Of a DNA stretch of 32,565 bases, positions 1 to 32,565 are shown one piece after another. The position numbers and the translations under genes are program-made. Source of the DNA: a bacterium. Its GTDB lineage: Bacteria; Patescibacteriota; Minisyncoccia; JAHIHE01; JAGLIN01. Numbering within the stretch: position 1 is the first letter of the stretch; every line of letters begins with the position of its first letter. The notes under the pieces are model-generated. The model made no database searches. It was not told where the DNA came from and saw only the letters and a program-made list of their open reading frames with translations. The stretch is taken from positions 1-32,565 of the forward strand of contig DAOWDU010000009.1 of the NCBI GenBank assembly GCA_030638825.1, in the 5' to 3' direction.

Positions 1-723
1 AGCGATACGAACCGTGAGCGCCGGATCAAATCCCCAACTTCTTTGGCAGGGACTGAGCAAATTTAAAAATGACGGTCCGTCAACTTCTAAGGCTCTTTTA
101 GCTTTTTTGGTTAAATCCGTAAAATTAGAAATTGAAGCCTGGGCGACATAATTTATGTGATGCCCTTCTATAATTGAAGTCAAATCTTTTCTAAATTCGT
201 TTTTTCCCTGCTGAATTTTTCCTGCGGGAGAAGTTGTCGTGTGTGATCCGCGCGGCGTGGCGCCAGATCTTTGGTTGCCAGTATTCATATACGCTTCGTT
301 GTCATAACAGACATACAAAAACTGATGCCCTCTCTCCAGCGCGCCCGACAAACTCTGAAGCCCGATATCGTAAGTTCCGCCGTCTCCGCCAAACACAACG
401 AATTTTATATTTTCCGGAAGATCTTTTGCCCACTTCGGTCTGTCTTTTGGATTTTTTTTGAGAATTGCTTTATACGCCTCAATAATTCCGCTCGCTGTCG
501 CCGAGGCGTTTTCAAAAGCATTATGTATCCAAGGAACTTTCCAGGAAGTATAAGGATAAATCGTTGTCGCAACTTCGAGACAACTCGTAGCGTTGATGAT
601 AACAACTGGTTCTTTAATCGCCGCCAAAACTATTTTTGCGTTAATCGGCTCAGCGCATCCCGCGCATAACCGATGCCCAGAAGTCAATCGCTCTTCTGCT
701 TGTGATAATTCTATTAGATTCAT
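1..723 (-). CDS. porB: Pyruvate (2-oxoacid):ferredoxin oxidoreductase, beta subunit, 3' end off window
   Basis: The reading frame is open from ATG at 723 to the window edge, 241 codons. The thiamine-diphosphate subunit of PFOR makes acetyl-CoA and reduced ferredoxin from pyruvate in the cytoplasm. Visible family marks are an N-terminal LCAGCAEP (two cluster-binding Cys), NATSCLE (third Cys), the TPP motif FGGDGGTYDIGLQSL followed by CYDNEAYMNTGNQRSG, and a late SPCQRSWGF (fourth Cys). Family members are usually about 290-310 residues, so about 60 residues lie outside. No same-strand gene precedes it in the window, so it seems to be first in its transcript; in many genomes the beta subunit instead follows the alpha subunit. 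Substrate choice among 2-oxoacids cannot be read from this alone. Confidence 0.9.
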   Translation of the reverse strand, partial: MNLIELSQAEERLTSGHRLCAGCAEPINAKIVLAAIKEPVVIINATSCLEVATTIYPYTSWKVPWIHNAFENASATASGIIEAYKAILKKNPKDRPKWAKDLPENIKFVVFGGDGGTYDIGLQSLSGALERGHQFLYVCYDNEAYMNTGNQRSGATPRGSHTTTSPAGKIQQGKNEFRKDLTSIIEGHHINYVAQASISNFTDLTKKAKRALEVDGPSFLNLLSPCQRSWGFDPALTVRIA

Positions 724-752
724 TTTAGTTTATTTAAATTTATTATGATTTT

Positions 753-781
753 ATTATAGCAGGTTATGAATTAAAGATAAA
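753..781 (-). promoter_or_regulatory. Probable promoter of porB (extended -10)
   Basis: On the minus strand there is TGC followed by a perfect TATAAT (complement of 753-758), about 30 bases upstream of the porB ATG. The -35 region (about TTTATC) is poor, which is common with a TGn extended -10. Confidence 0.4.
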
Positions 782-797
782 ATTTATTATAGAATTA

Positions 798-917
798 TTC
801 TACGGCGCTTTAGCGCACGGTCATAGAGGTTTTAACCTCGCGAGAAAAGAATTGTTTTATTGAGCTAAGTTTTGCGAGGTTAAAACCTCTGTGACCCTCA
901 GCTAAAGCTGGGTAGAA
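798..917. repeat. Nested palindromic element between porB and znuA
   Basis: A 120-bp element. Outer arms are TTCTAC (798-803) and GTAGAA (912-917). Two 23-bp arms, 819-841 and 874-896, differ at one position and centre on AGAGGTTTTAACCTC; they enclose a 32-base AT-rich loop. A small palindrome flanks each side, GCGCT-TT-AGCGC (805-816) and CAGCT-AA-AGCTG (899-910). The layout is that of a MITE-like or REP-like mobile palindrome. It has no U-tract, so it is not an ordinary terminator. A related GGTTTTAACC core occurs at 11361-11374. Confidence 0.7.
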
Positions 918-935
918 ATTATCAAAATATTTCCC

Positions 936-964
936 TTGCCTTTCACCTCAAAAAGTTATAAAGT
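936..964 (+). promoter_or_regulatory. Probable promoter of znuA, nearly leaderless
   Basis: TTGCCT (936-941), 17 bases, then TAAAGT (959-964), with an overlapping TATAAA at 957-962. A start about 7 bases downstream would fall almost on the ATG at 971, and no Shine-Dalgarno sequence is visible, so the mRNA may be leaderless. Confidence 0.4.
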
Positions 965-970
965 ATAAAT

Positions 971-1819
971 ATGATTAAACTAAAAAACAACTTAATCATT
1001 TTCGCAGGCGTTCTATTGCTTATTTTTTCTATAGGCATTTTTATTTATGCGAATAGTAAAAATATAAATAATAAAAAAATAAACATCGTCGTATCTATTC
1101 TACCTCAGATTGATTTTGTGAAAAGTATTGGAAAAGATAAAGTGAGTGTCTCAGCAATGATTCCGCCGGGGTTTAGTCCAGCCGCTTACGAGCCAAACAT
1201 AGAACAACTAAAAAAATTAAGCACAGCTGATTTGTATATTAAAATCGGGCACATTCCTTTTGAAAAAACACAGATGAAAAGATTAGAAGATTTAAATTCT
1301 GAAATGATAGTTATAGATTCTTCAAAAGGAATTGAAATTTATGAAAATGATCCGCATATTTGGTTGTCGCCGAGATTGGTAAAAATACAGGTGAAAAATA
1401 TTTATTTAGCTTTAGTAAAAATAGATCCAGAAAATAAAGAATATTATCAACGAAATAAAAATGAGTATTTAAAAAAATTAGACGACTTAGATCTTGAATT
1501 AAAAAACTCTTTCTCTAAAATACAAAATAAAAAAATACTGGTCTTTCATCCAGCATTCGGTTATTTGGCGAGAGATTATAATTTTGAACAAATCGCGATT
1601 GAAATAGACGGCAAAGAACCCAGCGCGGAAAATTTAGCGAATATTATTGATACAGCGAAAAAAGAAAATATCAAAACTATTTTTGTTCAGGAACAATTTA
1701 GTTCAAAAAGCGCCGAGGCGATTGCTCAGCAAATAGATGGAAATGTCATTTCGCTTGATCCGTTGGCGGAAGATTATATTGAGAATTTAAAAAAGATTAG
1801 AAAAGAGATTGGAAGATGA
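971..1819 (+). CDS. znuA: Metal ABC transporter substrate-binding protein (ZnuA/TroA-like)
   Basis: 282 residues. An extracytoplasmic solute-binding protein that captures Zn2+ or Mn2+ and hands it to the ABC permease encoded just downstream. Residues 7-27 form one hydrophobic segment without a lipobox Cys, so the protein is probably held by an uncleaved N-terminal anchor. Family landmarks are SILPQIDFV (42-50), PPGFSPAAYEP (65-75), DPHIW (His129), VFHPAFGY (His193) and SLDPLAEDY (Asp263). The first ligand of this family is normally His in an SPHxYEP motif; here the position is Ala71. Three of the four usual ligands remain, and the nearby His94 could substitute. Metal choice cannot be decided. 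The His-rich loop of many zinc-specific ZnuA proteins is absent. Gene symbol given by family and context. Confidence 0.85.
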   Translation: MIKLKNNLIIFAGVLLLIFSIGIFIYANSKNINNKKINIVVSILPQIDFVKSIGKDKVSVSAMIPPGFSPAAYEPNIEQLKKLSTADLYIKIGHIPFEKTQMKRLEDLNSEMIVIDSSKGIEIYENDPHIWLSPRLVKIQVKNIYLALVKIDPENKEYYQRNKNEYLKKLDDLDLELKNSFSKIQNKKILVFHPAFGYLARDYNFEQIAIEIDGKEPSAENLANIIDTAKKENIKTIFVQEQFSSKSAEAIAQQIDGNVISLDPLAEDYIENLKKIRKEIGR

Positions 1820-1854
1820 ATTTGTTGATTCCGTTATAAAAATAAATAATAAAA

Positions 1855-1996
1855 CAGCCCCGAAGAAGTTCATTCTTAAGGACTGCAGAGCGTAATGTTT
1901 CACTCAAATCATTGTAGGCTTCCTCCACTACCTACTCTTTGAGGGAGCAATACGTGTGGTCCTCAGTTTAAGGAATCCACTGGAGTTTAGCGGGCT
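1855..1996. ncRNA. Candidate rod-shaped structured RNA between znuA and znuC
   Basis: The 321-base gap between znuA and znuC has no credible ORF but holds a nested series of complementary segments: AGCCC/GGGCT (1856-1860, 1992-1996), ATTCTTAA/TTAAGGAAT (1872-1879, 1968-1976), GGAC/GTCC (1880-1883, 1959-1962), CGTA/TACG (1891-1894, 1951-1954), CTCAAA/TTTGAG (1903-1908, 1938-1943) and GTAGG/CCTAC (1914-1918, 1931-1935). Together they make one long imperfect rod with internal bulges, a 6S-like shape. I do not recognise conserved 6S sequence. Strand is unresolved: on + there is TTGATT-16-TAATAA (1825-1852) at the 5' edge; on - there is TTGACA-16-CACAAT just inside znuC and a T-rich tail after the closing stem. 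Confidence 0.4.
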
Positions 1997-2140
1997 TTGA
2001 GTACCCACTGCGGTAATTCATTCAAAACATATATATCAGTAAAACAATCTTCACTCGTATGCTTTGTTGTTGGCCGCGTCATCACTTAAACTATAGTTAT
2101 AGTCGTCATAACAATTACCATTGTGTCATAAAAAAAATTT

Positions 2141-2899
2141 ATGTCAACCTCAAAAATCCTCACAATCAAAAACCTTTCTTTCGCTTATCAGAAAGAAAAC
2201 AACATTCTGGAGAATATAAATCTGGAAGTTTTTGGTAATGATTTTTTGGGTGTTATCGGTCCTAATGGCGGAGGGAAAACAACGCTTTTAAAAATAATTC
2301 TTGGACTTTTGAAACCTGACGAAGGAAGCGTTGCGGTATTTAATAAAAAACCAAAAGAAGCGAGAGATTTAATTAGCTATGTTCCCCAATTTTTAGAAAT
2401 TGATTTGGATTGTCCAGTAAGTGTTTTGGATATTGTTTTAATGGGAATCTTAAACCGCAAGAAAATATTTCAAAAATATAACGAGCAGGATTTTAAATTA
2501 GCAAAAGAAGCTTTGGAATTTGTGGATGTCTATAATTTAAAAAATAAGCAAATTGGCGAATTATCTGGCGGACAGAGACAAAGGGTTTATATTGCCCGCG
2601 CTTTAATTAGAAAACCGAAACTGCTTATTTTAGATGAACCAACTGCCAGCATTGATGAAAAATCAGAAAGAGAGTTTTGGGAATTGCTAAAAGAGATAAA
2701 TAAAAATTCCGCGATTATTATTGTCTCTCATGACATTGGCGTTATTTTTAAGAATGTAAATAAAATCGCTTGCTTAAATAAAAATTTATATTGCCACGAC
2801 GCTACTGAAATAACTTCTGAAATTTTAGATAAAACTTATAAATGCGATATTGAATTATTGGGACATGGGTTGCCTCATCGGGTTTTAAAAAAACATTAA
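2141..2899 (+). CDS. znuC: Metal ABC transporter ATP-binding protein (ZnuC-like)
   Basis: 252 residues. The cytoplasmic ATPase that powers zinc/manganese uptake with the permease at 2950-3759. All ABC motifs are intact: Walker A GPNGGGKTT (40-48), Q-loop VPQF (81-84), signature LSGGQ (141-145), Walker B LLILDE (161-166), D-loop SID and H-loop His197 in VSHD. The C-terminal GHGLPHRVLKKH is His-rich, as often seen in metal-family ATPases. The start is ATG at 2141 in an A-rich context without a clear Shine-Dalgarno sequence. It is separated from znuB by 50 bases that contain a 29-bp palindrome. Confidence 0.93.
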   Translation: MSTSKILTIKNLSFAYQKENNILENINLEVFGNDFLGVIGPNGGGKTTLLKIILGLLKPDEGSVAVFNKKPKEARDLISYVPQFLEIDLDCPVSVLDIVLMGILNRKKIFQKYNEQDFKLAKEALEFVDVYNLKNKQIGELSGGQRQRVYIARALIRKPKLLILDEPTASIDEKSEREFWELLKEINKNSAIIIVSHDIGVIFKNVNKIACLNKNLYCHDATEITSEILDKTYKCDIELLGHGLPHRVLKKH

Positions 2900-2905
2900 A
2901 ACGCC

Positions 2906-2934
2906 GTAGAGACGAGGCACTGCCTCGTCTCTAC
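2906..2934. repeat. 29-bp palindrome, intergenic copy
   Basis: Perfect 14-base arms, GTAGAGACGAGGCA (2906-2919) and its reverse complement (2921-2934), around a single central C. It lies between znuC and znuB with no following U-tract. The copy at 4246-4274 has identical arms and differs only in the central base (T). Confidence 0.9.
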
Positions 2935-2949
2935 ATCGGTAAATTTTTT

Positions 2950-3759
2950 ATGGAAATACTTACCTACAACTTCTTCCAAAACGCCCTCCTCATCGGCATT
3001 CTCGCCAGCATCGCTTGCGGGATCATCGGTCCTTTTGTTGTGGCGAAAAAAATTTCTTTTCTAAGCGGAAGTATCGCCCACTCTTCTTTTGGCGGAATTG
3101 GGATGGCTTATTTTTTAGGATTTAACGCGCTAATCGGCGCAGGTATTTTTAGTATTTTATCGGCTTTAGGAGTTGGCATTATCAGCAAAAAGTTCAAAAA
3201 AAATGAAGATGCAATTATCGGGGCAATGTGGTCTTTGGGAATGGCAATCGGATTAGTATTTATTTATTTAACCCCAGGCTATAGCGCGGATTTATTTAGT
3301 TATTTATTCGGTAATATTCTAATAACAAGCTCCGCTGATCTGATTTTGGCAGTTGTTTTAAATATTATAATCATTACCAGCGTCTTCGCTTTTTACCGCT
3401 GGTTCACCGCAATTATCTTTGACGAAGAATTCGCCGAAGTAACAAACATCGCCGTTTTCCCGATTTATTTATTTTTGTTGTGTTTAGTCGCTTTGACAAT
3501 AGTTATTTTGATTAGAATTGTCGGTGTAATTTTAGTTATTGCCTTGCTTACTTTACCTGCTGCCACAGCCCAGACTTTTAATAAGACTTTTAAAAAAATA
3601 ATTCTCTACTCAATTTTATTCGGCTGTATTTTTACAACAGCAGGAATATTTTTATCTTATTATTTAAATCTGCCATCAGGACCAATGATTATTTTCACGG
3701 CGGCTTTTGTTTATGTGGGATTTTTGATTGGTAATAAATTTACTTTAAAAAAATTATGA
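2950..3759 (+). CDS. znuB: Metal ABC transporter permease (ZnuB-like, ABC-3 family)
   Basis: 269 residues, almost wholly hydrophobic with about eight membrane segments, matching the ABC-3 permease family. It forms the membrane channel for the metal delivered by the binding protein at 971-1819. Recognisable stretches are the early ACGIIGPFVVAKKISFLSGSIAHSSFGGIG (18-47), which carries the conserved loop contacting the ATPase, and the later VGVILVIALLTLPAATA. The TGA stop overlaps the ATG of the phosphoesterase (ATGA at 3756-3759), so the two are translationally coupled. Confidence 0.92.
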   Translation: MEILTYNFFQNALLIGILASIACGIIGPFVVAKKISFLSGSIAHSSFGGIGMAYFLGFNALIGAGIFSILSALGVGIISKKFKKNEDAIIGAMWSLGMAIGLVFIYLTPGYSADLFSYLFGNILITSSADLILAVVLNIIIITSVFAFYRWFTAIIFDEEFAEVTNIAVFPIYLFLLCLVALTIVILIRIVGVILVIALLTLPAATAQTFNKTFKKIILYSILFGCIFTTAGIFLSYYLNLPSGPMIIFTAAFVYVGFLIGNKFTLKKL

Positions 3760-4631
3760 ATCCCAAAAACATTAAAAGAAAACGATTCAAAAAACTATTT
3801 CTGTTATTAGCTTTTTTAATTTCTTTAATAACTTTATTTTATTACAGTTTTGTTTTTGAACCAAACAATATTCAAATTGAAAAAATAAATATTGAAATAA
3901 AAAATTTGCCAGAAGAGTTTGAAGGAACAAAAATAGTTCATCTTACTGATTTTCATTCTAGAAACTTTGGCAAAAGAGAAGAAAGAGTCTTAAAAATTTT
4001 AAAAGATTTAGATCCAGATTTTGTTTTTATCACCGGAGATTTTATTGATCATTCCACTAAAGATTTAGATTCCTGCCAAAAATTCTGGCGAAAATTAAGC
4101 AACCAACATCAAGGAAAAGTTTTTGGTGTTTTAGGAAATCATGAACACTGGCTTAAATCTCCGGATATTTCTGCGATAAAAAGAATGCTAGAAAGAAATG
4201 GCATTTCTATTTTGAATAATGAAAACAGAAAAATATATCTCGGAGGTAGAGACGAGGCATTGCCTCGTCTCTACATTTATTTAATCGGTGTTGACGATCC
4301 TGATTCGGAATTAGACGACTTGCCAAAAGCGATGATTGATACAGAAGAAAATATCCCCAAAATTTTATTAGCGCATTCGCCAGATATTATTGATAATTTA
4401 CAAGGAAAAAAAGTAGATTTAATTTTAGTGGGACATACACACGGCGGACAAATTGTCCTTCCCTTTGTAAAACCATTTTGGGTTCCCACAAAAAACCGCG
4501 GCAAATACGCCAGCGGTTTGTTTGAAGTTAATGATACTTATTTATATGTCAATCGCGGAATTGGCTTAGCTCCAACTCTCCCAGCAAGATTTAACTGTCC
4601 ACCTGAAATTACGGTGATAGAATTAAAATAG
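3756..4631 (+). CDS. Membrane-anchored metallophosphoesterase (YkuE-like)
   Basis: 291 residues. One N-terminal membrane segment (about 13-32) is followed by a calcineurin-like phosphoesterase domain with the full di-metal set: LTDFH (Asp65, His67), TGDFID (Asp95), GNHEHW (Asn128, His129), AHSPD (His207) and GHTHGGQ (His227, His229). YkuE-type enzymes act on phosphoesters at the membrane; the substrate here is unknown. The start overlaps the znuB stop, so it is expressed with the metal transporter, which may simply supply its metal cofactor. Residues 164-173 (GRDEALPRLY) are encoded exactly by a 29-bp palindrome, an in-frame insertion between two predicted strands that leaves the active-site motifs untouched. 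Confidence 0.85.
   Translation: MNPKNIKRKRFKKLFLLLAFLISLITLFYYSFVFEPNNIQIEKINIEIKNLPEEFEGTKIVHLTDFHSRNFGKREERVLKILKDLDPDFVFITGDFIDHSTKDLDSCQKFWRKLSNQHQGKVFGVLGNHEHWLKSPDISAIKRMLERNGISILNNENRKIYLGGRDEALPRLYIYLIGVDDPDSELDDLPKAMIDTEENIPKILLAHSPDIIDNLQGKKVDLILVGHTHGGQIVLPFVKPFWVPTKNRGKYASGLFEVNDTYLYVNRGIGLAPTLPARFNCPPEITVIELK
4246..4274. repeat. 29-bp palindrome inserted inside the phosphoesterase frame
   Basis: Same arms as 2906-2934 (14 of 14 bases), centre T instead of C. It sits inside an intact coding sequence and supplies ten residues without a stop or frameshift. Confidence 0.9.
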
Positions 4632-4654
4632 AAAAATTGATTTTAAACAAAAGA

Positions 4655-4675
4655 AACTGGTTAAAAAAACCAGTT
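4655..4675 (-). terminator. Hairpin between convergent phosphoesterase and fic genes
   Basis: AACTGGTT, loop AAAAA, AACCAGTT. Read on the minus strand it is followed by TTTCTTTTG, a weak U-tract, so it most likely ends the fic transcript. Just right of it the 11-base unit CCCGCAATTCT occurs twice in tandem (4676-4697). Confidence 0.5.
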
Positions 4676-4704
4676 CCCGCAATTCTTCCCGCAATTCTAT
4701 TTAT

Positions 4705-5769
4705 TTACAACTTCCGATAACTCGTGCTCCGTCCCTGACCAACTCGTTCAATTTTTTTCAATCGCATTAATTTGTCCAGAGTTTGTCTAACAGTTGGCTG
4801 GGCAATTTTGGTTTTTTTAGTAATCTCCATGGGAGTAGCCGCTTCATCTGCTTCTTGCAAATATTGCCAGACTATCATTTGTTTTGAGGTGAGCAGTTTT
4901 TCTACATTTTCTTTTGATAATAATTCAATTGCTGTTTGAGATTGCTTCAAAAAAACAGTAAAAAAGAATTCAAGCCATGGCGTAATGTCATGTTTTTTTG
5001 CGTCAATATTTTTTTGACTTCTGCGAAGCGCAATATAATAATCTGGTTTATTATCCTCAACTAATTTCTCATGTGATGCATAAGGCATATATTCATAACC
5101 AGATTTTAGAAGCAGTAAATTTATCAGGACACGAGAGAGCCGCCCGTTGCCATCTTGGAACGGATGGATTTTCAAAAATTCTACAAGGAAATTAGCGACA
5201 ACAAGAAGCGAATGATATTTTTTATCAGCCAATGCTTTGCTTGTCCATTCAACCAATTCCTGCATTTCTTTGGGCGTAAGATAAGCGGAAGTAGTATTAA
5301 AAAGAACACCTACTAACTCGCCTGTTTCATCAATCAGATGAACTCTATTCTCCTGTTTTTTATAATCGCCTCTGTGTCTTTGATCTTTATCAACATATTT
5401 AAGCAACTCTTTATGAAAATGTTTAATCGCATTTTCATTAACCCGAAGCGTTCTCCAGGAATTAAAAACATTCTCAAGCAATTCATAATATCCTTGAACT
5501 TCCTGTTTATCACGATCAGCGAATCTTTGGATAGAAATACCTTTCATCATTTTTTCAACATCTTCATCAGAAAGATTCGCGCCTTCAATCCGAGTTGACG
5601 CGCCAGTAGAAGTAATCAAAACAGATTTTTTAAGACGACCCAAAACTTGAGGACTTAACTTCGCTCCAGCAATCCACCGTCCTTTTAGTTCATCAATTTG
5701 CGTTATAAGAGACCAAATATTACTGGGAACATTTTGTAATCTCTGATCAAATTTTGTATTTTTTAGCAT
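4705..5769 (-). CDS. Fic-domain AMP-transferase with C-terminal winged helix
   Basis: 354 residues. Fic enzymes move AMP (rarely another nucleotide group) from NTP to hydroxyls of target proteins. The catalytic signature HPFQDGNGR is complete (202-210), with general-base His202. An N-terminal inhibitory helix motif STRIEG (58-63, the [S/T]xxxE[G/N] pattern) precedes it, so this is a class II, self-inhibited Fic. Residues about 300-354 form a winged-helix DNA-binding domain (PMEITKKTKIAQPTVRQTL, then a wing and RSTSYRKL). It is transcribed alone; its promoter overlaps inverted and direct repeats that look like binding sites for its own winged helix. Target protein unknown. Start ATG at 5769 fits the promoter spacing. 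Confidence 0.9.
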   Translation of the reverse strand: MLKNTKFDQRLQNVPSNIWSLITQIDELKGRWIAGAKLSPQVLGRLKKSVLITSTGASTRIEGANLSDEDVEKMMKGISIQRFADRDKQEVQGYYELLENVFNSWRTLRVNENAIKHFHKELLKYVDKDQRHRGDYKKQENRVHLIDETGELVGVLFNTTSAYLTPKEMQELVEWTSKALADKKYHSLLVVANFLVEFLKIHPFQDGNGRLSRVLINLLLLKSGYEYMPYASHEKLVEDNKPDYYIALRRSQKNIDAKKHDITPWLEFFFTVFLKQSQTAIELLSKENVEKLLTSKQMIVWQYLQEADEAATPMEITKKTKIAQPTVRQTLDKLMRLKKIERVGQGRSTSYRKL

Positions 5770-5777
5770 ATATTTAT

Positions 5778-5828
5778 CTGATATAATTAACTATATCAGA
5801 TTATATCAGATTAGCGAAAAATGGTCAA
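5778..5828 (-). promoter_or_regulatory. fic promoter with overlapping operator repeats
   Basis: On the minus strand TTGACC (complement of 5823-5828), 17 bases, then a perfect TATAAT (5800-5805). The -10 is embedded in repeats: the 10-base unit TATATCAGAT occurs twice head to tail (5792-5811 on +), and the first copy also forms an 8-base inverted repeat, CTGATATA/TATATCAG (5778-5785, 5792-5799). Occupation of these sites would block the start site, which suggests autorepression. Confidence 0.7.
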
Positions 5829-5840
5829 GCTTCAAATTAA

Positions 5841-5879
5841 TTGGCTATATTGACTATATCCAATTATAGCCAATTAGCA
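5841..5879. promoter_or_regulatory. Second, diverged copy of the fic operator array
   Basis: TTGGCTATA, 5 bases, TATATCCAAT, TATAGCCAAT, TAGC. The order and spacing match the array at 5778-5814, but the half-site is TTGG(C/A)TATA instead of (T)CTGATATA. Both arms of the inverted repeat changed together, so symmetry is kept. It also contains TATAAT on the minus strand, without a recognisable -35. It overlaps the clpC stop codon (5874-5876). Confidence 0.6.
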
Positions 5880-8429
5880 GATCTCTAACTTTCCACTTTT
5901 AATCTTCAACCTAATCTTATCCCCTTCTCCAATCTTTCCGTCAATAATCTTCTCCGAAACTAAATCTTCAACCATTTCCTGTAAATTCCGACGCGCTAAT
6001 CTGGCGCCCTCATTGGGATCAAAACTTTTCTTGCTAATGTAATCAAGCGCTTTCTGGTCGGCGCTTATTTTAATATTGTTATTTTTAAGCAGGCGAATTT
6101 TGAAATCATTAAATTGCATTCTGACAATGTTTTTTAGATTAGCTTCGCTTAAGGGATTGAAAACTAAAACTCTGTCAATTCTATTTATAAATTCAGGACT
6201 GAGTATTTCTTTCAATTCCTTTAAAACTGCGTCTTTCGTTTCTATATATTTATCTCTGATTCTATTTTTCTCTTTACTCTCGCTTATTTTTTTATTTTCG
6301 CCAAATCCCCACTTTGCTTCAGAAGTCAATTGCTCTGTGCCAATGTTAGAAGTCATAATAATTGTTGTGTTTCTAAAATCCACTTTTCTGCCAGAGGCGT
6401 CTGTCAGTTCTCCATCTTCAAAAATTTGAAGCATTAAATTGAAAACATCAGGATGAGCTTTTTCAATTTCATCAAATAAAATCACAGAATAAGGATGCAA
6501 ACGAACTTGCTCTGTCAATTTTCCTCCCTCTTCATAACCAACATATCCCGCGGGAGCTCCAACCAAGCGAGAAACATTATGCTTTTCCATAAACTCGCTC
6601 ATATCAACTTTAATCAAGGCGTCAGATTTTTCGTAAATCGTTTCGGCGAGAACTTTTGCCAGCTCTGTTTTTCCAACTCCGGTCGGTCCTAAAAACATAA
6701 AAACGCCCGCTGGTCTATCAGCGTTCGCGACCCCAGAACGGCTGCGGCGAATTGACTTTGCGATCACGCTCACCGCTTCGTCTTGTCCTTCTATTCGCTT
6801 TTTTAATTCTTTTTCTAAATTCTGTAATTTTTTCCGATCGTCGGAAACTATTTTCTTGACAGGCACGCCCGTCATTTGCCTAATAACTTCCGCGACATCT
6901 TCTCGTCCAACCGCTTCTTTTATTTTGATTTTATTTTCCTTCTCCTGAACCTCGCGCATTTCTTTCAAATGTTTCTTTAATTTACTTTCTTTTTCTTTCA
7001 TTAAAAGCGCTCTGTCATATTCCTCATTGTCAACCGCTTTTTCTTTTTCAGCTTTTAATTCCTTTAATTCTTTTTCAAGTTCTTTTATTTCTTTTAAATA
7101 ATTTTTGCCAGTGTGCCTGCTTCTTACTAAAGACGCCGCCTCGTCAAGAACATCAAACGCTTTGTCTGGAAAAAATCGGTCATTGATAAATCTCTGGCTC
7201 AGCTCAACCGCGGAACTGATTGCTTCTTCTTCTATATCTAAATTATGATGAGCTTCATAAATATTTCTTAATCCGCCTAAAATCTTTTTTGTGTCTTCTG
7301 CGCTTGGCTCTTCAATCAATGCCATCTGAAATCTTCTTTCCAGCGCCGCGTCTTTTTTGAAATACTTCCGATATTCATCTAAGGTCGTCGCGCCGATACA
7401 GGAAAGCTTTCCTTGCGACAAGGGCGGTTTCAAAATATTCGCCGCGTCCAAACTCCCCCCTCCCGCGCTTCCCGCTCCGATGATCGTGTGAATTTCATCT
7501 ATAAATAAAATCACCTCTGGATTTTCCTGCGCTTCAGAAATCACATCTTTCAAACGCGCTTCAAATTCTCCGCGATAAACCGCTCCCGCGATTAATAATC
7601 CAAGATCCAAAGAATAAATTTTTTTGTTAGAAAGATTAACTGGAACATCGCCCTGAGATATTCTCTGCGCCAGCCCCTGCACAACCGCGGTTTTCCCCAC
7701 GCCCGGCTCACCGACAAGAATTGGATTGCTCTTTGTTTTGCGGCTCAAAATATTTATTGTCTTATTTATTTCTTCTTCTCTCCCGATAATTGGATCAGTA
7801 TTCTTCTTCTCAAATTCATTTATTAAATCCACGCAGAAATATTCCAATGCGGACTGCTTTTGGTTTGCGGAAGGATTCTCTGCCATCATCCCGTTTATTA
7901 TATTTCCTGACATTAAATTGGGAGAAGCTACTTCTTTAGCTTTTCCCGCAAGGTCAAAAACATCAACAAAATCAGAAAATCGAGCTGAACTTTCCATTAA
8001 CACTTTTAATTTCTCTCGCAATTCATCCTGTTTAATTCCCAAAGAGAGAAGGGTTTCTGCTACCTTTTTATCTTTACTAACCAGAATTGCGTAAAGCAAA
8101 TGATCCGTACCAACATAATTATGCTGATAACGGCTGGCGATCAGAACCGCTTTTTTAAAAATATTTTTAAATTCTGCCGATAATTTCAGGCTCCACTTTT
8201 TTGTCTTCGGCATTTTATCTATAATCTCCCGCAACGCTTTTGGATCAACATTTTCGCCCGCCAGCACGCTATAGCCAATACTCCCTTTCTGCATCATCAA
8301 ACCAAAGAAAATATGCTCCACGCCAATTGACTGATGCTTAAACTCCTGCGAAAGTATCTCCGCTTTTTCAATCACGCTCTTCAGATGCGCGGTGAATTTG
8401 TTTTGAATTTTAGGGGGAAAGATGTTCAT
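5874..8429 (-). CDS. clpC: ATP-dependent Clp protease ATPase subunit ClpC
   Basis: 851 residues, full length for ClpC/ClpA. The cytoplasmic double-ring unfoldase threads proteins into ClpP. In order: tandem Clp-N repeats (about 8-145); D1 with Walker A GEPGVGKT (240-247) and Walker B ILFIDEIH (307-314); a charged coiled-coil middle domain with a UVR-like segment (about 445-500), which marks ClpC rather than ClpA; D2 with GPTGVGKT (581-588) and ILFDEIE (650-656). The ClpP-docking loop appears as WGF (707-709), close to the usual LGF. ClpP and an adaptor (McsB/MecA) are not in the window. The likely -10 TATAAT (complement of 8447-8452) overlaps the end of a 40-bp palindrome. Confidence 0.95.
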   Translation of the reverse strand: MNIFPPKIQNKFTAHLKSVIEKAEILSQEFKHQSIGVEHIFFGLMMQKGSIGYSVLAGENVDPKALREIIDKMPKTKKWSLKLSAEFKNIFKKAVLIASRYQHNYVGTDHLLYAILVSKDKKVAETLLSLGIKQDELREKLKVLMESSARFSDFVDVFDLAGKAKEVASPNLMSGNIINGMMAENPSANQKQSALEYFCVDLINEFEKKNTDPIIGREEEINKTINILSRKTKSNPILVGEPGVGKTAVVQGLAQRISQGDVPVNLSNKKIYSLDLGLLIAGAVYRGEFEARLKDVISEAQENPEVILFIDEIHTIIGAGSAGGGSLDAANILKPPLSQGKLSCIGATTLDEYRKYFKKDAALERRFQMALIEEPSAEDTKKILGGLRNIYEAHHNLDIEEEAISSAVELSQRFINDRFFPDKAFDVLDEAASLVRSRHTGKNYLKEIKELEKELKELKAEKEKAVDNEEYDRALLMKEKESKLKKHLKEMREVQEKENKIKIKEAVGREDVAEVIRQMTGVPVKKIVSDDRKKLQNLEKELKKRIEGQDEAVSVIAKSIRRSRSGVANADRPAGVFMFLGPTGVGKTELAKVLAETIYEKSDALIKVDMSEFMEKHNVSRLVGAPAGYVGYEEGGKLTEQVRLHPYSVILFDEIEKAHPDVFNLMLQIFEDGELTDASGRKVDFRNTTIIMTSNIGTEQLTSEAKWGFGENKKISESKEKNRIRDKYIETKDAVLKELKEILSPEFINRIDRVLVFNPLSEANLKNIVRMQFNDFKIRLLKNNNIKISADQKALDYISKKSFDPNEGARLARRNLQEMVEDLVSEKIIDGKIGEGDKIRLKIKSGKLEIC

Positions 8430-8449
8430 AAGGATAGAGTTAGAAAATT

Positions 8450-8489
8450 ATAGTCGTAGGGGCAGGTCGCGACCTGCCCCTACGACTAT
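8450..8489. repeat. 40-bp perfect palindrome between divergent clpC and the 8698 gene
   Basis: Two perfect 20-base arms, ATAGTCGTAGGGGCAGGTCG (8450-8469) and its reverse complement (8470-8489), without a spacer. It is GC-rich in an AT-rich gap. Its left end contributes to the TATAAT in front of clpC. The GTAGGGGCAGGT core resembles the GTAGAGACGAGG core of the copies at 2906 and 4246. Confidence 0.9.
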
Positions 8490-8512
8490 TATTAAAGCAG
8501 TAAAATCAAGCC

Positions 8513-8541
8513 TTGACAAGTTTTTGATTTGGGTGTATAGT
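8513..8541 (+). promoter_or_regulatory. Strong sigma-70-type promoter for the 8698 gene
   Basis: TTGACA (8513-8518), 17 bases, TATAGT (8536-8541). Start of transcription expected near 8548, giving a leader of about 150 bases. Confidence 0.75.
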
Positions 8542-8563
8542 GCTGGGTTGTTCTTTGAAAAGA

Positions 8564-8653
8564 TTCTCTGCGGGACATTTGTGTGAATTTTGGTGATTTA
8601 GCAATAAAACCTTTTTTTTGCTAGTATAAATTTACGCAACTGTCCGTGGAGAA
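8564..8653 (+). promoter_or_regulatory. Structured 5' leader of the 8698 gene
   Basis: Complementary segments close a two-level hairpin: TTCTC/GAGAA (8564-8568, 8649-8653) and GGACA/TGTCC (8573-8577, 8641-8645). Inside lies TTAGCAA/TTGCTA (8598-8604, 8618-8623) with a U-rich loop. The structure ends about 30 bases before the AGAGGT ribosome site. It could be a cis-regulatory RNA; no known class was recognised. Confidence 0.4.
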
Positions 8654-8697
8654 TAAAAGCGCTAAGCTAAAAAAGCAAAGTGCAAGAGGTAAATTAA

Positions 8698-10050
8698 ATG
8701 TCAATCAGAAGAAGAAACCTGCATGACAATAATAAGAGAGAAATTGTCATAGAGAATGGAATACTGAAAATCAGAGACTTGGATGGAAATACAGTTTTCC
8801 CAACAATGATAGCACATCCAAACCCAGACTCTGATGTTGCCGCAACCTTTTTTGCGCTTGATCTTTATAAAATCAAGTATGGAGAAGTTGAGTTTAAATC
8901 AAACAGCGAAAATGGTTTGGTTGAAGAAAAGACAGCTGAAGAATGGCTAAGAGATGGTTACATTCTCGTGGATGTAGGAGGAAATGGAGAACCAGAAAAA
9001 GTAGGGGGAAGACTAATCCACCTTGATCATAGCCACGATCTTTCAAATAAAGACACATGTGCTACGACCATTTGTCTCGATCTCATTAAACGAGATATGG
9101 AAGCAAAGCCTGATGAACTTTTGATAAAGTTAGTCAACTTTGTTAGAAGGAATGATCTTCGGGGAGGACGAGGATTTTTAGATTTTGCTGATATTTGCAA
9201 GGTTGCTCTGGCAAAACTGGAAGACCACGAGAAACTGTTGTATATGAAAGCGTTGCTAAACGCTTACATCAACAACAAGGGAGAACCGAATTCTGAACTC
9301 TTCTGTGAAATTTTTGCAGAATTTGCGGAAGGCAAAAAGAACATTCCGCAAAAACTGTTGGATTATCTGAAAATGGTTCAGGAAGGAAAGACTCAAAACA
9401 TTCCAGATTTGGTAAGAGTCACCAATCCTGAGGCTGCAAGTCTCGTAAGATTGATACTTGAAGAGACCTATCTTTCTCAAATGGAATACAGGGAAGCTGA
9501 AATGCTTTGTCGGAGAATCAAGGAAGTAATTCTTGTAGGCGGGATATCTCTAGTGTCTCTGGAAACCGATAATCCTCAATTTCACAGAGCTGCTCTCAGC
9601 AATGGAGCTGATATTATAGCTGTTAAGAGAAGCAACGGGCATGTCCAGATTTATACCAGAAAGAGCAAGAAAGGGATAAATCTTGAAGACATTGTCGTGG
9701 CTATAAGAGCAGAAGAAGCTTGCGCCAATGGAGATCAGCTTCCTAATCTTGCTGATTTGCGTAGAGATGGGGCCTTTGGAGTTTGGTACTATTTTAAGGC
9801 AGGTGGCATGCTCATGAACGGAAGTTCAACTGCCAACGCTCAGAGAAAAACAAAGCTTGGTTTCAAAAAGAAAGTGGCACCAACAATTGTTGCAGTGCAG
9901 AATGGTTATATGCCATATTGCAAAGGCAGATATCCCTGCTCCAAAGAGTGCGATTTGTATCTGTTAAATTTTGCAAATTGCAGAAGGTATAGAGCAACTG
10001 CGGAAAATAAAGGATCAAGAAAAGGAGAAACTCTAATTCTTGCACGGTAA
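8698..10050 (+). CDS. DHH/MYG1-like putative phosphohydrolase
   Basis: 450 residues. The N-terminal part carries AHPNPDSDVAATFFAL (37-52), which resembles the Asp-rich motif I of DHH-superfamily phosphoesterases, and then ILVDVGGNGEPEKVGG with LIHLDHSHD, close to the VDVGG...DHH segment of MYG1-family metal-dependent nucleases. A central helical region follows. The C-terminal part holds four cysteines, CKGRYPCSKECDLYLLNFANC, which may bind a metal. I infer metal-dependent hydrolysis of a phosphodiester or nucleotide; the substrate is unknown. AGAGGT lies 8 bases before ATG. The gene stands alone between its own strong promoter with a structured leader and a strong terminator. Homology is by motif impression only. 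Confidence 0.6.
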   Translation: MSIRRRNLHDNNKREIVIENGILKIRDLDGNTVFPTMIAHPNPDSDVAATFFALDLYKIKYGEVEFKSNSENGLVEEKTAEEWLRDGYILVDVGGNGEPEKVGGRLIHLDHSHDLSNKDTCATTICLDLIKRDMEAKPDELLIKLVNFVRRNDLRGGRGFLDFADICKVALAKLEDHEKLLYMKALLNAYINNKGEPNSELFCEIFAEFAEGKKNIPQKLLDYLKMVQEGKTQNIPDLVRVTNPEAASLVRLILEETYLSQMEYREAEMLCRRIKEVILVGGISLVSLETDNPQFHRAALSNGADIIAVKRSNGHVQIYTRKSKKGINLEDIVVAIRAEEACANGDQLPNLADLRRDGAFGVWYYFKAGGMLMNGSSTANAQRKTKLGFKKKVAPTIVAVQNGYMPYCKGRYPCSKECDLYLLNFANCRRYRATAENKGSRKGETLILAR

Positions 10051-10082
10051 GCAGGATTTCCTGTAAACAAAATTACAATAAT

Positions 10083-10127
10083 ATTGGGAGAAGAACAAAC
10101 TCAATCGTTCAACTCCCGATTTTTTTA
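10083..10127 (+). terminator. Intrinsic terminator of the 8698 gene
   Basis: ATTGGGAG (10083-10090) pairs with CTCCCGAT (10113-10120), with an inner GAAC/GTTC, followed by a run of seven T. Confidence 0.85.
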
Positions 10128-10144
10128 TTTAAATCCCCCGCCTC

Positions 10145-10173
10145 TTGACAACTCCCCATTTTAGTTCTACGCT
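10145..10173 (+). promoter_or_regulatory. Possible promoter of the 10223 gene
   Basis: TTGACA (10145-10150), 17 bases, TACGCT (10168-10173). The -35 is perfect, the -10 weak. Confidence 0.4.
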
Positions 10174-10222
10174 TTTTATATTATTGATAATTGATAATTA
10201 AAAAACAAGAGGAGGGAAATTA

Positions 10223-10765
10223 GTGAACAGTGAAAAAACAATAGTGGTATTCAATAAAATAAGAGAAATTGGGGAAGTGGAAATGTTAGTAGCGGAATAT
10301 ATAAGGGACAATTCTGAAAAAGTGTTTTTTATTCCCGCAAAAGACGATCCAATTCCTCCAAGAGATGAGCCTTGTCTCGTTGTTCTTCCGTCATCTTATT
10401 ATAATAGAAAAACTGTCTATTCTGTTAAAACCATCAGACCAGAGAAAGTAGGGGAAACAACAGTATTTAGAGATGTTTTTATTTCTGATTATTCATTTCA
10501 AAATATTAATAGTAAAGTTGCTATTATAATTATGAATCCCAAAGAAGAACTTGAAACACTTCTGTTAAGAATCGCCGTAAATAATGGCAATAAAGAAGCT
10601 GTTAAGAGATTTCTAGCAAAGAATATTTTATTGGAACATACAGAAGTTCGGATTAAAAGAAATAAGAAAGAAGAAGAGATAATAGAGATAATAATAGAAC
10701 CATTAGAAGATTTTGATTATTTGAGAAATGGACTTCTAAAACATTTATCAAATCAACTAGTATAA
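10223..10765 (+). CDS. Hypothetical protein, 180 aa, GTG start
   Basis: No family recognised. The GTG start at 10223 is chosen because GGAGGG lies about 6 bases upstream, one of the best ribosome sites in the window. The protein is soluble, mixed alpha/beta in appearance, and begins with a strand-like KTIVVFNKI. It contains LVVLPSSYYNRKTVYSVKTI and a stretch about 115-140 that looks helical (EELETLLLRIAVNNGNKEAV). The C-terminal third is rich in Glu, Lys and Ile. It is an isolated unit with an upstream TTGACA and a terminator directly after its stop, like its two neighbours. It carries no signal peptide or membrane segment. Confidence 0.7.
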   Translation: MNSEKTIVVFNKIREIGEVEMLVAEYIRDNSEKVFFIPAKDDPIPPRDEPCLVVLPSSYYNRKTVYSVKTIRPEKVGETTVFRDVFISDYSFQNINSKVAIIIMNPKEELETLLLRIAVNNGNKEAVKRFLAKNILLEHTEVRIKRNKKEEEIIEIIIEPLEDFDYLRNGLLKHLSNQLV

Positions 10766-10796
10766 ATCAGAGATCTAAAACCTCTGATCTTTTTTT
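10766..10796 (+). terminator. Intrinsic terminator of the 10223 gene
   Basis: ATCAGAG (10766-10772), 9-base loop, CTCTGAT (10782-10788), then C and a run of seven T. It starts at the last bases of the stop codon. Confidence 0.85.
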
Positions 10797-10807
10797 ATCT
10801 GCAACCA

Positions 10808-10885
10808 TTGACAAATATATTTAGACAGATATAATACAATGTTGTTGATAGGATTATTGACAATTTATGATGATATGAATAATAA
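10808..10885 (+). promoter_or_regulatory. Tandem promoters of the 10903 gene
   Basis: P1: TTGACA (10808-10813), 16 bases, perfect TATAAT (10830-10835). P2: TTGACA (10857-10862), 17 bases, TAATAA (10880-10885). P2 would start transcription at the ribosome site, so P1 is the more credible one. Confidence 0.65.
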
Positions 10886-10902
10886 AGGAGGAAGAAATTT
10901 AG

Positions 10903-11253
10903 ATGGAAACTAGGGTTCGTGGAAGCGATAGACAACAGAAATATCCTACAGAAGTTGTAGATAGAAGAAACAAAGAAGATAAAACAGGAGAAATAATTGT
11001 AATAAAAGATAAATTACAAAGACCAAAAGGAAAGATTAACGGAATTTTAATAATTGTATCAGAAGGAAAAACAAGTATTGAAATTTCAAATCAAAAGCTT
11101 ATAGATCCTATTCTTGGAATTTTAGAAAGAGAACTAGGTAGGTTTCACTGGACAAAGAATTATAAAATGTCCAAAGTAAGCACTCAAGTAGGATTTACAC
11201 CTCTAGAAACAGAAGAGTTAAAAACTCTACTTGAAGAAACAATCAAATTATAG
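10903..11253 (+). CDS. Hypothetical protein, 116 aa
   Basis: No family recognised. A perfect AGGAGG lies about 11 bases before ATG. The first 45 residues are highly charged (METRVRGSDRQQ..., then RRNKEDKTGEI) and probably disordered. Residues about 46-116 look like a small alpha/beta domain: INGILIIVSEGKTSIEIS, LIDPILGILERELG, then TPLETEELKTLLEETIKL. It sits between consensus promoter elements and an intrinsic terminator, so it is probably well expressed on its own. Nothing in the neighbours reveals its role. Confidence 0.7.
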   Translation: METRVRGSDRQQKYPTEVVDRRNKEDKTGEIIVIKDKLQRPKGKINGILIIVSEGKTSIEISNQKLIDPILGILERELGRFHWTKNYKMSKVSTQVGFTPLETEELKTLLEETIKL

Positions 11254-11259
11254 TTAGAA

Positions 11260-11296
11260 GGTGAAGTGGAAACATCCCGCTTCTCCTGTTTTTTTT
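11260..11296 (+). terminator. Intrinsic terminator of the 10903 gene
   Basis: GGTGAAGTGG (11260-11269) pairs, with one mismatch and one G-U, with the CCCGCTTCTCC segment (11276-11286); a T-tract follows (11289-11296). Confidence 0.8.
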
Positions 11297-11352
11297 ACTC
11301 ATTTAAAATCCCCTACCGTAAATAATCATTTTCTGTTAGAATGAGTTTAAAG

Positions 11353-11415
11353 CTGGAGTTCAGGTTTTAACCTGTAAATGATTACACACCTTACACTCTA
11401 AAGAGTGAGCTCCAG
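11353..11415. repeat. Cloverleaf-like palindromic element before recX
   Basis: Outer stem CTGGAG/CTCCAG (11353-11358, 11410-11415) encloses two small palindromes, CAGGTT-TT-AACCTG (11361-11374) and CACTCT-AA-AGAGTG (11394-11407). The first shares the GGTTTTAACC core with the 798-917 element. It ends just before recX and contains an in-frame GTG that could be mistaken for the recX start. Confidence 0.6.
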
Positions 11416-11432
11416 TGTTTGTAATAATTAAA

Positions 11433-11897
11433 ATGGACAATAAAAACCAAGCTATAAAATTCGCTATCAAACTTTTAAGCATCAGAAAGAGATCTGTTTT
11501 TGAGATGAGGAATAGGTTAAAACGGAAAGAATTTGGGAATGATGTGATAGATGAAGTTATTAAAGAATTGTTTGAATATAAATATTTAAACGATGAAAAG
11601 TTTGCGGAAGCGTATATTAATGACAGAATCAATTTCAATCCAAGAGGGAGTTTTTTAATTAAGAAAGAACTGAGAGAAAAAGGCGTCGCGGAGAATATTG
11701 TTGATCAGAAAATAAAAGAATTATTTCCTGAAGAAAAAGAAATAGAATTAGCGAGAAAAGCGGCAGAAAAGAAAATGGGGACTTTAAATAAAGATCTAGA
11801 AAAAAATAAAGTTTACCAAAAAGTCGGCGCGTATTTGCAAGCGAAAGGATACACGAGTTATATTATTCGGGAAGTGTTATCACTGTCATTGCAATGA
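11433..11897 (+). CDS. recX: RecX-family regulator of RecA
   Basis: 154 residues from ATG at 11433. RecX binds RecA filaments and limits recombination and the SOS response. The three-helix-repeat pattern is visible: AIKLLSIRKRSVFEMRNRLKRKEF, then VIDEVIKELFEYKYLNDEKFAEAYINDR with the YLNDEKFA signature, then RGSFLIKKELREKGV and a final repeat ending in LQAKGYTSYIIREVL. An in-frame GTG at 11415 would add six residues, but it overlaps the palindromic element, so the ATG is preferred. The stop overlaps the vanW-like start (ATGA at 11894-11897). recA is not in the window. Confidence 0.85.
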   Translation: MDNKNQAIKFAIKLLSIRKRSVFEMRNRLKRKEFGNDVIDEVIKELFEYKYLNDEKFAEAYINDRINFNPRGSFLIKKELREKGVAENIVDQKIKELFPEEKEIELARKAAEKKMGTLNKDLEKNKVYQKVGAYLQAKGYTSYIIREVLSLSLQ

Positions 11898-13681
11898 CAA
11901 TAAATCTAATTTCAAAAATGCCGAAAATAAACAAGCCAACAAAAATAATTATTTTATTTACAACGCTAATCGCGATAGTTATTTTTGTAATTGTAATATA
12001 TTTTAATTCTATTTACACAGATAGAATATTCCCAAATGTTTTTATAAATAACGAGGATTATTCGGGACTGACAAAAGAGGAAGCGTTTTTTAAATTGGAG
12101 AACAAAATAAAAAATGTTTATCAGGACGATTTTGCTTTTACTTACGAAGATGATATTTTCAAAACGATAGTTTTAGAAACAGGAATAGTGATAGATATAA
12201 ATAAAACAATCAACAGCGCTTTTTCTTATGGGCATCATGAAAATATTTTACAAAGCCTTAAAGAACAAACCGGTTTAATAAATAAAAATAAAAATCTTCA
12301 GGTGAAAATTATTATAGACGAAAAAAAGCTTGAGAGTTATATTCAGAAAGAATTATCAGAAATAGAAACCCCGCCTAAAAACTTTGGCTACAATTATGCT
12401 AATGAAAAATTTACTCCGACAGTTCCAGAATCAGGGATCATAATAAATAGAAGTAAATTAAAAAAAGATATTATTGAAAATTTATTTGAGTTAAAAAATG
12501 ATGATCTAAAAATAGAATTAGTAGTAAAAGAAGCGGAAGTAAAAGAGGATTTGAATAATAGAGCATTTACTCAAGCTAACAATTTGCTCCATAGAAAAGT
12601 AACTTTAAAATATAATTCAGACGAGTTTGAAATTCAAAAAGAAGATCTTGCTTTATGGATTAAATTTGATGCTATAGATAATGACGACAATAAAAATAAA
12701 AGAATCCTTGGCATAATGTCTGATGACGAAAAAATAAAAGACTATCTTTTGATTTTTATCGTTCCGCAAGTAAACCGCGAACCCGTCAACGCCCAGCTTG
12801 AATATGAAAATAAAAAAGTTGAAGTTTTTTCATTAAGCTACGAAGGAGTTTCTCTTGAAATTGAAAAAAGTAGAGATGAAATTTGCGCAGATGTTTTTAA
12901 GAAAGAGAATTACGAGGAATTAGAAATAGAAACGGAACTTGGTTCTGGGTACCCAGAACCAAGTTCCGTTTCTATTTCTAATATTGAAATTCCCCTAATC
13001 ACCAAAAAAATCCAGCCAGAAATCACAATTGAAAGTATAGATAATATGGGAATAACCGCGCTACTCGCGACAGGAGAATCAAATTTTTACGGATCGCCAA
13101 GAAATAGAATCCATAACATCACAGTCGGCGCAAGCAAGTTCCACGGGATTTTAATCGGTCCAGAAGATGAATTTTCATTCAATAAAGTTTTAGGAAAAGT
13201 CGGCGCGAAGCAAGGATACCTTCCTGAATTGGTTATAAAAAAGGGTGTAACCACGCCAGAATACGGCGGCGGATTGTGCCAGGTTTCAACAACCGCTTTC
13301 AGAGCCGCGGTTAGCACGGGACTGGAAATCACCGAAAGGAAAAATCACGCTTATCCCGTGAAATATTACAACCCGCAAGGAACAGACGCGACTATTTATC
13401 CCCCGCATCCCGATTTAAGATTTAAAAACAACACGCCAGCCTACATTTTAATCCAGACTAGAATTAAGGGAAATAAATTATATTTTGATTTTTACGGATC
13501 CGACGATAAACGCAAAGTTGTTTTGACTGGTCCTTATATTTACGACAAAAAAACAAGTGGCGCGATGAAAGCGACCTGGACACAGGAAGTTTACGACAAA
13601 GACGGCGAGCTAGAATTTAAAGAAATTTTCTACAGCAATTATAAATCACCTGCGCTGTATCCAAGAGGAACGCCATTGTGA
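11894..13681 (+). CDS. VanW-family membrane protein with PG-binding-like domains
   Basis: 595 residues. A short basic N-terminus and one membrane helix (about 17-36) place the rest outside the cell. Residues about 45-330 look like two YoaR-type putative peptidoglycan-binding domains (LTKEEAFFKLE and similar). Residues about 385-545 are the VanW domain: SNFYGSPRNRIHNITVGASKFHG, GPEDEFSFNKVLG, GGGLCQVSTTAFRAA and RKNHAYPV. VanW proteins occur in vancomycin-resistance clusters, but most members are cell-envelope proteins of unknown activity, and no resistance gene is nearby. It overlaps recX by four bases. Residues 342-363 are encoded by a 64-bp perfect palindrome in the linker before the VanW domain. 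Confidence 0.85.
   Translation: MTINLISKMPKINKPTKIIILFTTLIAIVIFVIVIYFNSIYTDRIFPNVFINNEDYSGLTKEEAFFKLENKIKNVYQDDFAFTYEDDIFKTIVLETGIVIDINKTINSAFSYGHHENILQSLKEQTGLINKNKNLQVKIIIDEKKLESYIQKELSEIETPPKNFGYNYANEKFTPTVPESGIIINRSKLKKDIIENLFELKNDDLKIELVVKEAEVKEDLNNRAFTQANNLLHRKVTLKYNSDEFEIQKEDLALWIKFDAIDNDDNKNKRILGIMSDDEKIKDYLLIFIVPQVNREPVNAQLEYENKKVEVFSLSYEGVSLEIEKSRDEICADVFKKENYEELEIETELGSGYPEPSSVSISNIEIPLITKKIQPEITIESIDNMGITALLATGESNFYGSPRNRIHNITVGASKFHGILIGPEDEFSFNKVLGKVGAKQGYLPELVIKKGVTTPEYGGGLCQVSTTAFRAAVSTGLEITERKNHAYPVKYYNPQGTDATIYPPHPDLRFKNNTPAYILIQTRIKGNKLYFDFYGSDDKRKVVLTGPYIYDKKTSGAMKATWTQEVYDKDGELEFKEIFYSNYKSPALYPRGTPL
12919..12982. repeat. 64-bp perfect palindrome inside the vanW-like gene
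   Basis: Thirty-two bases (12919-12950) are followed directly by their exact reverse complement (12951-12982), centre GGGT|ACCC. The inner part reads GGAACTTGGTTCTGGGT on each strand. It is in frame and stop-free, coding an acidic segment ending ETELGSGYPEPSSVSISN. Confidence 0.95.
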
Positions 13682-13700
13682 TAATTTTAAACAACACCCC

Positions 13701-13729
13701 TTGATATTTTTTTATTTTTAATATATACT
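13701..13729 (+). promoter_or_regulatory. Promoter of the tRNA cluster
   Basis: TTGATA (13701-13706), 17 bases, TATACT (13724-13729), about 35 bases before tRNA-Arg. Confidence 0.65.
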
Positions 13730-13765
13730 TCCAAAGTTATCGGTTTTTAGTTATTAGTTATATAC

Positions 13766-13839
13766 GCACCCGTAGCTCAATTGGATAGAGCACTTGGCTT
13801 CGGACCAAGGGGTTGTGGGTTCAAATCCTGCCGGGTGCA
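13766..13839 (+). tRNA. tRNA-Arg (TCG)
   Basis: A full cloverleaf: acceptor GCACCCG/CGGGTGC, D arm AGCTCAATTGGATAGAGC, anticodon loop CTTCGGA in stem CTTGG/CCAAG giving anticodon TCG, and T loop TTCAAAT. The discriminator is A13839; CCA is not encoded. Confidence 0.95.
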
Positions 13840-13845
13840 CAAAGT

Positions 13846-13901
13846 CATATAAACATATAAACAAAATTTTTGAAGTCGCAACATATTTAGATGTTTATAT
13901 G
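13846..13901. repeat. AT-rich inverted repeat in the Arg-Lys tRNA spacer
   Basis: CATATAAAC occurs twice overlapping by one base (13846-13862), and its reverse complement GTTTATATG lies at 13893-13901. It may form a hairpin used in processing of the tRNA transcript. Confidence 0.4.
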
Positions 13902-13922
13902 CTTAAATGTTTACATAACCAT

Positions 13923-13995
13923 GGGTCGTTAGCTCAATTGGTAGAGCAGTTGCCTCTTAAGCAATTGGTTAGAGGTTCAAGTCCTCTACGACCCA
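13923..13995 (+). tRNA. tRNA-Lys (CTT)
   Basis: Acceptor GGGTCGT/ACGACCC, D arm AGCTCAATTGGTAGAGC, anticodon loop CTCTTAA in stem GTTGC/GCAAT giving CTT, and T loop TTCAAGT. The discriminator is A13995; CCA is not encoded. Confidence 0.95.
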
Positions 13996-14006
13996 CAAGA
14001 ATCATT

Positions 14007-14078
14007 TTAACATGCTAACATTTTAACATCTTAACAATTTTTAAATTTTGTTTAAATGTTAAAATGTTTATATGTTAA
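14007..14078. repeat. Inverted repeat in the Lys-His tRNA spacer
   Basis: Perfect 13-base arms AACATTTTAACAT (14017-14029) and ATGTTAAAATGTT (14056-14068), extended outside by TTAACAT/ATGTTAA (14007-14013, 14072-14078). It lies immediately upstream of tRNA-His, the integration target. Confidence 0.6.
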
Positions 14079-14087
14079 TATGAATAT

Positions 14088-14162
14088 GGTGGCTATGGTG
14101 TAGCGGTAACACTAGAGGTTGTGGTCCTCTCGTCTCGGGTTCAACTCCCGATAGCCACCCCA
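14088..14162 (+). tRNA. tRNA-His (GTG), integration target
   Basis: G-1 at 14088 with acceptor GTGGCTA/TAGCCAC, C73 at 14159, anticodon loop TTGTGGT in stem AGAGG/CCTCT giving GTG, and T loop TTCAACT. Unlike the two tRNAs before it, CCA is encoded (14160-14162). Its 3' half is overlapped on the other strand by the serine recombinase gene, as expected when an element has integrated here. Confidence 0.95.
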
Positions 14163-15746
14163 ATCGGAAAAAGCAGGCGCAAAAGCCCTGCTTTTTGTTT
14201 TGGTTGAGCGGAAATCCGTCGGTTCTAACCTTACAATTCCGTTTTCTTCTATTTTACTGAGGTTGGAAATGGGGATTAACCATTCTACTGGTTCTATGCT
14301 GAGTTCACCACCCTTAAGGTTGTAAATTTGCCCCAAGGCTGATAGAATCTCCCTTTTAGCTTGTAAGTCCCCATTAATAAACCTTTCCCTGGCATAAGCG
14401 GCAAAGTTGAACGCTTTTTCCACTAAATCAACCCAGTTTTGTCCTCTATCCTGACTTTGATCTAATTTCGCTCTTATCTTGATAATTTGATTCTGCAGTT
14501 CTTTTCTTTCTTTCACAAATTCATCGTCATCAATAAGATCTCTTAATCTTAACTTAGTGAGATTGTCTAATTGATTTTGCAGTCCTAAATATTTTTTGTT
14601 TAGCATTTCATATCCTTGATTGCGAGCTTCTATTTCTTTTTCGTTATTTCCTCTAATCACATCCAATGCCCATTCTTTAAATTCTTCCGGGATTGTATAT
14701 TTTTCAATTTCGTTAACGATCTGCTCTTCTAAATTATCTAGATTTATTGTCGGTTCAGCGCATTTAATTTCTTTTTTTCTTCTTGTACAGCGATAGTAAG
14801 TATAAGTCGCGTATTCCTTTTTGCTTTTGATAAATTTTCTCTTTTCTTCTGCCGTTACTAAACATCCGCAATTACCACATCTGATAATTCCCGTAAACGC
14901 GAATGCGTGAGTTTTAGCTTTCGGCTTATCTTTCTTTCCTAATAATTCCTGCACTCTATCAAACTCATCAACAGTAATCATCGGCTCATGTTCGCCTTTA
15001 TGTATTTTGCCATTGTATTTAAAATATCCATAATAAAAAGGATCGCCAAAAATTCTGTAAATCTCACTTGCAGACAATGGTCTGTTTCCGCCCCGTTTTG
15101 TTTTTCTTGTTAAATAACCCCATTCGTTATTCGCTATATTTAATATCTTTGGTGGTTGATAATTGTCCGTCAACATTAAGTCCCACATTTTTCTGACTAA
15201 ATTAAATCTCTCTTCGTCTTTTACAATAATCTTTTCTATTACATCATTTTTATATCCTTGCGTAGCTTTACTTGGAAACCATCCTCTCTGGACTTTGCCT
15301 TCAAGTCCTCTTTTTGTATTTTTTCTTAGGTCCAAAATAAACTGATTGGCCATTCCGCTTTCCACGCTGAACATCAAAACATTATCCTCTGGAAGATATT
15401 GTTTATCAATGGTCTGTATCGCTTTGATAGTTCCCTGTTGCAATAACCAATTTATTTTACCGCTATCAACTGGATTTCTGGACAAGCGATTTATCTGCCA
15501 GCACAATATTCCATCAGCTTTCCCTTTTTCAATTCTTTTCAGCATATCTTCAAAAATAGGTCTGGCATTTGGTTGTTTTGCCGATTTAGATTCCGTAAGA
15601 ATTTCTACAATATCCAAATCCAAATCATTTGCCAATTCTTTCAAACGATTTGTTTGATCATCAATAGATTGCACTTGCCTATCTTCGCTCTCCGATGATT
15701 TTCTGGCATAGAGAAAATATTTTATTTTTGTTTCATCTTGTTTCAT
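14112..15746 (-). CDS. Large serine recombinase (integrase)
   Basis: 544 residues. It catalyses site-specific integration and excision through a serine-DNA covalent intermediate. The N-terminal resolvase domain (about 8-150) has YARKSSES with the nucleophile in Ser17/Ser18 and the INRLSRNPVDSGKI helix. A recombinase domain follows, then a zinc ribbon with Cys290, Cys293, Cys320 and Cys329, and a coiled-coil region (about 375-430) typical of directional control. The last 16 residues, WGGYRELNPRREDHNL, are read from the antisense strand of tRNA-His; Trp529 is the complement of the CCA end. So the present C-terminus is created by the integration site. This gene almost certainly moves the island to its right. 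Confidence 0.93.
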   Translation of the reverse strand: MKQDETKIKYFLYARKSSESEDRQVQSIDDQTNRLKELANDLDLDIVEILTESKSAKQPNARPIFEDMLKRIEKGKADGILCWQINRLSRNPVDSGKINWLLQQGTIKAIQTIDKQYLPEDNVLMFSVESGMANQFILDLRKNTKRGLEGKVQRGWFPSKATQGYKNDVIEKIIVKDEERFNLVRKMWDLMLTDNYQPPKILNIANNEWGYLTRKTKRGGNRPLSASEIYRIFGDPFYYGYFKYNGKIHKGEHEPMITVDEFDRVQELLGKKDKPKAKTHAFAFTGIIRCGNCGCLVTAEEKRKFIKSKKEYATYTYYRCTRRKKEIKCAEPTINLDNLEEQIVNEIEKYTIPEEFKEWALDVIRGNNEKEIEARNQGYEMLNKKYLGLQNQLDNLTKLRLRDLIDDDEFVKERKELQNQIIKIRAKLDQSQDRGQNWVDLVEKAFNFAAYARERFINGDLQAKREILSALGQIYNLKGGELSIEPVEWLIPISNLSKIEENGIVRLEPTDFRSTKTKSRAFAPAFSDWGGYRELNPRREDHNL

Positions 15747-15875
15747 ATAATTGTAATAAAACTCAAATGGATAACATTGACTAATCTTATATATTCGCTA
15801 ATTAGATCAGCAACAACATTATACCGCTATTTTTCAATAAGGCTAGCAGATTTTCCGAGTTACAAATTCCTCTAT

Positions 15876-16388
15876 TTAAGGCAACAATTTATCCATCTTT
15901 TTCATTATTTCTTTCAAATCTTCACTTGCGTCTGCTTCCGACTTGTCTTTGAAATCTTCTATTATTTTTAACCACGCCATTACTTCCGGGGCCTTGCCGG
16001 TCTTCATTGCTGTTTTGCCCAACGCCATTATTACATTCGGCGTGATCATTTTCGCCCATCTCTTAATACTGCCATATATCAAATTCTCATCAATCAATAT
16101 CTTATTCCATTCTGTACAAGTCCCGATTTTTATCTTAAATCTTTTCGCAAATTCTGTCTGTGTTTTAATCTCAAGCATTAATATTGACAACTCATCATCT
16201 ATTCCAAACTTTTCAAGTGTTGCCCTATTTACCCCTTTCAACATAGCTGGCAATGACTTCCAGATGATATAGGTCTGGAACTCGGCACTCTTACGAACGC
16301 TTTTTTCCTCATCAATCTCCTTTGCCCTATCTCTAATTTTTGCCGTTATTTGCCGTTTCGTTTTTGTCGTTTTTTTTAATCTTTTCAT
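15876..16388 (-). CDS. HTH protein, phage terminase-small-subunit-like
   Basis: 170 residues. The first 30 residues are very basic (MKRLKKTTKTKRQITAKIRDR). The core TQTEFAKRFKIKIGTCTEWNKI (about 82-103) reads as a helix-turn-helix of the type found in small terminase subunits and the phBC6A51-like insertion-element HTH family. A helical C-terminal half follows and ends in the acidic SEADASEDLKEIMKKMDKLLP. No large terminase or capsid gene is in the window, so a role as DNA-binding accessory of the recombinase, which lies 129 bases downstream on the same strand, is as plausible as a phage role. Assignment is by motif impression. Confidence 0.55.
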   Translation of the reverse strand: MKRLKKTTKTKRQITAKIRDRAKEIDEEKSVRKSAEFQTYIIWKSLPAMLKGVNRATLEKFGIDDELSILMLEIKTQTEFAKRFKIKIGTCTEWNKILIDENLIYGSIKRWAKMITPNVIMALGKTAMKTGKAPEVMAWLKIIEDFKDKSEADASEDLKEIMKKMDKLLP

Positions 16389-16420
16389 ACGCTTTTAGTT
16401 ATTTAATTTAAATAATTCTT

Positions 16421-16558
16421 TTATTTCCGTCTATCTTTTTCTAATAATTTTTTAAAATAAAGGTTCCAACTTAATTCTTTTGGCTTTTCCTCTTTTAATA
16501 TGGCATAAACTTTTTCTGATAACCTAAATGTTTTAACTTTGTAGTGTATATTTTTCAT
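16421..16558 (-). CDS. Small ribbon-helix-helix-like protein, 45 aa
   Basis: Translation begins MKNIHYKVKTFRLSEKVYAI and ends YFKKLLEKDRRK. A short strand (KVKTFRLS), a helix (EKVYAILKEEK) and a second helix (SWNLYFKKLLEK) give the layout of Arc/CopG-type ribbon-helix-helix repressors. It lies 32 bases upstream of the HTH gene on the same strand, so the two are probably cotranscribed with the recombinase. An AGGAGG occurs about 30 bases upstream, too far to serve this ATG, so the start is not certain. It may be a local repressor of the integration module. Confidence 0.6.
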   Translation of the reverse strand: MKNIHYKVKTFRLSEKVYAILKEEKPKELSWNLYFKKLLEKDRRK

Positions 16559-16982
16559 ATTATATTACTAATTGTGTTACTTAGCCCCCACCTCCTATAA
16601 CCTTCCTCTTCCTTAGCATTTTATTAAGGCAGAGTATACTTTTTAGTATCCATATTCTCTTAGTTAAGAGAACTGCGATAAATAATTAAAAGAACAAATT
16701 TTTAAATAATTATTTTTGCTGAAGGGGTCGGATAGGAATAGATGCGCTTGTATTTCTCCCAAATTATTTTAAATCGCTTGGAGGTGGTGCACATAACCGT
16801 TTGGGTTACGATATTAAGCTATAAGCTTATGCTTAGCAGCAAGAATGTTGCTATGTATAAAATTACAGATAATTTGTATTTTAAAGTGTTTGAGAATAAA
16901 AGACAGTGTGAATATCATCTTGTGAAAATAAAATTAAATGCGGAACAATTACTATCAGATTTATACCTTCCACAGCTACATT
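16559..16982. other. 424-bp gap with several hairpins, no convincing gene
   Basis: Holds perfect small inverted repeats: TTCTCTTA-GT-TAAGAGAA near 16658-16675, TAAGCT-ATA-AGCTTA near 16813-16828 and TAACC...GGGTTA near 16795-16808. TATACT is present on the minus strand near 16640 as a possible -10 for the leftward module. A plus-strand frame from 16742 (95 codons) runs through the hairpins and into the opposing gene, and is not accepted. Confidence 0.4.
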
Positions 16983-17183
16983 TCAAAGATTGCATAAGTG
17001 TTTTAGGAGATTCCTTTTTTCTTTTCTAGAATAATCATTTTTATCAACCAATCTATTAAACCAGTAATATATAGTTGCTTTCTTAAATTTCTGTTTTGTC
17101 ACTGCCATGGAAAAGCAGATATAAGAACTTAGAAGTTCGTTTTTAATTGATATATTATTGTATCTTCTTTCTAACGATTTCAT
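16983..17183 (-). CDS. Small conserved-type protein, 66 aa
   Basis: The protein starts MKSLERRYNNISIKNELLSS, continues SYICFSMAVTKQKFKKATIYYW and ends FNRLVDKNDYSRKEKRNLL plus a short tail. It is basic and mostly helical. From memory, proteins with an LERRF-N-I start and a WFNKLVxKxDY core recur near recombinases in CPR genomes, but I cannot name a family or function. It starts 17 bases after the stop of the 54-aa gene on the same strand and is presumably in the same transcript. The helix-turn-helix-like spacing around KKATIYYWFNRLV suggests nucleic-acid binding, as inference. Confidence 0.6.
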   Translation of the reverse strand: MKSLERRYNNISIKNELLSSYICFSMAVTKQKFKKATIYYWFNRLVDKNDYSRKEKRNLLKHLCNL

Positions 17184-17199
17184 GCTTATAACTTTTAAT

Positions 17200-17364
17200 T
17201 TAATTATTTTCTTTTTGATTTTGTTTATTATCCGGACTACAAATCGTTTTAATCAGATTTACTAATTTGATCCCTTTTTCACAAGCTTCTTCTTTGGAAA
17301 TTTCCTCGCCAAATCGGTTTTTCCATAGAAGCTGAAAAGATGTTACTTGTTTATTTGACAACAT
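17200..17364 (-). CDS. Small conserved-type protein, 54 aa
   Basis: The sequence begins MLSNKQVTSFQLLWKNRFGE, followed by EISKEEACEKGIKLVNLIKT. The FQxLxxxxFGxEIxxEEAxExGxKLVxLI pattern is one I associate with a tiny protein common in CPR mobile regions; no function is known to me. One helix pair and a hydrophilic tail (SPDNKQNQKENN) are visible. It directly follows the DUF5659-like gene (one base between the two frames), so they are translationally linked. Confidence 0.65.
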   Translation of the reverse strand: MLSNKQVTSFQLLWKNRFGEEISKEEACEKGIKLVNLIKTICSPDNKQNQKENN

Positions 17365-17365
17365 T

Positions 17366-17629
17366 TTAATTAGAACTAAAGATTTGATTTTTTAATCGTT
17401 TCAATTGATTAAAATAAGTTTGAGCATCCACCGATGACTTGAAATTCCAATAATTTTTTATTGCATTATCTATGTCATCATCTCGCTTCAAAATAAATAG
17501 AACTTTACTTTTTAATGTTTTATCCAAATCTATCAATTCAAATTTCTTGGATAATAAAAAAGCAACAAGTCCAATATCATGACTAGAAAAAAATTGTTGC
17601 GCGTTTTTCTTTTGAGATTGTTTTTTCAT
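17366..17629 (-). CDS. DUF5659-like small protein, 87 aa
   Basis: The chosen ATG at 17629 gives MKKQSQKKNAQQFFSSHDIG and then LVAFLLSKKFELIDLDKTLK, a strand-rich middle (SKVLFILKRDDDIDNAIKNYW) and a helical end (VDAQTYFNQLKRLKNQIF). The order of short elements (S/T-x-D at the start, F-x-F-x-D in the middle, A-x-x-Y-W and a final LK helix) matches DUF5659 proteins as I recall them. Function unknown. An upstream in-frame start at 17677 exists but lies inside the terminator hairpin of the preceding gene, so it is rejected. Confidence 0.6.
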   Translation of the reverse strand: MKKQSQKKNAQQFFSSHDIGLVAFLLSKKFELIDLDKTLKSKVLFILKRDDDIDNAIKNYWNFKSSVDAQTYFNQLKRLKNQIFSSN

Positions 17630-17665
17630 AATTTTTATTTGATTAATTGTAATTTTGTTTGCAAA

Positions 17666-17692
17666 TAAAAAAGCCAAAGTTTTTATACTTTG
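17666..17692 (-). terminator. Intrinsic terminator of the winged-helix gene
   Basis: On the minus strand CAAAGT, loop ATAAAA, ACTTTG, then GC and six T. It separates the regulator at 17768-18625 from the small-gene module. Confidence 0.75.
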
Positions 17693-17767
17693 ACTTTACT
17701 TTAGTTCGTAAAAGAAATACACGGAATGAACATAGCTTTATTCTGCTCTAATGTGCATTGAATGTGA

Positions 17768-18625
17768 TTAAGTAATCAATCTATAACCGTGCCCTTTTAT
17801 ATTTTTAATACAGTCTTTATTTTTTGCTTTTTTCTTGGGTAAAATTCCTAAAGTTTTTTTGATGTTTCTTATTACAAAAGTAAGGTTTCTTTTCATTGTT
17901 TTAGACGAATTCTTTCCGAGCAAATCTTCATATGTGGCAATATGATTTTCTAATGTAGAAATTTTTAGCAGAACTTTAAATTCCTCACTTGTTGGATTAA
18001 GTTCGCTTTCAATGTTATTCAATTTTACTACGCCATTTTTATTGTTTATAAACAGAAAACCAAATTTAGTTTTGATTTTGATGTCCCCATTTTTACTTTT
18101 GGTTTTTTCACTTTCAATTCTCTCCGAGTCTTTAGTTTTACTATTTTTTTTCAACTCTTCCCTAATAACTTGCTCTATTTGCCAAAGCAAATCAAGACCT
18201 GTTGCTCCACTATATTGTAACACCAACGCACTTTTTAAATTGTCTTTCGAAACACCATAAAGACGACCTTCAGAATTTAACCAGTCCTCTTGAGCCTTTT
18301 TTTTATTTTCAATTTCCTCAATTTCAAAAAAGTTCAGATCTTCATTGTTTTCTTTTAAATATTCTTCTAAACAATGATAATATTCTTTATTAATAATTTT
18401 TATTGTTTCGTCCCCACTTATTTTATTAAGTGCTGTGGTCATCGTTAAACTTTCTTCATAACTAAACCCGCTCTTTTTTAGAGTTTTGAGTGGTATTGTT
18501 ATTGTCAGTAACAATCTATTAATACCTTCAAGTTCTACCTGATTTTTAATAAGTTTTATAAACTTATTGATTCTTTGTAAATTTTCTTCAGAATATTTAG
18601 ACGGATCAAATTTTATCTTTACCAT
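17768..18625 (-). CDS. Transcription regulator with OmpR/PhoB-type winged helix
   Basis: 285 residues. The C-terminal 90 residues form a Trans_reg_C winged helix: LNPTSEEFKVLLKISTLENH, ATYEDLLGKNSS, FVIRNIKKTLGI and the end IKNIKGHGYRLIT, the GxGY(R/K) wing typical of OmpR-type domains. There is no receiver domain and no phospho-acceptor Asp pattern. The N-terminal two thirds are helical and unrecognised (about 1-185), perhaps a sensor or multimerisation part. It has its own promoter (TTGATG-17-TAGAAT) and terminator. It diverges from the structured RNA and small-peptide operon at 18750 onward, the natural first target for this regulator. Confidence 0.75.
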   Translation of the reverse strand: MVKIKFDPSKYSEENLQRINKFIKLIKNQVELEGINRLLLTITIPLKTLKKSGFSYEESLTMTTALNKISGDETIKIINKEYYHCLEEYLKENNEDLNFFEIEEIENKKKAQEDWLNSEGRLYGVSKDNLKSALVLQYSGATGLDLLWQIEQVIREELKKNSKTKDSERIESEKTKSKNGDIKIKTKFGFLFINNKNGVVKLNNIESELNPTSEEFKVLLKISTLENHIATYEDLLGKNSSKTMKRNLTFVIRNIKKTLGILPKKKAKNKDCIKNIKGHGYRLIT

Positions 18626-18661
18626 AATAATTCAATTTTAATTTTCATTGTAATTTTCTTC

Positions 18662-18690
18662 ATTCTAACTTATTTTTAGCTATTCATCAA
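18662..18690 (-). promoter_or_regulatory. Promoter of the winged-helix regulator
   Basis: On the minus strand TTGATG (complement of 18685-18690), 17 bases, TAGAAT (18662-18667). Between this and the divergent promoter, AAGGTTTG (18689-18696) and CAAACCT (18727-18733) form an inverted repeat that could be an operator. Confidence 0.6.
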
Positions 18691-18714
18691 GGTTTGCGTC
18701 TTGCTTAATTAAAC

Positions 18715-18743
18715 TTGATTTTTATTCAAACCTATGCTAAATT
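18715..18743 (+). promoter_or_regulatory. Divergent promoter of the structured RNA
   Basis: TTGATT (18715-18720), 17 bases ending in TGC, then TAAATT (18738-18743), an extended -10. Start expected near 18750. Confidence 0.5.
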
Positions 18744-18757
18744 ACAAATGACAATTA

Positions 18758-18912
18758 GATGCCTAACCCTCGTAATTTTTTACGAGGTATGGTACACAAA
18801 ATCCTATCCTACGAAAATGGTCTTCTGACCAGTACTTGTAGGATAGGTCTATACTCGAAAGGGTATAGCGATAACACCGAAAGGGGTTATCGGCTGGCGG
18901 AAGACTTTTTTT
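18758..18912 (+). ncRNA. Compact multi-hairpin RNA with two GAAA tetraloops and a U-tract
   Basis: Four hairpins lie almost without linkers. H1: CCTCGTAA/TTACGAGG (18768-18775, 18780-18787). H2: CCTATCCTAC/GTAGGATAGG (18803-18812, 18838-18847) with an apical TGGTC-TTCT-GACCA. H3: eight pairs capped by GAAA (18849-18868). H4: ten positions with one mismatch, capped by GAAA (18869-18892). A tail and seven T (18906-18912) follow. GTCTTC in H2 (18820-18825) is complementary to GAAGAC (18900-18905) right before the T-run, so a pseudoknot or alternative stem is possible. TAACC near the 5' end (18764-18768) can also compete for GGTTA of H4. It lies 29 bases upstream of a small operon, so a cis-regulatory attenuator is likely; a trans-acting RNA is the alternative. 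No known class recognised. Confidence 0.75.
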
Positions 18913-18940
18913 GGTATCTGAATAAATTATAATAACAAAT

Positions 18941-19015
18941 ATGAAAAATCGATTTAAAAAAAATAACAAACAAAATAGAGAAAATACTATCACAGAAAGC
19001 GAGGTGAAAATATGA
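18941..19015 (+). CDS. 24-aa leader-type ORF coupled to the membrane peptide
   Basis: The frame reads MKNRFKKNNKQNRENTITES followed by EVKI and TGA. It is very basic and Asn-rich. The stop overlaps the next ATG (ATGA at 19012-19015), the usual sign of translational coupling, and the GAGGTG ribosome site of the next gene lies inside it. TATAAT at 18928-18933 precedes it without a good -35. It could be a real micro-protein or a coupling leader. Confidence 0.4.
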   Translation: MKNRFKKNNKQNRENTITESEVKI

Positions 19016-19185
19016 TATACGAACTTTTAGACTTAATGGCGTGGATATTTGTCATCGTGGTAGTGGGAGGGATAATATTAACAGCCCTAGGGTTGATTTT
19101 GGAGAAATTAAGAGACTGGAAATTAGGAGACTGGATATGGGCGATAATCTTCGCACTGATGATCCTCTATTCGCTAACGGAATAA
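19012..19185 (+). CDS. 57-aa two-helix membrane peptide
   Basis: Begins MIYELLDLMAWIFVIVVVGG and continues IILTALGLILEKLRDWKLGD, then WIWAIIFALMILYSLTE. Two hydrophobic helices (about 8-30 and 40-55) are joined by a short charged loop. GAGGTG lies 6 bases before ATG. It is coupled to the 24-aa ORF and sits downstream of the structured RNA. Size and topology are compatible with a holin-like or toxin-like peptide or a small membrane regulator; none is proven. Confidence 0.65.
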   Translation: MIYELLDLMAWIFVIVVVGGIILTALGLILEKLRDWKLGDWIWAIIFALMILYSLTE

Positions 19186-19205
19186 TTAAAATTTAAAATA
19201 AATCT

Positions 19206-19388
19206 ATAAACAAAAACGGTTTAACTTTCATTGGCATCTTTCTGCTTTTCGCAGGACTATCCAATTTAATACAGCCTAACTTTGGCTTCTCGGATACCGA
19301 AGGATCCGAAGCTAGAGGCTATAATGCTGTAATATTATTAATATACATACTTGGTCCGATTTTTCTTTACAAGGGCATTAAAAAATAA
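19206..19388 (+). pseudogene. 60-codon hydrophobic frame lacking a standard start codon
   Basis: The frame is open from the stop at about 19194-19196 to TAA at 19388. From an ATA at 19206 it reads INKNGLTFIGIFLLFAGLSN and ends AVILLIYILGPIFLYKGIKK, clearly a two-helix small membrane protein. No ATG, GTG or TTG lies before the first helix. Either the start was lost (ATG to ATA) or an unusual start is used. It follows the 57-aa membrane peptide by 20 bases and may once have been in the same operon. Confidence 0.35.
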
Positions 19389-19422
19389 TTTATCATTAGC
19401 TTAGTATTAAAATAATTATTTT

Positions 19423-19569
19423 ATGCATTTGAAAAAATTAACTAAAGAGAAAAAACTGATAGAAGAAAAAAGAGAAAGATTAAAGAGAGAAATGTTTTTA
19501 TTGCTCCTAAGACAGGAACAGATAAAAGAAAATCTGATCAGGAAGATCGCAAAAAAACCAAAAGCATAG
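19423..19569 (+). CDS. Possible 48-aa charged helical peptide
   Basis: Reads MHLKKLTKEKKLIEEKRERL followed by KREMFLLLLRQEQIKENLIR and a basic tail KIAKKPKA. It looks like a single amphipathic helix. There is no clear ribosome site. Low-complexity Lys/Glu composition makes chance possible in AT-rich DNA. It is the last frame in the small rightward group and faces the NERD gene. Confidence 0.3.
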   Translation: MHLKKLTKEKKLIEEKRERLKREMFLLLLRQEQIKENLIRKIAKKPKA

Positions 19570-19671
19570 AAAGAATTAAAAGCTTTTTTAACCCCTTTTT
19601 TAGGTGTCCGAAAATTTCTCGTTCTGTTTAGTAAATTTAGAAAATGCAAACTCCAAGCGGAAAATAATTCG

Positions 19672-20361
19672 TCATTTTCGCATTTTTAATTCCCTTACGC
19701 CTTTATTATGTAATTTTCGTAATTCTTTGTCTTGAATATTGGCATTTGCTAAAGTATTATAAATCTCATCGCGTTCAGCGTCGGTAAATACCTGAACTTT
19801 ATAATTTTCAATTTTTCTTACAATATCGCGCGCATAACCAACTGAATCTGTTCCTGAAATTTTCAACTTTCCGGCATTTGGAAATATGATAAAAGACAGT
19901 ATTTGCGCTTTTGGATATTTAGATTTTACAAATTCCTCAATTGCTTTTATGTGAGCATAGTTTTGTCGCAATGGATTGTAAAATCTTTCTTTGTATTTAT
20001 ATATAACTTGTGTCCAATATTTATCGTTTGCGTTTCCAAAAATCCATCCTTTGTATGATTTCGTTTCAATGCAAAATATGCCATAATTTGAAACAACAAC
20101 ATGATCAAGCTGAGTCATATTTAAATTGCCGTTGGAAGGCAATAACAAATCATCTAAAACTTTGTAATGAGCCAGATCAAGATTGAATAATTTTCTTGAA
20201 ACAAATTTTTCTCCAATTAGTCCTTTTAAATATGGGAGTTTTATTTTGATGATTGCCATAATTATTAGCGTAACTGCCATCACAATCCATACTTGCCACA
20301 AAGAAAGAAACATGGTTAATAGTCCCTTATTTGTTTCATCTGCCATACTATTCCAATCCAT
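19672..20361 (-). CDS. Membrane-anchored NERD (nuclease-related domain) protein
   Basis: 229 residues. An N-terminal membrane helix (about 20-40) is followed by the NERD domain: GLIGEKFVSRKL (Gly50, Glu51), QLDHVVVSNYGIF (Asp86, His87) and IETKSYKG (Glu99, Lys101). These match the D-ExK pattern of the PD-(D/E)xK nuclease-like fold, so the catalytic set seems intact. NERD proteins are found with defense and plasmid genes and are thought to act on DNA or RNA. It is the last gene of the leftward operon, 147 bases after the PIN-like gene, separated by a short palindromic region. The C-terminal 40 residues are charged and helical. Confidence 0.8.
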   Translation of the reverse strand: MDWNSMADETNKGLLTMFLSLWQVWIVMAVTLIIMAIIKIKLPYLKGLIGEKFVSRKLFNLDLAHYKVLDDLLLPSNGNLNMTQLDHVVVSNYGIFCIETKSYKGWIFGNANDKYWTQVIYKYKERFYNPLRQNYAHIKAIEEFVKSKYPKAQILSFIIFPNAGKLKISGTDSVGYARDIVRKIENYKVQVFTDAERDEIYNTLANANIQDKELRKLHNKGVRELKMRK

Positions 20362-20406
20362 AGTTTTTATTTATAATTAATTACTCTACATCTAAATATA
20401 CGGGAG

Positions 20407-20450
20407 CGGATTTGCAATCCGTTTCTTTTTGTTTTGAAGAATGGAAACGG
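20407..20450. repeat. Short nested inverted repeats between the PIN-like and NERD genes
   Basis: CGGATT-TGC-AATCCG (20407-20421) overlaps CCGTTTC (20419-20425), whose complement GAAACGG lies at 20444-20450. No T-run follows on the minus strand, so termination is doubtful; it resembles the other dispersed palindromes. Confidence 0.45.
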
Positions 20451-20508
20451 TTTTTGTGTTTTTTAAACTTTGAGAACTGACTACAAACCAGTTTTTGCAT
20501 GAAAGATA

Positions 20509-22494
20509 TTAAAACCATTTTTTTGTTTTTTCTTTTATACACTTTTCAAATAATTTTTTTCTCATTTTTTGTTTTATTTTAACAAAATCCATCTTTGGAA
20601 TACTCTTTTTTATATTTTCTGGTATATAATCTTTTTCAAATATCATTGAAATAAATATATAAATGATTGCTATAAAAATAAAATATACAAAATAAATTAT
20701 CCCTTCAATTTTTACATAAAATTCAACAAAAGAATTTATAAAAATTAGTAAACAGATAAAAAATATAAAACAACCATACACTTTAATATTTGTAACAAAT
20801 TTACTATGCTCGTCATAACTTTTTTCTATATATTTTGTATCTTTTTCTCCTTCTTTAATTTTTGTATCTTTTTTCTGTAATTCTTTATCTTGCCTTTCAA
20901 TCTCTTTTTCTAAAAGTTCAATTTTATTATTTTTATTTTTGATTTCTTTTTCTGCAGCTTTATCGGCTCTTTTTTTTATCTTAGTAATTTCATCAATGTT
21001 AAAAACTTTTTCTTTTTTTATTTTTCCGCTTTGAATTCCGAAAAGGTTATTCTTTATTTCCTCACTAGAAATAAGCTCTCCTATTTCATCTTGTGTGATG
21101 CTTTCTTTTTCTTTTGCATCTTGTAAAAAATCAATAAACTCATCCCATAAATAATGATCTATTAATAATTTTTGTTTACATCCAGCAATAATATTATCAA
21201 TTGGTAAATTAGACTTCATATCTGGCTTCATTAACCATAACAAATTAACAAAAAAATCTTTTAGTATAATTTCTGTAATAGTTGTAGCATTTTCTTTGTG
21301 TCCCCATTCATTAAAATTATAATTAAAAAGTTTTCTATCGGCAGTAAGAAAAATTGTTACTGATTCTTTAATTGAATATTTTAAATCACCTCTTATTTTT
21401 TCTATTATCTCGCATGCTTTAATATCATGTTTTATTGATTTATCTTTTCTTTCCTCTATCTCTTTTATTATCTCTTTATCAATCCTTCTGTAAGAATCTA
21501 ATTTATCTATTTCATTCTCATTTATTTTTGTAAAATTATATTTTTCATAATCACAATCAACAGTAATCCCTAACTTATTTAATTCCTCATCTATATTATT
21601 AATAAACTTAATAACACTAGTTTTTTTATATCCTTTTTCTCTTAATTCAGAATAAATCGTATCTATCGGAATATTAGATGCGTAGTTATCGGGTTGATAA
21701 TTTCTTAAGACTGAAATAATTTGATCTTTTGTAAATGAAAATATTTTTAAATTGAACTTAGATTCTTCCATTAGTTCTAACAATTCCTGCGAGGATTTAT
21801 TAGAAGCTTCGTCGTGTAATCCCAATAAGCTAAAAACAATATTGGTATCCAAATAAACACTTAATTCGTTAAAATTCTTAGAAATTTCATTTAAGTTATT
21901 TTTCTTTAATACGGAACTGATAATATTTCCATAAACAAGACTTTTGAGTATTTCATAGTTTTGCGGATCTTCATCTTGAACATGAATAAAATATTTGATA
22001 ATATATTCTTTAAGCGTACTGTTATCGGCATTGTTGTCAACATTTCCTTGTAAAATTAAACTAGCATCATCTATATTTTTTTTCATAAACAATCTAAGTT
22101 CTTTTTCTATTTCTTCAATATTATAATTTCTATCATATTGTTCCTTGATAAACTTTTTTATATTATTTAAAAGGGACTTAGTTTCTCTTTTAGATTCTAA
22201 AATTTTTTCGCTTATTTTTCTTATTTGTTCTTTTCCAGCTAAAGTTATATTTATCGCATTGTGATTTTTGTAATCAATATAGTTTCTCTTTTGTAGTCTT
22301 TTCACTAATGTTTTTGTTACATCTATTGGAATATCTAAATCAAATTCATCTAATACACCTTTTTTTATGTTTTCAACTGAAATTGACTTTTCTGTTATTA
22401 CTTGTAAAACAAAATAAGAAAAAGATTCAAAAAAATCATTTTCTTTCTCATAAAAAGCTTTTACAGCTATTAAATTAACAATCTTGATATTCAT
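20509..22494 (-). CDS. Membrane-anchored PIN-like RNase candidate
   Basis: 661 residues, no full-length family recognised. Residues 1-95 look like a winged-helix-like module (ENIKKGVLDEFDLDIPIDVT, LVKRLQKRNYIDY). Residues about 210-400 read as a PIN-like nuclease domain: VYLDTNIVFSLLG (Asp216), SIKHDIKACEII (Asp357) and TIFLTADRKLFNY (Asp386), the spaced acidic residues of PIN RNases, with a long helical insert. A Lys/Glu coiled coil (about 500-560) leads to two membrane helices (about 571-592 and 598-619) and a basic tail. An RNase tethered to the membrane by a coiled coil, inside a restriction operon, suggests an abortive-infection effector; that is inference. It starts 4 bases after an orphan methyltransferase tail. 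Confidence 0.6.
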   Translation of the reverse strand: MNIKIVNLIAVKAFYEKENDFFESFSYFVLQVITEKSISVENIKKGVLDEFDLDIPIDVTKTLVKRLQKRNYIDYKNHNAINITLAGKEQIRKISEKILESKRETKSLLNNIKKFIKEQYDRNYNIEEIEKELRLFMKKNIDDASLILQGNVDNNADNSTLKEYIIKYFIHVQDEDPQNYEILKSLVYGNIISSVLKKNNLNEISKNFNELSVYLDTNIVFSLLGLHDEASNKSSQELLELMEESKFNLKIFSFTKDQIISVLRNYQPDNYASNIPIDTIYSELREKGYKKTSVIKFINNIDEELNKLGITVDCDYEKYNFTKINENEIDKLDSYRRIDKEIIKEIEERKDKSIKHDIKACEIIEKIRGDLKYSIKESVTIFLTADRKLFNYNFNEWGHKENATTITEIILKDFFVNLLWLMKPDMKSNLPIDNIIAGCKQKLLIDHYLWDEFIDFLQDAKEKESITQDEIGELISSEEIKNNLFGIQSGKIKKEKVFNIDEITKIKKRADKAAEKEIKNKNNKIELLEKEIERQDKELQKKDTKIKEGEKDTKYIEKSYDEHSKFVTNIKVYGCFIFFICLLIFINSFVEFYVKIEGIIYFVYFIFIAIIYIFISMIFEKDYIPENIKKSIPKMDFVKIKQKMRKKLFEKCIKEKTKKWF

Positions 22495-22497
22495 AAT

Positions 22498-22608
22498 TTA
22501 ATTATTTTCAATTATTTTAATCTCCTCTTCTGTTAAATAATAAAGTTTATAAACCATCTCATCAATCTCCCCCTCCAACTTCCCCGTGTCCGCGCTGGGA
22601 TTGTCTTT
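22498..22608 (-). pseudogene. Orphan C-terminal tail of a DNA methyltransferase (copy A)
   Basis: Without a start codon, the minus strand reads KDNPSADTGKLEGEIDEMVY and then KLYYLTEEEIKIIENN and TAA. This is the typical end of many N6-adenine methyltransferases and type IIG enzymes (NPxADTxxLExEIDxxVYxLYGLTEEEIxIVE). Nothing else of such a gene is present. It lies between the 266-aa gene and the PIN-like gene. Confidence 0.7.
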
Positions 22609-22612
22609 TTTA

Positions 22613-23413
22613 CTACTCTTCAAAATAATGAGGGCTTTTCATTAAATAGAAATTTTTCACCTTCTCGTTCCTTGAAATTAAATCACAAAGCATTTGGATA
22701 ATATTCATATTAACCAAGAATCCTATCATGTAAAAAGTCCATAATTCTTTTTTATACCCAATTGAATTCTTTTTTGCTTTCCATATATTATTATGCAGGG
22801 TTCCAATAGAAAGATTAGCATTAAAATTAGTATGTCCAAAGTTGCACACATCAGCATAAGTTGATGTAAAAATATTCTCATCATTTTTAATTTTTTCTTG
22901 TTCCTCCTTATACTTGCCATAACAAGTCACATCCTTAAAAACCAAATCAAGTTTTTCAAACATCGTCATTATATTAATGGCTTTTACATTACCAGCGGGA
23001 TAACTTCCTGCCTCACGATTACCGAGGTGGAGTATATTTATTTTAGAAATTATTTTTTTATAATTTTCATTATTATAAATGAGATGCGTTACATATCCCA
23101 AAATAGCAGAAATTTCCAAAAATGACTTTAGTGTTGCATAGTATGTAGGAAAATTATTACTATTTAATGCAAGTACCATTCCCTCTTTTAACATAAGAGA
23201 CCTAAGAAGAGTTTCGCTTTGTAATATCTGTAATCGTGATTGAAATGCTTTTTCAATCGGTTCGGTATAATCAGTCATTGTTATATCTGTATAAATATAA
23301 TCCTTAATTGAATCCCTAAATCCATCTATACAATCAAAATCATCTTTAGAGTTTATCTTATTTTTAATATTTTCATGTAATTCATACCTATTAATTTTTG
23401 TATTTTTGTACAT
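22613..23413 (-). CDS. Unknown protein, 266 aa, in the restriction operon
   Basis: No family recognised with confidence. The protein is helical and soluble. Notable segments are LRSLMLKEGMVLALNSNNFPTYYATLKSFLEISAILGYVTHLI (about 70-113) and YADVCNFGHTNFNANLSIG (about 186-204). A helical bundle with an E-(x)n-H pattern resembles HEPN/DUF5677-like proteins, but no RxxxxH is evident. Lying between type III Res and the membrane PIN-like protein, it is probably a defense accessory or effector. Its stop falls just where an orphan methyltransferase tail begins, and another such tail precedes its start by 9 bases, as if the gene had been exchanged as a cassette. Confidence 0.6.
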   Translation of the reverse strand: MYKNTKINRYELHENIKNKINSKDDFDCIDGFRDSIKDYIYTDITMTDYTEPIEKAFQSRLQILQSETLLRSLMLKEGMVLALNSNNFPTYYATLKSFLEISAILGYVTHLIYNNENYKKIISKINILHLGNREAGSYPAGNVKAINIMTMFEKLDLVFKDVTCYGKYKEEQEKIKNDENIFTSTYADVCNFGHTNFNANLSIGTLHNNIWKAKKNSIGYKKELWTFYMIGFLVNMNIIQMLCDLISRNEKVKNFYLMKSPHYFEE

Positions 23414-23422
23414 AAATTCAAT

Positions 23423-23516
23423 TTAACTATTTTCCACAATTCCAATCTCCTTTTCTTCCAATCCATACAACTCATAAATCATCTCATCAATCCCCCCCCA
23501 ACTCCCTCGTGTCCGC
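23423..23516 (-). pseudogene. Orphan, frameshifted methyltransferase tail (copy B)
   Basis: It matches copy A in order: ADTREL, a run of G, then IDEMIYELYGLEEKEIGIVEN and a stop. Relative to copy A two bases are missing in the G-rich run, so the ADT and IDEM parts are in different frames. It begins at the Res stop codon and ends 9 bases before the 266-aa gene. Confidence 0.65.
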
Positions 23517-26278
23517 TATTTCAATAACTGTTTAGTAAAAATTTCTTCAAAATCATGTTCCTTGTTTTTGTTAAATAATGGCAACCCGATCAATTTATAA
23601 TCCTTGCTTTCTGCTTTTAACAAATTGCCATCGCCATACTTATCAGTAATCTGCTGTAAAAATTCCTCTTTCCATCCCTCTTTGCTTTCTTTAAATCCGC
23701 CTTCTCTATCCATAAACTGACCGCCCTTTGGCTCAATAAAAATTTGATAGTATAAATTTTTCTTTTTGCCTTTCAAAAACAGCAAAAAATCCGGATTAAA
23801 TCCTCTCCCTTTTTCAAAATCATAAATTTTATACACTTCCTCATTTCGGAGTAAATAAACCTCGTCGTATTTTTCATTCAAATTCCCAATTCTATCTTTC
23901 AAAAATTCAAATAACCCAATTTCTTCGCTTGTGCCAACAAAACCATCCAACACATACCATTTGTTTTTTAATATTTCGTTTTCAAGATTCTTATCATATT
24001 TTTTCGTGTTTATATTTTTTTCTTTCGGCTCTCCAAGTAATTCTTCAAATGTCATGGCTTTAAATTGAGTTCCCTTATACGGATTTGCGATTTTTTTAAG
24101 CTTCCTTGCAAATTCATCAAAAAATTCCAGCAATAAATCCAGCTTTTCTTCATTGCTAATATCATTAAAATTATTTTTTGAGGTGATTATATTGATCTTG
24201 AAATTGCCAATAAAATTATCCGCAAGCTCGTTAATGCTATTTATATTTAATTCATTCTGTAAATTATCAAAACGCAAAAGCGATAAATCTTTTGTCGCTT
24301 TTTTATTAATTGCCTTTGCAATGATATGTTTTTCAAAATCTTTAAATTTTTTACTTATCGTTCTACTGTCTTTTTTCAAGCTTTCCACAAGAGTTTCATC
24401 TTCTTCTTTATCTAAAATAATTTGCTGTTCTTTTATCGCAAACTCTTTCATTTTATATTCAAAAACAAATTCCTTTTCCAATTCGGCTAAAGTCCTTTTT
24501 CTTTTTTCTGGATTATCAATTTGTTCGTTTTTCCAAACTTTTATTTCTTTGAAAAAATCAGTTCTCTTAAATTCATCTTTAAGCGCAAATTTTTTTATCT
24601 CGCGATTGTCTTGAATAAATCCTTGATTTTTAAGTTCTCTCTTTAATTCGTCAAGATAGCGATGATCGTCATCGCTATGATAATAAAATTCTTCTAGCAC
24701 TCTAAGCGGATTTTGCAATTCCTCATCAAATTTTCTTTTATTTTTTTCATGTTCGTTATAGGCAAAAGGGAAATACCGCACACCTCGTCCGATTAGCTGT
24801 ATTTCCTGAACCGTTGTTTGTCCAGCGACTCTACTGCCCGTTTTATGGCTTTCATCTCTGCCTTTATATAGACGAACGATATCGAAAAGATTTAAAACAT
24901 CCCACCCTTCAGTCAATCTTTTCACAGTGAAAATTGCGCGAATATGATTATTTTTGTCTTCTAAACTGTTAAGTAATTGTTCCTGCTCATCCGTTGTTCT
25001 TTCTTTGGTAGTCGCTTTATTATCCTTCGAATTTGTGATAATGCAATTTCTTTCGGCAAATTCGTCTTTGATATATTTCACAATTTCACGAATACTGATC
25101 TTTTCTTCTTCGATAAATTTTACCATTTGTCGTACTCGGCTTTTGCCTTGCTCATATACCTTGTTTGAATTTGTATCATCCTGTTTTATGCTATTTTCAA
25201 TATCCTTTAAAAAATTAAGGTCAGCAGATTTTAAATTGCTAATGACAGTTAAGAATTCTTCATAATCCTTTTTTGATTCTTCAATAAGCTTGCTTCTAAA
25301 AAGTATTACCGGTTTGAAATTGGCAATGTTATTCTTGAGAGCAATTTGGTGGCGATACCAATTAAAAAGCAAGGCGAGCAGAATTTTTTCTTTCTTTTTT
25401 AGCGAAGTGGAAACTAAATTTATTTCTTTGGTATAGCCGGCTTTTAGAAAATCTACAAGTTCAAATTTATAAATTGTTTTCGTGCGATATTTTTCTATAA
25501 CAGTTTCTATTCTAGGAATTGTAGCCGTGAATTCTAATAGAACATTTTTATTTTCACTATCTTGTTTATTTTTCCCCCTCTTGAGAATTTTATTTATGAT
25601 TGTATTTTCCCAGCTTCTTTCTACATCTTCGGCGCTGGCGTTTTCTTTTAATTCGGTGTCTATATTAAGTTTTTCTTGTCCGTTCTTTTTCTTTTTCGTT
25701 GAAGCGTTAAAATTATGCGCTTCATCGCCGATCATTACTAAGTCCTTTTTCTGTAAATCCTCAAGCGTAACCGAATTTTCTTTTGCCAAATAAACCGCGT
25801 TGTGGAGTTTATGGATTGAAGTAAATTTAATTTGTATATCGTCTGTGTCGTCAAAAGTTTCTACTTTGCGGATATTAATAATTTTGTCTTCAATTGTAAT
25901 ATTTTGGCGAAAAAGATATTTGGTGTGATTTTTATTGATAAAATTATTTTCAGTTTTATCAATAATATTATTTTGATTGACAAAGAAAATAAAATGCTTG
26001 TAGCCCTTTTTGTAATAATACAAAATCAAAGCCGCCATCAGTATAGTTTTGCCAGTGCCGGTGGCCATATTAAACATTAGATGCGTTGGCTCAAAATTAT
26101 TTTCTTTTTCCTTAATCTTTTCTTGAGTCAAAAAATTTTCCAGCGCTTCTTTTTGCCACCGCCACAAATTATGCCGGATATTTTCCGCGATAAAGGCGGG
26201 AATTTCTGGCTTGCTGATTCCATAATCAAAAGCTTTTTCCTTAACTATGCCGGATAAATCTTTATTTGAATCATACAT
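23516..26278 (-). CDS. res: Type III restriction enzyme, Res subunit
   Basis: 920 residues. The ATP-dependent helicase-nuclease cuts DNA when two unmethylated sites meet. The N-terminal helicase has Walker A MATGTGKT (71-78), DEAH in VMIGDEAHNF (185-188), a motif III-like LEFTATIPR and motif VI-like IQLIGRGVRY. The C-terminal nuclease has NPDFLLF (828-834) and IEPKGG (848-853), the D...ExK of type III Res enzymes. Length is normal, so it looks functional. It starts one base after the Mod stop, so the two are translated together. Its stop codon coincides with the start of orphan tail B. Confidence 0.93.
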   Translation of the reverse strand: MYDSNKDLSGIVKEKAFDYGISKPEIPAFIAENIRHNLWRWQKEALENFLTQEKIKEKENNFEPTHLMFNMATGTGKTILMAALILYYYKKGYKHFIFFVNQNNIIDKTENNFINKNHTKYLFRQNITIEDKIINIRKVETFDDTDDIQIKFTSIHKLHNAVYLAKENSVTLEDLQKKDLVMIGDEAHNFNASTKKKKNGQEKLNIDTELKENASAEDVERSWENTIINKILKRGKNKQDSENKNVLLEFTATIPRIETVIEKYRTKTIYKFELVDFLKAGYTKEINLVSTSLKKKEKILLALLFNWYRHQIALKNNIANFKPVILFRSKLIEESKKDYEEFLTVISNLKSADLNFLKDIENSIKQDDTNSNKVYEQGKSRVRQMVKFIEEEKISIREIVKYIKDEFAERNCIITNSKDNKATTKERTTDEQEQLLNSLEDKNNHIRAIFTVKRLTEGWDVLNLFDIVRLYKGRDESHKTGSRVAGQTTVQEIQLIGRGVRYFPFAYNEHEKNKRKFDEELQNPLRVLEEFYYHSDDDHRYLDELKRELKNQGFIQDNREIKKFALKDEFKRTDFFKEIKVWKNEQIDNPEKRKRTLAELEKEFVFEYKMKEFAIKEQQIILDKEEDETLVESLKKDSRTISKKFKDFEKHIIAKAINKKATKDLSLLRFDNLQNELNINSINELADNFIGNFKINIITSKNNFNDISNEEKLDLLLEFFDEFARKLKKIANPYKGTQFKAMTFEELLGEPKEKNINTKKYDKNLENEILKNKWYVLDGFVGTSEEIGLFEFLKDRIGNLNEKYDEVYLLRNEEVYKIYDFEKGRGFNPDFLLFLKGKKKNLYYQIFIEPKGGQFMDREGGFKESKEGWKEEFLQQITDKYGDGNLLKAESKDYKLIGLPLFNKNKEHDFEEIFTKQLLK

Positions 26279-26279
26279 A

Positions 26280-28286
26280 TTATTTGGAATTATAAAATTC
26301 TTCGCTTAAAGCAATATCCTCTTTTGTAAGTTTATATTTTTTGTCCGCTCGTTCGCTGAAATTCACATACATTTGATTCATATCAAGCATTTCAACGAAA
26401 AGTTTTTTCTGCTTATTTAAACTAAGATTTTTAAACCCCTCCTCTTTAATTGTCTTTTCCTTAAATTCTTTTGTCTTGACATTGTAATTTAGAAAATATT
26501 TTTCATAGAGTTCATTAAAAAGTTTTTCCAATTCGCTTAAACTTTTTGCTTTCAATATTTTTTCTTTTGCTTCTTCGTTCCATTTTGCAAGTTCAAGATA
26601 AACAAAATCGCCTCCACCTTTCCAATTAACGATTTTTGAAATTCCAGACTGATCATCGCCAATAACCTCTTTTAATCTTGATTCTGGATTGTTTCCCTCG
26701 TAATCAAGCTGCTCGACGCCAATATATTGAATATTTAATTTATGAGCAACAGCACATGTTGTTCCACTTCCTGAAAAAAAATCGAGTACAATGTCATTCT
26801 TTTTAGCTCCAGCAACTTCAATTATTTGCTTAATAAGTTTTTCTGGCTTCTTCCCGTTCTTTAATTTAACACCCCCTTCACGAGCGATTCCCGCCCAAGA
26901 GATATGGTTCCAATAATTTGTTAATAATTCCGTAACTTTTAATTCTCCGTCAATTTCCTTTATTTTGCTTGAATAAAAAGCAAGTGCACCACCATTTATT
27001 AAATATGCATATGATCCATCTCGTTTTTTATATAGAATTATCTCGTTACGATCCTTTCTTGATTTTTCTTGCAATTCTCTAACTTTTTCTGAGGGTTTAT
27101 GTAAATCTCGTATACTTACAACATTTTTTGCATGAGAAAAAGCAAACTCAGAAATTAATCTTAACAAAACTAAATCAGAAACAGCTCCAAATTTTTTCTT
27201 TAGCTCTTTCTCGTTTTTGTAGCCATTTTCTTTTAAAACTTTATCTTTTAGAGATAACAGTTTCCAATTTTTTATATTTCCTTTGTTTTCTAAATATAAA
27301 TTGTAATTTTTATGATATCCAGTTTCAATATAATTTTTATGAAATCCAAAATTGCTTTTGCTTTTTGTATAGAATAGAATGAATTCCGTCACATCAATTG
27401 GACCGGGATTGACTGCTTTAAATCCTGATGCTGCAGATACCTTTACAGAAATAATTTGAGCTTTATTTTCTGATCCAAATATTTCATCCATAATGGTATT
27501 AAGATATGCAATTTCATGATGATCAATCTGCACAAATATGGCACCTTCTTTAGCTAACAATTCATGCGCTATTTTTAATCTATTTTTCATAAAAGTCAGC
27601 CATGTTGAATGATTGAAATTATCATTATAACCAAAATCATCTTTACCAATATTATACGGCGGATCAATATAAATCAGTTTTACTTTTCCGGCAAATTGCC
27701 CTTTTAAACTATGGAGGGCAAGCAGATTATTACCTTTGATAATCAAATTTTCTTTTATTGTGCCATCTTTATCTCTTTTAAGCTCCTTTACTTTCTCCCC
27801 GCCCTTAACAGTATATCTTTTCCAATTAACCAACGCCTTAGAATCATAAAGCCGGTCAATTTCATCTTTCGCCAAAACTTCATTAAAAAATATCTCATTT
27901 CTTTTTTGATCTTCCTTCGTCATCCCGCCTTCCAAAACACAATCCTTAAAAGGCCAATCCAAAACCACCTCATTTCGCTCGCTTAATAATTTATTCCCGA
28001 CCCGCAAGCCGATCTTGTTTTGATATTGCGTATAAGAATTATCCAGCTTGTTTTCATCAATAAAAAATTTCAAATCATTTTGCTTCAAAACAAAAATATC
28101 TTTAACTTTAATAAAAAACTTTTCTTTCATTTCTTTGTCGCCGAAGAGTAACTCAATAATTTTCTCATCCAACTTATCAATCAAATCTTTCAAAAGAGTT
28201 TCGTTAAGCTTCTTTGTTTTCTCATCCCAAAGCCGATTATCTTTTTTAAGAATTTTATAAAACTTGTTTTTAAATTTGTTTTTCAT
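26280..28286 (-). CDS. mod: Type III DNA adenine methyltransferase, Mod subunit
   Basis: 668 residues. It recognises the target site and methylates adenine N6 with S-adenosylmethionine. DPPY (208-211, in YIDPPYNIG) comes before the SAM-binding FSGSGTT (504-510), the order of beta-class type III Mod enzymes. The region between (about 290-470) is the target-recognition domain. Residues 1-110 are a charged helical extension. No simple-sequence tract suggesting phase variation is visible. It is the third gene of the operon, 21 bases after a small HTH gene and one base before Res. Confidence 0.93.
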   Translation of the reverse strand: MKNKFKNKFYKILKKDNRLWDEKTKKLNETLLKDLIDKLDEKIIELLFGDKEMKEKFFIKVKDIFVLKQNDLKFFIDENKLDNSYTQYQNKIGLRVGNKLLSERNEVVLDWPFKDCVLEGGMTKEDQKRNEIFFNEVLAKDEIDRLYDSKALVNWKRYTVKGGEKVKELKRDKDGTIKENLIIKGNNLLALHSLKGQFAGKVKLIYIDPPYNIGKDDFGYNDNFNHSTWLTFMKNRLKIAHELLAKEGAIFVQIDHHEIAYLNTIMDEIFGSENKAQIISVKVSAASGFKAVNPGPIDVTEFILFYTKSKSNFGFHKNYIETGYHKNYNLYLENKGNIKNWKLLSLKDKVLKENGYKNEKELKKKFGAVSDLVLLRLISEFAFSHAKNVVSIRDLHKPSEKVRELQEKSRKDRNEIILYKKRDGSYAYLINGGALAFYSSKIKEIDGELKVTELLTNYWNHISWAGIAREGGVKLKNGKKPEKLIKQIIEVAGAKKNDIVLDFFSGSGTTCAVAHKLNIQYIGVEQLDYEGNNPESRLKEVIGDDQSGISKIVNWKGGGDFVYLELAKWNEEAKEKILKAKSLSELEKLFNELYEKYFLNYNVKTKEFKEKTIKEEGFKNLSLNKQKKLFVEMLDMNQMYVNFSERADKKYKLTKEDIALSEEFYNSK

Positions 28287-28307
28287 GGTATATTTTTATT
28301 TTTTAAA

Positions 28308-28481
28308 CTATGTCTTTACCCTATCTAAAAATTTTTCAAATTCTTTTTTCTCAATTCTAAACTCTTTGCCTATTTTATAAGCTGTAATTTTTCCAGCCTT
28401 AATATAGCGGTAAATCGTCATTATATTTACCTTTAACAGATCTGCTACTTCCTGAGCTGTCATAAATTCTTTATTTGTCAT
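28308..28481 (-). CDS. Excisionase-family HTH protein, 57 aa
   Basis: Begins MTNKEFMTAQEVADLLKVNI and continues MTIYRYIKAGKITAYKIGKE, then FRIEKKEFEKFLDRVKT. This is a complete MerR/excisionase-type HTH_17: AQEVADLL, then TIYRYIKAGKITAYKIG, then the FRI strand and EFEKFL helix. Such proteins serve as recombination directionality factors or as local repressors. Between the 115-aa gene and mod it may control the restriction operon, or it may be the excision partner of the serine recombinase 12.5 kb away. Confidence 0.8.
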   Translation of the reverse strand: MTNKEFMTAQEVADLLKVNIMTIYRYIKAGKITAYKIGKEFRIEKKEFEKFLDRVKT

Positions 28482-28489
28482 ATCAAATT

Positions 28490-28837
28490 TTATTTGTTAT
28501 ATACTTTAAAAATTCTTTTTACTTCACTTATCCAAAATTTCTCTTTTTTATTTTCATCTATATCGGGACTAATCCTTCCTAATTCAATTGCAAACTCAAA
28601 AAAACCATCTGCAGGTTTATTGGCTACTTTTAATGTAACCAAGGATGACAGCATGGTTTTATTTTTATTTATAGAAATCTTATTCACCTCTGCGAGTATA
28701 TGCGCGCCTCTATTCCGATCGTCTGGATTTTCCCTATCAAGTCCTATTTGTTCATATAATTTCTGATAATAAATTTGTTTCTGATTTTTTGCGCATTCTT
28801 CTAAGATAAGAAATGTTTGCTTAATTCTCTTATCCAT
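28490..28837 (-). CDS. Unknown 115-aa protein, first gene of the restriction operon
   Basis: Begins MDKRIKQTFLILEECAKNQK, then QIYYQKLYEQIGLDRENPDD. A later part reads MLSSLVTLKVANKPADGFFEFA and SPDIDENKKEKFW. The order (helix, YxxLxxxIG, HILAEVNKI, LLSxLV, a GFxxFA turn) resembles small proteins I have seen beside restriction systems, but I cannot name the family. It has a strong own promoter and is 8 bases from the HTH gene, so it leads the whole leftward operon. No metal or catalytic motif stands out. Confidence 0.65.
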   Translation of the reverse strand: MDKRIKQTFLILEECAKNQKQIYYQKLYEQIGLDRENPDDRNRGAHILAEVNKISINKNKTMLSSLVTLKVANKPADGFFEFAIELGRISPDIDENKKEKFWISEVKRIFKVYNK

Positions 28838-28865
28838 AATTTTTATTGAATTTAGTTATGTCTTT

Positions 28866-28894
28866 ATTATACTTTACATTTCTTTACGAAGCAA
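28866..28894 (-). promoter_or_regulatory. Promoter of the restriction/defense operon
   Basis: On the minus strand TTGCTT (complement of 28889-28894), 17 bases, perfect TATAAT (28866-28871), about 30 bases before the 115-aa gene. Confidence 0.7.
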
Positions 28895-28944
28895 GATTGG
28901 TATTTTATTGATATAGTGAGTAGCGATAGAGTATAAAACTATCA

Positions 28945-29076
28945 TCATTTCAACTCCGGAAGATAAACAAATTTATCCGTTTTTGTAAACACAATTTTGA
29001 TATTCTCCACTATATCCACCCAGTCGAAACATTCACTTATTTTTTGCCTAAAATCAAAATTTATGATATTTTGAAA
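28945..29076 (-). pseudogene. Possible C-terminal gene fragment
   Basis: A 43-codon open stretch without a start codon that ends in TGA. It contains INFDFRQKISECFDWVDIVE and NIKIVFTKTDKFVYLPELK, which reads like protein rather than random AT-rich translation. It could be debris of a gene displaced by the island. Low certainty. Confidence 0.25.
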
Positions 29077-29107
29077 TTATAAATCACAATATTTTTTTGT
29101 AATTACT

Positions 29108-30040
29108 ATGAATCTTCAACAAAAGAAAACTATTATCAACTATACAAAACAAATCATATACAGAACTAAAAAAATTCTTAAAAAATTGTCTAAATTTATT
29201 ATTTGGATAATATGGGATTTTTCTGGTATTCGTTTTGTTTGGCAAAAAATTAGACCACCAATTGATAAAGCTACAAATAAAAGACAACCTGCGACTTTTC
29301 TTTTATGGATAGTGAGTATTTATCTTGTTTTATTTGGTATAACTTCCCAAATATATGAAAACAGAGTTGATATAATTGAAAATAGAACCGGTGCAATTCT
29401 TGTTCAACTATTCGCTCCTGTAGATACATTTCAATTTAAAAATGCTTTAAGTAGAATTTCAACAGTGAAAAATATGTCATGTCCAGTTAAACCAAATATA
29501 TTTAAACCTCAATCTATTTTTAATTCTTTATTTAAAAATGGCAGACATGAAGAAACAGTTGCTTTACTAGAAGAAGCTACTATGAATTTCAAGGGTAACT
29601 TTAATAATGTAAATTTAAGTGGAGCTGATTTTCGAAATGTTTATCTTGAGAATGCTGATTTTCAAGATTCTAATCTTGAATATGCTGATTTTCAAGATGC
29701 TAATCTTAAACATGCTGATTTTCGAAATGCTAATCTTTCTAGTGCTAATTTTCAAGATACTGACGATACTGACGATAATAATCTTCAATATGCTATTTTT
29801 CAAGGTGCTAACCTTTCTAATGCTAACTTTCAAGATGCTGACCTTTTTGATGCCGATTTTCAAAATGCATTTTGTAAAAACACAAATTTTAAAATTGAAC
29901 AACTTTCAAAAGTAAAAACCTTATATAATACTGAGTTAGATCCAGAACTTATGAAACAAATGAAAAAAAAATATCCTCATCTTTTTGAAAAACCTACAGA
30001 AATTAACAGCAATAAAGTAAGTGAAAAAACAAAATTATAA
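29108..30040 (+). CDS. Membrane pentapeptide-repeat protein
   Basis: 310 residues. Basic N-terminus, a hydrophobic stretch (about 29-38) and a clear membrane helix (about 62-80), then an unrecognised region to about 160. Residues about 163-255 are pentapeptide repeats of the A(D/N)FQ(D/N)/(A/S)NL type, which fold as a right-handed quadrilateral beta-helix. The repeat register is broken once by six extra residues (TDDTDD), encoded by two copies of a 9-base unit. The C-terminal 50 residues are charged and helical. No transport or toxin domain is attached. It points away from the defense operon, and its role is unknown. Confidence 0.8.
   Translation: MNLQQKKTIINYTKQIIYRTKKILKKLSKFIIWIIWDFSGIRFVWQKIRPPIDKATNKRQPATFLLWIVSIYLVLFGITSQIYENRVDIIENRTGAILVQLFAPVDTFQFKNALSRISTVKNMSCPVKPNIFKPQSIFNSLFKNGRHEETVALLEEATMNFKGNFNNVNLSGADFRNVYLENADFQDSNLEYADFQDANLKHADFRNANLSSANFQDTDDTDDNNLQYAIFQGANLSNANFQDADLFDADFQNAFCKNTNFKIEQLSKVKTLYNTELDPELMKQMKKKYPHLFEKPTEINSNKVSEKTKL
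29756..29773 (+). repeat. Tandem 9-base repeat inside the pentapeptide gene
   Basis: GATACTGAC occurs twice in a row, adding exactly 18 bases and shifting the F-to-L spacing from 5 to 11 residues. The reading frame is kept. Confidence 0.75.
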
Positions 30041-30084
30041 ATTTGTTTTTATATGTAAAAATGGTTTTCATTAAATTAATTAAA

Positions 30085-30192
30085 TCAACTTAAGGCAAGT
30101 TTTCTATCAAGTCCCATCAGTTCTCCCTTAATTCTATCCCACTCTACAGTTCTGAACGCGTCCACTATTGGACCCTGACCTAAAATAACCGT
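30085..30192 (-). pseudogene. Possible C-terminal gene fragment at the right side of the island
   Basis: Thirty-five codons without a start, ending in TGA. It includes GPIVDAFRTVEWDRIKGELM and then GLDRKLALS. The TVEWDRIKGEL phrase looks like a small CPR mobile-element protein I recall (TVDWxRVKGEL), which would fit debris at an element boundary. Low certainty. Confidence 0.3.
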
Positions 30193-30210
30193 TTATATTA
30201 GCGGTTATTT
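30183..30210 (+). terminator. Bidirectional-type terminator after the pentapeptide gene
   Basis: AAATAACCG (30183-30191), 10-base loop, CGGTTATTT (30202-30210), then TTATATTTC. The A-rich left flank would make a U-tract on the opposite strand as well. Confidence 0.6.
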
Positions 30211-30339
30211 TTATATTTCTACCCACTACCTAAAAAGTTTTGGGGTATTGGGCTTAATACTTTTTACGGTACAAACCATTTCGGGTATTTCGTAATTCAA
30301 AGAAATTTACTATTATCCCTTTTAATTTATGCAACCAAA

Positions 30340-30413
30340 TAAAAAAGGAGCTAAAAAAAATAAAGCTCCCGGCTTTCTAAATCTTTGAATCAAACTTGAT
30401 GTTTGATTTTTTG
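30340..30413 (-). terminator. Terminator of the surface protein gene, plus a second hairpin
   Basis: On the minus strand GGAGCT pairs with AGCTCC (30364-30369, 30347-30352) and is followed by six T. Nearer the gene a second hairpin, AATCAAAC/GTTTGATT (30388-30395, 30401-30408), has its T-run on the plus strand. The rest of the 391-base gap (30041-30431) holds the fragment at 30085 and the terminator at 30183; nothing else was recognised. Confidence 0.6.
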
Positions 30414-30431
30414 GTTCTTGTTTTGGTTTTC

Positions 30432-32565
30432 CTAAAATTGTTCCTCCTCATAAATAACTGCTAAATCATTATTCGTCTCGTTCGTCTCGTCAATGACATT
30501 CTGAAAATCAGCAAACACTCTGATTTCGTCTCCCGTTTTAATATCTGGAGAAAGAGAGAGCCAAGTGTCTCTTATTGCGCCAGATCCTATGTAGTCTATT
30601 TGCGCGGTGCTTTCATAAAGACCGTTAACCTCCAATTTTAAGAGGATTATTTCCGCGCCTACTTCTCCAATATTTTGCACAACGACGAAAGCCTTGTTAT
30701 ATTCACCAACAACTTCGATTTCCGTAACAATCAAATCCGGCTTTAACTCTGGAGTGTCTATTATCAGTGTCGGACCGGCATAAATGATCGTCAGATCATT
30801 GTTTGTTTCGTCTTCTTCATCAATAGCATTTCTGAAATCAGCAAACATTCTAATCTCGTCTCCAGTTTCAATGTCATAGGAAACAGGGAAACAAACCTCT
30901 ATTACCGCACCGGGTTTCATATAGTTTATCTGCGTGGCAAGCTCATAACAGCCGTTGATTTCCAACAATACAAGAACATACTCTGCTCCCGCGTCCCCAA
31001 TATTCTGTACGGAGACAAGAATCTCCTCCTCATCTTCATCAACAACATAAGCAACCTGCATCTCCGTAACAGCTAAATCCGGCTTTGGTTCTGGTGTTGG
31101 CTCAGGTGTTGGAGTTAGCTCTGGTGTCGGTGTAAGTGTCGGGTCCGGTGTAGGAGTCGGAGTTGGATTTGGTGTTGGTTCCAGCGTAGGTGTCGGACTT
31201 GGCGTTGGATTTGGTTCCGGAATTGGAGTCGGCGTCGGAGTTATTGTTGGGTTTGGCGTCGGCTCGGGTGTCGGTGTGGATGTCGGTTCTACAGTCGGCT
31301 CAGGTGTCGGCATCGGTGTTGCTGTCGGACTTGGCGTTGCTGTAGGCGTTGGCGTTGGTGGATTTGATGTCGGTGTCGGCGTTGGCGTTGATGTCGGTGT
31401 CGGATCAACAATAACAGGTTGCGGTTCATTGATAATAAAAGCGTTCGCTTCCTCTTTATCATCATACCAAACTCCTGTATTATGATTCAGAATAACCCAG
31501 TGAGCATCGTAATATCCCGCATCTGCAGATAGTGGTAGATTAAAGTATCTCACAAAGTATTGTGAATCTACAGACGAACATCCTACGCATGTTCCAGATT
31601 CAAGAGTGACTACTTTATCACTACTCCAATCGTCAATCCAATTGGTACACATATTTGCTGGTTTAATCTGCGCTCCCAAACGAACATCTTCAATCTTGTT
31701 GGCAAATGGATTACTGATCCAATATTTAAAAGTAAGCGTATCACTTTCTTCATAAATAAAGTAATCGAGATCTTGATTAATAATCATTGGCTTTTTATCG
31801 GTCTTGACTATTTTTATATAATCAAATCCAACCGTGTCCACTCCTGAAGATCTTCCACTTTCCGCTGGGTCTATCCTAATTCCAGTGATTGTTCCTTTCC
31901 ACAAATTATGATTTCCCATATAGATTGTGTAAGGTTTCCAAGCGCCGCAATTGTCAACCTTGAATTCAACTATCTTGCTCTCGCTATAGCTCGGAGAACT
32001 TTCTGTCGTAAAGTAAATCCTCGCATTCCCATCTGGACAATTACTTGCCATGTTTATTTCTATGGCGTTGTAATTGTTGGCGTTGAGCAAGAGATTATCA
32101 ATCTGTGTCCATGGATCATTCTCTTTCGGATCAATTCTGTATCTTCCATCTGGTGCTACAGAAGAAGATACAACGGTGCTGGCAGAAGCTTCCCATCCTT
32201 GAGTATATGTGGGAATATTGAAATCCCAGTGATCTGTTGTGCCTAATCTGTAGAAATGCACACCGAGATCATGTATGGAATCAGTAGCAAGACTGTACGG
32301 AGTCCGATCGCCTATTCTAACAATACTATCAGAAACAATATTGTAATTTGAGTCTACCACCTTAAAACTTTTGTCTCCATAATTCTCAAGAACTATCATT
32401 GTATGCATTCCGTCATAAAATCCCTCTAAATCAGTATTATGGGAAACTTGAATAATATCTCCCCACATAGCCTGATTCATTTGGATTTCTGTGCCAGCGT
32501 CTAAGTAACATTGTGTGTAATCATTTCCAAGATTTCCTCCTGCCTCATTAACCACTTTCTGGACG
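30432..32565 (-). CDS. Large surface protein: CHAP-like, jelly-roll-like, Pro/Thr linker, two CARDB repeats (5' end off window)
   Basis: About 710 residues are visible and the frame stays open to the edge; the GTG at 32555 is just an internal codon candidate. The first 110 residues ([35 protein letters not shown]) look like the second half of a CHAP/NlpC-type cysteine peptidase, with His in GMHTMIV and an Asp/Asn in VVDSNY; the Cys would be upstream. Then come a jelly-roll-like region (to about 250), a strand-rich domain with [13 protein letters not shown] and a CVGC pair, a linker of about 110 residues almost entirely Pro, Thr and small residues, and two CARDB repeats beginning KPDLAVTE and KPDLIVTE and each ending in ETNNDL. 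No sorting signal follows. Presumably exported. Confidence 0.75.
31086..31410 (-). repeat. Low-complexity Pro-Thr coding repeat
   Basis: Degenerate six-base units coding Pro-Thr, with Glu, Asn, Ser and Ala variants, inside the surface protein. It is distinctly more GC-rich and strand-biased than its surroundings. Such tracts expand and contract easily. Confidence 0.85.

Follow-up and report, generated by a model that had tools for sequence, protein, structure and literature searches.

The window analysed here, a stretch of 32,565 nucleotides of bacterial DNA, contains two copies of a 29-base palindrome, GTAGAGACGAGGCANTGCCTCGTCTCTAC, hereafter F1, at 2906-2934 and 4246-4274. Their 14-nt arms are identical and the copies differ at the central base alone (C/T). 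Both the positions and the identity of the arms, with which the original prediction began, proved exact on re-checking, and the number of such palindromes expected by chance is 0.00 in dinucleotide-preserving shuffles. The first copy (2906..2934) occupies the gap between a znuC-like ABC transporter ATPase gene (2141..2899, + strand), named from the original prediction and from its sequence motifs, and a znuB-like ABC transporter permease gene (2950..3759, + strand), which has a 90% identical stretch in the relative G016. This copy folds into a hairpin whose stem has 13 bp and whose loop has 3 nt, and is the sole intergenic F1 found in the genome. The second (4246..4274) also folds as a hairpin and lies in frame in a gene for a calcineurin-like metallophosphoesterase (3756..4631, + strand; Pfam PF00149), whose best NCBIfam model is YaeI-type, under the cut-off. 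It is read as G|RDEALPRLY, spanning nine complete codons and two of the three bases of a glycine codon. PDB searches with the phosphoesterase, and with a transposase-like protein discussed below (contig C50), returned no useful relative.

Other repeats are found in the same window. An intergenic palindrome at 8456..8483, GTAGGGGCAGGTCGCGACCTGCCCCTAC or F2, is a sister double-foot REP (repetitive extragenic palindrome); its eight genome copies are mostly intergenic, with one in elp3 and one in frame inside the C50 gene for a REP-associated tyrosine transposase (RAYT). A BIME-like inverted dimer spans 798..917 and, judged by eye, resembles both the repeats flanking the RAYT gene of contig C27 and the repeat at the znuC-znuB junction of G016. 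Separately, a perfect 64-bp palindrome (12919-12982) sits in frame in a VanW-like gene (11894-13681, named from sequence). Its 34-nt core has five copies in the genome, two in frame (ETELGSGYPEPSS type) and three intergenic, and none in the five relatives searched.

Searching the whole genome with the 14-nt arm gave 25 matches (13 forward and 12 reverse, allowing up to one mismatch), while a degenerate consensus of the complete palindrome, with up to three mismatches, retrieved about 16 near-identical copies. In most of them both arms are still identical. All but one of the 16 (~94%) lie within ORFs, and every one of these is read through. The picture of one intergenic and one in-frame copy, from which the original prediction was drawn, thus holds within the window, while the balance across the genome is 1:15. 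Host families were assigned by Pfam and NCBIfam profile scans, the surface-type protein of contig C57 lying outside the Pfam scan. Many of the hosts are core genes. Those with names are elp3, recO, valS, mutM (twice), nifS and miaB; others encode an O-antigen ligase, a FemAB protein, an Eco57I-like methylase, a nucleotidyltransferase-like protein (a weak match) and the phosphoesterase. Three hosts are surface-type proteins, including those of C14, C21 and C57; the copies in C14 and C21 are probably one insertion, given their near-identical surrounding sequence. Eleven of the genic copies are read in the VETR[QH]CLV-type frame and four in the RDEALPR-type frame, the third frame having a TAG stop. 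As a side observation, a segment of some 40 residues encoded in the nucleotidyltransferase-like gene (L046:1835-2929), FHSPVRAVEPRMQDLHMRCHSSAETMAPSDD, has many matches across this genome and in another, G002.

Comparison with orthologues shows several of these sites in their empty form. The phosphoesterases of G003 (81% identical) and G010 (74%) lack the insert, having FQGGK-YIYL and FQGDE-FIYL, respectively, where this genome has YLGGRDEALPRLYIYL. The more distant orthologues of G007 and G004, aligned over the site, are also without it. Neither distant orthologues with the ten residues but no palindrome nor a lack of further copies, either of which would have told against the original prediction, was encountered. 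Ten residues is the correct figure for the length covered by the palindrome, but the net gain against G003 and G010 is seven residues, or 21 nt. Six more F1 sites have empty orthologues in relatives, with net gains of 27 nt in nifS, 18 in the FemAB gene, 21 in valS, 18 and 21 in mutM and 27 in the O-antigen ligase gene. Since these gains are all multiples of three and never 29, flanking bases must also have been lost or gained, or the loops of the relatives altered; the variable net length (18-27 nt) and the approximate placing of the insertion junction count against the explanation preferred below. The nifS insert aligns to a gap of 8 residues in a cysteine desulfurase of known structure. Together with the many further copies, the empty orthologues bear out the view of F1 as a dispersed small palindrome that enters genes in frame.

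In miaB, F1 occupies the place of a longer variable stretch in relatives, while in elp3, recO and the O-antigen ligase gene the loops of relatives hold other, unrelated in-frame repeats at several sites, and the znuC-znuB junction of G016 has a different repeat dimer. On this sequence evidence, the F1 loops and the znuC-znuB junction look like repeat-accepting sites. Among elp3 orthologues (L102-L110), it was also observed that two Elp3 loops have differing inserted stretches in most relatives and that some of these resemble other repeat families (PPLLQRG/PPFAKGG and SPDRAVEP types).

Stem pairing in F1 was scored over 29 gene-internal sequences drawn from this genome and its relatives: 93.9% of the stem cells pair and in seven pairs both sides have changed, a level of pairing above all shuffled and slid controls, although the figure is inflated by relatedness and by the choice of F1-like sequences.

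Four RAYT-like genes were found in the genome, on contigs C23, C27, C41 and C50. They match the REP-associated tyrosine transposase model, although none reaches the curated NCBIfam cut-off, which counts against the assignment. For comparison with the subclass 2.4 motif set (NH[IFV]H, WQ and YIxNNP), C23 has NHIH, WQ and YIFENP, C50 has NHLH, WQ and YIFENP, and G016_C59 has NHIH, WQ and YVRNNP; the MLNHLH of C50 departs from the strict NH[IFV]H, again to the detriment of the assignment. REPs set in frame between the HuH and Y motifs of RAYT genes have been described (PMC6006769), and the same arrangement is seen in C50 (F2), C23 (a REP dimer), G001_C86 and G009_C23. A distinct palindrome, GAAGGCGACATTCGCGAATGTCGCCTTC, occurs in frame within the C41 RAYT-like gene (L048:2351-2956) and again upstream of it; the HuH motif of this gene appears degenerate.

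It is in relatives that F1 itself is linked to such genes. In G016, from the same order, an F1 dimer of 86 nt lies in frame within a RAYT gene on contig C44 and a second dimer follows closely after the gene, although only part of this gene is present, at the end of the contig, which weakens its testimony. The RAYT genes of G001, of the same genus, and of G009 have close relatives of F1 flanking them on both sides as well as inside. Adjacency to a RAYT gene is therefore seen for F1 in G016 and for its close relatives in G001 and G009, but not for F1 here. The RAYT clade linked to F1 was not found in this genome with a query shortened across the internal repeat, which also counts against the preferred explanation; the repeats found in the C50 and C23 RAYTs are different ones, and these two RAYTs are only about 50% identical to that clade. 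In a small RAYT tree G016_C44, G001_C98, G009_C23, G010_C31 and G001_C86 were grouped with moderate support (81/88).

These data allow the element to be placed. F1 is a single hairpin with GTAG at the 5' end and CTAC at the 3' end, and 16 copies are dispersed through the genome; by sequence, it answers to what has been described as a double-foot GTAG REP linked to RAYT/TnpA_REP subclass 2.4. Double-foot REPs are a feature of that subclass and may be what remains of an inverted dimer after loss of its central part (PMC6006769). With them F1 shares the GTAG foot, complemented at the 3' end, the RAYT linkage and the occurrence of REPs between HuH and Y in RAYT genes. It differs from them in being nearly always in frame in unrelated, often core, genes, and in that the RAYT linked to it is found in relatives and is absent from the finds here. 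GTAG-tagged REPs, intragenic ones included, have also been described in PMC3733652, where most REPs are intergenic and some lie in ORFs, often of DNA-repair genes and in places twice in one gene; cyanobacterial families are among those covered. F1 is like these in being a short GTAG palindrome with copies in ORFs, among them the DNA-repair genes mutM (twice) and recO, and unlike them in its overwhelmingly genic location. Because intragenic REPs are reported there, the usual description of REPs as mainly extragenic, which F1 does not follow, is taken as descriptive rather than defining. We assign F1 to the REP class because of the GTAG foot at both ends and the physical linkage to RAYT genes in relatives: it is a known kind of element, a REP-type hairpin, in an unusual location, namely genes. 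The RAYT belongs, like the transposase of IS200/IS605, to the Y1 HuH superfamily; unlike IS200/IS605, F1 codes for nothing and would move in trans.

The explanation that we consider very probable is that a subclass 2.4 RAYT/TnpA_REP single-strand transposase disperses F1, as a double-foot GTAG REP, in trans, the genic copies being tolerated. It rests on the copy number, the in-frame location, the empty sites, the paired changes in the arms and the RAYT linkage in G016. The transposase would mobilise the hairpin as a single strand. RAYTs of other groups have been shown to cleave their cognate REP and to carry out strand transfer, and the cut made by TnpA_REP enzymes of other groups falls at a CT close to the hairpin (PMC8266576); F1 has such a CT in its CTAC end, which is suggestive only. 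The double-foot form itself may have arisen from an inverted dimer through central deletion. As the 57 nt by which the 86-nt dimer exceeds the 29-nt unit are divisible by three, collapse of a dimer within a gene would keep the frame, an argument from arithmetic rather than proof. An insertion into a gene would survive where the frame stays open, as it does in two of three frames (giving VETR[QH]CLVST or RDEALPRLY), where the net change in length is divisible by three and where it falls in a loop tolerating extra residues, loop position being the presumed cause of the tolerance. Copies would then persist by vertical descent while their arms remain matched.

A plausible, though less favoured, reading is that the copies are old relics, F1 being immobile here, its intergenic copies decayed and its genic ones held by the constraint on frame. 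The failure to find the F1-linked RAYT clade in this genome points that way, as do insertions common to other genera (those in recO and the O-antigen ligase gene among them) and the state of F1 in G010, where copies are more degenerate and only three of 14 are genic. Set against it are the identical arms of most copies here and the slow divergence of the repeat: at orthologous sites within the genus, with the rows for the first mutM site left out, F1 differs at 0-5 of 29 bases, as against 23-34% at the surrounding third codon positions. Copying between repeats or correction of one arm by the other would explain this low divergence, with selection as an alternative. The description of F1 as an active element in the original prediction is not upheld, many insertions being common to relatives and no very recent pair of filled and empty sites having been found.

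The original prediction likened F1 to the Rickettsia palindromic elements (RPEs), and the likeness stands as far as behaviour goes: these too are small palindromes lying in frame in many genes, and double insertion of repeats into one gene also occurs in R. conorii (PMC3733652). It does not extend to family, given the GTAG feet and the linkage to RAYT genes in relatives. The intragenic repeats RPE-4 and RPE-6 of R. conorii are of the CGTC class (PMC3733652), whereas F1 ends in GTAG/CTAC, and RPE-1 is longer, the elements being set apart here by their descriptions. That F1 is a Rickettsia-type element in a CPR genome, unrelated to REPs, is accordingly improbable. Still less probable is it that the inserts are selected protein features, binding loops for example, with the palindrome a by-product and no mobile DNA involved. 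The recurrence of one peptide in many proteins might suggest this, but two open frames give two different peptides, common to unrelated proteins, orthologues do without the insert, one copy is intergenic and changes on one side of the stem are matched on the other. That the finding comes from misassembly or contamination, for which a 57-contig draft with 3.9% estimated contamination might give grounds, can hardly be credited when the same sites recur with diverged flanks in separate genomes and a public Patescibacteria contig has exact F1 in frame in its ligA.

That contig, JAHJJO010000089.1 (locus L252, a ligA-like gene), bears on the distribution of the family. Across 74 genomes, F1 is present in this genus, in four other genera of the family and in one other family of the order, and was not found in the rest of the class sampled. 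We call the lineage CPR-like, the word of the original prediction, with exact F1 on named Patescibacteria contigs. IMG/VR viral contigs gave no match to F1 or to the wider pattern. Among the matches listed for the wider superfamily in GTDB genomes, none of 56 cyanobacterial loci was genic in the same kind of test, and some Chloroflexi and Patescibacteria loci were.

Within this genome the genic share is 15 of 16 for F1 as against two of eight for F2 (Fisher P 0.0013). The excess of genic F1 has P ~0.0005 if the frame is set by chance and 0.087 if all insertions have lengths divisible by three; since the value depends on the model, we do not claim a preference for genes. The bias may reflect either such a preference or loss of intergenic copies. 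A more speculative idea, to which we give only limited credence, is that the F1 lineage is now mainly genic, entering or persisting in coding sequence more easily than in intergenic DNA, with copies inside genes rewritten in concert, both arms together, and so renewing extra loops in core proteins.

Our literature searches of open-licence papers found no description of REPs for this small-genome lineage, where the partnership of RAYT and REP is several families deep. The unusual feature is that a 'repetitive extragenic palindrome' is here ~94% intragenic: REPs have been treated as extragenic, whereas the F1 family lies nearly always in frame in conserved genes. It thereby serves as a natural test, open to counting, of the places in which RAYT-linked hairpins can land and of what proteins tolerate.

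Follow-up and report, generated by a model that had tools for sequence, protein, structure and literature searches.

Two orphan copies of the 3' end of an adenine methyltransferase gene separate unrelated genes of a defense operon in a member of the Patescibacteriota. The same tail recurs at many other loci, often without its enzyme, and it is probable that it acts as a shared-homology recombination joint through which gene cassettes are exchanged. These results bear on the clustering of defense genes in islands and on the speed with which unrelated defense genes swap places there. A recurring coding joint makes cassette boundaries predictable from sequence alone and makes new defense genes discoverable as whatever stands between two tails. 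It also suggests that a restriction-modification gene can serve as the anchor for a growing set of toxin-antitoxin cassettes, with no integrase involved.

Two orphan tails in a defense operon

The stretch of DNA analysed here (the window) comprises 32,565 nucleotides of contig DAOWDU010000009.1 (assembly GCA_030638825.1). Its minus strand carries a defense operon in the order Mod, Res, 266-aa gene, 661-aa gene and NERD gene, with the following features:

26280..28286, minus strand: type III methyltransferase Mod; its C-terminus differs from the tail, so it is not the tail source
23516..26278, minus strand: type III restriction subunit Res; its stop codon adjoins tail A
23423..23516, minus strand: orphan methyltransferase tail A, in the interval between Res and the 266-aa gene; frameshifted at a run of eight C, 23492-23499 on the plus strand
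23474..23516, minus strand: 5' half of tail A (ADTREL..IDEMIY), common to tail B and the C23 enzyme (below) in alignments
23426..23473, minus strand: 3' half of tail A (ELYGLEEKEIGIVENS), putative partner of the downstream 266-aa gene by analogy with the cyanobacterial arrays
22613..23413, minus strand: 266-aa gene, family unknown, putative single-gene cassette between tails A and B
22498..22617, minus strand: orphan methyltransferase tail B, in the interval between the 266-aa and 661-aa genes; frame intact, own start codon absent
22549..22590, minus strand: 5' half of tail B (DTGKLEGEIDEMVY), putative recombination tract; 40/42 nt identical to the C23 tail
22501..22548, minus strand: 3' half of tail B (KLYYLTEEEIKIIENN); 62% identical to C23 and 83% to an orphan tail of another genome
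20509..22494, minus strand: 661-aa gene, 3' of tail B; PIN-type nuclease resemblance, by eye
19672..20361, minus strand: NERD nuclease-domain gene, after the 661-aa gene

Both tails consist of the last 30-39 codons of a methyltransferase. Tail B can be translated in a single frame as SSKKDNPSADTGKLEGEIDEMVYKLYYLTEEEIKIIENN followed by a stop; its first few bases overlap the stop of the 266-aa gene, and 3 nt separate its end from the ATG of the 661-aa gene (22494). The first base of tail A is the last base of the Res stop codon, its translation runs ADTREL, a run of eight G, then IDEMIYELYGLEEKEIGIVENS and a stop, and a gap of 9 nt separates it from the ATG of the 266-aa gene. Around the 8-G run, tail A is two bases short relative to tail B. 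The two are 77% identical over 99 nt, and their local alignment score of 88 compares with 18.6 on average and 35 at most after shuffling. A sequence-only reading of the window had placed two orphan tails of one methyltransferase within 22498-23516, after Res and after the 266-aa gene, each just before the next start codon and one of them with a two-base frameshift. The translations and the alignment bear out all of this, and the interval does cover both tails together with the 266-aa gene. When intact enzymes were searched against the window by tblastn, the two tails alone were returned, and a catalytic methyltransferase domain upstream of them is absent.

The genes that the tails delimit have few recognizable relatives. 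The 266-aa gene has no Pfam match and no homologue among the 92 relatives searched, where the 661-aa gene has one distant homologue. The predicted 661-aa protein bears a PIN-nuclease-like pattern (LDTNIVFSLLG ... FLTADRKLF), followed by hydrophobic segments that are probably membrane-spanning, with no confident Pfam match. No sister genome with the window locus in another state was found when homologues of the 266-aa and 661-aa genes were sought in the same 92 relatives. The defense region is bordered on one side (window 14089-16388) by a large serine recombinase gene (14112-15746, minus strand) that overlaps tRNA-His (14089-14162, plus strand), an overlap which suggests that the defense region of the window is an element integrated at tRNA-His.

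Intact frames that end in the tail are present elsewhere in the same genome, one of 1062 aa on contig C23, whose tail is 70% identical to tail B, and one of 908 aa on contig C50. A Pfam check covering some of the intact tail-bearing enzymes found Eco57I and TaqI_C domains in the enzyme of a related genome (L041) and in two enzymes heading cyanobacterial arrays. The tail source is the C-terminus of an Eco57I/TaqI-type adenine methyltransferase (PF07669, PF12950), a type II family whose intact copies include those of this genome and those that head the cyanobacterial arrays, whereas the window copies retain only the final codons.

Comparison with these enzymes suggests that tail B is composite. 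Tail A is 85.5% identical to the tail of the C23 enzyme over 76 nt. Tail B matches it at 40 of 42 nt (95%) before the conserved core and at 30 of 48 (62%) after it (Fisher p = 2e-4, with the halves fixed beforehand by the core); an unguided breakpoint test of the same pair gave p = 0.07. Between C23 and C50 the pattern is reversed, with 69% identity before the core and 88% after it (unguided p = 0.002). Since C23 shares the 5' half of tail B (95%) and also the central block of tail A, A and B are, as judged from these alignments, separate junctions and not the outcome of a single local duplication. A single local duplication, which the sequence-only reading had named, for a complete methyltransferase gene, as the competing origin, is rejected: A and B are 77% identical, while the 5' half of tail B is 95% identical to C23. 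The block shared in the window, ADTGxLExEIDEMVY, corresponds to ADTSELEKAID, the exchange tract of the cyanobacterial arrays described below.

Orphan tails and their neighbours in other genomes

The survey sample was 384 genomes of the class, many of them metagenome assemblies; a tail match was counted as orphan in an open frame of <100 aa and as part of a whole enzyme in a frame of >=350 aa. The 74 tail matches comprised 36 orphans, 35 in frames of >=350 aa and three in between, two of which run off a contig end while the third is fused to a downstream frame. A 51-aa segment of the catalytic body, used as control in the same 384 genomes, gave 0/50 matches in frames of <350 aa, so that orphans are in strong excess among tails (36/74 versus 0/50, Fisher p = 3e-11). 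Among strong matches to the N-terminal 50 aa, 1/25 was orphan; weaker orphan heads were few, occurred in genomes G014 and G017 and were far rarer than tails. Remnants drawn from the whole gene, the pattern of random pseudogene decay, were therefore not what the body (0/50), head (1/25) and tail (36/74) counts revealed, and simple decay is rejected because of the body control. Locus L036 of G014 (oriented 2869-2931, 3979-4090 and 7532-7655) holds orphan heads that consist of a promoter-like leader and the first 20-28 codons, with the body absent, and that are 83-88% identical to the 5' end of the intact gene.

Among the 92 relatives, orphan tails were approximately as frequent as enzyme-borne ones, and several were paired at a distance of ~0.7-1.5 kb. 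At L035 (G011:C15) and L082 (G213:C73) the contig ends at an orphan tail, or no more than 1 base from it, which is what tails that are repeated, or that vary within the sampled population, would be expected to produce. When GTDB genome contigs were scanned for the tail, the distribution extended to 80 loci spread over many phyla; about 39 of the tails there were orphans, a part of these in partial frames of 100-300 aa, and 50 were on long frames. In a plasmid collection, where annotated arrays were sought, matches were found in 1 and 3 records, each on an annotated methyltransferase gene.

The genes around the tails share their orientation and lie close to them: 65 of the 66 scored flanking genes are on the tail's strand, and the median distance is 13 nt on the upstream side and 16 nt on the downstream side. 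Upstream of the tails, unrelated restriction or defense genes predominate, among them type III Res (ResIII) or Mod, R.PabI, R.AlwI, the HaeIII endonuclease and methyltransferase, Mrr, Tsp45I, the C-terminus of a type I restriction subunit, Fic and unknown families. Other islands with orphan tails between unrelated genes, whose existence the sequence-only reading had set as a test, proved plentiful, the neighbours being mostly defense genes. The phase of the upstream frame relative to the tail takes all three values (about 10/14/9), and translational readthrough is therefore not the rule; extension of upstream proteins by readthrough or frameshifting is ruled out as a general explanation by this spread.

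Some loci retain the enzyme. At L041, L082 and L087 one or two genes stand between an intact methyltransferase, complete with its tail, and an orphan tail further downstream. L089 and L090 have one Mod-tail junction in common but different downstream genes; although the two belong to different families, the Mod stop codon stands at the identical position at the tail edge, and for this reason Mod and tail appear to have travelled together. Units that carry the tail at their 3' end may therefore move as well.

Cassette arrays and mosaic tails in the Pseudanabaena family

The isolate Pseudanabaena sp. FACHB-1998 (L199) carries an intact Eco57I/TaqI_C methyltransferase followed by eight orphan copies of the tail, which alternate with toxin-antitoxin genes in the order PIN, DUF433, PIN_3, RelE, DUF433, MNT/HEPN, a second RelE pair and DUF433; all nine tails of this genome (9/9) lie within the one array. 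In its family the tail occurs in 19 of 38 genomes and arrays in about a dozen, with up to about nine tails and with cassettes that are mostly toxin-antitoxin pairs. Twenty fetched regions yielded eleven recurrent cassettes (A-K) between tails, in an order that differs in each species, for example M-A-B-A-C-D-E in L259 and M-F-x-A-I-y-H-I-D in L273. The arrays thus consist of small same-strand cassettes, each with a repeat and permuted between genomes. Toxin families among the cassettes tested, which came from those other than J (cluster c3), were PIN, PIN_3, DUF5615, YafQ, RelE and HEPN. Other members (L277, L276) have the enzyme with zero or one cassette; these enzymes are 77-88% identical, too distant for breakpoints to be read.

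The tails of the arrays are mosaics that join their neighbours. After ..ID.LVY the tail is of one of two types, YGLTEEEIKIVEGER or YQLTYDEVKIIDPE, the first preceding cassettes A-D and the second E-K without exception where the type is readable. With the type set by the cassette that follows, the last ~20 residues of the enzyme itself depend on the first cassette. Between genomes, identity of the 3' half is 0.88 when the downstream cassette is the same and 0.68 when it is different (0/300 permutations), while sharing of the upstream cassette has no effect on it. The 45-nt 5' half as a whole has no link to the upstream cassette; only the stretch before it is linked. Column by column, the upstream-cassette signal (z about 6-8) stops at about ATGCTGATAC and the downstream-cassette signal (z about 7-9) starts at about TTTAGTTTAC, and the ~45 bp between are associated with neither cassette and weakly with genome identity (z 1.6-2.5). 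Because the upstream flank and the 3' half each follow their own cassette and the ~45 bp follow neither, this comparison of sequences places the exchange inside the tail, and the pattern is the one expected of exchange within a common ~45-bp tract.

Individual events agree in outline. A recent duplication of the RelE cassette in L199 (97-100% identical) begins within one tail and extends to the end of the following one, which is itself mosaic. The methyltransferase of L260 differs elsewhere from those of L261 and L273, but its last 98-124 nt give its best DNA match to them. In the Pseudanabaena set L259-L278, the exchange tract contains GCGATCGC (HIP1-like) palindromes. A frameshifted, shorter form of the junction also recurs in this set, in about seven tails with different neighbours.

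A probable recombination joint and its alternatives

In the reading that we favour, the conserved 3' end of a methyltransferase gene, recurring at many loci, would become an exchange site, and exchange inside the tail would insert, remove or reorder the cassettes downstream of it. The moving unit would begin with the 3' half of one tail and finish with the 5' half of the next, and between them would lie a leader and one or two genes of defense or toxin-antitoxin kind. Insertion of such a unit directly after an intact methyltransferase would restore the C-terminus with the cassette's version of the last ~20 codons, and repeated insertions would build arrays. Subsequent loss or replacement of the enzyme would leave orphan tails amid unrelated genes, as in the order Res, tail A, 266 aa, tail B, 661 aa. 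The simplest engine would be RecA-type homologous recombination over ~45-100 bp, since arrays occur without an integron integrase and the tails are not attC-like in folding. We infer the recombination enzyme (RecA), an excised or donor intermediate, live excision and the order of events at the window locus. The rule that the 3' half follows the downstream gene was demonstrated in the cyanobacteria and may extend to the window's phylum, where the Mod-tail junction common to L089 and L090, with its different downstream genes, speaks against it. The joint model is also weakened by tail identities of 65-90%, a low range for efficient homologous recombination.

The sequence-only reading had suggested that defense genes were swapped by recombination in a shared tail, leaving scars as cassette boundaries. 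Recombination within the tail is seen directly in the cyanobacterial arrays and less strongly in tail B, while the swap at the window itself is better described as a probable event. The tails do mark cassette boundaries; however, with a 3' half that moves with the downstream gene, they look like working joints and not only passive scars. More tentatively, the tails may belong to a widespread cassette system without a dedicated integrase, in which the coding 3' end of a methyltransferase would be a universal homology joint for collecting, ordering and exchanging toxin-antitoxin and defense genes within and between bacterial phyla, its C-terminus being rewritten by each new cassette.

The alternatives account for parts of this pattern. 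Were a full methyltransferase deleted at each site, with its 3' end kept as the start region of the next gene, most tails would be expected near a start codon, and most do stop 8-20 nt short of one; several are also frameshifted or contain stops, and at two loci (L034 and L087) a longer piece of the enzyme is kept. Such decay is nevertheless unlikely, given the lack of body fragments and the scarcity of orphan heads in the 384 genomes, the near absence of tail remnants in open frames of 100-350 aa, the many-tail arrays with permuted cassettes behind one intact enzyme, and the tracking of the downstream cassette by the 3' half. Less probable still is that the tail itself has a function that preserves it, as a readthrough C-terminal extension or a required leader of the next gene: tail A of the window and the tail of L046 continue the frame of the upstream gene beyond one stop, but the phases elsewhere are spread and the tails are often frameshifted, truncated or interrupted.

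Two further explanations, each improbable though a little less so than decay, invoke known kinds of mobility. A site-specific recombinase, either integron-like or the serine recombinase of the island, might recognise the tail and move the cassettes, and the integron-like order and single orientation of the arrays, the narrow switch from upstream to downstream association and the recombinase gene beside tRNA-His are in keeping with this. Against it, no full-length integron integrase (TIGR02249) was found in array genomes G384, G398 and G411, and in G000 the sole match was a sub-cut-off tyrosine recombinase; above cut-off the model matched only in array genomes G413 and G418, where the true integron integrases lie on contigs other than the array's. 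An attC-like hairpin is absent from the tails (DNA folding z-scores of four tails: -0.11, 0.41, 0.03 and -1.93), and the junctions extend over ~45 bp and not a single point. Insertion with a long target duplication, by comparison, would give the geometry of enzyme and tail, gene and second tail at L041, L082 and L087, and duplications of the order of 100 bp are described for restriction-modification genes in PMC3874152 and PMC1643837. A fresh duplication would be identical, yet the tails around an inserted gene are often of different type: those of L041 have 50% protein identity, and arrays mix G and Q types. Because neighbouring tails usually differ in type, duplication alone is insufficient, and alone it leaves the fixing of the 3' half by the downstream cassette unexplained. 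It is the nearest precedent, and may have been the founding event.

These comparisons place the tails among, and apart from, several known systems; methyltransferase-tail cassettes themselves have no published description that we found in the open-access literature, which does not prove absence. Some integrative elements enter a gene at its 3' end and rebuild that end, and here too the inserted unit brings its own copy of the target's last codons, but each unit holds just one or two genes, of toxin-antitoxin or defense kind, and an integrase is absent from the cassettes examined. The likeness to integrons lies in arrays whose cassettes share one strand, have one or two genes each and are rich in toxin-antitoxin genes, with a ~100-bp repeat at gene ends, an order permuted between species and each repeat a mosaic of its neighbours; the differences are that the repeat is itself coding sequence, from the 3' end of a methyltransferase gene, without an attC-like hairpin, and that tail arrays are present in genomes without an integron integrase (IntI). 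Insertion of restriction-modification genes with long target duplications, of the order of 100 bp, is described in PMC3874152, PMC1643837 and PMC3031569, the first two of which attribute the work to Nobusato et al. 2000. Linkage to restriction-modification genes and direct repeats of ~100-bp order are common to both cases. Near-identical flanking repeats of ~100 bp, as a young insertion would have, were not seen here, where the window tails are 77% identical and array neighbours often of different type; instead, one coding tail is the joint at many loci in many phyla, its flanking copies are usually of unlike type, and multi-cassette arrays form.
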